Shown here piece by piece: positions 1-52,941 of a stretch of DNA of 52,941 bases. The translations under genes and the position numbers were made by a program. This stretch comes from Nevskia sp. (lineage in GTDB: Bacteria; Pseudomonadota; Gammaproteobacteria; Nevskiales; Nevskiaceae). Location: contig JAUXYM010000089.1 in NCBI GenBank assembly GCA_030694365.1, positions 1 through 52,941 on the forward strand, written 5' to 3'. Below the pieces are notes generated by a model. That model was given only the letters and a program-made list of their open reading frames with translations, was not told the origin of the DNA and ran no database searches. Positions within the stretch are counted from its first letter, which is position 1; each line of letters begins with the position of its first letter.

Positions 1-726
1 GCGTATAGCGGCTCGCCGTCCTCGCGCGGTGCATCGACTTGCCGCACCGTGCTGGCATACGCCCGATCCCCCCGCACGATCTGCTCATCCCCGTGCAAAA
101 GCTGATCGCAGACCTTGGCGTCGCCCAGCGTGGCGGTGGACCCCACTACGGTATGCACCAGCCCGGAGTCTGCATCGGCACCGATGTGCGCCTTCATCCC
201 GAAGTACCACGGTTGGCCCTTCTTGGTCTGGCTCATTTCCGGATCGCGCTTGCGCTCACGGTTCTTGGTCGAGGGAGCCGCCGCCAGCAATGTGGCCTCT
301 ACGATCGTGCCCGAGCGCAGCAATAGCCCTTGCTCGGCTAGCAGCGCAGTCACTTCATTGAACAGGCTGCGCGCCAGGTCATGCTTCTCCAGCAGACGCC
401 GGAATCGAAGGATCGTGGTTTCATCGGCCAGACGCGATTCGCCCGCATCCAGCCCGGCAAAGCGGCGCAGCACGGGGATGTCATGCAAGGCTTCTTCCAT
501 CGCCGGATCGGAATACCCGAACCATTGCTGCATCAGGTGTATCCGCAGCATCACCAACAGCGGATACGGCTGGGTGCCCTTCCCAGCCACCGGGTAGTGC
601 GGCGCAATCCGGGCGACCAGCCGATCCCACGGAACCACCTGCTCCATCTCAGCCAGAAACACTTGCTTGCGCGTGACCTTGCGGCTCCGCCCGTACCCGC
701 TCTCCGCCAGACTGATCTGTTGCATC
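1..726 (-). CDS. IS5-family DDE transposase, 3' end beyond window
   Basis: This is the first 242 codons of an IS5-group transposase, read on the minus strand from the ATG at 724-726. It catalyses cut-and-paste movement of the element. The N-terminal region (residues about 1-110) matches the IS5-type DUF772 helical domain: MEQVVPW, a PYPLLVMLRIHLMQQW segment and the FRRLLEKHDLA segment. The DDE domain follows with PSTKNRERKRDPEM, KKGQPWYFGMKAHIGAD and VRGDRAYAS. The usual first catalytic Asp of the GT(I/L)VDAT motif is Glu here (GTIVEAT, GAG codon near 297-299), which may impair activity. The reading frame is otherwise open. The family is about 320-330 residues long, so roughly a quarter of the protein lies outside the window. 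Confidence 0.85.
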
Positions 727-777
727 GCCGTCCTCCGTCGCCTGCTTTCTAGTAGCTAGACCTGTGCAGAGTTTCCT
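1..777 (-). mobile_element. Partial IS5-family insertion sequence
   Basis: An IS5-type transposase gene fills this stretch and runs off the left edge, so only one end of the element is visible. The likely outer end on the minus strand begins GGAAACTCTGCACAGG (reading down from about 777) and is followed outside by TTAA, which resembles the YTAR-type targets used by IS5-family elements. The exact boundary is inferred, because the other terminal repeat is not in the window. Only 11 bases separate it from the neighbouring IS3 element. Confidence 0.7.
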
Positions 778-788
778 TAAGGTTAGAA

Positions 789-814
789 TGAGCTTCCCCT
801 GCTTTCCCGGACAC
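789..814. repeat. Left terminal inverted repeat of IS3 element
   Basis: Twenty-six bases exactly complementary to 2006-2031; marks the left end of the IS3-family element. Confidence 0.92.
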
Positions 815-852
815 ATCCGATGTGTGTTTGAAGATGTGTTTTGAGGTGATCG

Positions 853-1140
853 ATGGCCAGAAGAGTACACAGCGCCGAGTTCAAGCTGGAGGCGGTTCGA
901 TTGGCGAAGAGCGGGGTGCCGAAGGCGCAGATTGCTCGGGATTTGGAGATTGGTCCGAACCTGCTGCGGATCTGGCTTGAGAAGCACGAGGCGGATGCCG
1001 ACGAAGCGTTTCCGGGGCGTGGGCAGATGAAGCCGATCGATGCCGAGAACGCGCGACTTCGACGCGAGTTGAAGCGGGTGACGGCAGAGCGCGACATCAT
1101 AAAAAAAGCGCTGGGCTACTTCGCCAAGGATGTCTCGTGA
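853..1140 (+). CDS. IS3-family transposase OrfA (helix-turn-helix subunit)
   Basis: A 95-residue DNA-binding subunit. It has the HTH_Tnp_1 pattern near its start (EFKLEAVRLAKSG, then QIARDLEIGPNLLRIWL) followed by a leucine-rich coiled segment (ENARLRRELKRVTAERDI). Such proteins bind the terminal repeats and, fused to OrfB by frameshifting, form the active transposase. It overlaps orfB by four bases (GTGA). Length and motif order are normal, so the gene looks intact. Confidence 0.9.
   Translation: MARRVHSAEFKLEAVRLAKSGVPKAQIARDLEIGPNLLRIWLEKHEADADEAFPGRGQMKPIDAENARLRRELKRVTAERDIIKKALGYFAKDVS
1101..1107 (+). promoter_or_regulatory. Candidate -1 programmed frameshift site (A7)
   Basis: Seven A residues are read in the orfA frame as A-AAA-AAA. 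Slipping back one base enters the orfB frame, which is open from here to the orfB start at 1137, so an OrfAB fusion can be made. A-rich slippery heptamers of this kind are standard in IS3 elements. The downstream stimulatory structure was not modelled. Confidence 0.7.
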
Positions 1141-1994
1141 AGTACGCCTTTATTGCGCAGCATCGCAGCGTCTGGCCGGTTCGATGGATGAGCCAGGCGC
1201 TGAGCGTTTCAACCAGCGGGTTCTACGAGTGGGCTGCGCGGCCGGAGAGCGATCAGGCAGCCGCCAACCGCCGAGCGCTGGCGTGCATTCGGGAGAGCTT
1301 TGCCGACAGCGATCGCACGTACGGCAGCCCACGCGTGTGGCGCGATCTGCGGGACGCAGGCGTGCTTTGCAGTGAAAATCGAACCGCGAGGTTGATGCGC
1401 AAAGCCGGGCTGATCGCTCGGCCCAAGCGTCGACGGCCGCCTTTCGATGTCGGCGACCGCGCCATGATCGCGGCCAATGTCCTGGACCGGCAATTCGATG
1501 CCGATGCCCCCAACCGGAAGTGGGCAGCCGACTTCACCTACCTCTGGACCGGCGAAGGCTGGCTGTATATCGCGGTCGTGCTCGATCTGTATTCGCGCCG
1601 AGTCGTCGGTTGGTCGATGCAGCAGCAGATGACCTCACAGCTGGTCACCGATGCGCTGCTGATGGCAGTGTGGCGGCGTCGCCCGAAGAAGGCGGCCTTG
1701 CTGCATCACTCGGACCAGGGCAGCCAGTACACGAGCGAGGCCTTCCAGCGACTGCTGACCGACAACGGCATCCAGTGCAGCATGAGCCGATCGGGCAACT
1801 GCTGGGACAACGTAGCCATGGAGAGCTTCTTCTCCACGCTCAAGACCGAACGCTTGAGCCGGAAGCACTACCGAACCAGAGACGAAGCGCGAGCTGACAC
1901 GTTCGACTACATCGAACGCTTCTACAATCCAAAGAGTCGGCATTCAACGCTGGGCTATGTCAGCCCCGCCAACTTCGAGAAACATGCTGCTTAG
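1137..1994 (+). CDS. IS3-family transposase OrfB (DDE integrase domain)
   Basis: A 285-residue catalytic subunit starting at a GTG that overlaps the orfA stop. It has an N-terminal HTH_21-like segment (YGSPRVWRDLRD, LMRKAGL) and an rve integrase core. The three acidic catalytic positions are visible: Asp in KWAADFTYLW, Asp in LLHHSDQGSQYTS, and Glu in DNVAMESFFSTLK. The C-terminal YNPKSRHSTLGYVSP motif is also typical. It carries out the strand-transfer chemistry, normally as the frameshifted OrfAB. No disruption is seen, so the element is probably active or recently active. Confidence 0.92.
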   Translation: MKYAFIAQHRSVWPVRWMSQALSVSTSGFYEWAARPESDQAAANRRALACIRESFADSDRTYGSPRVWRDLRDAGVLCSENRTARLMRKAGLIARPKRRRPPFDVGDRAMIAANVLDRQFDADAPNRKWAADFTYLWTGEGWLYIAVVLDLYSRRVVGWSMQQQMTSQLVTDALLMAVWRRRPKKAALLHHSDQGSQYTSEAFQRLLTDNGIQCSMSRSGNCWDNVAMESFFSTLKTERLSRKHYRTRDEARADTFDYIERFYNPKSRHSTLGYVSPANFEKHAA

Positions 1995-2005
1995 CCGTTA
2001 ACTGC

Positions 2006-2031
2006 GTGTCCGGGAAAGCAGGGGAAGCTCA
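2006..2031. repeat. Right terminal inverted repeat of IS3 element
   Basis: Exact inverse complement of 789-814; marks the right end of the element, 12 bases after the orfB stop codon. Confidence 0.92.
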
Positions 2032-2227
2032 CAATACGATATTCTCAATAAAGCTCAATAATTATTTGATAAATAAAAGAATTTCTTTATTAGCCAAGTG
2101 ATTTAAGTAGCGTTAGATGGGTGGCGCGGTAATTGCCTGGCGGGTCGGGCTTTCGGCTGGCGACAAATTGGGATGCAGGTTGGTGAGCCTTGCGCTTGGC
2201 CAGTCGTAAAAAAAAGCGGGGGCTTCA

Positions 2228-2243
2228 TGTGATTCCGGTCACA
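2228..2243. promoter_or_regulatory. Crp/Vfr-like operator, TGTGA-N6-TCACA
   Basis: A perfect match to the half-sites of the cyclic-AMP receptor protein consensus, with six-base spacer ttccgg, about 470 bases upstream of the sugar transferase start. A second perfect copy lies at 13181-13196 upstream of the alginate lyase gene. Binding by a Crp/Vfr/Clp-type regulator is inferred. Confidence 0.5.
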
Positions 2244-2376
2244 AATCTCCCCGTAGGTTCGCAGTCATGCAATATTGCTCAAGGCAGATTAGTCGAGGCG
2301 AGACGCCGAATGTCCGCTGCTACCTGGCGGTTTTTCGTGACAAGCCCTGATGGATCGCCGAAATGTGTACTTGCCG

Positions 2377-2452
2377 AACTGGATTGTCGAGCGCATCCCT
2401 GCGCTCGTCCCACCTGCGCGGGAATGACGAGGGGTTTGTCGGGATTTGAAGG
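2377..2452. repeat. Degenerate copy of CCTGCGCGGGAATGACG repeat
   Basis: It carries aactggatt at one end and cctgcgcgggaatgacg followed by ggatttgaag at the other. This matches the right half of the repeat at 52890-52941, including its flank, although the middle has decayed. It belongs to the same interspersed family as 42423-42511 and 49764-49852. Confidence 0.6.
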
Positions 2453-2712
2453 AAAAACGCTCTAGGGCTATTACCGGGCTTTGACAATGCTTCCTGAATT
2501 TTGAGCTTCTTGATTAGAAATGAATTTCGGCCAAAGCTTTTACGCAGGTTTTCTCTCTATGGAGAGAGCCTTGGGGGGGCAGTTCGACCAAGGAATCTTC
2601 AGTCTGAAGGTGCCTCATCCCAGCCATTTTCCCGTTTGGGACAGCGTTTTTTTATCGGCTAAGTTTGATTGCGAATCAGGAATGTAAATGACTAATTTTC
2701 TTTGGGCACCAA

Positions 2713-4128
2713 GTGTCGACGGACGTTGCCAACGTGTTTGAAGTTCAACCCGACCGCAAGCAGTTTCTAAGTGTCCCGCCCTCCGTTTCTGCAACGGTGG
2801 CTGCGGTGATGGAGCCTGTTATCGCCGTGCTTTGCTTCGCTTTGATGCACGAGCTGTACGGTCGACCGTTTGATGCTGCTAGTACCATTGCCATTATTCT
2901 GACGCTCGTTCTGATGTTTCCTGGCATCAGTTATTTCGGACGATCGGGAGTTGGCGTCATCATCGACATCGTTGCTTCTTGGGGCGGGGTGGTTCTGGTC
3001 CTGATCGCAATTGCGCTCGCAACGCGTAGCCTGCATCGTTTCGATCACGGACTACTTCGTGGGTGGTTTATTGTGACGCCCTGTCTTCAATGGCTGGCAG
3101 TAACCATCGGTACAAAAGTGCTTTTGAATCATTTGGATCAACCTGGAGCGCGGCGGCGCGCTGTTATTGTTGGGGCCAATGCGGTTGGGGTTCGGTTGGC
3201 ACAGGCTTTGAAATCAAAAAGAACCCGAGGGCACGAATTTGTAGGGTATTTTGATGATCGCGGAGCGGAACGTATTGGTTTGGCTTCCGTCGAGCAGGTG
3301 AGCGGCACGCTAGCTGAGTTGCCGAGGTTCATCGACGAGAATGACGTCAAAGACGTCTATATAACCTTGCCGTTAAGTTCCCAGCCGCGCATTACCGAAC
3401 TTATGGAAATGCTCCAGAATACGACGGCTTCTTTGCATTTCGTGCCAGATGTTTTTGGCGTTTCCATCATTCAGGGGCGACTCGAAGATGTGGGGGGAAT
3501 TCCTGTTGTGAGTCTGGCAGTGACGCCTTTTACTGGAGTTAATTGGCTCCTGAAGCGGGGTAGTGATATTTTTCTTTCTGGTTGTATTCTTGTTCTTGTT
3601 TTTCCAGTTTTGCTGATGATCTCTATTGGGGTCAAAATGAGTTCGCCGGGGCCTGTGATCTTCCGGCAAAAGCGGACTGGGCTCGATGGGCAGATCATCG
3701 AGGTTTACAAATTTCGTTCCATGACCGTGCAAGATAACGGCGCATTCGTCATGCAGGCCACGCGGAATGATTCCAGAGTTACGAAATTTGGCGCTTTTCT
3801 CAGGAAGACATCGTTAGACGAGTTGCCTCAGCTTTTTAACGTTCTTCAAGGGCAGATGAGTGTTGTCGGCCCTCGCCCCCATGCAGTTGCGCACAATACT
3901 CAGTACCGAGAATTGGTCCGTGCGTACATGGCACGTCACAGGGTCAAGCCGGGGATTACCGGATGGGCTCAAGTGAATGGTTTCCGAGGAGAAACGGATA
4001 CGCTGGACAAGATGAAGATGCGGGTCGAATATGATTTGGAGTATCTGCGCAATTGGTCCCTTCGTTTGGATATATTGATTATTTTTCGAACTGTAAGGCT
4101 GGTATTTTTCGATCGGAGTGCATATTGA
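2713..4128 (+). CDS. Undecaprenyl-phosphate sugar phosphotransferase (exopolysaccharide initiation)
   Basis: A 471-residue WcaJ/EpsB-type polyprenyl glycosylphosphotransferase. It transfers a hexose-1-phosphate from a nucleotide sugar to undecaprenyl phosphate at the inner membrane, the first step of repeat-unit assembly. Residues about 25-125 hold four or five hydrophobic helices. Residues about 140-260 form a Rossmann-like domain (RRAVIVGANAVGVRLAQ). Residues about 275-471 are the bacterial sugar transferase domain: FRQKRTGLDG, YKFRSM, LRKTSLDELPQL, GQMSVVGPRPH and KPGITGWAQVNG. The start is taken as GTG at 2713, because the nearby ATGs are out of frame or stop at once. It overlaps the next gene (TGATG). 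AT-rich codon use unlike the neighbouring housekeeping genes suggests transfer. The exact sugar cannot be told. Confidence 0.9.
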   Translation: MSTDVANVFEVQPDRKQFLSVPPSVSATVAAVMEPVIAVLCFALMHELYGRPFDAASTIAIILTLVLMFPGISYFGRSGVGVIIDIVASWGGVVLVLIAIALATRSLHRFDHGLLRGWFIVTPCLQWLAVTIGTKVLLNHLDQPGARRRAVIVGANAVGVRLAQALKSKRTRGHEFVGYFDDRGAERIGLASVEQVSGTLAELPRFIDENDVKDVYITLPLSSQPRITELMEMLQNTTASLHFVPDVFGVSIIQGRLEDVGGIPVVSLAVTPFTGVNWLLKRGSDIFLSGCILVLVFPVLLMISIGVKMSSPGPVIFRQKRTGLDGQIIEVYKFRSMTVQDNGAFVMQATRNDSRVTKFGAFLRKTSLDELPQLFNVLQGQMSVVGPRPHAVAHNTQYRELVRAYMARHRVKPGITGWAQVNGFRGETDTLDKMKMRVEYDLEYLRNWSLRLDILIIFRTVRLVFFDRSAY

Positions 4129-5372
4129 TGCTGATGCGGCAGATTTCAGAATTTAATCATGGCGCATCAGCTTTTTTCTCGGGATTCGCCTTTTTGATTT
4201 TCGGTGTCTTTCCGGCTCGCGCGGATGGCCCCCTGGCTTTGGAAGTTTCACAACAGGGTGCATATGAAAGCAATGTTCTTCGTGCCGGAGAAGGGCGAGA
4301 GAGGAGCTCTCCAGTATCCACGTCTGGTCTTGACGTCAAATTTGATCAGAACTGGGGGCGTCAGCATCTTCAGGGGGGCGCTGGATGGGCGCACCAAGAG
4401 TTTTTCAATCAGGACTTTTTGACAAATGATCCGTATGGGTTAAATGCAGAATTGGACTGGAGCGCTGCGAATCTTTTAGAGGGAGAGTTGGGCGGAGATC
4501 ATCGTCGGCAGCTCTTTGTTTATAGCCAGGTGGGGGATAATTCCGACCGGAATATTGAGGAATTAAGCCGAGCCTGGTTTCGTGTTCGTAAAGGGGTCGT
4601 CACCAAACTGACGCTTGAGGGTGGCGTAAATGCTTTCGATCGACGCTTTTCTTCGGATAGCACCGGGGGAGCTCAACGATACATTGCCGGTCAGGGGGGC
4701 TTTCGCTATCAATCTAGCCCTGACCTTTCGGGGCGAACTACATTCAGGTACACCCGCGGAGTCTTCCCCGAACGTACGGCGAACGGGGATGATTACATTC
4801 GTCGGGATGTCGAGGTGGGTGTCGATTGGAAGCCAAGTGGAGCGAGCTCCCTGGAGGCACACCTGTCTGCCGGACGGGAAAGTCACAGTTTGACAGCAGT
4901 CCAGTCTGTGGACGTATGGGCGGCTGGTTTGAGTTGGCGGTGGCAGGCTTTGGGGAAATTGGGTTTATCGCTTTCTCTGAATCGTGATAGTGACACCGGA
5001 AGTAGTACAACTTTTATCGTCAGCGATGGGGCGCAAGTGGATTTGGGTAATGTTGGTAATACGCGAACGAGCACTTCAGCTAGTGCTGGCGTGGCGTGGG
5101 CAGCTACCAGCAAGATCAAATTTAGCTTGCGTGGACGCGTGACGCGGCGAGCGTTGGATAGCCGGCGCAGTGGAACGGACGGAGTTAACGGAGGCGATCT
5201 TCAGCGGGGTGTTGACATTGGGGTTCTGTACAGGCCGCTTCGCTCGCTCGATCTTTCTTGCAGTGTGGCACTTGAAAGGCGATCGATATTGGGTAATGTC
5301 GGCAACCTGAGTTTTGCGTATGACTCGAAATCTGCTCAGTGTGGCGTGGCGCTGTGGGTGGCCCGAAAGTGA
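4128..5372 (+). CDS. EpsL-like outer-membrane beta-barrel protein
   Basis: A 414-residue exported protein. The ATG at 4128 overlaps the stop of the sugar transferase, so translation is probably coupled; a longer frame from 4053 would overlap that gene by 76 bases and is not favoured. A signal peptide is visible (SAFFSGFAFLIFGVFPARA, cut before DGP). The mature part is a run of alternating polar and aromatic strands ending in ALWVARK, as in putative beta-barrel porins of exopolysaccharide loci (EpsL in Methylobacillus). It probably sits in the outer membrane and may aid polymer export or attachment. It is clearly barrel-like, but the specific function is inferred from context. Confidence 0.7.
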   Translation: MLMRQISEFNHGASAFFSGFAFLIFGVFPARADGPLALEVSQQGAYESNVLRAGEGRERSSPVSTSGLDVKFDQNWGRQHLQGGAGWAHQEFFNQDFLTNDPYGLNAELDWSAANLLEGELGGDHRRQLFVYSQVGDNSDRNIEELSRAWFRVRKGVVTKLTLEGGVNAFDRRFSSDSTGGAQRYIAGQGGFRYQSSPDLSGRTTFRYTRGVFPERTANGDDYIRRDVEVGVDWKPSGASSLEAHLSAGRESHSLTAVQSVDVWAAGLSWRWQALGKLGLSLSLNRDSDTGSSTTFIVSDGAQVDLGNVGNTRTSTSASAGVAWAATSKIKFSLRGRVTRRALDSRRSGTDGVNGGDLQRGVDIGVLYRPLRSLDLSCSVALERRSILGNVGNLSFAYDSKSAQCGVALWVARK

Positions 5373-5796
5373 TGCTCCGCTTCGGAGTTCAGCTGCCGGG
5401 CTGATCGGCTTCTTCGCTAGGCTCCTTCTCGCCTGGTTCGCATTCGGAGTTGCGGCGGGCTTTTGATGGCCCGATTTTTGCTAGATAAATTGCGGAGTCC
5501 TTAATATTGTCTTGACTTCGTTCCGGTGGAACGCTTGTTCAGTGAAGCACTAAGCTATTGATTGGTAAACTTTATTTATCCTCTGCGCCGCAAGAATTAC
5601 GCACTAGGGTTCAGTGTCAAGGGCTTGCTAGATTGGATAATATGTGTAACTGCTAGCAGCGATTGTCGAGCTGCTTGCTGGCTTGGGTGCTGTGCGGTTG
5701 GCACGTGTGGGGCGTGGTTGTAGTGGGGGACGGACAGTCATGGGGTAGGCCGCTGTTGCGGGGCCTGGAAGGTTTTCGTTTTAGGGGAGTATTGGA
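5373..5796. other. Intergenic region before small membrane-protein gene
   Basis: No gene is supported in these 424 bases. A weak terminator-like hairpin sits at 5456-5478, and the rest is AT-rich sequence. GGGGAG at about 5783-5788 is a good ribosome-binding site for the small gene at 5797. Confidence 0.5.
5456..5478 (+). terminator. Possible weak rho-independent terminator
   Basis: A CGGGC/GCCCG five-base stem with an eight-base loop is followed by ATTTTT, 84 bases after the barrel-protein stop. The stem is short, so the call is tentative. Confidence 0.4.
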
Positions 5797-5982
5797 ATGA
5801 AGCTGTCTATCCGAATGTTTTTAGCCGGCGTTCTTGTCGCCGGATATTTTTTTTTGAACCTTGCAGGCGCTGATGTGAGCCCTGAAATGGCGGCCGTCGA
5901 GACTGCCGGCGATGTATGGTCCACGGCTACAGCCGGTGTATTGGCGCTGCTGGTTTTGGCGACAAGACTGAGAGCTCGCTAG
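5797..5982 (+). CDS. Small two-helix membrane or sorted protein, 61 aa
   Basis: A 61-residue protein with a strong Shine-Dalgarno sequence (GGGGAG). It has an N-terminal basic stretch and hydrophobic segment like a signal peptide (MKLSIRMFLAGVLVAGYFFL), a short polar middle (residues about 26-40) and a C-terminal hydrophobic helix ending in basic residues (ALLVLATRLRAR). This layout of signal, short passenger, helix and Arg-rich tail resembles proteins carrying C-terminal sorting signals such as PEP-CTERM, which often lie by polysaccharide genes. The VPEP motif is absent and no exosortase is in the window. The family is not recognised. It could also be a simple two-helix inner-membrane peptide. 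Confidence 0.55.
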   Translation: MKLSIRMFLAGVLVAGYFFLNLAGADVSPEMAAVETAGDVWSTATAGVLALLVLATRLRAR

Positions 5983-6005
5983 AGGGCGAATGCGTCCTAG
6001 CGAGC
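5974..6005. repeat. Inverted repeat over stop codon of small gene
   Basis: GCTCGCTAG at 5974-5982 pairs with CTAGCGAGC at 5997-6005 across a 14-base loop. The left arm contains the TAG stop of the 61-residue gene. It may act as a transcription or mRNA-stability barrier; no T tract follows. Confidence 0.5.
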
Positions 6006-6086
6006 AGCTTTGCAGCGAGTAGCCGGGGGCAACCCGGGCGGCTTGGGCGGGGGAGCGCTGATTGCATCTGGGCGACCTGCTGGTCT

Positions 6087-6125
6087 CCTTCCCCGCAGGC
6101 GGGGGAAGGTCGGGATGGGGCGGTT
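6087..6125. repeat. Half copy of CCTTCCCC/GGGGAAGG palindromic repeat
   Basis: CCTTCCCCGC..GCGGGGGAAGG hairpin followed by TCGGGATGGGGCGGTT. It is the same family as the repeat embedded in mfd at 8703-8812, here in a noncoding position. Confidence 0.65.
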
Positions 6126-6272
6126 GGCTGGTAGAGTTTGAAAAGCGCTACGCGTAAAGCGGCAACTGACTGTCTACAGGACGTTGGCCGGTCCAGGTTC
6201 TGGTGATGGGTCTTGTCACGGCTCGCTCACGCGCATTGATGGTAACGCCGTTCCAAAAACGTGATTGCAGCG

Positions 6273-9200
6273 TCAGGGCGCTGGTTTGAGCGGCTCCGAA
6301 ACCAGCCGGGCCAGCAGCGCCTGCAGCAATGGCGCACGCGCAGCCGGGTCTTCCAATTCCTTGGCGGTGATGTTCAGCCGCTTCTGGCCTTCAAGCTTGT
6401 AGACCTTCGGCTGGCTCTGGATCAGCTTGATCAGCTTGATCGGCTCGATCGCCGGTTGCAGGCCGAAATCGAGCATCGCGGTCTTGGCACCGGCACGGAT
6501 CTTCACGAAGCCGGCCGCTTCGCCGAGCTGGCGCAGGCGGGCGGCATCGCAGAGGCGTTCGGCTTGCGGGGGCAGCAGGCCGAAGCGATCGATCAGTTCG
6601 ACCTTCAGCTCATCAAGCTCGTCTTCGCTCTTGGTCTCGGCGATGCGCTTGTAGAGCACCAGGCGGGTGTGGACGTCGGGCACGTAATCGTCCGGAATCA
6701 GCGCCGACGAACCCAGATCGACCTCGCAAGGCGCCTGACCGAACGGCGCATCGGCAATCTTGCCATGGCGCAGCGCGCGTACCGCGTTGGCGAGCAGCTC
6801 CGCGTACATCGTGAAGCCGACCTCTTCGATCTGGCCGCTCTGGTTTTCGCCGAGCAGTTCGCCGGCGCCACGGATTTCCAGATCCTGGGTCGCCAGCGCG
6901 AAGCCGGAGCCCAGTTCACCGAGTTCCTCGATCGCCTGCAGGCGCTTGTTGGCGTCATCGCTCAAGGAGCGTCGCGACGGCACCAGCAGATAGGCATAGG
7001 CGCGGTGATGGCTGCGGCCGACCCGGCCACGCAACTGATGCAACTGGGCGAGGCCGAGATGATCGGCGCGGTCGATCAGGATGGTGTTCGCGGTCGGCAC
7101 GTCGATGCCGGATTCGATGATCGTCGTGCAGACCAGGATGTTGAAGCGCGCGTGATAGAAATCGAGCATCACCTGCTCGAGTTCGCTAGCCCGCATCTGG
7201 CCGTGCGCGACTCTGACCTTGCCTTCCGGCACCAGGGTCTGGATCTCGGCGGCGAAGCGCTCGATGTCCTTGACCTCGTTGTGCAGGAAATACACCTGGC
7301 CGCCGCGGCGCAGTTCGCGCAGGCAGGCTTCGTAGACGAGCGCGGAATCCCACTCGGAAACGAAGGTGCGGATCGCCAGACGTGACGGCGGTGGCGTCGC
7401 GATGATCGACAGATCGCGCAGCCCGGCCATGCTCATGTTCAGGGTGCGCGGGATCGGCGTTGCAGTCAGCGTCAACAGATGCACTTCGGCGCGCAGGTTC
7501 TTCAGCCGCTCTTTGTGGCGGACGCCGAAACGGTGTTCCTCATCGACGATCACCAGGCCGAGATCGGCGAAGCGCACATCGTCCTGGATCAAACGATGGG
7601 TGCCGATGACGATGTCGACCTGGCCGGTCGCCAGATCATCGAGCAGGGCTTTCTGTTCCTTGGCCGTGCGTAGCCGCGACAGGCCGGCGATGCGGATCGA
7701 TGGCGTCCCGGCCGGCTCGCCGATCGCTTCGCAGTACTGCGCGAAACGATCGCGGAAGTTCTTTTCGTGCTGCTGTACCAGCAGGGTCGTCGGTGCCAGC
7801 ACGCAGACCTGTTTGCCGTTGACCGCCGCCGCAAACGCCGCGCGCAATGCGACCTCGGTCTTGCCGAAGCCGACGTCGCCGCAGACCACGCGGTCCATCG
7901 GCTTAGGTACCGCCATGTCGGCGAGCACGGCGTCGATCGCCTTCTGCTGATCCGGCGTGGTGATGAAGCGGAAGCCCTCGTTAAAGCGGGCATAGGCCTC
8001 GACATCGACCGGCAGCGCCATGCCTTCGCGCGCAGCACGGCGGGCCTGGATCTGCAGCAGTTCGGCGGCGACATCGGCCGCCCGTTCCTTGGCCTTGGCG
8101 CGGGCTTTCGACCAGCGATCTGAACCGAGGCTGTGCAGCGGCGCGGCCTGTTCTTCGGCGCCGGTATAGCGGTGGATCTGGTTGAGGCTGGCGACCGGCA
8201 CATAGAGCTTGTCGGCGTCGGCGTATTCGAGCACCAGGTACTCGGCTTCGATGCCGCCGGCATCGAGCCGCAGCAGGCCGCGGTAGCGACCAACGCCGTG
8301 CTCGACGTGGACCACCGGCGCGCCGAGCTTCAGATCGTTGAGATCGCGAAGAATGGTTTCCGGATCGCGTACCTTGCCGCGCTTGCGCAATGAGACCGGC
8401 GCGCGCGAGCCGAACACCTGCGCCTCGGCAATGATCGCGACCTTGGCAGTCGGCAGATTCAGGCCGTCCTGCAGCGGTCCGAGCAGGATGCCGTAGCGGT
8501 TCGCGTCGCCAGCAAATGTCGCCCAGCGATCGTACTGACGCGGCAGGATCCCGAGCGGCTTCAGCCAGCCGAGCAGCGCTTCGCGGCGGCCGGCGGATTC
8601 GGCGATGAACAGCACGCGGCTGGTCGTCGCCTTGAGGAAGGCCTTGAGTTCATCGGCGGTGCCGGCGATCGGGGCGCAGGCGAAGTCGGCGGCGTCCAGA
8701 AGCCCTCCCCCGCGAGCGGGGGAGGGTTGGGTGGGGGCGGTTGAAGCGAGCGCTTCCGCTTCCGGAAAAACGCCCCCATCCGGGCCTTCCCCCGCCCGCG
8801 GGGGAAGGGGAGAAGCGATTCCGACTTGCGGGTAGTAACCCAGCTCTTCCAGCGCCGTCGCAGGCGTAACGAACAGATCGGCCGGCCGCATCAGCGGCCG
8901 TTCCAGATTTCCCGAATAGCGCTCGAAGCGCTCTTCGATCTGCTTCCATTCGCTGGCAAGTGCGGCGTCCAGATCATCGGTGGCGATGATCAGCGCGTGT
9001 ACCGGCAGGTAGTCGTAGAGGGTCGCGGCGGCAGCCGTATCCGGCGAGAAGAACAGCGGCAGATAGGCTTCGACGCCGCCCGGCATCAGGTTCTTGCTGA
9101 CTTCCGAGTAGATGCGCGACCGCGCCGGATCGCCCGGAAAATACTCGCGGTAGCGACGCCGGAAGGTTTTGATGCCGGCCTTGTCGGTCGGGAATTCGCG

Positions 9201-9866
9201 GGCCGGCAGCAGGCGGATTTCGCCGACCTTTTCGGTCGAGCGCTGGGTGTCCGGATCGAAGACGCGGATCGACTCGACTTCGTCGTCGAACAGGTCGAGG
9301 CGGTAGGCGTCCGAAGCGCCCATCGGGAAGACGTCGATCAAGGCGCCACGCACCGCGAATTCGCCCTGGGTCTGCACCTCGGACACGCTCTGATAACCGG
9401 CGGCGATCAGGCGTTCGCGGAAGGCGTGCGGCGGCAGCTTGTCGCCGGCCTTGAGCAGCAACGCGCGGCCATCCAGCCAGCTGCGCGGCGGCAGTCTTTC
9501 CAGCAGGGTGCCGGCGGTGATGATCAGCACGCCGCGTGTCTGCGACGGCAGGCGATACAGCGCGGCCAGGCGATCCGAGAGGATTTCCTGATGGGGCGAG
9601 AATGGGTCGTACGGCAGCGTCTCGGCGTCCGGGAAGTGCATCACCGGCAAAGCCGCGTTGGCGAAGAAGCGCAATTCCTCTTCGAGCTTGTAGGCGTGCT
9701 GCTCGCCAGCGGTGACCGCGATCACCAGGCCGTCATGACGGGCGGCGGCTTCGGCAATCGCCAGCGCTGCCGAGGCACCGGGCAGGCCAGCCCAGTGCAG
9801 ACGTGCGCCAGCCTCCGCAGGCAACGGCGGGGATAGCAGGATCGGCAGGGACGGCGGGGTACTCAA
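6273..9866 (-). CDS. mfd: Transcription-repair coupling factor Mfd
   Basis: A 1197-residue ATP-dependent translocase that removes RNA polymerase stalled at DNA lesions and recruits UvrA. The N-terminal UvrB-like module has HFPDAETLPYDPFSPH (about residue 80). The CarD-like polymerase-interaction domain has PVVHVEHGVGRYRGL. The RecG-like motor has Walker A GDVGFGKTE (about 662), Walker B DEEH (about 772) and TATPIPRTL. The C-terminal TRCF domain is complete. Residues about 352-389 are an unusual low-complexity stretch (PLPPRAGEG ... PSPARGG) encoded by a palindromic repeat inserted in frame (8703-8812). The gene lies downstream of the PF10118 gene on the same strand. Apart from the insertion its length is normal. 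Confidence 0.97.
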   Translation of the reverse strand: MSTPPSLPILLSPPLPAEAGARLHWAGLPGASAALAIAEAAARHDGLVIAVTAGEQHAYKLEEELRFFANAALPVMHFPDAETLPYDPFSPHQEILSDRLAALYRLPSQTRGVLIITAGTLLERLPPRSWLDGRALLLKAGDKLPPHAFRERLIAAGYQSVSEVQTQGEFAVRGALIDVFPMGASDAYRLDLFDDEVESIRVFDPDTQRSTEKVGEIRLLPAREFPTDKAGIKTFRRRYREYFPGDPARSRIYSEVSKNLMPGGVEAYLPLFFSPDTAAAATLYDYLPVHALIIATDDLDAALASEWKQIEERFERYSGNLERPLMRPADLFVTPATALEELGYYPQVGIASPLPPRAGEGPDGGVFPEAEALASTAPTQPSPARGGGLLDAADFACAPIAGTADELKAFLKATTSRVLFIAESAGRREALLGWLKPLGILPRQYDRWATFAGDANRYGILLGPLQDGLNLPTAKVAIIAEAQVFGSRAPVSLRKRGKVRDPETILRDLNDLKLGAPVVHVEHGVGRYRGLLRLDAGGIEAEYLVLEYADADKLYVPVASLNQIHRYTGAEEQAAPLHSLGSDRWSKARAKAKERAADVAAELLQIQARRAAREGMALPVDVEAYARFNEGFRFITTPDQQKAIDAVLADMAVPKPMDRVVCGDVGFGKTEVALRAAFAAAVNGKQVCVLAPTTLLVQQHEKNFRDRFAQYCEAIGEPAGTPSIRIAGLSRLRTAKEQKALLDDLATGQVDIVIGTHRLIQDDVRFADLGLVIVDEEHRFGVRHKERLKNLRAEVHLLTLTATPIPRTLNMSMAGLRDLSIIATPPPSRLAIRTFVSEWDSALVYEACLRELRRGGQVYFLHNEVKDIERFAAEIQTLVPEGKVRVAHGQMRASELEQVMLDFYHARFNILVCTTIIESGIDVPTANTILIDRADHLGLAQLHQLRGRVGRSHHRAYAYLLVPSRRSLSDDANKRLQAIEELGELGSGFALATQDLEIRGAGELLGENQSGQIEEVGFTMYAELLANAVRALRHGKIADAPFGQAPCEVDLGSSALIPDDYVPDVHTRLVLYKRIAETKSEDELDELKVELIDRFGLLPPQAERLCDAARLRQLGEAAGFVKIRAGAKTAMLDFGLQPAIEPIKLIKLIQSQPKVYKLEGQKRLNITAKELEDPAARAPLLQALLARLVSEPLKPAP
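8703..8812. repeat. Palindromic repeat inserted in frame inside mfd
   Basis: Hairpin ccctcccccg-cgag-cgggggaggg (8703-8726) and hairpin ccttcccccgc/gcgggggaagg (8785-8808) flank a spacer and are themselves joined by a GGGTGGGGGCG/CGCCCCCATCC inverted repeat. The unit adds about 37 codons with no stop. A half copy lies outside genes at 6087-6125. Confidence 0.8.
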
Positions 9867-9917
9867 GGCGGCGGATTATGGCCGCGTGGGGGCGGTCTGT
9901 CAGCCTTGTCGGTGAAC

Positions 9918-9948
9918 GCTGCCGTCCGGCGCGAAGCCGGGCGGCAGC
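9918..9948 (-). terminator. Hairpin between PF10118 gene and mfd
   Basis: GCTGCCGTCCGGC and GCCGGGCGGCAGC form a 13-base stem (one wobble) around a five-base loop. It lies just after the presumed ancestral end of the PF10118 gene at 9959 and before the mfd start. No T tract follows on the minus strand, so it may be an mRNA-stability element rather than a terminator. Confidence 0.4.
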
Positions 9949-10034
9949 AATGCCGGACTCAGGCTTCTTCGGGAACCCGCATCATCGCCGCCATCTTGGC
10001 GTGATCGATCGAGAGCACATCGCCACCGTCGGCC

Positions 10035-10865
10035 TCATAGCGCCGCCAGGCGATCTGGATCGGGTCCTGCCGGGTTGGTCGCGATCGGATGACGGCGCGG
10101 GTGGTAGCTGGCCCGGAACACCGGCAAGGCGGCGATGAACAGACGGCCGAGCATTTCGCCGCAGAAGGCCAGCGTCTTCAGCGCCTTCCACGGTGAACGC
10201 AGCCAGCCTTCGTGCCGGGCCATGCGCGGATACAGGCATAGGATTTCCTGAGCGATATGCAGCGCGGCTTTCAGCAGCATCGCCTTGCGATACCACTCGT
10301 GACGGCCGTAGAGGTACTTCCAGACCTCGAAGGCGACGGCGCCGTGCTCGATCTCCTCGACCTGATGCCAGACCCAGACCGCTTTCATCGTCGGATCGGC
10401 ATCGGCAAACCAACGATCGTGGTGGCGCAGGATGATCATGCCGGCGAGGAAGGTGAAGGTTTCGTAGCCGGCGGTGAAGCCAACTCTTTTCTTCAGCGTG
10501 TCTTGATCAGTGTGCTGCTTGAACCAGGCGATCGAGGCATCGTCGATCGCGACGATCTCCGGATAGCGGCTGCGCAGCGCATCGTTGAAAGCCAGCAGAT
10601 TGCGCGCGTGATTGGCTTCCTGGCCGATGATCCGGGTGACCTGCAGGCGCAGACGTTCGTCGCTGATCTGCTCCCGGGCAATCCGCAGGGTGGCGACCAG
10701 ATAGCGCTCGAAATGCGGCACGTGCATCGCCAGCGCATTCAGGAATACCGAGAACTCCGGCTTGGTCCGGCTCCAGACCACTTCGACGTGCTGGTCAGGG
10801 CCCAGTGGGAATCGCAAGGGCCTGACCGGAAAATCATCCATCGGATGTTTCGCCTGCTCTGCCAT
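10035..10865 (-). CDS. PF10118-family metal-dependent hydrolase-like protein, probable 3' frameshift
   Basis: A 276-residue protein resembling the 'predicted metal-dependent hydrolase' family PF10118. It is helical with ferritin-like ligand motifs: IGQEANHARN (about residue 92) and HQVEEIEHGAVAFEV (about residue 178). Substrate and reaction are unknown for the family. The frame stops at 10035 after GPDPDRLAAL. A neighbouring frame continues with sensible coding (QDPIQIAWRRYEADGG ... RVPEEA) to a stop at 9959-9961. This suggests a one-base insertion near 10050-10070 that removes about 30 C-terminal residues, or a sequencing error. The gene is divergent from the styrene-oxide-isomerase-like gene with a 95-base gap. 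Confidence 0.75.
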   Translation of the reverse strand: MAEQAKHPMDDFPVRPLRFPLGPDQHVEVVWSRTKPEFSVFLNALAMHVPHFERYLVATLRIAREQISDERLRLQVTRIIGQEANHARNLLAFNDALRSRYPEIVAIDDASIAWFKQHTDQDTLKKRVGFTAGYETFTFLAGMIILRHHDRWFADADPTMKAVWVWHQVEEIEHGAVAFEVWKYLYGRHEWYRKAMLLKAALHIAQEILCLYPRMARHEGWLRSPWKALKTLAFCGEMLGRLFIAALPVFRASYHPRRHPIATNPAGPDPDRLAAL

Positions 10866-10960
10866 GACGCACCTCGTAGTGTTTTATTTGTCTCCTCGCG
10901 CTGGAGCCTAGGGCAAACTGCCGGACAAACCAACGCACGACAATAAAGGGGAGCAACACC

Positions 10961-11452
10961 ATGGTCGAACGTACCTCCGCCGTCCTGATCAAGCACGGCC
11001 TGGCCGGGATGCTGATCGCGCTGATCGGCGGCTTCATGCTGACCTTCAAGATGCTCGGCGGCCTGTCGTTCTCGCCGATTCCGATCTTCATCGAATATGA
11101 CTTGCCGGGCACCGTCGCTGGCTGGCGCGCCGTTCATCTCGGCATGCTGCTGAACGGCATCATGGCGATCGTGCTCGGCATGGTGGTGCGTCTGTTCTTG
11201 CTTCGTGACGGCCAGGCCAGCACCGTGCGCTGGGGTGTGCTGATCGCCCTGTGGGGCAATTTCTGCTTCTACCTGTTCAGCATGTTCGGCTACAACCACG
11301 GCCTGACCATGGGCAGCAACCGCCTCGGTGTAGGCAACTGGGCCGGTGCTGCCGCGTTTCTGCCGGCAGTGGTCGGCGCGGTGACCTTGATCGCCGTGGT
11401 CATCGTGCTGTTGCGTGCGCCCATGAAGCTCGATAAGTCTTCCTCGAACTGA
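10961..11452 (+). CDS. Styrene-oxide-isomerase-like integral membrane protein
   Basis: A 163-residue protein with four hydrophobic helices (about 12-32, 58-82, 90-110, 125-152). It aligns by eye with styrene oxide isomerase StyC of Pseudomonas: IEYDLPGTVAGWRAVH against the IEFHVPGSPEGWARAH region, LLNGIM against ALNGMM, and GNFCFYLFSMF then GLTMGSNRLGVG against the matching StyC segments. His59, Asn65 and Tyr104 correspond to StyC His58, Asn64 and Tyr103, reported as haem-binding or catalytic. StyC converts epoxides to aldehydes by a Meinwald rearrangement in the membrane. The substrate here is unknown and no styrene monooxygenase is in the window. The ribosome-binding site is GGGGAG. radA follows 19 bases later. 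Confidence 0.75.
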   Translation: MVERTSAVLIKHGLAGMLIALIGGFMLTFKMLGGLSFSPIPIFIEYDLPGTVAGWRAVHLGMLLNGIMAIVLGMVVRLFLLRDGQASTVRWGVLIALWGNFCFYLFSMFGYNHGLTMGSNRLGVGNWAGAAAFLPAVVGAVTLIAVVIVLLRAPMKLDKSSSN

Positions 11453-11471
11453 TACCGAAGCACGTCCGACG

Positions 11472-12842
11472 ATGGCCAAGTCTTTGAACCCGGGCGCGGC
11501 CAAGCTGCGTTACGTCTGCAACGCCTGCGGGGCTGACGCGCCGAAGTGGCAGGGCCAGTGCGCGGACTGCGGCGAGTGGAACACTCTGGTCGAAACCACG
11601 ACTTCGAAGCCGAAGGCCCGCGCCGGCAGTTTCTCGGTCGAACGCAGCGCCGTGCGCCGGCTCGACGAGATCAGCGGCGAAGACAGCGAACGGGTGCCGA
11701 CCGGGCTTTCCGAACTCGATCGCGTGCTCGGCGGCGGCATGGTGCCGGGCGCGGTGATCCTGATCGGCGGCGAGCCCGGCATCGGCAAGTCGACCCTGCT
11801 GCTGCAGGCGCTGGCGGCGCTCGAAGGCCGGGTCAACACCCTGTACGTGACCGGCGAGGAATCGCTGACTCAGGTTTCCCTGCGCGCGCGACGGCTGGGC
11901 TTGCCAAGGCTCGACTTGCCGGTGCTCGCCGAAACCGGCCTGGAAACCATCCTCGACACCCTGACTCGCACCAGGCCCGGCTTCGTCGTCCTCGATTCGA
12001 TCCAGACGCTGTACACCGATGCGCTGGACGCAGCCCCCGGTTCAGTGTCGCAACTGCGCGAATGCGCGGCCCAGCTGGTCCGTTATGCCAAGGCCAAGGC
12101 CTGCACCATCGTGCTGGTCGGCCATGTCACCAAGGAAGGCGCGATCGCCGGTCCGCGAGTGCTCGAGCACATGGTCGACACCGTGCTCTATTTCGAGCAG
12201 GACGTTGGCTCTAGGTATCGCATCGTTCGCGCGGTCAAGAACCGCTTCGGTGCGGTCAACGAGATGGGCGTGTTCGCGATGACCGATGTCGGCCTGAAGG
12301 AAGTCAGCAATCCTTCGGCGCTGTTCCTGTCGCGCCATGAACAGCCGGTGCCGGGCTCGGTGATCACCGTCACCCGGCAGGGTTCACGGCCCTTGCTGGT
12401 CGAAGTGCAGGCGCTGGTCGATGCGACCCAGGGCAGCAATCCTCGCCGAGTGGCGCTCGGGCTGGAAGGCAATCGTCTGGCGATGCTGCTGGCGGTGCTG
12501 CACCGCCATGCCGGCATTGCCCTGGGCGATCAGGACGTGTTCGCCAATGTCGTCGGCGGCATGCGCATCCAGGAAACCGCCGCCGACCTGCCGCTGCTGC
12601 TCGCCGCCTTGTCGAGCTTTCGCGGCAAGCCGGTGCCGAACGACACCGTGGTGTTCGGCGAAGTCGGTCTGGCTGGCGAAATCCGCCCGGTGCAGAACGG
12701 CGAGGAACGTCTGCTGGAAGCGGCCAAGCACGGCTTCAAGCGAGCGATCGTGCCGGAGGCGAACCGGCCACGTCGCGGCGCGAAGATCGAACTGGAAGTG
12801 ATTCCGGTCGCTCGGCTGGACCAGGCACTGGGACAAGTCTGA
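11472..12842 (+). CDS. radA: DNA repair protein RadA
   Basis: A 456-residue ATPase that promotes branch migration of recombination intermediates. The N-terminal zinc finger uses Cys16, Cys19, Cys30 and Cys33 (YVCNACG ... GQCADCGEW). The RecA-like domain has Walker A GEPGIGKST at 100-108. The RadA-specific KNRFG motif follows (VKNRFGAVNEMG, about residue 255). The C-terminal part is the Lon-protease-like domain (NPRRVALGLEGNR ... FGEVGLAGEIRPV) with no expected protease activity. Length and motifs are normal. Confidence 0.97.
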   Translation: MAKSLNPGAAKLRYVCNACGADAPKWQGQCADCGEWNTLVETTTSKPKARAGSFSVERSAVRRLDEISGEDSERVPTGLSELDRVLGGGMVPGAVILIGGEPGIGKSTLLLQALAALEGRVNTLYVTGEESLTQVSLRARRLGLPRLDLPVLAETGLETILDTLTRTRPGFVVLDSIQTLYTDALDAAPGSVSQLRECAAQLVRYAKAKACTIVLVGHVTKEGAIAGPRVLEHMVDTVLYFEQDVGSRYRIVRAVKNRFGAVNEMGVFAMTDVGLKEVSNPSALFLSRHEQPVPGSVITVTRQGSRPLLVEVQALVDATQGSNPRRVALGLEGNRLAMLLAVLHRHAGIALGDQDVFANVVGGMRIQETAADLPLLLAALSSFRGKPVPNDTVVFGEVGLAGEIRPVQNGEERLLEAAKHGFKRAIVPEANRPRRGAKIELEVIPVARLDQALGQV

Positions 12843-13180
12843 GTCAGCCCTGCCGGCGCAGACGTTTGCAGTCGTTTGAAAAGCTTGTTGACCGCAACGA
12901 TCAACATCCCTGGTCAGGACGCCGAACGAACTCGGCGAGATCGATTGCCATCGCTTCATGTCCCGGCTTTTGCCCGTCTCCGAGCCGGCTTGAGCACGAC
13001 ATCGAAGTTCGTGCAGGCGGCCGATCAGCGGCCTCATACGTCTCGATATAAAGGCGAGTGTTCATCGGGCGCGCCCGTCGAGGTGCCGCGACGACCACCG
13101 TATCCCGTAGTGCACTTGGACTCTTGAATCCGCCTGAGTCTGTAGTTTTTATATATCAGAATGGTAGGTTTTCCTGAGAA

Positions 13181-13196
13181 TGTGAACGATGTCACA
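13181..13196. promoter_or_regulatory. Crp/Vfr-like operator, TGTGA-N6-TCACA
   Basis: A perfect two-half-site match with spacer acgatg, about 445 bases before the alginate lyase start. It is the second such site in the window; the other is upstream of the polysaccharide transferase. Regulation of the lyase by cyclic AMP is inferred. Confidence 0.5.
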
Positions 13197-13359
13197 GACT
13201 GCAATTGGGTTGGCTGACAGCCTCATTCCGAGCAAAGCGTTTCGAGCCTTTGCTGGAAGCGGATTGGTGGCGCGTCGTTAGGTCACAGGGAGTCATATGG
13301 AGGTGTGCGCGGGACCGCTCTCCTCCACGACATGAACTTTGGAGTTATGAGCGCTCGTA

Positions 13360-13374
13360 GTTATTGAGGCGGCC
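13360..13374 (+). repeat. 15-mer GTTATTGAGGCGGCC, copy 1
   Basis: It is inverted relative to 13438-13452. Together the two bound a 93-base segment like the terminal repeats of a miniature element or an invertible segment. Confidence 0.65.
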
Positions 13375-13437
13375 CTCAAAATGTTGAACAAGCAAGCCGA
13401 CGGTGGCAGGAAGTGACTCAGGGTTGTAGACCGCGCC

Positions 13438-13485
13438 GGCCGCCTCAATAACAAAAAACATATTGATTTTGTTATTGAGGCGGCC
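13438..13485. repeat. 19-bp perfect hairpin containing copies 2 and 3 of the 15-mer
   Basis: The arms 13438-13456 and 13467-13485 are exactly complementary around a ten-base loop. The left arm contains the inverted 15-mer and the right arm the direct one. The stem ends 155 bases before the chosen lyase start. It could be a terminator or attenuator, a binding site, or the end of a small mobile element. Confidence 0.75.
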
Positions 13486-13640
13486 ACGTGCCGACCTCGC
13501 CGGGAAGATCAGGTATCAAATTTCAGACGTATCGCCGTGTTCAATTATTTCGTGGCCGAATCAATAAGCCGCGACTCCTTTTCGGAGTGCTGAGGATGGG
13601 CAGGAAGCCAGTGTTTCCAACTTCGCGTTGCCAGGATGGC

Positions 13641-16600
13641 ATGTCGATGCTGATCGGCCGTCGGTATCTCGTGGCGGTACCGGCGGTTTTCTGTGCACTC
13701 CTGGGATCGACGGTCGCGCTAGCGCAGTCGATCCCCAGCGTCAGCATCGACAACCTCAGCGTCGTCGAGGGCGACAGCGGCAATGCGATCGCGAAATTCA
13801 CTTTCAAACTATCGGCGGCTTCAAAGAAGACGGTTTCGGTCGGCTTCGCGACTGCTAACGGCACGGCAACGGCCGGCAGCGACTACACAGCGCGAACTGG
13901 TACCACGACATTCTCACCGGGCCAGACCAGCCGAACGCAATCATTTACGGTTATCGGCGACAAGCGCTCCGAACCGAACGAGACATTCGTCGTCAATCTG
14001 AGCAAGCCGGTGGGCCTCAGCATTGCCAGAACGCAAGGTGTGGCAACGATCGTCAACGACGACCAAACGATTCCCAGCGTCAGCGTCGACGATGTCAGCG
14101 TGGTCGAAGGTAGCAGCAGTGCAGTCGCAAAATTCACCTTCAAACTCTCGGCACCGTCGACGCAATCCGTATCGGTCCGCTTCGCGACCGCCAACGGTAC
14201 GGCGATGGCGGGCAGCGACTACACGGCGCGTAGCGGCTTGACGACGTTTGCACCTGGTGAAACCAGCCGAACGCAGTCGTTCACCGTTTCCGGGGACACG
14301 CTGCTTGAGCAGGACGAGACGTTCTTCGTCAATCTGAGCACGCCGGCGGGCCTGAGCATCGCCAAGGCGCGCGGTGTGGCGACAATTGTCAATGACGATG
14401 CGGGAGCGGATACCGCCCCGAACGCTTTCGGCTTCGCGGCGCTGACCAATGTTCCGATCGGCAGTGTGCAGACCAGCGAGGCGATCACGATCAGCGGCAT
14501 CAATGCGCCGTCACCGATCTCGATCCTCGGTGGCAGCTACAGCCTGAATGGTCAGCCGTTCACCAATCTTGACGGCACGCTCGGAAATGGTGACAGCGTG
14601 CGTGTGCAGCAGACTGCATCGCCTTCATTTTCGACCAAGACGACTGCGCTGCTCACCATCGGTGGCGTTGCTGGCTCCTGGGATGTGACCACCCGCGAGA
14701 TCGACGAGGCGCCGGATACCGCCCCTAACGCTTTCGGCTTCACGGCGCTGACCAATGTTCCGATCGGCAGTGTGCAGACCAGCGAGGCGATCACGATCAG
14801 CGGCATCAATGCGCCGTCACCGATCTCGATCCTCGGTGGCAGCTACAGCCTGAATGGTCAGCCGTTCACCAACCTTGACGGCACGCTCGGAAATGGGGAC
14901 AGCGTGCTTGTGCAGCAGCTTGCATCGCCATCGTTTTCGACCAAGACGACTGCGCTGCTCACCATCGGTGGCGTTGCCGGCTCTTGGGATGTGACGACAT
15001 ACAAAATCGATGACAAGCCCGACCCCATTGTTTTCCAGGCCATGAAGAATGCCGCGCCCGGCAGCTTCGTGACCAGCAATACGATAACCGTCAGCGGCAT
15101 CAATACGCCGGTAGCGCTCTCGGTGAGCGGCGGCACCTACAGCGTTGATGGAGGCCCTTGGGACTCTGCGCCCGGCAGAATCGACAACGGCGCGAAGGTC
15201 CGCGTCCAGGCTCGCGCCAGCAGTTCGTTTGGCAAGACAACAGATGCCAATCTCACCGTAGCCGGAGTGCAGACCACGTTCCGGGTCGGCACCGTTGCCT
15301 TGGACAAGACCAAGGATGTGCTGATCTTCAGCAGCGTGGCCGAGGTTGCTCAGGCTCAAACGGTGACCAGCACCCCCTTGCTCATCGAAGGTGTCTACCC
15401 GAACTCGCCAGTGTCCGTAGCTGGGGTCGGTGGGGCTTATAGCATCGACGGCAGGCCATTCACCATCGAGGATGGCCTGGTCAGCAACGGTTCGTCGGTC
15501 CGAATGCAATTGGTGATCAAAAGTCCGGCCAGCTCGGCTACGGCCGTCTTCTATGTTGGCGATAAAAGCGGCAGCTTTACTTTGGCTACTGGACCTGCCG
15601 ATACCGAGCCGACCCCGTTCAGCTTCACGTCCAACAGCGGGTCCGAGATCGATATCGACCAGACCAGGAGCATTACCGTGCAGGGCATCAGTGCTGCCGC
15701 CCCGATCTCGATCGACGGCGGCACCTATCAGATCGGTTCTGGCCCGTTCACGGGTAAAGCCGGGGTAATCAACGAGGGGCAGATGGTGACGGTCAAGCTG
15801 AGAGCCGCGCACAGCTACTCTACGGCGACCGAGCTCAGGCTGACCATCGGTGGGATCAGCGCCACCTACCGCAACACAACCTCGCCGTTCCCGAAACCAC
15901 GTATCAGTCTGGGGAACGGGGTTTATTCCAGCGCACGGTCGGTGAGCATCACGGTGCCGGACGGCTTGCCGCAGGGCACCGCGATTTACTACACCCTGGA
16001 TCGCAGCAAGCCGAGCGTCGCCGGCATCCCCTATACCGGCTCCTTTACGGTGAGAGAGACCGGCAGTCTCCGTGCAGCCGTCGTGAGGACCGATGGCGCG
16101 ATCGTCGGCCCGGTGGCGACTGGATACTTCCAGTTCTATGCAACCACTGAGGCTCTGCCGGTTTATGTGCCGGTCGGTACCGATCTGGGGCTATGGAAGA
16201 TTGATCTGCCGATTGGCCGTTTCGGGCAGCTTTTCAGTGCCTCCCCACCGTTCGTCGCCGGCTTCTCCAGCCCGCCCTATTTTCAGCCAAACGCTGACGG
16301 GTCCATTGATTTCTCGGCGCCGGTGACCGGAATGACCACCGCCAACAGTGAGGATCCGCGTTCCGAACTTCGCCAGTTGAATGCCGATGGCACACAAGCC
16401 GCATGGCGCATCGGTGACGACCTCCGGACGCTGAGTTCATCGCTGACCGTGACCCAGGTTCCAAGTAGCGGAAAGGTGACGATCGGACAAATACACACCA
16501 ACGATGGCTCCCCTCTGGTGCTACTCGATTGGCGTGGAGATCAGGGACAGCCGGGCAGCCTGGTTTTCGCAGTGCGCGCTCATCCCGATGATCCTTCCGG

Positions 16601-16853
16601 TGCATCGACGGTGCTGGCCAGTAACCTGCCGTGGGGAGTTCCGATCAGTTACCGCATCCACGTCTCGCGTGACGGCATTCTGAGTATCACTGGTGTTGGT
16701 CGTATGGCCGTGGTTCCAATCAGCGCCGCCTGGCGGACCAAAACCCAGTACTTCAAGGCCGGCACTTACGTGCACGATAATGAGGGCCTGGCTAGCGAGG
16801 GCGGCGCGGCCCAGTTTCATGGAATCAATCTGGTGCCCGAACTGGTGCCGTAA
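13641..16853 (+). CDS. Secreted multidomain alginate lyase, family PL7
   Basis: A 1070-residue exported protein that probably cleaves alginate-like polyuronate by beta-elimination. ATG 13641 gives a good signal peptide (LVAVPAVFCALLGSTVALA); the frame opens at 13488 but earlier starts add a poor N terminus. Domain order: two Calx-beta domains (about 31-137 and 143-251), five repeats of about 100 residues sharing ITISGI, GGSYS(L/I)(N/D)G and (L/T)IGG motifs (257 to about 750; the first two nearly identical), a chitobiase-C-terminal-like domain (about 755-835, YYTLDRSKPS), and the PL7 lyase (about 842-1070). Lyase residues are present: RSELR 907-911, QIH 950-952 and YFKAGTY 1037-1043, with His where many members have Gln two residues after the last Tyr. 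Calx-beta domains usually bind calcium. Confidence 0.85.
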   Translation: MSMLIGRRYLVAVPAVFCALLGSTVALAQSIPSVSIDNLSVVEGDSGNAIAKFTFKLSAASKKTVSVGFATANGTATAGSDYTARTGTTTFSPGQTSRTQSFTVIGDKRSEPNETFVVNLSKPVGLSIARTQGVATIVNDDQTIPSVSVDDVSVVEGSSSAVAKFTFKLSAPSTQSVSVRFATANGTAMAGSDYTARSGLTTFAPGETSRTQSFTVSGDTLLEQDETFFVNLSTPAGLSIAKARGVATIVNDDAGADTAPNAFGFAALTNVPIGSVQTSEAITISGINAPSPISILGGSYSLNGQPFTNLDGTLGNGDSVRVQQTASPSFSTKTTALLTIGGVAGSWDVTTREIDEAPDTAPNAFGFTALTNVPIGSVQTSEAITISGINAPSPISILGGSYSLNGQPFTNLDGTLGNGDSVLVQQLASPSFSTKTTALLTIGGVAGSWDVTTYKIDDKPDPIVFQAMKNAAPGSFVTSNTITVSGINTPVALSVSGGTYSVDGGPWDSAPGRIDNGAKVRVQARASSSFGKTTDANLTVAGVQTTFRVGTVALDKTKDVLIFSSVAEVAQAQTVTSTPLLIEGVYPNSPVSVAGVGGAYSIDGRPFTIEDGLVSNGSSVRMQLVIKSPASSATAVFYVGDKSGSFTLATGPADTEPTPFSFTSNSGSEIDIDQTRSITVQGISAAAPISIDGGTYQIGSGPFTGKAGVINEGQMVTVKLRAAHSYSTATELRLTIGGISATYRNTTSPFPKPRISLGNGVYSSARSVSITVPDGLPQGTAIYYTLDRSKPSVAGIPYTGSFTVRETGSLRAAVVRTDGAIVGPVATGYFQFYATTEALPVYVPVGTDLGLWKIDLPIGRFGQLFSASPPFVAGFSSPPYFQPNADGSIDFSAPVTGMTTANSEDPRSELRQLNADGTQAAWRIGDDLRTLSSSLTVTQVPSSGKVTIGQIHTNDGSPLVLLDWRGDQGQPGSLVFAVRAHPDDPSGASTVLASNLPWGVPISYRIHVSRDGILSITGVGRMAVVPISAAWRTKTQYFKAGTYVHDNEGLASEGGAAQFHGINLVPELVP
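14409..15020 (+). repeat. 306-bp tandem duplication inside alginate lyase gene
   Basis: 14409-14714 and 14715-15020 are nearly identical direct repeats of 102 codons each, differing at scattered bases. They encode repeats one and two of the five-repeat array. The other three repeats are diverged, so this pair is a recent duplication or is kept alike by gene conversion. Confidence 0.85.
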
Positions 16854-16913
16854 TTCAGCACAGCGCAAGCTGACGGCGCTCGCTCACCAGGGGCCATTGA
16901 GCTGGTGAAACCG

Positions 16914-18281
16914 TCAACGCAGGCCAAATTCGATCGCCAGCCCGGCCAGCGCGCAGACGCCGATCAGCTTCGGCACGCTGAGACCGTAGCGCAGCAGCGC
17001 GATCAAGGAAGCCGCGCCGATCAGGGCTGCCGGCCATTCGAATGCACCGCCGAAGCCTGCCGGCCACAGCACATGGAAGGCGAAGAACAGCGCCAGATTG
17101 AGGATCACGCCGACCACGGCGGCGGTGATGCCGGTCAGCGGCGCGGTCAGGCGCAGGTTGTCGCGCGTCGCTTCGACCAGCGGCCCGCCGGCCAGAATGA
17201 ACACGAACGACGGCAGGAAGGTGAACCAGGTCGCGACACAGGCGGCCAGCGTTGCTGAAGCAAGCAAATGGCCGGGGCCGAGCGCTGCGGCCAGCGCATC
17301 GGTCTGCCAGCCGCCGACGAAGCCGACGAAAGCGACGATCATGATCAGCGGGCCGGGCGTGGTTTCACCGAGCGCCAGGCCATCGATCATCTGGCCGGGC
17401 GACAGCCAGTGGAACTGGTTGACGGCAGATTCGTAGACATAGGGCAGCACCGCGTAAGCGCCGCCGAAAGTCAGCAGCGCAGCGCCGGAGAAGAAGGTCG
17501 CCATCCGGGTGATCGGATTGTCGATGCCGAGCGTGGCGACCAGCGCCAGCCAGACCGAGGTCCACAGCGCGAGGCCGATGACCAGCACCGTGATCAAGCC
17601 TGTCGTCCGGTACGCGGCGTGCGGTATTACGGCGTCGTCATCGATCAGGCAAGGCGCGCCGCTGCCCTTGATGCCGCCGTGGCCGCCGCCGGCCTTGAAG
17701 CGCTCCGGGGCGATACGGCCGCCGATCAAGCCGAGCAAGGCTGCACCGAGCACGATCAGCGGAAACGGCAGATGCAGCGCGAAGATCGCGACGAAGGCCG
17801 CGGCGGCGATCGCCCAGAGTGCGGCGTTGTGCAAGGCGCGCTTGCCGATCCGCCAGGCGGCGTGGACGACGATCGCGGTCACCGCCGGCTTGATGCCGTA
17901 GAGGATGCCGGCAACCACCGGCACCTGGCCAAAGGCGAGATAGGCCCAGGTCAGGCCGATCAGCAGCAGCAGCGACGGCAGCACGAACAAGGCACCGGCC
18001 GCGATGCCGCCGCGGGTGCCGTGCAGCAGCCAGCCGATGTAGGTCGCCAGCTGTTGCGCCTCCGGGCCGGGCAGCACCATGCAGTAGTTCAGCGCGTGCA
18101 GGAAACGGCGTTCGGAAATCCAGCGCCGGCGATCGACCAGTTCCTGATGCATCACCGCAATCTGTCCGGCCGGGCCGCCGAACGATACGAAGCCGAGCCA
18201 CAGCCAGAAGCGCAGCGCCATTGGAAACGTCACCGGCGCAGGACGCGTCGGCACCGCAGGTTCAGCAGGGTTCACGATCAC
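16914..18281 (-). CDS. chrA: Chromate transporter ChrA (two-domain)
   Basis: A 455-residue CHR-family inner-membrane protein that exports chromate. Each half begins with a related motif: FWLWLGFVSFGGPAGQIAV near residue 26 and ATFFSGAALLTFGGAYAVLPYV in the second half. The LPGPEAQQLATYIG and GETTPGPLIMIVAFVG motifs are characteristic. About ten hydrophobic helices are visible. The two-domain form matches the long-chain CHR subfamily. It is convergent with the alginate lyase gene. No chrB-type regulator is next to it, so its inducer is unknown. Confidence 0.93.
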   Translation of the reverse strand: MIVNPAEPAVPTRPAPVTFPMALRFWLWLGFVSFGGPAGQIAVMHQELVDRRRWISERRFLHALNYCMVLPGPEAQQLATYIGWLLHGTRGGIAAGALFVLPSLLLLIGLTWAYLAFGQVPVVAGILYGIKPAVTAIVVHAAWRIGKRALHNAALWAIAAAAFVAIFALHLPFPLIVLGAALLGLIGGRIAPERFKAGGGHGGIKGSGAPCLIDDDAVIPHAAYRTTGLITVLVIGLALWTSVWLALVATLGIDNPITRMATFFSGAALLTFGGAYAVLPYVYESAVNQFHWLSPGQMIDGLALGETTPGPLIMIVAFVGFVGGWQTDALAAALGPGHLLASATLAACVATWFTFLPSFVFILAGGPLVEATRDNLRLTAPLTGITAAVVGVILNLALFFAFHVLWPAGFGGAFEWPAALIGAASLIALLRYGLSVPKLIGVCALAGLAIEFGLR

Positions 18282-18390
18282 AGGCTCCCATCGGGCAGGG
18301 CCCGGAATGGAGCAGAACTTGGACGAGGATCGTCGGTACGCAGGGCGTCTGCGTGAGCCCCGGCGGGAAGTTTAGCGAAGCTCGGCGGCT

Positions 18391-19656
18391 TCAGGGCGCA
18401 ACCACCACCGGCCGTACCCGCGCGCTCTTCACCGCGTTGGCGCGGATGTCGGTGATCTCGACCTGATAGCTGCCGATCACCAGCCGCGCGCCGGGGCGCG
18501 GCAGCTCCTGCATCTGCTCCATGACCAGGCCGTTGAGCGTCTTCGGCCCTCCGGTCGGCAGCTTCCAGTTCAGCGAGCGGTTGAGGCTGCGGATGGTCAC
18601 CGAGCCGTGCACCAGCACGCTGCCATCGGCATCGAGATAAACGTTCTTGACCCGCGTTGCCGGGTCCGAGGTGAACTCGCCGACCACTTCTTCGAGGATG
18701 TCTTCGAGCGTCACCAGGCCCTGGATGTCGCCGTATTCGTCGACCACGAAACCGATGCGCCGCTTCTGGTCCTGGAAGTTCAGCAGCTGCTGATTCAGCG
18801 GCGTGCCTTCGGGGATGTAGTAGGGATCGCGGACCAAGGTCAGCAGGGTTTCGAGTGTCAGGTTGTCTTGCACGGTCAGGCGCAGCACCTTGCGCAGATG
18901 GACGATGCCCTTGAGGTCGTCGATCGAGCCATCGAACACCGGCAGCCGCGTGTGGCTGGAAGCGATGATCACTTCGCGGATCGTCTCCCAAGGCTCGGAG
19001 ATGTCGATGCCGACGATCCCGTTGCGCGGAATCATGATGTCTTCGACGGTGGCCTTTTCCAGATCGAGGATCGACAGCAGCATGCGTTGATGGCGCTCGG
19101 GGATCATGGCACCGGCCTCGGCCACCACCGAGCGCAACTCCTCGCTCGACAGGCTGTGCGCGGCGGCATCTTCCGGGCTGACGCCGAACATCCGCAGCAC
19201 GCCGTTCGACAGCACGTTGACCACGTAGACCACCGGATACACGACCCACTGCAGCGTCGTGTAGATGTACGCGGAGGGGATCGCCACCCGCTCCGGATGC
19301 AGCGCGCTGAGCGTCTTCGGGGCGATCTCGCCGAAGATCAGGATGAACACGGTCAAGATGCCGGTGGTCGCGGCGATCCAGGCGCTGCCGTACAACTCCA
19401 GGGTGATGATGGTGGCGATCGCGGTCGACGCCGAATGTACGGCGATGTTGCCGAGCAGGATCATGCCGATCAGGCGATCGGGCCGCTCCAGGAGCTTTTC
19501 AGCGAGCTTGGCACCGCGATGGCCGGACTTTGCCAGGTGGCGCAGGCGATAGCGGTTGAGCGCCATCAACGCCGTTTCCGATCCGGCGAAGAACGCCGAC
19601 AGCAGAAGCAGGAAGACCAGCAGGACCAGCAATGCGACTAGCGTTTTATCGTCCAA
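18391..19656 (-). CDS. corB: CNNM/CorC-family transporter (CorB/YfjD)
   Basis: A 421-residue inner-membrane protein with an N-terminal CNNM (DUF21) domain of three or four helices (SAFFAGSETALMALNRYRL), a CBS pair (about 195-330, VEDIMIPRN and FVVDEYGDIQGLVTLEDILEEVVGEF) and a C-terminal CorC/HlyC domain. Members are linked to magnesium and cobalt homeostasis. The start is TTG at 19656 with AAGGA nine bases upstream; no in-frame ATG fits better. It follows ypjD on the same strand, and the corB-ypjD-ffh neighbourhood is shared with Escherichia coli. Confidence 0.9.
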   Translation of the reverse strand: MDDKTLVALLVLLVFLLLLSAFFAGSETALMALNRYRLRHLAKSGHRGAKLAEKLLERPDRLIGMILLGNIAVHSASTAIATIITLELYGSAWIAATTGILTVFILIFGEIAPKTLSALHPERVAIPSAYIYTTLQWVVYPVVYVVNVLSNGVLRMFGVSPEDAAAHSLSSEELRSVVAEAGAMIPERHQRMLLSILDLEKATVEDIMIPRNGIVGIDISEPWETIREVIIASSHTRLPVFDGSIDDLKGIVHLRKVLRLTVQDNLTLETLLTLVRDPYYIPEGTPLNQQLLNFQDQKRRIGFVVDEYGDIQGLVTLEDILEEVVGEFTSDPATRVKNVYLDADGSVLVHGSVTIRSLNRSLNWKLPTGGPKTLNGLVMEQMQELPRPGARLVIGSYQVEITDIRANAVKSARVRPVVVAP

Positions 19657-19744
19657 CTGAAAATCCTTGACCCCCCGGAACCTATTAAAGCGGATGGGCA
19701 GGGTGGCGTGTCAAGCCGGCGTCCGATTGCTGCGGCCGCAGCGC

Positions 19745-20530
19745 TCAGTACCAGCTGCGTCCGAGCACCTGTTCGAGGATCAGCTTGGAGCCGAAATAAG
19801 CCAGCACCAGCACGGCATAACCGGACAGCGCCCAGCGCACGGCGGTGCGGCCGCGCCAGCCATGACGCAGCCGGCCCCAGAGCAGCATGCCGAAGGTCAG
19901 CCAGGCGCAGAAGCTGAGCACGGTCTTGTGGACCAGATGCTGGGCGAACAGGTTGTTGACGAACAGCATGCCGCTGACCAGGGTCAGCGACAGCAGGAAG
20001 AAGCCGAAGAAGATCAGCTGGAACAGCAGGCGTTCCATGGTCTGCAGTGGCGGCAGCCGGCGCAGCAGCATGATGTTCGCCGGCTTGCGCAGCATGCGGT
20101 CGAGGCTCAGCGTGGCGATCGCCTGGATCGAGGCCAGGGTCAGCAGGCCGGCGCTGAGCAGCGAAAAAATGATGTGCAGGCCGATCTTCCAGTCCGCCAG
20201 CGGAATCGGATGGCCGTGATCGGTGAACAGCACCGGGGCCAGTGCCCAGAGCGCGGTGATCGGGTAATGGACTACGCCGAGTGCGTGCAAGGGCTCGCGG
20301 AAGCAGAACACCCAGAGCATCAGAGACGACAGGAAGCCGAGCATCGACAGCGACTCGGCGATACCGATCACCAAGTTCGAGCCGGCGATCACCTGTTGGC
20401 TCAGCGCGGCAGCATGGGCGAGCAGCGCCACGGTCAGCACCAGATGTTCGCCTTCGACCTTGATACGCAGTGCGCGCCAGCCGGCGACGGCGTACAGGAT
20501 GGCGGCAATCAGGCTGAAAGTAAGAGACAT
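19745..20530 (-). CDS. ypjD: CcsA-like inner-membrane protein YpjD
   Basis: A 261-residue protein with eight predicted helices, related to the cytochrome c assembly (CcsA/CcmC) superfamily. The family's HxxF-type region is seen in WKIGLHIIFSLLSAGLL and FAQHLVHKTVLSFCAWL, with conserved histidines. In Escherichia coli YpjD lies next to ffh and CorB and is linked to their function by context only. The ATG at 20530 is chosen over an upstream frame start at 20656, which has no family similarity before it. Confidence 0.85.
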   Translation of the reverse strand: MSLTFSLIAAILYAVAGWRALRIKVEGEHLVLTVALLAHAAALSQQVIAGSNLVIGIAESLSMLGFLSSLMLWVFCFREPLHALGVVHYPITALWALAPVLFTDHGHPIPLADWKIGLHIIFSLLSAGLLTLASIQAIATLSLDRMLRKPANIMLLRRLPPLQTMERLLFQLIFFGFFLLSLTLVSGMLFVNNLFAQHLVHKTVLSFCAWLTFGMLLWGRLRHGWRGRTAVRWALSGYAVLVLAYFGSKLILEQVLGRSWY

Positions 20531-20671
20531 GGATGCTCGTTGTCGGTTGCAGCGATAGTAACGTGCCGCAGGCGGCGTCGGCTCCGGGGCGTCGCCCGGG
20601 GAATAGCGTTGCCCGGCCGATCGCCAAAACGCCCGTGCTAAATTTGTGGCCTCCACTCACCGTTGGCAGCG

Positions 20672-21436
20672 ATGCGAATCAGGATTCTCGGATGTAGCGG
20701 CGGCATCGGGCCGGGTCTGCGCACAACAACCCTGCTGATCGACGGCGCGCTGCTGATCGACGCCGGCACCGGCGTCGGCGATCTCGAGCCGGCCGAACTT
20801 GCGGCGATCAAGACCGTGCTGCTGACCCACGCCCATCTCGATCACATCTGCGGCCTGGCGTTCATGGCCGACAACCTGTTCGGCGAGATCGATCACCCGC
20901 TCAAGGTGCACGCGATCCCGGAAGCGCTGGCGGTGCTGCGCGAGCACATCTTCAACTGGAAGGTCTGGCCGGATTTCACCGCGCTGCCGGATGCCGAACA
21001 CCCGCTGATCGTGCTGGAACCGCTGGTGCCGGCCACTGCACTGAAGCTTGGTTCCTTGTCGATCACGCCGTTCCAAGTGTCGCACACGGTGCCGGCGGTG
21101 GGTTTTGTCGTCGACGACGGCCGCGGCGTGTTCGCGTTCAGTGGCGATACCTTTGCCCATGACCGGATCTGGGAGTTCCTCAATGCCTTGCCGCGCCTCG
21201 ATCATCTCATGATCGAAGTGGCGTTCCCGAATCACGAGGACGCGCTGGCGCAGCGGGCGCGGCATTTCACGCCGGGCCGTCTCGGCAGCGAACTGGGCAA
21301 GTTCAGGCATCGGCCGATGCTGCATCTGACCCACGCCAAGCCGGGTGCCGAAGCGCTGATCGCCGAGCAATGCACCGTGGCGCTGGCCGGCTGGCAATAC
21401 CGGCACTTGCGGATCGGCGACGAGATCATCGTTTAG
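20672..21436 (+). CDS. MBL-fold cyclic-nucleotide phosphodiesterase-like hydrolase
   Basis: A 254-residue metallo-beta-lactamase-fold protein. The metal motif THAHLDHICG (about residues 51-60) is followed by further ligands: FQVSHTVPAVGF, FSGDT (about 158) and LTHAKP (about 221). The pattern fits the class II cyclic-nucleotide phosphodiesterase (PDE1/CpdP) group, which hydrolyses cAMP or cGMP. This would tie in with the Crp-like sites, although the substrate is inferred. ATG at 20672 is used; a TTG at 20663 is possible. It is divergent from ypjD. Confidence 0.8.
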   Translation: MRIRILGCSGGIGPGLRTTTLLIDGALLIDAGTGVGDLEPAELAAIKTVLLTHAHLDHICGLAFMADNLFGEIDHPLKVHAIPEALAVLREHIFNWKVWPDFTALPDAEHPLIVLEPLVPATALKLGSLSITPFQVSHTVPAVGFVVDDGRGVFAFSGDTFAHDRIWEFLNALPRLDHLMIEVAFPNHEDALAQRARHFTPGRLGSELGKFRHRPMLHLTHAKPGAEALIAEQCTVALAGWQYRHLRIGDEIIV

Positions 21437-21453
21437 CGTCAAAAGCCGGGCTG

Positions 21454-21535
21454 GCGCGGAGAACGCAAAGGACGCGGAGAAAAGCAAAGCTTTTTCAAGC
21501 AGCGCTTTTGCCGTTCTCCGCGCTCTCCGCGTGAG
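21454..21535. repeat. Palindromic repeat GCGGAGAACGCAAAG / CTCTCCGCGTGAG, copy A
   Basis: An imperfect inverted repeat between the phosphodiesterase-like gene and ffh. It shares its arms with 24869-24951 but has a different loop. Confidence 0.75.
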
Positions 21536-21664
21536 ATTGCTTTTCGCTGTTCTCTGCACGCTTTGCCCTCGCGGTGCACCGCTCGACTGCGTGAGATAAA
21601 GCCGTTGAAGCCGCGCGCTCCGGCATAATCGCCGCGTTCCAAAACGCCAAGATCCTGTCTGCCC

Positions 21665-23032
21665 ATGTTCGAGAATCTGAGTTCCCGCCTGACCCGCACG
21701 CTCGACGCGCTGCGCGGCCAGGGTCGCCTGACCGAAGACCAGGTCAACACCGCTGCCCGCGAGCTGCGCATGGCGCTGCTCGAAGCCGACGTAGCACTCC
21801 CGGTAGTCCGCGAGTTCATCGACAAGGTCAAGGCGCGCGCGGTCGGCACCGAAGTCACCGAAAGCCTGACGCCGGGCCAGTCGATGCTGCGCGTCGTGCA
21901 ACAGGAACTGACGGCGACGCTCGGCGGCACCGCCGAACCGCTGAACCTGCGCACCCAGCCGCCCGCCGTGATCCTGATGGCCGGCCTGCAGGGTTCGGGC
22001 AAGACCACGACTACCGGCAAGCTGGCGTTGCGGTTGCGCGAGGTCGACAAGAAGAAAGTCATCGTCGTGTCCTGCGACGTCTATCGCCCGGCGGCCATCG
22101 AGCAGTTGCGTGTCGTCGCCGGCCAGGTCGATGTCGAATGGTTCCCGTCGAAGCTCGGCGAATCGCCGGTCGAGATCGCCAAGGCGGCGCTGGCGCACGC
22201 CAAGCTGCAGTTCGCCGATGTGCTGATCGTCGACACCGCCGGCCGCCTCGGCATCGACGAGGAAATGATGCAGGAGGTCGCAGCCCTGCACGCCGCGCTG
22301 AACCCGGTCGAAACCCTGTTCGTCGTCGACTCGATGACCGGCCAGGACGCCGCCAACACCGCCAAGGCCTTCGCCGATCGCCTGCCGCTGACCGGCGTGA
22401 TCCTGACCAAGACCGACGGTGACTCGCGCGGTGGCGCGGCACTGTCGGTACGCCATGTCACCGGCAAGCCGGTCAAGTTCATCGGCGTCGGCGAGAAGAG
22501 CGGCGCGCTCGAAGTGTTCCATCCGGATCGCATCGCCGCGCGCATTCTCGGCCAGGGCGACATGCTCGGCCTGATCGAGGAAGCCAGCCGCAAGGTCGAT
22601 ACCGAAGCGGCTGCCAAGCTGGCGTCCAAGCTCAAGAACAAGAAGAGCTTCGACCTCGAGGATTTCCGTCAGCAGATGGCGCAGATGGAACAGATGGGCG
22701 ACATGGGCGCGATGCTCGAGAAGTTGCCCGGCGGGGCCAAGCTGCAGGCGCAGATGAAGAACGTGAAGCCGGAGAAGGAGATCAAGCGCGCGGTCGCGAT
22801 TATCAATTCGATGACCAAGCAGGAGCGCCGCTTTCCGGATCTGATCAAGGCTTCGCGCAAGAAGCGCATCGCCACCGGCGCAGGGCTTGAAGTGCAGGAA
22901 GTGAACAAATTGCTGCGCCAGTTCGACCAGACCAAGGAGATGATGAAGAAGCTCCAGGGCGGCGGCATGGCCAAGATGATGCGGGCGCTGGCTGGTCGCA
23001 TGCCGCCGGGGTTCGGGCCGCCAGGGCGCTGA
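21665..23032 (+). CDS. ffh: Signal recognition particle protein Ffh
   Basis: A 455-residue GTPase that binds 4.5S RNA and signal sequences of nascent membrane proteins. The N domain is followed by the G domain with GLQGSGKTTTTGKLA (about residue 104), DVYRPAAIEQL, DTAGRLGIDEEM and TKTDGDSRGGAAL. The methionine-rich M domain (about 330-455) includes RRFPDLIKASRKKRIATGAG, which contacts the RNA. Length and motif set are normal. Confidence 0.98.
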   Translation: MFENLSSRLTRTLDALRGQGRLTEDQVNTAARELRMALLEADVALPVVREFIDKVKARAVGTEVTESLTPGQSMLRVVQQELTATLGGTAEPLNLRTQPPAVILMAGLQGSGKTTTTGKLALRLREVDKKKVIVVSCDVYRPAAIEQLRVVAGQVDVEWFPSKLGESPVEIAKAALAHAKLQFADVLIVDTAGRLGIDEEMMQEVAALHAALNPVETLFVVDSMTGQDAANTAKAFADRLPLTGVILTKTDGDSRGGAALSVRHVTGKPVKFIGVGEKSGALEVFHPDRIAARILGQGDMLGLIEEASRKVDTEAAAKLASKLKNKKSFDLEDFRQQMAQMEQMGDMGAMLEKLPGGAKLQAQMKNVKPEKEIKRAVAIINSMTKQERRFPDLIKASRKKRIATGAGLEVQEVNKLLRQFDQTKEMMKKLQGGGMAKMMRALAGRMPPGFGPPGR

Positions 23033-23042
23033 TTGCGGCTTC

Positions 23043-23131
23043 GTAGGGTGGGCAAGCTTCATCTGCCCACCGATTCGCGGCCGTTAGCAGACTGCGGCGC
23101 ATGGTGGGCAGGTGAAGCCTGCCCACCCTAC
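23043..23131. repeat. GTAGGGTGGGCA inverted repeat between ffh and mocA
   Basis: A 29-base arm at 23043-23071 pairs with 23103-23131 (27 of 29), separated by 31 bases. The right arm also has an internal ggtgggcagg/cctgcccacc hairpin and covers the mocA stop codon. Confidence 0.8.
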
Positions 23132-23730
23132 AGGCCCGGCATCTTCAGCAAGTCTGACGGTCGGTCGATGTCGAAGCCGGCCGCCGCCAGCGGCACCGCA
23201 ATGACGCGCGCCGCATTCGCCTTGACGACGCCACGAGCGCCGTCGTCGCCGTCCAGCTTCTGCAGGGCCGACAGGCAATCGGCCGGGAACAGGCAGGGCG
23301 GGCCTCGGTTGTCGCCGAAGCCGGAGACCAGCAGACGGTCCGGCGATTGGCGATGCAGGTCGGCCAGGCGCAGCAGGTCTTTCGAGGTGACTTGCGGCAG
23401 ATCGGCGAGCGTCAGCAGCACACTGGTCGGCGTGCCGACGCGGGCGACCAGGGCATCAACGCCCTGCGCGATCGAACGGCCGACGCCGCGCCACCATTCC
23501 GTGGCATCGACGATGGCCAGCTCCAGCCCGATCAGTTCCGCGCGCACCAGTTCGCCGTGGGCGCCGATCACGATCTGCACCGGCAGCCCGGTCTCCATCG
23601 CAGTCACCGCAGCGTGGCGAACCAGGGTGCAGCCATTCGGCAGTCGAGCCAGCTGCTTGGCACTGCCGTAGCGGGTCGCTGCGCCCGCAGCCATGACCAT
23701 GATGACGGGCGAAGCATTCGGAGCGTTCAT
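23128..23730 (-). CDS. mocA: Molybdenum cofactor cytidylyltransferase MocA-like
   Basis: A 200-residue nucleotidyltransferase of the MobA/MocA group. It converts molybdopterin-Mo to its cytosine dinucleotide form, used by xanthine-oxidase-family enzymes. The nucleotide-binding signature MAAGAATRYGSAKQL is near residue 13, with LLTLADLPQV (about 105) and GPPCLFP (about 147) further on. It overlaps xdhC by four bases (ATGA), so translation is coupled. Together they support maturation of the hydroxylase encoded upstream. The last codons lie in a palindromic repeat. Confidence 0.88.
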   Translation of the reverse strand: MNAPNASPVIMVMAAGAATRYGSAKQLARLPNGCTLVRHAAVTAMETGLPVQIVIGAHGELVRAELIGLELAIVDATEWWRGVGRSIAQGVDALVARVGTPTSVLLTLADLPQVTSKDLLRLADLHRQSPDRLLVSGFGDNRGPPCLFPADCLSALQKLDGDDGARGVVKANAARVIAVPLAAAGFDIDRPSDLLKMPGL

Positions 23731-24833
23731 GCGTGGATCGGTCCAGTCGTTTGACTGAGCGACTCTGCCGCGCGACCACTGGTCACTGCAAGGATTTCGG
23801 CACTGATCGCCAACGCGATTTCTTCCGGCGTTTCCGAACCGAGGTCGAGCCCGGCCGGTGCGCGCAGTTGTTCGGCGGACAGGCCCGAGCCCGCGTACAG
23901 CCGCGCTGCCCGCTGGCGCGAGCCGAGCGAGCCGAGATAGGCGAGCGGCACGTCGCCGAGCGCGCGCAGATAGTCGATGTCGCGGCCGAGGTTGTGGGTC
24001 ATCACCAAGGCGAAGCTGCGCGCATCGAAGTCCAGTTGCTCGGTGATCTGCTGTGGCGTTGCCGTGACGCGGCGGACGTTGTCTGGCAATAGGCCCGGCG
24101 GCGTGCGATCGTCGCGGTCATCGACCAAGGTCACCTGCCAGCCGAGCACGCTGGCGATCCGCGCAAGCGCCACGGCGCCTGCGTTGATGCCGACGATGAA
24201 CAAGGCGTATGGCGGAATCAACGCTTCTAGCAGCACTTCATAAGCGTTGCCGCCGTGCGTGAAGCGCTCGACGCTCGGCGCGATCGGCAGACGATCCAGC
24301 GCCAGATCGGCGAGCACGCCGCTGATCAGCCCGGCGCCGAATTCGTTGACGACGATGCGGCCTTCGTCGATGACCATGCGTCGCGGCTTGGGATTCATCA
24401 CTGCGCCGTCGCGACGGTAGACCGTGGCCAGCACGCCGCTGCGGCGAGCGGCGAGGCAGTCGGCTGTGGCGTCGATGAAGTCGAGATCGCGGGCCTTGGT
24501 CAACGGTTCGATCAGCACTTCCAGTTCGCCGCCGCAGCCGAGTTCCAGCAGCGCATCGAGGCCGGATTCGCGGTCGTAGCGGACGATGCGCGCCGTGCCA
24601 TCGGTGATCACTTCACGGGCGCGGCCGATGATGTCGGCTTCCGGGCAGCCGCCGGACAGACCGCGTATCACGGTGCCATCGCCACAGACCAGCATCCGCG
24701 CGCCGGCGCGGCGAAAGGTCGAGCCGCTGGTCTGAGTCAAGGTCGCCAGCGCGCCGCCGCCTTGCGCGAAGCCGCTGTCGGCTAGCCTGCGCAGGCCGGC
24801 GAGCAGGCTGCCGAATTCCTGGGGGGTGTTCAT
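23727..24833 (-). CDS. xdhC: XdhC/CoxI-family molybdenum cofactor insertion protein
   Basis: A 368-residue accessory protein that binds molybdenum cofactor and delivers it to xanthine-dehydrogenase-type enzymes. The N-terminal XdhC/CoxI domain has TLTQTSGSTFRRAGARM and GLSGGCPEADI (about 26-85). The C-terminal Rossmann domain has LFIVGINAGAVALARIASVLGW (about 206) and YLGSLGSRQRA. In the first domain Cys79 is the likely cofactor-binding residue. It lies between the Mo-subunit gene and mocA on one strand. Confidence 0.92.
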   Translation of the reverse strand: MNTPQEFGSLLAGLRRLADSGFAQGGGALATLTQTSGSTFRRAGARMLVCGDGTVIRGLSGGCPEADIIGRAREVITDGTARIVRYDRESGLDALLELGCGGELEVLIEPLTKARDLDFIDATADCLAARRSGVLATVYRRDGAVMNPKPRRMVIDEGRIVVNEFGAGLISGVLADLALDRLPIAPSVERFTHGGNAYEVLLEALIPPYALFIVGINAGAVALARIASVLGWQVTLVDDRDDRTPPGLLPDNVRRVTATPQQITEQLDFDARSFALVMTHNLGRDIDYLRALGDVPLAYLGSLGSRQRAARLYAGSGLSAEQLRAPAGLDLGSETPEEIALAISAEILAVTSGRAAESLSQTTGPIHA

Positions 24834-24868
24834 GAGGATTCAGCGCAAAGGCGACAAGAAAAAGCGGG

Positions 24869-24951
24869 CTCACGCAGAGAACGCAAAGAACGCAGAGAAA
24901 GACTTGAATCTTCTCCGCTTCTCTCTGCGTCCTCCGCGTTCTCCGCGTGAG
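24869..24951. repeat. Palindromic repeat CTCACGCAGAGAACG / CTCCGCGTGAG, copy B
   Basis: An imperfect inverted repeat in the gap between the Mo-subunit gene and xdhC, related to 21454-21535. Confidence 0.75.
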
Positions 24952-24960
24952 AATTGCCGT

Positions 24961-27231
24961 TCAAGCGCTCAGCTGGTCGCCGAACGGCAGCTTGCGGATG
25001 CGCTTGGCGGTCGCCGCGAACACCGCGTTGGCAACCGCTGGCCCTATCGGTGGTACGCCCGGTTCGCCGACGCCGGTCGGCCTTTCGGCCGAGGCCACCA
25101 GATGCACTTCGATCACCGGCATCTCGTTGATACGCAGCATCGGGTACTCGCCGAAGTTGCCCTGCACGACCTTGCCCTGATCGAAGGTGATTTCGGAATG
25201 CAGGATCGCCGCGAGGCCGAAGCCGATGCCGCCTTCCATCTGCGCCTTGATCACGTCCGGGTTGATCGCCAGACCACAGTCGACGGCGCAGACGACGCGA
25301 TCGACCTTCAGCATGCCGTCGGCATCGATGCTGACCTCGGCCACTTCGGCGACGAAGGTGTTGAACGACTCATGCACGGCGATGCCGCGGCCACGCTTCA
25401 TGCCGGCGATCGGCGCCAGCGGCTTGCCCCAATCGGCCTTGGCCGCCGCCAGTTCCAGCACGCCGAGGTGACGCGGCTGCTTTTCGAGCAGCGCGAGACG
25501 AAACTCGACCGGATCCTTGCCGGCGGCATGCGCCAGCTCGTCGATCATGGTTTCGACGGCATAGGCGGTATGGGTATGGCCGACCGAGCGCCACCAGAGC
25601 ACCGGCAGCTGGTAGTCGATCGTGTGCAGTTCGACTTGCAGGTTGGCGATGTCGTAGCGAGTGTCGGAAGCCCCTTCGACCGAGGTGTGATCGACGCCCT
25701 CATGAACCATGTACGGTTCCAGCGCTGTGCCCTTGGCGATCGACTGGCCGACGATGCGCTGCTGCCAGCCGACCAGCTTGCCGTCCTTGTCGAGGCTGGC
25801 CTTGATGGCATGCACGAACGCCGGGCGGTAGTAGCCGCCACGCATGTCGTCTTCACGGGTCCAGACCATCTTCAGCGGCGCTTTCACGCCTTTCGCATAG
25901 GCGGCCTTGGCCAGGGTGGCGGCTTCGACGATGAAGTCCGACTTCGAACTGGCGCGGCGGCCGAAACTGCCACCGGCATAGAGCTGGGTGATGCTGACCT
26001 GCTCCGGCTTCAGCCCGAGCGTGGCAGCGGCAGCGGCCTGATCGAAGGTCTGGAACTGCTCGCCATTCCAGATCTGGCAGCTGTCGCCGGTGTAATGGAT
26101 GACGCAGTTCAGCGGTTCCATCGCCGCGTGGGCGAGGTAGGGGAATTCGTAGCTCGCTTCGATCAGCTTGGCCGGCTTTTTCAGCGCGGCAGCGGTGTCG
26201 CCACGGGTACCGGCGACCAGGCCCGGCTTGGCGGACAGCTCATGGAACTGCTTGAAAATTTCGGCCGAGCTGAGCTTGAAAGCTTCAGCCTCTTCCCATT
26301 CGACGACCAGCGCATCGCGGCCCTGCTTGGCAACCCAGGTGTTCTTGGCGAGCACTGCAACGGCGGCGCGATTGACACCCGGCACGGCATCGACGCGGAT
26401 CACGTCGACGACGCCGGCCACTGCGCGGGCCTTGCTGTCGTCGAAGCTCTTGATGGTGCTGCCGAAGTGCGGCGCATGCGCGAGCACGGCGACCAGCATG
26501 CCGTCGAGCTTCACGTCCTGGGTGAACTTGGCCGTGCCGTTGGTCTTGGCAGCGGAGTCCTTGCGCGTCGCGGTCAGCGTGCCGATCAGCGTGAAGTCCT
26601 TCGGATCTTTCAGCACCACCTCGGCGGGCACCGGCTGCTTGGCGGCCTTGTCGGCCATCTGGCCGAAGCTGGCTTCCTTCTTCGAAGCGGCATGACGGAT
26701 CGTGCCCTTGCTGACCGTGATCTCGGCGGCCGGCACCTTCCATTCGGCGGCGGCGGCGTTGACCAGCATCGCGCGGGCGGTGGCGCCGGCCTTGCGCATC
26801 GGCTCATGCGAATCGGCCATCGCGGTCGAACCGCCGGTGCCCTGGCCACCGAGCAGGTTGTTCTTGTACTTGGTCACGTCGGCCGGTGCGGCTTCGACCG
26901 AGACCTGCGACCAGTCGGCGTCAAGTTCTTCGGCGGCCAAGGTGGCGAGGCCGGTGAACGCGCCCTGGCCCATTTCCAGATGCTTGGCGATCACCGTCAC
27001 CGAGTTGTCGGCACCGATGCGGATGAAGGCGTTCGGCTCGAACGCCGGGATGTTGCTGGCGACGGTCGCGGCAGTGCCGGCGTCTTTCGACGAGCAGGCA
27101 ACCGGGCCCAGGCAGACGCCAATGGCCAGACCGCCGGTGCCCTGCAGGAAGCTGCGGCGGCTGACATTGATCAGCGGCGTGCTGTTGCTGGCCTTGCCGT
27201 CGTTACCGGTGATGCGATTCAGGATGCCCAT
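24961..27231 (-). CDS. Xanthine-oxidase-family molybdenum hydroxylase, large subunit (IorB-type)
   Basis: A 756-residue molybdopterin-binding subunit resembling isoquinoline 1-oxidoreductase beta and periplasmic aldehyde dehydrogenases. It has a Tat signal ([13 protein letters not shown], about 25-37), so the enzyme is probably exported folded. Mo-cofactor motifs include [16 protein letters not shown] (about 88), GSFGRRASS (about 422) and the C-terminal [10 protein letters not shown] (about 688), whose Glu is likely the catalytic base. The ribosome-binding site is GGAG. The 2Fe-2S subunit gene lies 20 bases upstream. No FAD subunit is present, as usual for this subgroup. The substrate is unknown. 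Confidence 0.9.
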
Positions 27232-27251
27232 GCTGATGATCTCCGGTGGGT

Positions 27252-27710
<459 letters not shown>

Positions 27711-27764
27711 GGGAGGGCTCGGGAGCGATGGCTGCCGCCATGATAGGGGAGCGAAGGCCGACAG

Positions 27765-27782
27765 TGTTAACGATCGGTAACA
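27765..27782. promoter_or_regulatory. Near-perfect 18-bp palindrome TGTTAACGATCGGTAACA
   Basis: An imperfect dyad (two mismatched base pairs) between the divergent hydroxylase operon and rpsP, 55 bases before the hydroxylase start. It could be an operator for an unidentified regulator; no matching known motif is claimed. Confidence 0.4.
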
Positions 27783-27985
27783 TTCATTCGATCTTCATTC
27801 ATCCGCAGCAGGTCAACTCAGCTTCTCGGAGATGACAAGGCGTGCAGGCTTGTCGTCTCAATGGCGCGAGGCGAGGGCGAGCGCGAGCAATTTACGGGCC
27901 GATCTTTCAATTTGGGGGGGCGGGCATTATCATTCCGCGCTTTCGCGTACCTTGCGTCAGCATTTCCTTAAGAGCTCAAAAGATC

Positions 27986-28240
27986 ATGATGAAGATTCGT
28001 CTGGCCCGCGCCGGAGCCAAGAAGCGCCCGTTCTACCACGTCGTTGCGACCGATAGCCGTTCGTCGCGCGATGGCAAGTTCGTCGAGCGCCTGGGTTTCT
28101 ACAACCCGAATGCCCGTGGCGGCGAGCAGAAGCTGGTGGTCGACACCGCCCGTATCGCCTACTGGCAGCAGAACGGCGCCCAGGTGTCGGAGCGCGTTGC
28201 TTACCTCGTCAAGAGCGCGCCGGTCGCTGTTGCGGCCTGA
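27986..28240 (+). CDS. rpsP: 30S ribosomal protein bS16
   Basis: An 84-residue ribosomal protein of the small subunit body. It begins [20 protein letters not shown] and has the usual [13 protein letters not shown] core. The open frame begins upstream at 27842, but family members start at the KIRLAR segment; ATG 27986 or 27989 is right. It is the first gene of the conserved rpsP-rimM-trmD-rplS operon. Confidence 0.97.
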
Positions 28241-28241
28241 A

Positions 28242-28766
28242 GTGTCGGATAGCACGCGCTTGGTGACGCTGGGTCGCGTCGCCGGCGTCTTCGGTGTCAA
28301 GGGTTGGGTCAAGATCGTTTCCAACACCCGCCCTGCAGACAACCTCCTGAAGTACCCGTTGTGGTGGCTCGGTGGCGATGATGGTTATGCGTCGACCCTG
28401 GTCGACGCGAAAGCCCAAGTCAACGGCATCATCGCCCAGTTGTCCGGGCGAGATGGCCAGCCGATCACCGATCGCGATATCGCGGCCCGGTTGGTCGGCA
28501 AGGATATTTCGGTCGATCGCACGGAACTGCCGCCGGCACCGGCCGGCAGCTACTACTGGGCGGACCTGATTGGCATGAGCGTCGTCTCCAACAACGACGA
28601 GCCGCTCGGCACGGTCACCGGCATGATGGAGAACGGCGTGCAGGATGTGCTGGTACTGAGCGATGGCGAAGTCGAAAGACTGATTCCGTTCGTGCAGGGG
28701 CCAATCATCCTGTCGGTGGATGCCGAAGCCCGGCGCATCGTCGCCGACTGGGCGCCGGATTACTGA
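28242..28766 (+). CDS. rimM: Ribosome maturation factor RimM
   Basis: A 174-residue protein that assists assembly of the 30S head and binds S19. The N-terminal RimM barrel (LGRVAGVFGVKGWVKI) is followed by a PRC-barrel (YYWADLIGMSV ... LIPFVQGPIIL). The start is GTG at 28242, one base after the rpsP stop. It ends with a TGA just before the trmD start. A normal member of the operon. Confidence 0.95.
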   Translation: MSDSTRLVTLGRVAGVFGVKGWVKIVSNTRPADNLLKYPLWWLGGDDGYASTLVDAKAQVNGIIAQLSGRDGQPITDRDIAARLVGKDISVDRTELPPAPAGSYYWADLIGMSVVSNNDEPLGTVTGMMENGVQDVLVLSDGEVERLIPFVQGPIILSVDAEARRIVADWAPDY

Positions 28767-28767
28767 G

Positions 28768-29514
28768 TTGAAGCTTGAAGTGGTGAGCCTGTTCCCGGCT
28801 TTCGTGGAGCAGGTGGTCAAGGTCGGCATCCCGCGGAAAGCGGTCGATTGCGGCGCACTGGAATTCCAGGCTCGCGATCTCCGCAATTACAGCGACGGGG
28901 CTGACCGCCGGGTCGACGATCGTTCCTACGGGGGCGGTCCCGGCATGGTGATGGAACCAGGGCCCTTGGCCGATGCGATCGCCGCCGCGAAAACGGCGAT
29001 CGGCGTCGACGCCAAGGTCGTCGCGCTCAGCCCGCAAGGGCTGCCGATGACCCAGGCGCTGGTGCAGCAACTGGCAGCAGAACCGGCCCTGGTGCTGATC
29101 TGCGGACGCTACGAAGGGCTGGATGAGCGGGTCATGCCGCTGATCGACTTCGAAGTGTCGCTGGGCGATTTCGTGCTGTCGGGCGGGGAACTCGCCGCGA
29201 TGGTGCTGGTGGACGCGATGGCGCGCTTGCTGCCGGGCGTGCTGGGGCATGAGGGATCGGCCGAGGCCGATTCGTTCAGCGACGGCCTGCTCGATCATCC
29301 GCACTACACGCGGCCACCGATGTGGCGCGAGCAGGCAGTGCCGGACGTGCTGTTGTCCGGCGATCATGCGAAAATCGCCCGTTGGCGCAGAAAACAGGCG
29401 TTAGGGGCCACTTTCCTGAAGCGACCTGACTTGCTGGAAAAGCTGCAAATCAGCCGTACCGATGCCGAGCTGCTGCGGGAGTTTCTATCCGAGCACTCCG
29501 GCGAGAAAAATTAG
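28768..29514 (+). CDS. trmD: tRNA (guanine-N1)-methyltransferase TrmD
   Basis: A 248-residue SPOUT methyltransferase that methylates G37 of tRNAs with a G at position 36, preventing frameshifts. Motifs: KLEVVSLFPAFVEQ at the start, SYGGGPGMVM (about 53), CGRYEGLDERV (about 112), and the trefoil-knot SAM site LSGGELAAMVLVD. TTG at 28768, one base after the rimM stop, gives the family start; the earlier frame start at 28720 lies inside rimM. Confidence 0.95.
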   Translation: MKLEVVSLFPAFVEQVVKVGIPRKAVDCGALEFQARDLRNYSDGADRRVDDRSYGGGPGMVMEPGPLADAIAAAKTAIGVDAKVVALSPQGLPMTQALVQQLAAEPALVLICGRYEGLDERVMPLIDFEVSLGDFVLSGGELAAMVLVDAMARLLPGVLGHEGSAEADSFSDGLLDHPHYTRPPMWREQAVPDVLLSGDHAKIARWRRKQALGATFLKRPDLLEKLQISRTDAELLREFLSEHSGEKN

Positions 29515-29553
29515 ACGTCGAACGACGTCACCATTGAAACGAGGTGTTTTGAC

Positions 29554-29904
29554 ATGAGCAAGATCATTCAGGCGTTGGATGCAGAGACGATGGCCGGCAA
29601 GGTTATCCCGGATTTCCGCCCGGGGGACACGGTCGAAGTGAAGGTGAAGGTCAAGGAAGGCGACCGCGAGCGTCTCCAGGCCTATGAAGGCGTGGTGATT
29701 GCCAAGCGTTCGCGCGGCGTCAACTCCGCATTCACCGTGCGCAAGATGTCGCATGGCGAAGGCGTCGAGCGCGTCTTCCAGGCCTACAGCCCGCAGGTCG
29801 CCGAAATCACCATCAAGCGCCGCGGCAGCGTCGCCCGCGCCAAGCTGTACTACCTGCGCGGCCGTCAGGGCAAGGCGGCTCGCATCAAGGAAAAGCTGGG
29901 CTAA
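29554..29904 (+). CDS. rplS: 50S ribosomal protein bL19
   Basis: A 116-residue protein at the subunit interface. Family motifs are present: [43 protein letters not shown] and [24 protein letters not shown] ribosome-binding site is upstream. It ends the rpsP operon, followed by a strong terminator. Confidence 0.98.
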
Positions 29905-29941
29905 GACTTCTCGCGCGCCACCAGGGCGCGCCGCAGTCCCA

Positions 29942-29988
29942 GACAGGCACAAAAAAGCCGGGTGATCCCCGGCTTTTTTGTGCCTGTC
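29942..29988. terminator. Strong bidirectional terminator after rplS
   Basis: A 21-base perfect stem (29942-29962 with 29968-29988) around a five-base loop, with A6 on the left arm and T6 on the right arm. It can stop transcription from rplS and from the convergent tetR gene. Confidence 0.95.
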
Positions 29989-30001
29989 CGCCGTTGTCGA
30001 C

Positions 30002-30667
30002 TCAGGTCTGGATCACCGTCATGCCGGGTGCGATGCCGCGGCCGAGCTTGGCGCGTGGGCCGCTGAGGCCGAAGGTCTGGATCCCTTCGACCAGCATCCG
30101 GGTCGCGAAACGGGCCGCCTGCTCGGCATCGCGGTTGCCCTGTTCGCAGAGCACCCGGCCGATTTCGAAAGCAATGCCGTACAGCGCGGCGGCGAGCAGA
30201 TCGACATCGAGATCCGGGAACAGGCCGCGCATCATCGCGTCGCGCAGGTCGGCCTTGAGCTGCTGCATCGGGATACCGACCACGGTCTCCCGGAACAGGC
30301 CGCGCACCGTGTGCTCGTTGCGCAGGATCAGTTCGAAGAAGCAGGGCTCGTCGACGATCTTCAGGAACAGCGTGTGGAAAGCACCGTAGACGAACTCGTC
30401 GAGCGTTGCCGCCCTAGCGCGCAAGTCGTGCATGCGTTGGGTGATCTCGCTGATGCGCTCGTCGAGAATCTTCCGGAACATCGTTTCCTTGTCCGGGAAG
30501 TAGTTGTAGAAGGTGCCCGGTGCCAGCCCGCTTTCGCGAACGATGTCGCGCACCGTGACTGCATCGAAACCTATCTGCAGGAAGCAGATCCGCGCCGCCT
30601 CGATCAGCGTGGCGCGGTTCGCCTGCTTGTTGTGTTCGCGTTTGTTGTCGCGGGGCAGGGAAGACAA
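30002..30667 (-). CDS. TetR-family transcriptional regulator
   Basis: A 221-residue repressor-type protein. The N-terminal helix-turn-helix is clear: RATLIEAARICFLQIGFDAVTVRDI then SGLAPGTFYNYFPDKETMF (about 18-68). The remaining helices form the ligand domain and match no named subfamily with certainty. It lies just after an enoyl-CoA isomerase-like gene on the same strand and probably controls lipid or acyl-CoA metabolism genes nearby; this is inferred from context. Confidence 0.9.
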   Translation of the reverse strand: MSSLPRDNKREHNKQANRATLIEAARICFLQIGFDAVTVRDIVRESGLAPGTFYNYFPDKETMFRKILDERISEITQRMHDLRARAATLDEFVYGAFHTLFLKIVDEPCFFELILRNEHTVRGLFRETVVGIPMQQLKADLRDAMMRGLFPDLDVDLLAAALYGIAFEIGRVLCEQGNRDAEQAARFATRMLVEGIQTFGLSGPRAKLGRGIAPGMTVIQT

Positions 30668-30686
30668 GGCTTTCGTCCCCAGTCGT

Positions 30687-31514
30687 TCAGTTGAACTTGG
30701 AGAAATCCGGCTTGCGCTTGGCGATGAACGCAGTCATCGCTTCCATCGCTTCCGGTTGGCGCAGCATCGGGATGAAGTGATCGGCTTCGAGCGGAATCGC
30801 TTCCTGCACCCGGCCGTCGGACCAGCGCTTCATCAGCATCTTGGTCACTCGCAGCGCGTTCGGCGGCTGGGCGGCGAGCTTCAGCGCCCGGGAAGCTGCA
30901 TGGGCTTCAAGCTCGTCTTCCGGCAACACCGCGTTGACCAGGCCGCAGGCCTCGGCCACCGCAGCGGTGAAGGCTTCGCCGAGCAGCAGCATTTCCGCTG
31001 CCTTCACATGGCCGATCATCCTTGGCAGCAGATAGGTCGACGCGAACTCGGCACAGATGCCGATGTTGACGAACGGAAACTGGAGGCGGGCGCCAGTGCC
31101 GGCGTAGACCAGGTCGCAGTGCAGCAGCATCGTCGCGCCGATGCCGACCGCCGGGCCGTTGACGGCAGCGACCACCGGCTTCGGCAGTGCGGCCAGCGCG
31201 TGCATGAAGCGCAGCACCGGGTTCTCGTGCTTCGGCGTGTTGTGGTCGAGCTTCAGGAAGTCCTGCAGATCGTTGCCGGCGCAGAACGAATTACCAGTGC
31301 CGGTGAACAGCACGACTCGGACTTCCGGGTTCGCGGCGGCCTCTTCGACGGCTGCGCCCATCGCCACATACATGTCCTGGGTCAGCGCGTTCTTCTTGTC
31401 GGCGCGATTCAGGCGGATGGTCATCACGCGGTCCTTGATGTCGGTCAGGATCAGCGGATTCTGCGGTTGGGTCACAAGCAACTCCGGGATAGTCAGCGGG
31501 CAATGAGCCATCAT
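30687..31514 (-). CDS. Enoyl-CoA hydratase/isomerase family protein
   Basis: A 275-residue crotonase-fold enzyme of acyl-CoA metabolism. The substrate loop FCAGNDLQDF and the oxyanion-hole glycines in NGPAVGIGATML (about 128) are visible. The hydratase-type Glu after the second glycine is replaced (GIGATM). The segment ICAEFASTYLLPRMIG carries Glu in the position used by delta3-delta2-enoyl-CoA isomerases. An isomerase role is therefore more likely than hydratase. It is upstream of tetR on the same strand, with a 19-base gap. Confidence 0.88.
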   Translation of the reverse strand: MMAHCPLTIPELLVTQPQNPLILTDIKDRVMTIRLNRADKKNALTQDMYVAMGAAVEEAAANPEVRVVLFTGTGNSFCAGNDLQDFLKLDHNTPKHENPVLRFMHALAALPKPVVAAVNGPAVGIGATMLLHCDLVYAGTGARLQFPFVNIGICAEFASTYLLPRMIGHVKAAEMLLLGEAFTAAVAEACGLVNAVLPEDELEAHAASRALKLAAQPPNALRVTKMLMKRWSDGRVQEAIPLEADHFIPMLRQPEAMEAMTAFIAKRKPDFSKFN

Positions 31515-31619
31515 GCCCCAGCCCCTATCGCGTCGTCATTCGGCAATGAAGCTTGCCGTAGCGTCCGGCCGATTTTCAAGCCTCGGTGCAAGGCTGAAAA
31601 TGCTGCACCTCGGCAGCGC

Positions 31620-32081
31620 TCAGCGGCGCGGCGACACGTACATGGTGATGTCGGATTCCATGACCACGATGCCGGCGCTGTCCAGCACCTGAACCGGCAG
31701 CACCACGTCGCCACGAAAATCGTCGGCGAACGCGGGCGTCCATTCCAGCACTGCATGCAGATCGGTCGCCGCTTTCTTCAGATAGCGCACGGTCATGCCT
31801 TTCGGAATCCAGCGCAGCGCTTTCGGCAAGGTCGCTTCGATCAGCAGGCCACCGACCAGTTCGCAGAGATTGCACATCGCGATCGCGTGCACGGTGCCGA
31901 TATGGTTCTGCACCGCGCGCCGCTTGCGCAAGCTCGCTTCACAGCGGCCGAGACGAAGATCGGTCACCAGTGGCCGGATGCTGCCGAAGTACGGCGCGGT
32001 GCGGCAGACGCCGCGGCTGAACAGTTTGCGCCCGAGCGGCAGTCGCGACAGCGCAGCGAACAGCTTGAGCGGCGAGGGCAC
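31620..32081 (-). CDS. DUF4442/hotdog-fold thioesterase-like protein
   Basis: A 153-residue protein with the look of DUF4442 hotdog proteins (YiiD-C/PaaI-like). Visible features: the helix HIGTVHAIAMCNLCELVGGLL (about 70-90), strands KGMTVRYLKKA, and the DSAGIVVMESDITMYV end. A role in acyl-CoA or acyl-ACP hydrolysis is plausible but not shown. The start is taken as GTG at 32081, five bases after the prs stop; the frame from 32186 overlaps prs and its extra residues match nothing. Confidence 0.75.
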   Translation of the reverse strand: MPSPLKLFAALSRLPLGRKLFSRGVCRTAPYFGSIRPLVTDLRLGRCEASLRKRRAVQNHIGTVHAIAMCNLCELVGGLLIEATLPKALRWIPKGMTVRYLKKAATDLHAVLEWTPAFADDFRGDVVLPVQVLDSAGIVVMESDITMYVSPRR

Positions 32082-32086
32082 GAGGA

Positions 32087-33046
32087 TCAGTCGACGTACA
32101 GCGAGCTGACCGATTCCTCGGCGCTGACTCGGCGGATGGTTTCCGCGAGCAGGCCGGCGATCGACAGCTGGCGAATCTTCGGGCAAGCCTTGGCTTCCTT
32201 CGACAGCACGATGGTGTCGGTGCAGACCATCACATCGAGCTGGGAGTTCTGGATGTTCGAGATCGCCGGCCCGGACAGCACCGGATGGGTCACATAGGCG
32301 ACGACCTTGATCGCGCCATGTTCCTTCAGCGCCGCAGCCGCCTTGCCGAGTGTGCCGGCGGTATCGACGAGATCGTCGATCAGCACGCAGGTCTTGCCGG
32401 AGACATCGCCGATGATGTTCATCACCTGCGATTCGTTGGCGCGCGGACGGCGCTTGTCGATGATCGCCAGGTCTGCCTCGTCGAGCTGCTTGGCCAGCGC
32501 ACGCGCACGGACCACGCCGCCGACGTCCGGCGAGACGACGATCAGGTTTTCGTACTTCTGGCGCCAGATGTCACCGAGCAGCACCGGGCTGGCGTAGACA
32601 TTGTCGACCGGGATATCGAAGAAGCCTTGGATCTGGTCGGCGTGGAGATCGACGGTCAGCACGCGATGGGCACCGCATTCGCCGATCATGTCGGCCACCA
32701 CCTTGGCGCTGATCGGCACCCGTGCCGAACGCGGGCGGCGATCCTGACGGGCGTAGCCGAAGTAGGGCACGACGGCGGTGATGCGGCCTGCCGACGCACG
32801 CTTGAAAGCGTCGAGCATCATCAGCAGTTCCATGATGTGCTGATCGGTCGGCGCGTGCGTCGGCTGGATCACGAAGACGTCCTTGCCACGCACGTTTTCG
32901 AGAATCTCGATCTGCACTTCGCCATCCGAGAAGCGGCCCAGCGACATCTTGCCGAGCGGCATGTGCAGGTAGTTCGCGATGTCCTGGGCGAGGGCCGGAT
33001 TGGCACTGCCGCTGAACAACATCAACTGGGCTGAACTGTCTGACAT
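32087..33046 (-). CDS. prs: Ribose-phosphate pyrophosphokinase
   Basis: A 319-residue enzyme making PRPP from ribose 5-phosphate and ATP for nucleotide, histidine and tryptophan synthesis. Motifs: [11 protein letters not shown] (start), [21 protein letters not shown] (flexible loop), [15 protein letters not shown] (Mg-binding), and the PRPP-binding loop [12 protein letters not shown] (about 215-226). ATG 33046 fits the family; the frame before it (to 33136) does not. tRNA-Gln lies upstream on the same strand. Confidence 0.97.
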
Positions 33047-33114
33047 CGGGGCTCGGGGGATTTTATAGGGGCGTGGGCTGCGTCGGCGCAGCTCGGGACT
33101 AGCGGCACAACTGG

Positions 33115-33181
33115 GCCCCCGCCTTCGCGGGGGCAATCAATTTCGTAAGTGCCCAGAAACCGGCACTAACGAAATTTGATT
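33115..33181. repeat. Two hairpins between tRNA-Gln and prs
   Basis: GCCCCCGC-cttc-GCGGGGGC at 33115-33134, and an imperfect 19/20-base inverted repeat (33135-33153 with 33162-33181) that reaches the CCA end of the tRNA. They may form the tRNA terminator or processing region; no T tract is present. Confidence 0.5.
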
Positions 33182-33255
33182 GGCTGGGGCGGATGGACTC
33201 GAACCACCGAATGGGAGGATCAAAACCTCCTGCCTTACCACTTGGCGACGCCCCA
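33181..33255 (-). tRNA. tRNA-Gln (anticodon TTG)
   Basis: A 75-base cloverleaf read on the minus strand with CCA encoded. The acceptor stem TGGGGCG/CGCCCCA, anticodon stem-loop GGAGG-TTTTGAT-CCTCC (TTG anticodon) and T-arm with GGTTCGAGTCC are all visible. Confidence 0.95.
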
Positions 33256-33273
33256 ACATCTCAAAGCGGGCGA

Positions 33274-33279
33274 ATTATA
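33274..33279 (-). promoter_or_regulatory. -10 element (TATAAT) for tRNA-Gln
   Basis: A perfect TATAAT on the minus strand about 19 bases before the tRNA 5' end. The -35 region is weak. This gives tRNA-Gln its own promoter downstream of lolB. Confidence 0.6.
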
Positions 33280-33333
33280 GCGTCGTGATGCTCGGGCTTG
33301 GTGTTCCGCACAAGATTATTCGCAAGATCAGGA

Positions 33334-33966
33334 TTAAGGAGTGCCCGACCACTCGTCGATCACCAGCCGGAAGCTGCGGCTGCCGTTCGACAGCGTCATC
33401 TTGCGCGGCAGCGATAGCGAATTCACCGGCTGGTATTCGAGATATTCGACCTTCCAGCCAGTCTGCTCGAACTTTTCGGCGCGGCCGATCTCGTCGAGCT
33501 TGACGATCCTCGGTGCCTCGTCGTAGCGACGGGTCAACGCCGGCACCCCGAGCACCCAGTAGCGCAGCATGCCCAGCGGCACGCTCCAGCCAAGCCGCTC
33601 CTGCATGTAGCTTTCCGGCTCGCGAGTGGCGATGACGCCATTCTTGCTGCGGATCTCGACCCCTTGCGGATCGCCGCTGATCGCCAGCGCACCGACGCCG
33701 AGCGGCCCGGAAATGCGCAGATCGAGGCGCTCGCCGCTCTGCGTCCAGTCGATATCGCCACGGCCGCCGGCGATGCCGGATTCGGCAATGCGGCCCTTCA
33801 GCGCAAAGCTCTGCACCGCTGCGATATTGGAGCGACGAATGCCCCAGTTCCGTTCAGCAAGGTCGGTATTCAACTGCTTGACCGGCTGGCCGCCGCAGGC
33901 GCTCAGCAGCAGTGCTACCAGAGCAGCGACGATGAGGCGCTGCGTTGGCAATCGTGAAGGGGTCAT
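33334..33966 (-). CDS. lolB: Outer-membrane lipoprotein insertion factor LolB
   Basis: A 210-residue lipoprotein that receives lipoproteins from LolA and inserts them in the outer membrane. The N terminus has a signal peptide and lipobox LLLSAC (lipidated Cys about residue 24). The body shows the LolB pattern: SFALKGRIAESG, GDIDWTQSGERLDLRISGPLG, SYMQERLGWSVPL and GWKVEYLEYQ. It overlaps the upstream TPR gene by four bases (ATGA). In many gammaproteobacteria ispE lies between lolB and prs; here only tRNA-Gln does. Confidence 0.92.
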   Translation of the reverse strand: MTPSRLPTQRLIVAALVALLLSACGGQPVKQLNTDLAERNWGIRRSNIAAVQSFALKGRIAESGIAGGRGDIDWTQSGERLDLRISGPLGVGALAISGDPQGVEIRSKNGVIATREPESYMQERLGWSVPLGMLRYWVLGVPALTRRYDEAPRIVKLDEIGRAEKFEQTGWKVEYLEYQPVNSLSLPRKMTLSNGSRSFRLVIDEWSGTP

Positions 33967-35744
33967 GGCATCAGTCGCTTGATGGTTTCGCGCAGCACCG
34001 GATGATCGGGTGCGGTTTCCAGCGCTTTGCTCCAGACCTGCTGGGCGCGCTCGCGATCACCCGTGGCCCACAAGGCTTCACCGAAGTGGGCGGCGACTTC
34101 CGGATCCGGAAACACTTCATAGGCACGGGACAGCAGCGCCACCGCCTCGTTCGCGCGGCCCTGCCGGAAGCGCAGCCAGCCCATGCTGTCGATTACCGAC
34201 GGTTCCTGCGGCGTCAGTTCCAGCGCCCGGACGATCAGCCGTTCGGCTTCGTCGAGCCGGGTGCCGTGGACGGCCAGCATGAAGCCAAGGGCGTTCAGCG
34301 CCCGGGCATCGGCAGGCTCGCGGACCAGCACCGCGCGCAGATCGGCTTCGGCGTCGTCGAGCCGCAGCAGGCGCTCGTTGATCAAGGAGCGTGAGTAGAG
34401 CAGTTCGGGTTCGTTGTCGTAGATTTTCAGCGCTTCGGAATACAGCCGCAGACCTTCGTCGAGTTCTCCGGCGTCGCCCAGCAACTGACCTTCGACGACG
34501 TACAGACGCGTGGCGACTTGCGGGTACTGCTCGCGCAACTGCTCAAGCGTGGCGCGGGCATCCGGCAGGCGGCCGAGCCGCGCCAGCATGGTCGCCCGGC
34601 GGATCGTTGCGTCGAGCACCTGCTGGCCGCTGTTGACCAGGGTGTACTCCTTCAGCGCCGTCTCGAACTGGTCGCGTCGCTCGGCAATGCGGCCGAGGTA
34701 GTAATGCGAGTCGACGCCGCGCTCCCTGCCGGTCGACAAGGCCCGGAAGCGCGCCTCGGCATCGTCGAGCCGGCCGTCGTCGAGATCGAGCAGGCCGAGC
34801 ATGTACTGGGCATCGGTATTGTCGGCCTCATGCTTCAGCACCGCTTTCAGCTGCTTGCGCGCGCGCGCTTTCTGGTTCGCTTCGATCAACAGCCGGGTAT
34901 AGCCCAGCCGCAGATCGGCTTCGATCGGACTGTTGCGCACCTGATTTTCGAGCAGGCGATCGGCTTCGCTGTAATCGCCCTTGCGCACCAGCACGCCGGT
35001 CAGCAGCAGCGGCGCTTCCTTGGAACCCGGATCGAGACGCAAGGCTTCGCGCGCCGAGCGTTCGGCCAGGTCGACGTCATTGAAACGCAGCGCCAGCAGC
35101 CCCTGGGCGTGCCAGGCACCGCTGCGTTTCGGCTGGGTGGCGACCAGACGTTCCATCAGCAGCAGCGCCGACGCGGCGTGATCTTCCTCCTGCGACAGCA
35201 GCAGGGCGACATGGCGGAAGCCATCGTCCGGACCACCGGGATGATCGGCGACGATCGCCATGCACTGTTGAAAGGAGTCATCGACCAGCCCTGCGCGCAG
35301 TGCCAGCCGCAGTATCACTTCGCGAGCTTCGAGGCTGGTCGGCTCCAGCTTCAGCCATTTGCGGGCACCGGTCAGCGACAGCTCGGCATCGTTGGCGCTC
35401 AGCGCCAGCATCGTCGCCCGGGCCGCCAGCGCGGGGTCGCTGACGAAATCGAGTGCCTGAATGAACTCTTCGGCAGCAACCTGAGGCTGCTTGCGCCCGG
35501 CGGCGACTTCACCGGCCAGGATGTGGTACTGCGCCTGAGCCTCGCGGGAAGGCGCGGCCGGCTGATGCGTCGCGCTGGCGGTGGTCCCCGCGTCTGCCGC
35601 TTGAAGCACCGGGCTCAGCAGACATCCAACCAGCACAGAGATTGCAAAGCCCAGCGGGAGCTGCAGGGACTGACAGGAGGCTTGCACGTATGAGTTCGGC
35701 CGGGGGGAGTTACGGGTGATCGCAGGAGAACACGATGGCGGCAT
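33963..35744 (-). CDS. Tetratricopeptide-repeat protein, exported
   Basis: About 593 residues with a hydrophobic signal-like segment (LGFAISVLVGCLLSPVLQAADA) followed by many TPR helix pairs from about residue 60 to the end, for example AAEEFIQALDFV, DAEARFRALSTG and EALWATGDRERAQQVW. TPR arrays bind partner proteins, and homologues next to lolB are common in gammaproteobacteria. The start is uncertain: ATG 35744 supplies basic residues before the signal segment, but the sequence there also reads TACAAT on the minus strand (35743-35748), a possible -10, in which case GTG 35687 would be the start. Confidence 0.8.
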   Translation of the reverse strand: MPPSCSPAITRNSPRPNSYVQASCQSLQLPLGFAISVLVGCLLSPVLQAADAGTTASATHQPAAPSREAQAQYHILAGEVAAGRKQPQVAAEEFIQALDFVSDPALAARATMLALSANDAELSLTGARKWLKLEPTSLEAREVILRLALRAGLVDDSFQQCMAIVADHPGGPDDGFRHVALLLSQEEDHAASALLLMERLVATQPKRSGAWHAQGLLALRFNDVDLAERSAREALRLDPGSKEAPLLLTGVLVRKGDYSEADRLLENQVRNSPIEADLRLGYTRLLIEANQKARARKQLKAVLKHEADNTDAQYMLGLLDLDDGRLDDAEARFRALSTGRERGVDSHYYLGRIAERRDQFETALKEYTLVNSGQQVLDATIRRATMLARLGRLPDARATLEQLREQYPQVATRLYVVEGQLLGDAGELDEGLRLYSEALKIYDNEPELLYSRSLINERLLRLDDAEADLRAVLVREPADARALNALGFMLAVHGTRLDEAERLIVRALELTPQEPSVIDSMGWLRFRQGRANEAVALLSRAYEVFPDPEVAAHFGEALWATGDRERAQQVWSKALETAPDHPVLRETIKRLMP

Positions 35745-35748
35745 TGTA
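35743..35748 (-). promoter_or_regulatory. Possible -10 element (TACAAT) of the TPR-lolB operon
   Basis: TACAAT on the minus strand in the divergent gap before hemA. It overlaps the candidate ATG of the TPR gene, so promoter and start calls are mutually exclusive. Confidence 0.35.
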
Positions 35749-35889
35749 GCGCCCCGGCCGGGTCTGGCGTCTTGCGCAAACCACCTCGAAGAGCGAGCCA
35801 TCGGGGGCACCGGTGTGGGCGATCGGGAGGCTTGCTTGTGCCAGCCGGCGTCATGCCGGAAAATCCGCCAAACGAGATAGCAGCAACTC

Positions 35890-37152
35890 ATGGCCTTACT
35901 GACACTTGGACTCAGTCATCACTCCGCGCCGGTTGAAACGCGAGAGCGGCTGGCGTTCACCCAGGACGAGATTCCGGAGGCATTGATCCGTCTGCGCGGG
36001 CTGTCCGGGGTCAGCGAAGCGGCCATTCTGTCGACCTGCAATCGCACCGAAATCTTCGCCGTTGCCGCACCCGATCATGAGCTGCGCCTGCTCGACTGGT
36101 GGCAGCGCGAGCGCCAGGCGCCGGCCGGCACCATCGCTGCTCATACCTACGTGCTGCGCGATCGCGGCACCGTCAAGCATTCGCTGCGCGTCGCTTCGGG
36201 CCTCGATTCGATGGTGCTCGGCGAGCCGCAGATCCTTGGCCAGATGAAGACCGCGTTCGCGCTGGCCCAAGGCGTGAAGTCGCTCGGCCCCGTGTTGTAT
36301 CGGCTGTTCCAGCATTCGTTCTCGGTGGCCAAGCTGGTACGCAGCGAGACCGAGATCGGCGCCCATCCGGTATCGATCGCCTACGCCGCCGTGCAAATGG
36401 CGCACCACATTTTTTCCGATCTGCGCAACCAGAGCGTGCTGCTGATCGGTGCTGGCGAAACCATCCAGCTGCTGGCGCGGCACCTGAAGACCAGCGGCGT
36501 CGGGCGCATCGTGGTCGCCAACCGCAGTCTGGAAAAAGCTCAGGCGCTGGCGACCTCGCTGGGCGGCTACGCGATCAGCCTCGCCGAAATCGCCACCCAT
36601 CTGCCGGAAGCCGATGTGGTGATTTCCTGCACCGCCGCGCGCGGCTTCATCCTCGGCAAGGAACCGGTGGCCCATGCGCTGGCGCGTCGCCGCCGCAAGC
36701 CGGTGCTGATGATCGATCTCGCCGTGCCGCGCGATCTCGATCCGGCGATCGCCAGCCTCGAAGACGTTTACCTGTACACGCTGGACGATCTGAAAGCGGT
36801 GATCGCCGGCAACATGAAAGTGCGCGAGAACGCCGCCAAGCAGGCTGAAGCGCTGGTCGAAGATCACGCCACCCAGTTCGAGCGCTGGCTGGAAAGCCGC
36901 GATGCCGGCGTCACCATCCGCCGCCTGCGCGACCAGGCGCGGATCAGCCGCGACGATGTGCTGGAGAAAGCCGCGCGCAAGCTCGCCAACGGCGAAAACC
37001 CGGCGGCGGTGATGGCCTTCGTCGCCGATACGCTGACCAACAAGCTGCTGCACGCACCCTCGAAGGCGCTGCGTTCGGCCGATGCGGTACAGCAGTCGCA
37101 GTTGATGGATGCGGCGGAACGGCTGTTCGATCTGCCGCCCGCAGAATCGTGA
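35890..37152 (+). CDS. hemA: Glutamyl-tRNA reductase
   Basis: A 420-residue enzyme for the first committed step of tetrapyrrole synthesis, reducing glutamyl-tRNA to glutamate-1-semialdehyde. The catalytic Cys50 lies in ILSTCNRTEIF. The start is family-typical (LLTLGLSHHSAPVETRE). The segment GLDSMVLGEPQILGQMK (about 105) and the NADPH domain LLIGAGETIQLLARHL (about 183) are present. The C-terminal dimerisation helices are complete. Divergent from the TPR gene. Confidence 0.97.
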   Translation: MALLTLGLSHHSAPVETRERLAFTQDEIPEALIRLRGLSGVSEAAILSTCNRTEIFAVAAPDHELRLLDWWQRERQAPAGTIAAHTYVLRDRGTVKHSLRVASGLDSMVLGEPQILGQMKTAFALAQGVKSLGPVLYRLFQHSFSVAKLVRSETEIGAHPVSIAYAAVQMAHHIFSDLRNQSVLLIGAGETIQLLARHLKTSGVGRIVVANRSLEKAQALATSLGGYAISLAEIATHLPEADVVISCTAARGFILGKEPVAHALARRRRKPVLMIDLAVPRDLDPAIASLEDVYLYTLDDLKAVIAGNMKVRENAAKQAEALVEDHATQFERWLESRDAGVTIRRLRDQARISRDDVLEKAARKLANGENPAAVMAFVADTLTNKLLHAPSKALRSADAVQQSQLMDAAERLFDLPPAES

Positions 37153-37265
37153 TCCGTACCAGAGGCAGGACGGGCGAGGGGCGCGGTCGGACGTAGCGAG
37201 CGTATCGTTCGCTCCGCTGCTGCCGCCGTCTCTGTAGTTCCCCGTTCTGTTGGTTCGTATCGCGA

Positions 37266-38353
<1,088 letters not shown>

Positions 38354-38354
<1 letters not shown>

Positions 38355-39472
38355 TGTCGGCGGACGAGACGGCGGTGCCCGCGGCGCAGTTGCCGAGCGA
38401 TGCAACGCTGCGCCCGGTACCCACCATAGAAGGTCTGGCACCGGGCACCGTTCGCGACTGGCTGAACTGGGCCGAGTCGGAACTGGCAAGCACGTCCGAC
38501 AGCGCCCGCGCCGATGCCGAAGTGCTGCTCGCCAAGCTGATCGGCAGCGAACGCTCCCAACTGCGGTTGCGCCATGAGGACGCGATCGAAGCGGCGACCG
38601 TGCTGCGCTACGCCTCGACGATCGAGCGCCGCAAGCTCGGCGAGCCGGTGGCCTACATCACGACGCGGCAGGGTTTCTGGACCCTGGAGCTGGCGGTCGA
38701 CACCGCCGTGCTGATTCCGCGGCCGGATACCGAGACGCTGGTCGAATGGGCGCTGTCGATCCTTGATGCGTCATTCCCGCGCAGGCGGGAATCCAGTTCT
38801 GCTTCCGCTGCCTCACCGAAGGTGCTCGATCTCGGGACTGGCAGCGGCGCGATTGCGCTGGCGATCGCCAGCGAGCGCGCCGATGCCCAGGTGATCGCGA
38901 CCGATGTTTCCGAAGCTGCACTCGATGTCGCTCGCGAGAATGCGCGGCTCAATGGAGTCGGCAATGTCGAGTTCATCTGCTCATTTTGGTTACAAGGCCT
39001 GAGCAAAAGCCCTCTCCCCACGGGAGAGCGCTTTGGCCGGCCCGGACTGACACAACGTCAGTCCGGGCTTTGCCAAACGCGGGTGAGGGACTCGGGTCAA
39101 GTTGAGCACTCTGTTGCCAGTGAGTCCCTCACCCCCAGCCCCTCTCCCGGGGGGAGAGGGGAGACCATCGCGCCGTTCGATCTGATCGTCTCGAACCCAC
39201 CTTACATTGCCGAAGGCGATGCCCATCTCGCCGCGCTGCGCTACGAACCACGTCTCGCGCTGACCTCCGGTGCCGTTGGCCTGGACGCGATCCGCGAAAT
39301 CATCCGCGAGGCACCGAAGCACCTGAAGTCGGGCGGCCGGCTGTTGCTCGAACACGGTCACGACCAAGCTGTCGCTGTGCGTGCTTTGCTGAGCGAAGCC
39401 GGATTTACCAAGGTCGAGACGCGCCAGGACTTCGGCGGTAATGAGCGTTGCAGCGGCGGCCGCAAGCCGTGA
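38354..39472 (+). CDS. prmC: Release-factor glutamine methyltransferase PrmC with repeat-derived insertions
   Basis: A 372-residue SAM-dependent enzyme that methylates the GGQ glutamine of release factors. Motifs: LIPRPDTETLVEWAL (about 120), VLDLGTGSGAIALA (157-170) and the catalytic SNPPY (280-284). It is about 90 residues longer than usual. Part is a short N-terminal extension. Two parts are repeat-encoded insertions: residues about 139-152 (FPRRRESSS) and residues about 214-272 (SKSPLPTGER ... SPSPGGRG), the latter just before the NPPY strand. The frame remains open throughout and the catalytic motifs are intact. The start overlaps prfA and the end overlaps moeB (GTGA). Confidence 0.93.
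38769..38798 (+). repeat. Single arm of TCATTCCCGCGCAGGCGGGAATCC repeat inside prmC
   Basis: The same sequence as the left arm at 49764-49793, here coding FPRRRESS in frame between the PDTE region and SAM motif I. Confidence 0.85.
39010..39162. repeat. Composite palindromic repeat inside prmC
   Basis: It contains ctctccc/gggagag, GCCCGGACTGAC/GTCAGTCCGGGC, GTGAGGGACTC/GAGTCCCTCAC and cccctctcccggggggagagggg, nested inverted repeats. It adds about 50 in-frame codons. The same family occurs at 46072-46180 and 46710-46762. Confidence 0.85.
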
Positions 39473-40200
39473 GCGATTACGCGCGCTACAGCCGCCAGAT
39501 CGTGCTGCGCGAAGTCGGCGTCAACGGCCAGAGCCTGCTGCGTGATTCGACCGCTCTGATCATCGGCGTCGGCGGTCTCGGTTCGCCGGCCAGCTTGTAT
39601 CTCGCCGGTGCCGGGCTGGGAAAGCTGATCCTCAGTGACCGTGACCACGTCGAGCGCTCGAACCTGCAGCGGCAGATCGTCTATCGCAGCGCCGATCTCG
39701 GCCGCGCGAAGCTCGATGCGGCGGCCGACAACCTGCGCGCGCTGAACCCGGAATGCGAGATCGAAACGCGGCCCGGGCCGCTAGCCGAGGCAGGCTTTGC
39801 CGCGGCGGTAGGCGAGGCCGATATCGTGCTCGACTGCTCGGACAATTTCCCGACGCGCTTTGCGGTCAATGCGGCTTGCGTCGCCGCCCGCAAGCCGCTG
39901 GTCTCCGGTGCCGCGATCCGCTTCGAAGGCCAGATCGCGCTGTTCGTGCCCGGCGGTCCCTGCTACGCCTGCCTGTTCGGCGAGCATGGCGAAGCGACCG
40001 AGACCTGCGAAGAGGCCGGCGTCCTCGGCCCGGTAGTGGGCGTGATCGGCGCGATGCAGGCGCTGATCGCGATCAAGCATCTGCTCGGCATCGGCGACGA
40101 TGCCGGCCGCCTGCAGCTCTGGGATGCGCTCAAACTGTCGTGGCGGCGTCTGAACATCGCTCTCGATCCCCATTGCCGCGTCTGCGGCGTCCCCGAATGA
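39469..40200 (+). CDS. moeB: MoeB/ThiF-family adenylyltransferase
   Basis: A 243-residue E1-like enzyme that adenylates the C terminus of a ubiquitin-like sulfur carrier (MoaD or ThiS). The ATP site GVGGLGSPASLYLAGAG (about 28) is followed by RSNLQRQIVY (Arg finger), DCSDNFPTRF, zinc cysteines in CYACLFG and CRVCG, and Cys in TCEEAGVLGPVVG. GTG 39469 overlaps the prmC stop; the frame start at 39448 is inside prmC. It may be MoeB or ThiF; the neighbourhood suggests MoeB. Confidence 0.88.
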   Translation: MSDYARYSRQIVLREVGVNGQSLLRDSTALIIGVGGLGSPASLYLAGAGLGKLILSDRDHVERSNLQRQIVYRSADLGRAKLDAAADNLRALNPECEIETRPGPLAEAGFAAAVGEADIVLDCSDNFPTRFAVNAACVAARKPLVSGAAIRFEGQIALFVPGGPCYACLFGEHGEATETCEEAGVLGPVVGVIGAMQALIAIKHLLGIGDDAGRLQLWDALKLSWRRLNIALDPHCRVCGVPE

Positions 40201-40595
40201 TTCCAACGATGCCCACGCCGACCATCCCGATCCTGATTCCGCGCCGCTTCGCGATCCGCCTGCTGCACGAAGCACAGATTGCCACCGAGCCGTTCCTGAG
40301 CCTGATCGTTGCCGATGCCGGCGAGGGCAGCGTGCCGAATGGCTGGATGCCGCTGGTCGATGGTGCTTCAGTCAGCGACGCGCAGACCATGCTCGCCGGC
40401 CATGGCAAGCGCATCTGGGCGCTGTACCGGCATCGTCCGGAATTGCCGAACCCGCCGCTGGCCGAAGACTTCGCCGATCACCCGGAGCTGCTGCGACTGA
40501 CCGCGTCGCTGGCGATCAAGGGCGTGTTGCAGTTGCGCGGCTGGTGGTTGTTGGCGGCTGCGATCGTCGAGCAGGAACTCGACGTCGAAGCTTGA
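40197..40595 (+). CDS. Degenerate JAB/M67-like domain protein
   Basis: A 132-residue protein overlapping moeB by four bases. Its position and sequence recall the JAB1/MPN (M67) metallopeptidases that often follow moeB: ILIPRRFAIRLLHEAQ at the start, WALYRHRPELPNPPLAEDF in place of the usual YHSHPxxxxxPSxxD, and TASLAIKGVLQLRGWWL near the end. Both metal-ligand His positions of HSHP read as Arg (YRHRP), although the acidic residue downstream remains. It is probably not a functional peptidase and may be a binding or regulatory remnant. The assignment rests on motif layout and context only. Confidence 0.55.
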   Translation: MIPTMPTPTIPILIPRRFAIRLLHEAQIATEPFLSLIVADAGEGSVPNGWMPLVDGASVSDAQTMLAGHGKRIWALYRHRPELPNPPLAEDFADHPELLRLTASLAIKGVLQLRGWWLLAAAIVEQELDVEA

Positions 40596-40640
40596 TCGTG
40601 CGGTGGCGCGGGCGCGGGCGCGGCGCTGGCGCGTCAACGC

Positions 40641-40646
40641 TACAAT
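40641..40646 (+). promoter_or_regulatory. Candidate -10 element (TACAAT) for proS
   Basis: TACAAT 33 bases before the proS start. No good -35 is seen. Confidence 0.35.
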
Positions 40647-40678
40647 CCGCGCCGGTCTTTTTCCGCTGATTGCCTGCC

Positions 40679-42388
40679 ATGCGCCTGTCCCGTTTTCCGC
40701 TGTCCACGTCGAAGGAAACTCCGGCCGATGCCGCCGTCGTCAGCCATCAGCTGATGCTCCGTGGCGGCTTCATCCGCCAGCTGGGTTCGGGTCTTTATTC
40801 GTGGATGCCGATCGGCCTGCGGGTGCTGCACAAGATCGAGAACATCGTCCGCGAGGAAATGAATCGCGCCGGTGCCGCCGAGGTGCTGATGCCGAGCATC
40901 CAGCCGGCCGAGCTGTGGCAGGAATCCGGTCGCTGGCAGGTGATGGGCGACGAGATGCTGCGCCTCACGGATCGGCATAAAAATGACTACTGCTACGGGC
41001 CGACGCACGAGGAAGTGATCACCTTCCACGTCCGCCAGGATCTGCGCAGCTACCGCCAGTTGCCGGTCAACTACGACCAGATCCAGACCAAGTTCCGCGA
41101 CGAACGCCGGCCGCGCTTCGGCGTCATGCGCGCGCGCGAATTCATCATGAAGGATGCCTACAGCTTCCACATGGACATGGATTCGCTGCGCGCCGAATAC
41201 GAGAACATGCGCGCCGCCTACGCGAAGATCTTCACGCGAGTGGGCGTCGACTTCCGCATCGTCAAGGCCGACAGCGGCAACATCGGCGGCTCGCGCAGCG
41301 AGGAATTCCACATCCTCGCGCAGGCCGGCGAAGACCTGCTGGCGGTCAGCGATCAGGGCGACTACGCGGCCAATGTCGAAGCGGCGGAAACCCTGCCGCA
41401 GCCGGCGCATGGCCCAGCGGTCGAGACGCTGAGCAAGGTCGCCACGCCGTATCAGAAGACCTGTGAAGACGTCGCCAAGCTGCTCAAGCTGCCGCTGGCT
41501 CGAAGCTTGAAGCTGATCGTGGTCAAGGGCGCGGAAGGCGGCTTGATCGCGCTGGCGATCCGCGGCGATCACGAACTCAACACCATCAAGGCCGAGAAGC
41601 ATCCGAAGATCGCGGCACCGCTGGCGCTTGCGAGCGATGCCGAAATCCAGGCTGCGTTCGGCTGCCTGCCGGGCTTCCTGGGGCCGGTCGAAAACAAGGT
41701 CACGGTGATCGCCGATTACGCGGCCGCCGCGCTCAGCGATTTCGTCTGCGGTGCCAACGAAGCCGGCTTCCACGTCACCGGTGCTAACTGGGGCCGTGAC
41801 GCCGCCGAGCCGGAAGCGGCCGATCTGCGGATGATCGTCGAAGGCGATCCGTCGCCGGACGGTCGCGGCACCATCAAGCTCTATCGCGGCATCGAAGGCG
41901 GCCACATCTTCCAGCTCGGCAAGAAGTACACGAAGGCGATGAACGTCACTGTGCTCGACGTCAACCAGCAGCCAGTGACACCGGAAATGGGCTGCTACGG
42001 CATCGGCGTGTCGCGCATGGCGGCCGCCGTGATTGAACAGCGCAACGACATCAACGGCATCCTCTGGCCGGACTCGATCGCGCCGTTCCGGGTCATCGTC
42101 TGCCCGATCGGGCTCGACAAGGCCGACACCGCCGCGGCCGTGAAAGGCGCTGCCGAAACGCTCTACAGCGAGCTGCTGGCGGCAGGTGTCGACGTGGCCA
42201 TGGACGACCGCGGTCTGCGCCCCGGCGAAATGTTCAAGGACGCCGACCTGATCGGCATCCCGCATCGCATCGTCATCGGCGCCAAGGGGCTGGCGACTCA
42301 GCAATTCGAGTACAAGCGCCGTGATGCAGCAGCGGCTGAGCTGATTGCGGCGACCACGGCGGCGGTGCTCGAAAAGCTGGCGGGCTGA
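40679..42388 (+). CDS. proS: Prolyl-tRNA synthetase
   Basis: A 569-residue class II aminoacyl-tRNA synthetase of the bacterial type. Motif 1 lies in MPIGLRVLHKIENIVREEMN, motif 2 in QIQTKFRDERRPRFGVMRAREFIMKDAYSFH, and motif 3 in YGIGVSRMAAAVIEQ. Residues about 225-390 hold the YbaK-like editing domain that removes mischarged alanine. The C-terminal anticodon domain is complete (FKDADLIGIPHRIVIGAKGL). In related genomes it is usually followed by a lytic transglycosylase; here vapBC and a restriction enzyme intervene. Confidence 0.97.
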   Translation: MRLSRFPLSTSKETPADAAVVSHQLMLRGGFIRQLGSGLYSWMPIGLRVLHKIENIVREEMNRAGAAEVLMPSIQPAELWQESGRWQVMGDEMLRLTDRHKNDYCYGPTHEEVITFHVRQDLRSYRQLPVNYDQIQTKFRDERRPRFGVMRAREFIMKDAYSFHMDMDSLRAEYENMRAAYAKIFTRVGVDFRIVKADSGNIGGSRSEEFHILAQAGEDLLAVSDQGDYAANVEAAETLPQPAHGPAVETLSKVATPYQKTCEDVAKLLKLPLARSLKLIVVKGAEGGLIALAIRGDHELNTIKAEKHPKIAAPLALASDAEIQAAFGCLPGFLGPVENKVTVIADYAAAALSDFVCGANEAGFHVTGANWGRDAAEPEAADLRMIVEGDPSPDGRGTIKLYRGIEGGHIFQLGKKYTKAMNVTVLDVNQQPVTPEMGCYGIGVSRMAAAVIEQRNDINGILWPDSIAPFRVIVCPIGLDKADTAAAVKGAAETLYSELLAAGVDVAMDDRGLRPGEMFKDADLIGIPHRIVIGAKGLATQQFEYKRRDAAAAELIAATTAAVLEKLAG

Positions 42389-42422
42389 TTCTCGCGGCTG
42401 GCTCGATCGTGCGTACCGACGC

Positions 42423-42511
42423 CGTCGTTCCCGCGTAGGCGGGAATCCAGTTCTTCGTTGCCAGCGGTGCGCGAACCTCGAAACTGGATCCCCGCCTGCG
42501 CGGGGATGACG
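42423..42511. repeat. REP-like inverted repeat (CCCGCGTAGGCGGG type)
   Basis: Arms 42423-42452 and 42482-42511 pair imperfectly around 29 bases, after proS. Same family as 49764-49852 and 52838-52919. Confidence 0.85.
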
Positions 42512-42607
42512 TTGGTTCGCGGGGATGACGAGTCTTGCCGAGCGGTGGCGATCAGCAGCGGTCCGGTGGGTTGTCGAAATCGCACGTGCCGATAGCGCCC
42601 GGAGTAC

Positions 42608-42629
42608 GATATCGGCATTGCCGTATATC
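42608..42629. promoter_or_regulatory. Possible VapBC autoregulatory operator
   Basis: A short dyad CGGCA-t-TGCCG flanked by AT-rich bases, 18 bases before vapB. VapB-VapC complexes usually repress their own promoter at such sites. Tentative. Confidence 0.3.
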
Positions 42630-42646
42630 AAACTCCGGAACCGACC

Positions 42647-42889
42647 ATGACCGCCACCGCCAAGGTTTTCACTACCGGCCGCAGCCAGGCCGTGCGCATT
42701 CCCAAGGATTACCGTTTCGACTGCGATGAAGTCACCGTCGAGCGCGACGGTGAGCGGCTGATTCTCACGCCCAAGCGCACAGCGCAGATCAGCAGCTGGG
42801 CTGAGCTTGCGGCACTGGCACCACTGCTCGACGACGACTTCGAGATTCCCAAGCACCCGCCCGGTTCCGAACGCGACATCGTGCTGTGA
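42647..42889 (+). CDS. vapB: VapB-type antitoxin
   Basis: An 80-residue AbrB/SpoVT-like antitoxin. The DNA-binding swapped-hairpin signature is VFTTGRSQAVRIPKDYRF (residues about 6-23). The C-terminal tail (residues about 45-80) is the expected toxin-binding, disordered part. It neutralises the VapC nuclease encoded immediately after. It overlaps vapC by four bases (GTGA), so their translation is coupled. Confidence 0.9.
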   Translation: MTATAKVFTTGRSQAVRIPKDYRFDCDEVTVERDGERLILTPKRTAQISSWAELAALAPLLDDDFEIPKHPPGSERDIVL

Positions 42890-43305
42890 GTGGTGATGAG
42901 GGGCGTCTGCTGCTCGACAGCAGGGCCTGCATCGCCTTTCTTCGCAACAAGCCGGCAGGTACTCGGGACCGGTTCGGTCGATGGCCTGCCGACCGTGCCG
43001 CGCTCAGCGCAGTCGTGCTGGCGGAGCTTGAGTTCGGTATTGCGCTGTCCACGCATCCGGCAAAGGGACGCGAAGGTCTGGACCTGCTGCTGCAACTCGC
43101 GCCGGTCGAGCCGTGGACCGAAGACGCAGCCCGCATTTACGGTCCGATGCGGGCCAAACTGCATCGAGAGGGTCGGCAGATCGGCCCGCTCGACATGCTG
43201 ATCGCCGCCCACGCTCTGTCCCTGGGCCTGACGCTGCTGACCGGCAATATCCGCGAGTTCGAGCAGGTGCCCGGCCTGCAAGTGATTTCACTCGACGACG
43301 CCTGA
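42886..43305 (+). CDS. vapC: VapC-type PIN-domain toxin
   Basis: A 139-residue PIN ribonuclease, starting at GTG overlapping vapB. Acidic active-site residues: Asp in LLLDSRACIAFL (about 11), Glu in VVLAELEFGI (about 47), Asp in GPLDMLIAAHAL (about 101). The fourth position falls in TGNIREF, with Asn as in many VapC proteins. Such toxins cut tRNA or rRNA when the antitoxin is lost. The restriction enzyme gene begins two bases after its stop. Confidence 0.9.
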   Translation: MSGDEGRLLLDSRACIAFLRNKPAGTRDRFGRWPADRAALSAVVLAELEFGIALSTHPAKGREGLDLLLQLAPVEPWTEDAARIYGPMRAKLHREGRQIGPLDMLIAAHALSLGLTLLTGNIREFEQVPGLQVISLDDA

Positions 43306-43306
43306 G

Positions 43307-46300
43307 ATGAGCCCCACCACCTTCATCACCCGCTGGAAAAACGCCGGCGGCACCGAGCTGGCGAACGCGCAGTTGTTTGTCGTCGAGCTGTGCGAACTGC
43401 TTGGCCTGCCGCGCCCGGAGCCGGCCAGCGACGATCTGCGCGACAACGCCTATGTCTTCGAGCGGCGCATCCGCGAACGGCTGGGCGATGGCAGCGAGGC
43501 CGAGCGGCGAGTGGATTGCTACCGGCGCGCTGCGTTCGTGCTGGAAGCGAAGAAGCTGCATGCCGGCACCGCGACGCGCGGCTTCGACGAAGCGTTGATG
43601 AAGGCGCGCGCGCAGGCCGAAGGCTATGCCCGCGCATTACCGGCCAGCGAGGGTCGGCCGCCGTTTCTGGTGGTGGTCGATGTCGGCCGGGTCATCGAGC
43701 TGTACAGCGAGTTCTCGCGCTCCGGCGCTACTTATGTCCCCTATCCGGACCCGCGCTCGCACCGCATCCGCATCGACGACCTCGCTCGTGAGGACATTCG
43801 CGAGCGCCTGAAAAACGTCTGGCTCGATCCGGATGCGCTCGATCCCGCCAAGGTCAGCGCCCAGGCCACGCGCGCAGTGGCCGCCGATCTCGCCCGCATC
43901 GCCAAGGCGCTGGAAGCGGCCGGCCACGCGCCGGAAGCGGTGGCCGGTTTCCTGACCCGGTGCCTGTTCACTTTCTTTGCCGAGGATGTCGGCCTGTTGC
44001 CGGCCAAGGCCTTCGAAACCCTGCTCGGCGATCTCGCCAAAGCACCCGCGCAGTTCGTGCCGATGCTCGGCGAACTCTGGGAAGCGATGGACGTCGGACG
44101 CTTCTCGGTGGCCATCCGCGCCGACGTACGCCGCTTCAACGGCAAGCTGTTCAAGCGGCCGGCCCAGGGAGAAATGGTCCTGCCGCTGAACCGTGACCAG
44201 ATCGAAGACCTGCACGCCTGCGCGCAGCGGCGTTGGAATGAAGTGGAGCCGGCGATCATCGGCACCCTGCTGGAACGCGCGCTGGACCCGCGCGAGCGCC
44301 ACAAGCTCGGCGCCCACTACACGCCACGCGCCTATGTCGAACGGCTGGTGCTGCCCACGGTCATCGAACCGCTGCGCGCCGACTGGGCGCTGGCCCAGGC
44401 CACGAGCTTGAGTCTGGCCAAGGACGGCAAGGCCGATCAGGCGGTCGCCACCCTGCGTCACTTCCACCACGATCTCTGCCAGGTAAGAGTGCTGGACCCA
44501 GCCTGCGGCTCCGGCAACTTCCTGTACGTGACGCTGGAACACCTGAAGCGTCTGGAAGGCGAAGTGCTGGACCAGCTCGCAGCCCTGACCGGCGGCCAGC
44601 AGAAACTGGAAACCGAAGGCCTGACCGTGGACCCGCACCAGTTGCTCGGCATCGAGGTCAACCCCAGAGCCGCCGCCCTCGCCGAACTGGTGCTGTGGAT
44701 CGGCTATCTCCAGTGGCATTACCGCACCCGAGGCGGCAACGCCGAACCGCCGCTGCCGGTCTTGAAGGACTACGGCAACATCGTCTGCCGTGACGCCGTG
44801 CTGGCCTGGGACAAGGTCGATTTCGTCACCGACGCTCACGGCGTGCCGGTGACGCGCTGGGATGGGCGGACCATGAAGCGCCATCCGGTGACGGGTGAGG
44901 AAGTGCCGGATGACAGGGCGCAGGTGCCGGTGGAGCGCTATAAAGATGCGCGGCAGGCAACGTGGCCGGATGCGGATTTTGTGGTCGGCAACCCGCCGTT
45001 TCTCGGCAAGGGCGAGTCGATGCGCACGGCGCTCGGCGAGGGCTATCTCGACGCGCTGCGTGCTGCGTGGCCGGCGGTGCCGGAGTCAGCCGATTTCGTC
45101 ATGTATTGGTGGCATCACGCTGCCAATCTGACGCGGCAAGGTGCGCTGCGCCGCTTCGGCCTGATCACCACCAACTCGATCAAGCAAACCTTCAACCGCC
45201 GAGTCATCGCCGCCGCGCTTGGCGGCGAGCCGGCGCTGCAGCTCGCGTTCGCGATTCCCGATCACCCCTGGGTTGATGCGGCGGATGGCGCGGCAGTGCG
45301 AATCGCGATGACCGTTGGTTGTACTCCTAGCGGCGCGGACGGGCGGCGGCTGGAAGTGCTCAGCGAAGCGGTCGGCGTCGATGACGAAATTGCCGTGGTG
45401 CTTCGCGAGCGGGCGGGCATCGTCCATGCGGACCTGAGCATTGGCGCGGACGTGACGAAGTGCGGCGCGCTGAAAGCCAATCAGAGCATCACATCAATGG
45501 GTGTGCTGTTGGCTGGAGGTGGGTTCCTAGTGAACGCTGCTGAAGCGAAGGAACTTGCAGAGCAAATCGGCCCGTCCGCGCCCGAAGTCATCAAGCAAAT
45601 TCGTAATGGGCGAGACCTCACAGATGGCCCGCGAGATCTTTACGTCATTGATTTGTACGGACGCACGGAACGAGATGTGCGGGATTCGTACCCAGCGGTC
45701 TATCAGCGACTTGTTGAACGGGTGAAACCGGAACGAGATCTGAACAATCGGCCGAGCTATCGGAATCGATGGTGGCTTTTTGCTGAAGCCCGGCCAGCGC
45801 TTCGGTCAATGCTGAAGGGACTCGACGGGTATCTGGTCACCGTCGAAACGAGCAAGCATCGACTTTTTCAGTTTCTTGAGCCTTGGGTCCTACCCGAGCA
45901 TCGGCTCATTGTTTTTGGGGTTAACGACGCGGGCGTTTTGACAGTTCTATCAAGTCGCATCCATGTGATGTGGGCCAACTCGGCGGGCGGAACATTGGAG
46001 GATCGGCCTGTCTACAACAAATCCCGCTGCTTCGAGCCCTTTCCATTCCCCAACCTCAGCGCCGCACAGAACCCCTCTCCCCCCGGGAGAGGGGCAGGGG
46101 TGAGGGACGCGGCTTCCGAAGCGGCGCATTCCATTGGTGAGAGCAGCCCCTCACCCAAGCCTCTCCCGGGGGGAGAGGGCCTTGGTGCGACCTCATCGGC
46201 TGGTGTCGCGCTCATCGACCGCATCCGCCACCTCGGCGAAGCCATCGATGCGCATCGCAAGCGCCAGCAGGCCGCCCATCCCGGCCTGACCCTGACCGGC

Positions 46301-46981
46301 CTGTACAACGTGCTGGAACAACTGCGGCGCGGCGTGGCGCTGACGGCCAAGGAAAAGGCGATCCACGAGCAGGGGCTGGTGTCGGTGCTGGCCAGCCTGC
46401 ATGACGAACTGGATACGGCGGTGCTCGCTGCCTATGGCTGGAGTGATCTCGCCCCGGCGCTGGTCGGTAAACCGGGCGGCACCTTGCCGTATCCGGAAGC
46501 CGACGAAGCGCAAACCGCTGCCGAAAGCGAGCTCCTGTCCCGGCTGGTGGCGCTCAATGCCGAGCGCGCGGCGGAAGAAGCGCGTGGCCTGGTGCGCTGG
46601 CTGCGGCCGGAATTTCAGGACCCGGCGCGGGCCGCCCCCCAAGCTCAGGTGGTGCGGGTACCCGAACAGGTGGAGGCGGAGCTGGATGGCGGCGAGGAGG
46701 CAAAAGCTTCCCTCACCCCCAGCCGCCGGAGTCATGCTCCGGCCCCAGGGGGGAGAGGGGAGAAAGGCGCGAAGCAGGCATGGCCGGCCGAGTTGCCGGC
46801 GCAGATGCGGGCCTTGACCGAACTGTTCGCGAGCACTCGCGTGCCTTTGTCGATCGACGCGATTGCTGATCGCTACTCGACGCGCGGCAAGTGGAAGGCG
46901 CGGCTGCCGGAGCTGGTCGGCACACTGGAAGCGATCGGTCAGATTCGCTCGGTCGGCAACGGCTGGGTCACGGCGCGCTGA
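43307..46981 (+). CDS. MmeI-like single-chain restriction-modification enzyme (type IIG/IIL)
   Basis: A 1224-residue protein joining nuclease, methyltransferase and target recognition, like MmeI. The N-terminal nuclease motif is Asp70 with E80-A81-K82 (DCYRRAAFVLEAKK). A helical connector follows (GAHYTPRAYVERLVLP, about 340). The adenine methyltransferase has DPACGSGNFLY (about 397) and catalytic NPPF (about 561). The target recognition region (about 700-920) has AT-richer codons than the rest. Residues about 922-960 and 1135-1152 are low-complexity insertions encoded by palindromic repeats (PSPPGRGAG, PLPGGEG, PAPGGRGE). The C terminus is a winged-helix-like tail. ATG 43307 follows vapC directly, so it may share the vapBC transcript. 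It probably methylates one strand of its own site and cuts unmodified DNA; the recognised sequence is unknown. Confidence 0.85.
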   Translation: MSPTTFITRWKNAGGTELANAQLFVVELCELLGLPRPEPASDDLRDNAYVFERRIRERLGDGSEAERRVDCYRRAAFVLEAKKLHAGTATRGFDEALMKARAQAEGYARALPASEGRPPFLVVVDVGRVIELYSEFSRSGATYVPYPDPRSHRIRIDDLAREDIRERLKNVWLDPDALDPAKVSAQATRAVAADLARIAKALEAAGHAPEAVAGFLTRCLFTFFAEDVGLLPAKAFETLLGDLAKAPAQFVPMLGELWEAMDVGRFSVAIRADVRRFNGKLFKRPAQGEMVLPLNRDQIEDLHACAQRRWNEVEPAIIGTLLERALDPRERHKLGAHYTPRAYVERLVLPTVIEPLRADWALAQATSLSLAKDGKADQAVATLRHFHHDLCQVRVLDPACGSGNFLYVTLEHLKRLEGEVLDQLAALTGGQQKLETEGLTVDPHQLLGIEVNPRAAALAELVLWIGYLQWHYRTRGGNAEPPLPVLKDYGNIVCRDAVLAWDKVDFVTDAHGVPVTRWDGRTMKRHPVTGEEVPDDRAQVPVERYKDARQATWPDADFVVGNPPFLGKGESMRTALGEGYLDALRAAWPAVPESADFVMYWWHHAANLTRQGALRRFGLITTNSIKQTFNRRVIAAALGGEPALQLAFAIPDHPWVDAADGAAVRIAMTVGCTPSGADGRRLEVLSEAVGVDDEIAVVLRERAGIVHADLSIGADVTKCGALKANQSITSMGVLLAGGGFLVNAAEAKELAEQIGPSAPEVIKQIRNGRDLTDGPRDLYVIDLYGRTERDVRDSYPAVYQRLVERVKPERDLNNRPSYRNRWWLFAEARPALRSMLKGLDGYLVTVETSKHRLFQFLEPWVLPEHRLIVFGVNDAGVLTVLSSRIHVMWANSAGGTLEDRPVYNKSRCFEPFPFPNLSAAQNPSPPGRGAGVRDAASEAAHSIGESSPSPKPLPGGEGLGATSSAGVALIDRIRHLGEAIDAHRKRQQAAHPGLTLTGLYNVLEQLRRGVALTAKEKAIHEQGLVSVLASLHDELDTAVLAAYGWSDLAPALVGKPGGTLPYPEADEAQTAAESELLSRLVALNAERAAEEARGLVRWLRPEFQDPARAAPQAQVVRVPEQVEAELDGGEEAKASLTPSRRSHAPAPGGRGEKGAKQAWPAELPAQMRALTELFASTRVPLSIDAIADRYSTRGKWKARLPELVGTLEAIGQIRSVGNGWVTAR
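46072..46180. repeat. CCCCTCTCCC palindromic repeat inside restriction gene, copy 1
   Basis: cccctctccc..gggagagggg and cctctcccggggggagagg hairpins around caggggtgaggga and cccctcaccc. The same family as 39010-39162, in frame with the gene. Confidence 0.8.
46710..46762. repeat. CCCTCACCCCCAGC repeat inside restriction gene, copy 2
   Basis: A shorter member containing the dyad GCCGGAGtcatgCTCCGGC and ending ggggggagagggga. In frame. Confidence 0.7.
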
Positions 46982-46983
46982 AC

Positions 46984-47568
46984 ATGCTGCGGACGCTGCG
47001 CATCGCCATGCTGATGTTGTTGTCCGTGCGGGCACCGCCGCTGGCCGCCGCGCCGACCCACGCGCCCGAACCCGAACTGCGCCTGCTGATGAAGCAGGCG
47101 ATCGATTCGGCGACCAGCTTCGATGATCGCTATCTCGCCGAGGTCTGGCTGATCGACATGTCCGGGCGGATGGCCAAGTACCTGCCGAAGGCGATTCCTG
47201 ATCCCGAACGGCGGCTGAGCTTCTTGCGCCTGCTGCATGCCGAGGCGACCAAGGCCGGCGTGTCACCGGAACTGGTGCTGGCGACCATCGATGTCGAGAG
47301 CCGCTTCGATCGTTTCGCGGTGTCGAGCGTCGGCGCGCTCGGCTATATGCAGATCATGCCGTTCTGGATCGAGGAGATCGGCCAGAAGGGCGACAACCTG
47401 TTCCACACGCCGACCAATCTGCGCCTGGGCTGCACGATCCTGAAGTTCTATCTGGACAAGGAAAAGGGCAGCTACGTGAAAGCGCTGGCGCGCTACAACG
47501 GCTCGATCGGCAAGCCGGATTATCCGGTCCTGGTGCTCGATCGGCTGACGCGGCGCTGGAGCCGGTGA
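46984..47568 (+). CDS. Lytic transglycosylase (SLT domain)
   Basis: A 194-residue exported protein. It starts at ATG 46984, two bases after the restriction gene stop; the frame begins earlier but inside that gene. The signal peptide is IAMLMLLSVRAPPLAAA. The SLT domain has catalytic Glu in LATIDVESRFDRFAVSSVGALGYMQIMP and the downstream ARYNGSIGK. It cleaves peptidoglycan glycan strands in the periplasm. This gene is a frequent neighbour of proS, so the toxin-antitoxin and restriction genes seem inserted between the two. Confidence 0.88.
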   Translation: MLRTLRIAMLMLLSVRAPPLAAAPTHAPEPELRLLMKQAIDSATSFDDRYLAEVWLIDMSGRMAKYLPKAIPDPERRLSFLRLLHAEATKAGVSPELVLATIDVESRFDRFAVSSVGALGYMQIMPFWIEEIGQKGDNLFHTPTNLRLGCTILKFYLDKEKGSYVKALARYNGSIGKPDYPVLVLDRLTRRWSR

Positions 47569-47572
47569 AGCA

Positions 47573-47645
47573 GTGGCTAGTGGCTGGTGGTCCGAGGCCA
47601 GTGAAAGGCGACCAGCAGCGGGATCATCAACGGACCACTAGCCAC
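47573..47645. repeat. Inverted repeat GTGGCTAGTGG...CCACTAGCCAC
   Basis: A 15-base right arm (47631-47645) pairs with 47573-47593, where the left arm has a short internal duplication. It lies between convergent genes and may be a bidirectional transcription barrier. Confidence 0.5.
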
Positions 47646-47655
47646 GGAACACGGA

Positions 47656-48621
47656 TCACTGCTTCTCGACCGGATGGCTGGCCGCGTAATCCAGCGCTTC
47701 GGTGACGGCAGTCAGGCTCGGATAGCGCGGCACCCGCAGCTTCTGACCGTTCTTCACCTGTCTGGGTTGGGGCAGCGCTCTGGGGTTGGCGCGCCAGATC
47801 AGCGGCCACAGATTGGCGTTGCCGTAGGTTTCCGGCTTCGCCGCGATCTGCCACAGGCTTTCACCGTGGCCGACGTTGTAGCTGTTGTATGCGGCATCCA
47901 GCTCATCGTTGAGCCGCAGCAGGCCGACGAGGGCGGTTTCCTGCTCGCCACGAGCCGCCGTCGCCTGGAATTGAGCGATGCGCGCCAGTTGCACGTCGTC
48001 CAGCCCGGTGCGCTCGTTGGCTTTGCTCAGCAGCGAGCGGATTTCGGTGGCGGTCGGGCTTTCCACGGCAGCGGATGGCTTGGTGCTGGGCGCGGGTGCT
48101 GGCGGCAGTGCCGCTTCTGCAGCAGCGGCGGCGGCGATCGAGGTGGCCGGCGTTTCGCGGGGCACCAGGGTCGGCAGTTTCGGCAGCGGCATCGCGGCCA
48201 GCGCCCGGCGCTCGGCTTCGCTGATCACCCCCAGGGCTGGCGCACCGCCGGCCGCTACGGCGGGCTTGGTGATCACGGCGGGTTTGGCTGGCGCGGCGGC
48301 GCTGCTTGCAGCCGCGACTGCGGGCTTCGTCGGGCCCGTTGTCGTCGGCGCTGGAACGGCGGGTTTCGCGGCCGTCGGAGCAGCAGCCGGTTTGCTGGCG
48401 CTGGCTGCTGCCGACGTGGCGGCATCGGCACTGACACCCGGCGGCTGTTGCGAAACCGCCACGCTGATCGAGGGCAATTGCCGGGTTGCCGCCGCTGTCG
48501 GCGACTTCACGGCACTGGCTGCAGCGGCAGGCGCAGGCGTTTCGGCATGGCTTGCGAAGCTCAGGCAGGCCAACAGCAGCGAAGCCAGCAGTTGAGCGCG
48601 GTGCCGGGACAGAAAGATCAT
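47656..48621 (-). CDS. LysM-domain protein with Ala/Pro-rich linker
   Basis: A 321-residue exported protein. ATG 48621 gives a signal peptide (RAQLLASLLLACLSFASHAE). Residues about 28-215 are a low-complexity Ala/Pro/Lys region, likely disordered. The C-terminal LysM domain (about 250-305) reads YNVGHGESLWQIAAKPETYGN then LWPLIWRANP and LRVPRYP. LysM binds peptidoglycan or other N-acetylglucosamine polymers, so it is probably a cell-wall-associated protein. It is convergent with the lytic transglycosylase. Confidence 0.82.
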   Translation of the reverse strand: MIFLSRHRAQLLASLLLACLSFASHAETPAPAAAASAVKSPTAAATRQLPSISVAVSQQPPGVSADAATSAAASASKPAAAPTAAKPAVPAPTTTGPTKPAVAAASSAAAPAKPAVITKPAVAAGGAPALGVISEAERRALAAMPLPKLPTLVPRETPATSIAAAAAAEAALPPAPAPSTKPSAAVESPTATEIRSLLSKANERTGLDDVQLARIAQFQATAARGEQETALVGLLRLNDELDAAYNSYNVGHGESLWQIAAKPETYGNANLWPLIWRANPRALPQPRQVKNGQKLRVPRYPSLTAVTEALDYAASHPVEKQ

Positions 48622-48779
48622 GTGGAGCAGACCAGAGGCGGTAGGTAAAAAGGGAACTGCGGACCAGCGCTTGATCACATCAGCTTGTAGCCATTTTTGC
48701 CGATCGTGGCGAGCGCTGTCGGATCGGGTCGCTGCCAGGGGTGATCAACGGCGAACAGTTCGCGTCGTCGAGTCGGGAC

Positions 48780-48785
48780 TACAAT
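48780..48785 (+). promoter_or_regulatory. Candidate -10 element (TACAAT) for wrbA
   Basis: TACAAT lies 23 bases before the wrbA start. The -35 region is not clear. Confidence 0.4.
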
Positions 48786-48808
48786 CGCGCAAATTCTGGG
48801 GTCTTTAG

Positions 48809-49752
<944 letters not shown>

Positions 49753-49763
49753 TTCCCGAAGGT

Positions 49764-49852
49764 CGTCATTCCCGCGCAGGCGGGAATCCAGTTTTGACCT
49801 CCGCGCAACGCAGGCAACAGAGAACTGGATCCCCGCCTGCGCGGGGATGACG
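49764..49852. repeat. REP-like inverted repeat (CCCGCGCAGGCGGG type)
   Basis: Arms 49764-49793 and 49823-49852 flank 29 bases, at the convergent end between the DUF2069 gene and zapE. Confidence 0.88.
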
Positions 49853-49861
49853 TTTCTGCCT

Positions 49862-51001
49862 TCAGCCCCGATGCTCGCTGGCGAGATATTCCTCGGACTG
49901 CATCTCGCGCAGCCGTGACTCGATGCGGCCGAACTCGAACTTGAGCTTGGTGCCGGTATACAGCTCGTTGGCCGGCACTTCGGCGCCGATCAGCAGCTTG
50001 ACGCCACGGTCGTAGAACTCGTCGACCAGGGTCATGAAGCGGCGGGTGGCGTCGTCGCGGGTGCTGTCGAGGCGGGGCACGTGGGTGAGCACCACGGTGT
50101 GATGCAGGCGGCCGAGCTCGATGTAGTCGGCGGCCGAACGCGGGCCTTCGCAGAGCGCGTCAAAATCGAACCAGACCGCACCTTCGGCGATCCGCCGTGC
50201 GTGCAGCACGCGGTCGTTCAGGGTCAGCTCGCCGGGGCCGATATCACCATGGGGTGCCAGCGTCTCGAAGTGACGGGCGAGTGCGGCTTCGGCGCGGGCA
50301 TCGCAGGGGACCAGGTACAGCTCGGCATCCTGCAACTGGCGCAGACGGTAATCGGTGCCGCCATCGACGTTGAGCACGCCGACGCTGCGCTTGAGGATTT
50401 CGATCGCCGGCAGGAAGTTCTGCCGCTGCAGACCATCCTTGTAGAGGCCGTCCGGCGGCACGTTGCTGGTGGCGATCAAGGTGATGTTGCGCTTGAACAG
50501 GGCTTCGAACAGCCGGCCAAGGATCATCGCGTCGGCGATGTCGGCAACGAAGAATTCGTCGAAGCAGAGCACGCGGGTTTGCTCGGCGATTTCGTCGGCG
50601 ACTTTCTGCAGCGGGTCGGCATCGCCCTGGTAGCGGTTGCGCCGCGCGTGGACGTCGAGCATGAAGCGGTGGAAGTGGGTGCGCCGCTTGCGGCTGAACG
50701 GCAGGGCGTCGAAGAAGGCATCCATCAGATAGGTCTTGCCGCGGCCGACGCCACCCCAGAGATAGAGGCCGGGCACTGCGTTCCAGCTCAGGCGGCTGGA
50801 ACCGAAGCGGCGCCGCGGCGGGCTTTCGATCAGCGTTTCGTAGACCTTCTGCAGCGCGGCGACTGCGGCTGCCTGCGCGGCATCGGAAACAAAGCCTTCG
50901 CGCTGCAGATCCGCCGCGTAACGCTGCGCCGGCGGCGGTGCCAGTTCGGTCGCCGGGATCAGCTCATCGTGGTCGTTGCGGCCAGAGCCGAACAGGGCCA
51001 T
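49862..51001 (-). CDS. zapE: Cell division protein ZapE (AFG1-like ATPase)
   Basis: A 379-residue ATPase that modulates FtsZ rings during constriction. Walker A is GGVGRGKTYLMD (about 85), Walker B is VLCFDEFFVADI (about 138), and the sensor region is LIATSNVPPDGLY (about 172). ATG 51001 fits; the frame upstream overlaps plsC. Downstream of plsC on the same strand with a four-base gap. Confidence 0.93.
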   Translation of the reverse strand: MALFGSGRNDHDELIPATELAPPPAQRYAADLQREGFVSDAAQAAAVAALQKVYETLIESPPRRRFGSSRLSWNAVPGLYLWGGVGRGKTYLMDAFFDALPFSRKRRTHFHRFMLDVHARRNRYQGDADPLQKVADEIAEQTRVLCFDEFFVADIADAMILGRLFEALFKRNITLIATSNVPPDGLYKDGLQRQNFLPAIEILKRSVGVLNVDGGTDYRLRQLQDAELYLVPCDARAEAALARHFETLAPHGDIGPGELTLNDRVLHARRIAEGAVWFDFDALCEGPRSAADYIELGRLHHTVVLTHVPRLDSTRDDATRRFMTLVDEFYDRGVKLLIGAEVPANELYTGTKLKFEFGRIESRLREMQSEEYLASEHRG

Positions 51002-51005
51002 GCGA

Positions 51006-51761
51006 TCAGCTCCGGGTGCCGAACGGTGGTGGCGTCCAGTCGCCGCCATCGCCGTCGGCGCTGTTGGCGAGCATCACTGCACGCGCCTGCGCGCTCAAGG
51101 CATCGGCTGCGGCACGGCTGTCATCGCTGGCCTCAAGTGCCGGGAAGCATTCGATCTCGATCGCTGCCCAACTGACCCGCTTCGCACCTTCGCCGAGCAC
51201 CGCGCGCGAGCCGCGGATCACCACCGGCGCCACCTTGGCGGCCGCGCGAGCGGCGATCACGAAAGCGCCGGACTGGAACTTCAGCATCAGCGGCTCGGCG
51301 CGGAAGGTGCCTTCCGGGAAGATCGCGAACGATTCGCCGGCCTTGATCCGGTCGATCAGCGCCTTGGTCGCTTTCGCAGCTACCCGCGGCGAGCTGCGAT
51401 TGACGAAGCTGCAGCCCATGCGCCGGATCGCCAGGCCGACATACGGCCAATCGGCGGCGCCGTGCTGGACCAGGAAGGTGAAGCGTGCCGGCAGTGCGGC
51501 GGTCAGCAGCAGGCCATCGAGATAACTGGCGTGGTTGCAGATCACCAGCGTCGGTTCAGCTGGTAGATGGTCGAGGCCGCGCACGCGGAACGGGATGAAG
51601 CTCAAGGCCAACCAGGCACGCACCGAGAAACGACCGATCGCGCGGCGTAGCGGCAGCGTGGGAGCGGCGATCAACAGCGGGCAGAACAACAGCAGCACGA
51701 CGACAACGAACATCAGTGTCGAATAAAAGCCATGCAGCTTGCGGAGGAGATTCAGGAGCAT
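51006..51761 (-). CDS. plsC: 1-acyl-glycerol-3-phosphate acyltransferase-like (PlsC family)
   Basis: A 251-residue membrane-associated acyltransferase. An N-terminal helix (TLMFVVVVLLLFCPLLIA) is followed by the acceptor motif NHASYLD (about 91) and substrate motif FPEGTFR (about 160). It likely makes phosphatidic acid from lysophosphatidic acid, although other PlsC-family acceptors are possible. ATG 51761 has GGAG nearby; the upstream frame is not similar to the family. Divergent from xerD. Confidence 0.88.
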   Translation of the reverse strand: MLLNLLRKLHGFYSTLMFVVVVLLLFCPLLIAAPTLPLRRAIGRFSVRAWLALSFIPFRVRGLDHLPAEPTLVICNHASYLDGLLLTAALPARFTFLVQHGAADWPYVGLAIRRMGCSFVNRSSPRVAAKATKALIDRIKAGESFAIFPEGTFRAEPLMLKFQSGAFVIAARAAAKVAPVVIRGSRAVLGEGAKRVSWAAIEIECFPALEASDDSRAAADALSAQARAVMLANSADGDGGDWTPPPFGTRS

Positions 51762-51796
51762 GAGAAACGGATGAACGAGCGAACTATTATAGGTCG

Positions 51797-52753
51797 ATGA
51801 TCGAGGCTGCCCCGAACACCCTGCACCCCGAAGACGCTGCCGGCATCGAGCGCTTCTGCGATCAGCTATGGCTGGAGCATGGCCTGTCGAAGAACACGCT
51901 GGCCTCGTATCGCTCCGACCTGAGCCTGCTGGCGCGCTGGCTGCGCCGCCAGGACATCCTGCTCGATGACGCGGACGCGGCGGCAATCAAGGCTTATCTC
52001 GCTGCGCGCATGGCGTTGGCGACCCGGCCGATGCCGGAGCGCCAGCCGGCACAGCGCTTCAGTGCCGGGTCGCAAGCCCGCTTCATCACCGTCTGCCGCC
52101 GCTATTACGGCTGGCTGCTGCGCGAACGAGTGCGCAGCGACGATCCTTCCACGCAACTCGACATGCCGCGCCTCGGCCGGCGACTGCCGAAGACGCTGAG
52201 CATGCGCGAGATCGAAGCCTTGCTGGCGGCGCCCGATGCCACGCAGACCCTGGGCCTGCGCGACCGGGCGATGCTGGAGCTGCTGTACGCCTCGGGGCTG
52301 CGAGTCACCGAGCTGATCCGCCTGCGCCGCGACGAGATCAATCTGGAGCATGGTGTCGTGCGCCTGATCGGCAAGGGCAACAAGGAACGCATGGTGCCGA
52401 CCGGCGAATGGGCCCTCGACGCGATCCGCGAATGGCTGCGCCACGGCCGACCGCAGATCGCGACGGCAGATTCCGCCGACTGGGTGTTCCCGAGCACCCA
52501 GGGCGGGCCGATGACCCGGCAGAATTTCTGGATGCTGATCAAGCGCTACGCGCTGCAGGCCGGCATCCACTCGCCGTTGTCGCCGCACACCTTGCGCCAC
52601 GCCTTCGCCACCCATCTGCTCGAACACGGCGCCGATCTGCGCGTGGTCCAGACCCTGCTCGGGCATTCGGATCTGTCGACGACGCAGATCTATACGCATG
52701 TGGCGAAGGCGCGGCTGAAGGAGCTGCACGCGCAGCATCATCCGCGCGGGTGA
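51797..52753 (+). CDS. xerD: Tyrosine recombinase XerD
   Basis: A 318-residue site-specific recombinase that, with XerC, resolves chromosome dimers at dif. The N-terminal SAM-like domain (LWLEHGLSKNTLASYRSDL) is followed by catalytic residues: Arg in LYASGLRVTELIRL, Lys in GKGNKERMVP, His-X-X-Arg in SPHTLRHAFATHLLEHGADL, His in LLGHSDLSTT and Tyr in QIYTHV. A perfect hairpin overlaps its stop codon. Confidence 0.95.
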   Translation: MIEAAPNTLHPEDAAGIERFCDQLWLEHGLSKNTLASYRSDLSLLARWLRRQDILLDDADAAAIKAYLAARMALATRPMPERQPAQRFSAGSQARFITVCRRYYGWLLRERVRSDDPSTQLDMPRLGRRLPKTLSMREIEALLAAPDATQTLGLRDRAMLELLYASGLRVTELIRLRRDEINLEHGVVRLIGKGNKERMVPTGEWALDAIREWLRHGRPQIATADSADWVFPSTQGGPMTRQNFWMLIKRYALQAGIHSPLSPHTLRHAFATHLLEHGADLRVVQTLLGHSDLSTTQIYTHVAKARLKELHAQHHPRG

Positions 52754-52786
52754 AACCTTTGCGAGCATTACTCGCAAAGGTTTCAC
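52750..52786. repeat. 16-bp perfect hairpin at xerD stop
   Basis: GTGAAACCTTTGCGAG (52750-52765) pairs exactly with CTCGCAAAGGTTTCAC (52771-52786) around loop catta. It contains the xerD TGA stop. No T tract follows, so it is an unusual terminator or a stability element. Confidence 0.75.
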
Positions 52787-52837
52787 GCCTGGACAGAAGG
52801 CTAGTGCATTTTCAAGTTAAATGAACACATGTAGTTC

Positions 52838-52919
52838 CGTCATCCCCGCGCAGGCGGGGATCCAGTTTGGGCCTTGAGCGCTGCATCAGAACTGGATTCC
52901 CGCCTGCGCGGGAATGACG
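52838..52919. repeat. REP-like inverted repeat at right edge
   Basis: Arms 52838-52867 and 52890-52919 pair around 22 bases. The flank after it (ending ggatttgaag) matches that after the degenerate copy at 2377-2452. Confidence 0.85.
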
Positions 52920-52941
52920 AGTGTTTTGTAAGGATTTGAAG

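Follow-up and report, generated by a model that had tools for sequence, protein, structure and literature searches.

In-frame REPs, the RPEs of Rickettsia, and the triplex motif itself (TM) are already known. RPEs are palindromic repeats of about 100 to 150 bp that lie in frame in unrelated housekeeping genes, according to parts of PMC10969869 and PMC3733652. The latter paper (Di Nocera et al. 2013) also provides the description of the CGTC-1 REP. According to excerpts of its text, RPE-4 and RPE-6 belong to the CGTC class, CGTC REPs are known without a transposase, and both REPs and REP dimers of the GTAG and CGTC types are found within open reading frames, including those of uvrA, DNA polymerase I, and tRNA synthetases. 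Holder et al. 2015 (PMC4666352) described the G/C-rich intrastrand triplex motif (TM_ECO, formerly the PIT motif). In portions of that article, TM is said to be known from over 260 genomes, and its copies in E. coli are always intergenic, with no mobility genes at those sites; the TM_ECO triplex formed in vitro, but a stable form in vivo was unsupported.

We analyzed a stretch of 52,941 nucleotides (the window) from the genome of a Nevskia sp., which is a draft of 124 contigs and is 89% complete (G000; related genomes are numbered in the same way). The prmC gene in this window contains an inverted pair of TMs. We consider it about 90% probable that a mobile-type palindromic repeat inserted in frame in prmC, where its translation yields a disordered loop. 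We see here the same phenomenon as with the RPEs of Rickettsia, though the repeat is a different one. Unlike the RPEs, the repeat belongs to a gammaproteobacterial lineage and is read in varying frames, and we liken the two by description, not by RPE sequence. TM also differs from the GTAG and CGTC REPs in that it has neither tag, and the absence of the CGTC tag sets it apart from the class to which RPE-4 and RPE-6 were assigned (excerpts of PMC3733652). In the open-licence PMC literature, we found no prior report of intragenic TM in such number or of TM beside DUF559 genes, no link of DUF559 to TM or REPs, and no relevant report for the encoded peptide (SPGGRG or longer forms) or for the TM string.

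An in-frame insert in PrmC

The prmC gene (38354 to 39472, plus strand) encodes a release factor N5-glutamine methyltransferase of 372 amino acids and is preceded by a PrfA-like open reading frame (37266 to 38354, named by reading). The protein matches TIGR03534 from NCBIfam with 265.7 bits, as compared to a cutoff of 199.1 bits. E. coli PrmC (2b3t) aligns with residues 34 to 217 and 275 to 370 of the protein. The 57 residues in between (residues 218 to 274; 39005 to 39175, plus strand) stand opposite E. coli residues 174 to 176 in this alignment and replace just those three residues.

The initial annotation had described this segment as a large additional loop, relative to the normal PrmC, made of three nested inverted repeats that keep the reading frame. 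This description holds up: the frame is open through the whole insert and throughout the gene, and all three repeats are where they had been placed. Specifically, CCCTCTCCCCACGGGAGAG (39010 to 39028) pairs with CTCTCCCGGGGGGAGAGGG (39142 to 39160) at 95% of positions, GCCCGGACTGAC (39040 to 39051) pairs with GTCAGTCCGGGC (39057 to 39068) at 12 of 12 positions, and GGGTGAGGGACTC (39081 to 39093) pairs with GAGTCCCTCACCC (39122 to 39134) at 13 of 13 positions. When folded as single-stranded DNA, positions 39005 to 39170 reach -62.7 kcal/mol (z = -9.6), versus -31.3 kcal/mol (standard deviation, 3.3) for dinucleotide shuffles; none of 200 shuffles reached the native value.

We modeled PrmC with AlphaFold2 by using an alignment of 61 sequences; a single-sequence version was poor (mean pLDDT of 39.2) and was set aside. 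In the model, the pLDDT is mostly 96 to 99 per block of the core, 84 to 93 around a loop that we call loop 1 (see below), 56 to 81 in the first 30 residues, and 42 to 58 in residues 221 to 270 of the insert. The top fold match in the PDB is E. coli PrmC (2b3t), with a TM-score on target of 0.94. According to the model, the enzyme core is intact, and the insert forms a disordered loop on it. The insert connects residue 216 with a strand (residues 275 to 280) that ends at the NPPY motif (residues 281 to 284). The loop had also been placed near the active site. This is correct along the sequence, where the insert comes just before the strand leading to NPPY, but probably not in space: by Rossmann topology, the insert is presumably at the end opposite the SAM site, on the face away from the active site.

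The insert is an inverted pair of triplex motifs

The DNA of the insert is an inverted pair of TMs, each of the form CCCTCTCCC-n-GGGAGAGGG-n-GGGTGAGGG, with the third strands facing inward. The second copy (39126 to 39160, minus strand) is inverted relative to the first and has all three strands. The first copy (39010 to 39089, plus strand) is a long form, with a hairpin at 39010 to 39028 and the third strand, GGGTGAGGG, at 39081 to 39089. Between the arm and the third strand is a nested hairpin, GCCCGGACTGAC-ACAAC-GTCAGTCCGGGC (39040 to 39068, plus strand), and because of this hairpin, our strict scan for TM skips the first copy, which has a GGGAGAGCG arm and a third strand that is about 50 nt off. 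Further loci have the long form as well (G014:C86, G011:C2, and G016:C1), and among the four long-form copies, the nested hairpin changes jointly on both sides (for example, from C-G to A-T in G014). In the window, the strict definition of TM fits the second prmC copy as well as 46073 to 46106 and 46148 to 46179.

There are 40 matches to the repeat in the window's genome (46 candidates at first look, 40 scored) and 67 in the related genome G016 (61 candidates, 40 scored). The examined stretches contain 42 full TMs in G000, including those in the window, and 68 in G016. Within these stretches, G000 has 12 inverted pairs and G016 has 23, with spacers of 33 to 44 nt and with the third strands pointing inward. 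In one region of G016 (C1, 706326 to 706793), three TM pairs are in tandem with a period of 183 bp. The three-strand layout, the multiple copies, and the arrangement of some of the copies in inverted pairs are all shared with TM_ECO. A reading of the repeat as a GTAG REP or REPIN was not supported: the element has no GTAG tag, and no TM was found near RAYTs.

History of the insert among relatives

We compared PrmC across 18 genomes from the genus, including the window's own, whose nearest relatives are mostly Nevskia MAGs. G006 does not contain a convincing PrmC, which left 17. The distance from the ENAR motif to the SNPPY motif is 270 nt in the window and 222 nt in G016, whose PrmC is 74% identical to the window's and which carries the TM pair at the same codons, minus the nested hairpin. 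In G014, the distance is 141 nt and a remnant (QTPSPGGRGET) is left; in G010 and G002, it is 132 nt, and the segment (SACDERG) is likely a TM remnant as well. The other 12 of the 17 genomes have no TM there. Of those among the 12 that were compared at the DNA level, four have 114 nt from ENAR to SNPPY, G013 bears an unrelated extension of 16 residues, and the match in G003 contains one stop.

In a tree of PrmC, the five genomes with the insert or its apparent remnants group together as (G016,((G010,G002),(G014,window))), with supports of 0.93 and 0.95, and of 0.46 for G014 with the window. The simplest reading is one gain, followed by shortening, and the insertion probably occurred in the ancestor of this small Nevskia clade. 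The copy in PrmC is probably passive now. In the alignment of the relatives' proteins, the segment is an insertion, and no relative has it as conserved nonrepeat protein. Since the pair is at the same codons in G016, which is an independent genome, since G014 has a remnant, and since the 12 others lack TM, the segment reflects neither an assembly error nor a conserved stretch of protein.

In-frame copies in other genes

The matches in the two genomes were merged into 77 TM sites (33 in G000 and 44 in G016). We judged whether sites were in frame from the open frames, the codon bias to either side, and the translations of chosen sites; this was done partly by eye. Unlike the TMs of E. coli, which are reported to be intergenic and without mobility genes, 22 of these 77 sites were judged to be in frame within genes, and they represent 17 distinct insertions. 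In G000, the hosts are Tgt, XdhC, ValS, HsdS (probable), PurL, FlgJ, PrmC, and an MmeI-like protein; in G016, they are PrmC, CheA, UvrA, LeuS (two copies in one unit), Tgt, ValS, NirB, UreC, PurL, DnaX, PolA, and AceF (two). The hosts were named by using NCBIfam or Pfam, with CheA and HsdS scoring below the NCBIfam cutoffs, except that PrmC from G016 was named by its identity to the window's protein. Among the sites that we read, one TM was out of frame; it lies in the relic of a G016 gene that resembles the MmeI-like gene. If a third of insertions were expected to be in frame, then 22 in frame versus 1 out of frame corresponds to P = 5e-10, with insertions that are common to both genomes being counted twice. 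This count excludes a site at the C-terminal end of CusB and a fragment of 19 nt at 46745. The other sites that we read are intergenic, such as those between FliQ and FliR or between UreB and UreC (names by reading). The encoded peptides use different frames, which implies tolerance of the insertions rather than selection for a peptide.

The initial annotation had likened the element in prmC to the frame-keeping RPEs, and the comparison is apt, as the repeat is multicopy, is missing from 12 of 17 relatives, and is in frame in unrelated genes.

One of the in-frame sites is elsewhere in the window: an inverted TM pair (46073 to 46179, plus strand; identified by the TM scan and by translation) lies within an MmeI-like restriction-modification open reading frame (43307 to 46981, plus strand), which matches MmeI_N, MmeI_hel, MmeI_Mtase, and MmeI_TRD from Pfam. 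The weak TM-like fragment that was left out of the count (46745 to 46763, in SLTPSRRSHAPAPGGRGEK) is downstream in the same open reading frame.

Another type of repeat is in frame in the window's mfd gene, which encodes the transcription-repair coupling factor (6273 to 9866, minus strand; TIGR00580 from NCBIfam, 983.4 bits versus a cutoff of 800). This is a triplex-like pair of the CCTTCCCC/CCCTCCCC type (8703 to 8808, minus strand; identified from the sequence). The palindrome in mfd is of the same type as those that flank the DUF559 gene of the window's genome (see below). A sample of 20 regions with the CCTTCCCC-type repeat contained 21 sites, of which 1 is in frame (in UreC) and 2 are in phase with a stop; the other 18 either have no single continuous frame or are too weak to call. 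At the same place in urease alpha (UreC), G000 has a CCTTCCCC-type repeat and G016 has a TM.

A second palindrome in PrmC

The initial annotation did not mention another palindrome in prmC, at 38769 to 38795 (plus strand; about codons 139 to 147). It is in loop 1 (ASFPRRRESS), which precedes the SAM-binding motif. Its sequence is CGTC-ATTCCCGC-GCAG-GCGGGAAT-CCA, and it has each feature of a CGTC-1 REP: the CGTC tag, an 8-bp stem that starts with AT, a 4-nt loop, and a CCA tail. The stretch from 38755 to 38815 has 71 matches in the window's genome. In G016 and G014, loop 1 holds a GTAG-tagged inverted pair, and most other relatives are short there. Given the CGTC REP in the window, the GTAG pair in G016 and G014, and the TM insert, three types of repeats entered two loops of PrmC within one clade. 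The window contains further copies of CGTC-type REPs at 49764 to 49790 and at 52838 to 52919.

DUF559 nuclease genes bordered by TM

In another departure from E. coli TM, many DUF559 genes in these bacteria are bordered by TM. We considered 63 DUF559 (PF04480) loci, 33 from the order and 30 from the phylum, which are the best-scoring matches and not a random sample; two weak matches without a hairpin were excluded. A full TM lies within 150 bp of DUF559 at 43 of the 63 loci (25 of 33 from the order and 18 of 30 from the phylum), and 19 loci have TM on both sides (11 from the order and 8 from the phylum). At the remaining 20 loci, there is no strict TM this close to DUF559. Farther out at the same loci, we found a full TM at 150 to 300 bp in 8 of 62 and, in the bins that follow, in 2, 4, 2, and 1 of 62; in each of the three bins from 900 to 1,350 bp, there were none in 61. 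As a control, we examined 72 prmC loci, minus two with short flanks, and full TM was within 150 bp of prmC in 0 of 70. A second set of 30 prmC loci (0 of 30) is given no weight, since many of its matches span just part of the gene. The orientation of TM around DUF559 is nearly fixed: the nearest TM on the left is on the plus strand in 28 cases and on the minus strand in 3, and the nearest TM on the right is on the minus strand in 28 cases and on the plus strand in 3. This layout matches that of the gene-free TM pairs.

More broadly, flanking inverted 16-mers (at least 15 of 16 positions) were found at 29 of 63 DUF559 loci versus 0 of 70 prmC loci. Hairpins of any kind were present on both sides of DUF559 at 26 of 33 and 15 of 30 loci, versus 3 of 72 and 0 of 30 for controls and 0 of 12 for RAYTs, although the flanks were misplaced for loci at contig ends. 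None of the 63 DUF559 loci had CGTC-type stems beside it. In E. coli K-12, ycjD (annotated as DUF559) is about 168 bp from TM copy 9 (1351204 to 1351239, in the excerpted table of PMC4666352), the locus spanning 1351204 to 1351760; our E. coli control gave no score for PF04480 in the profile search.

In the window's genome, we found no DUF559 with TM at its flanks. The one strong DUF559 match there (C94) is flanked by a pair of the CCTTCCCC type, not by TM. This palindrome has 70 matches in the genome (with at most 2 mismatches, and a few of them overlapping), versus 1 for the reversed pattern, and 28 of the matches listed are exact.

Some DUF559 domains lie in frame within other enzymes. In LeuS of G016, the TM pair encloses a DUF559 domain, and the reading frame is kept. 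At this site in LeuS, none of six relatives has DUF559: five are empty, and G000 has a CCCTCCCC-type pair. The insert in LeuS appears to replace about 15 nt. DUF559 is also in frame within HrpA (loci L293 and L300, from two genomes), MetH (L302), and asparagine synthase (L321); TM flanks L300, L302, and L321 on either side, and L293 has no strict TM. At another, orthologous place, the unit is present in G002 and G010; in G014, about 440 nt are missing, and a single degenerate TM-like hairpin remains. No target duplication was seen at TM-DUF559-TM units. In view of this, the replacement of about 15 nt in LeuS, and the TM-like hairpin in G014, we treat transposition of the unit as a possibility.

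These proteins have PF04480 and the PD-(D/E)XK family in common with DUF559/Vsr-like nucleases such as YcjD and VsrA. Part of PMC12907096 reports that VsrA from Caulobacter, which is a DUF559 protein, causes an SOS response in cells without a methyltransferase. Unlike in the described DUF559 nucleases, the domain here is between inverted TMs and is sometimes in frame in other enzymes.

How the repeat may spread

We propose that TM pairs are a nonautonomous (MITE-like) form of the TM-DUF559-TM unit and are spread by its Vsr-like nuclease, an idea to which we would give even odds. If so, DUF559 would move TM as follows. The hairpin DNA would be the substrate of the nuclease, which would cut it at or near the hairpin, and as the break was repaired, the TM unit would be copied. 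Insertions into coding loops would persist only when in frame; as for RPEs, those that kept the frame in tolerant loops would have survived, and the others would have been purged. The broader claim seems equally balanced between right and wrong: TM would comprise the ends and the nonautonomous copies of a DUF559 unit, and alongside RAYT there would be a second mobilization system of the REP type, one that relies on a nuclease rather than a Y1 transposase.

A different relationship between TM and DUF559 is possible but somewhat doubtful: DUF559 might act as a homing-type nuclease and invade TM pairs that are already in place, with TM itself spreading by slippage or ectopic conversion. DUF559 does occupy the place of the 33- to 44-nt spacer between inverted TMs, and at the place where the whole unit is found in G002 and G010, a TM-like hairpin remains in G014. 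However, the LeuS site is free of palindromes in five relatives (and the one in G000 is of another type), so the unit must have arrived there whole or in two unseen steps.

We think it unlikely that a RAYT (Y1 transposase) spreads TM pairs, as has been proposed for GTAG REPs, with DUF559 as a passenger. The window's genome does contain one Y1_Tnp gene, and most TM pairs have no adjoining DUF559. But there is no TM core around that RAYT, and across 12 RAYT loci, none has TM within 150 bp (one right flank was misplaced). Furthermore, TM has no GTAG tag, and no hit to Y1_Tnp was obtained in G003 or G004, two draft genomes with TM matches (5 and 1, respectively).

For prmC itself, we favor the translation of an inserted repeat as a loop. 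It is very unlikely that the insert is instead removed, whether as an intron, as an intein, or by ribosome bypass of the hairpins. Strong hairpins are predicted, but the lengths of the segment in the relatives are multiples of three, and removal does not require that the frame be kept, yet 22 copies are in frame and 1 is not. Rfam had no gathering-score match at the insert (the best two, with E values of 0.18 and 0.71, scored far below gathering), and the hits to NCBIfam included no intein models. The matches in the window that reached the gathering score were one tRNA and one chrB-b RNA, both outside the insert; the latter is a cis-regulatory RNA at 18312 to 18362 on the minus strand (RF03086, 44.9 bits).

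Slightly less plausible still is that prmC is a decaying pseudogene that was hit by the repeat. The insert is large and adjoins the catalytic motif, but this gene is the sole match to the PrmC protein in the genome, and the dN/dS of the common PrmC codons is about 0.2 (0.19 to 0.24 for the window versus G016, G014, G010, or G002), by which measure PrmC evolves under purifying selection. Also, the score for TIGR03534 is above the cutoff, the core of PrmC is modeled at high confidence, and three other genes of this genome, those for Tgt, ValS, and PurL, carry copies of the repeat that keep the frame. Least credible of all is an error in assembly or binning that put the repeat into prmC: repeats often cause assembly misjoins, and the genome is a draft in 124 contigs, but the pair is at the same codons in G016, which is in six contigs, G014 has a remnant, and the frame and flanks are intact.

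Implications

The tight and oriented association of TM with one nuclease family makes DUF559 a testable candidate for the mobilizer of TM. If this is true, a nuclease-based unit inserts in frame, carrying DUF559 as a loop within LeuS, HrpA, and MetH. The in-frame copies suggest that certain loops in PrmC, ValS, LeuS, and PolA can accommodate palindromic peptides of arbitrary sequence and even a whole nuclease domain. In PrmC, LeuS, and UreC, the type of repeat in a given loop differs between sister species, so these loops provide natural maps of insertion-tolerant sites.
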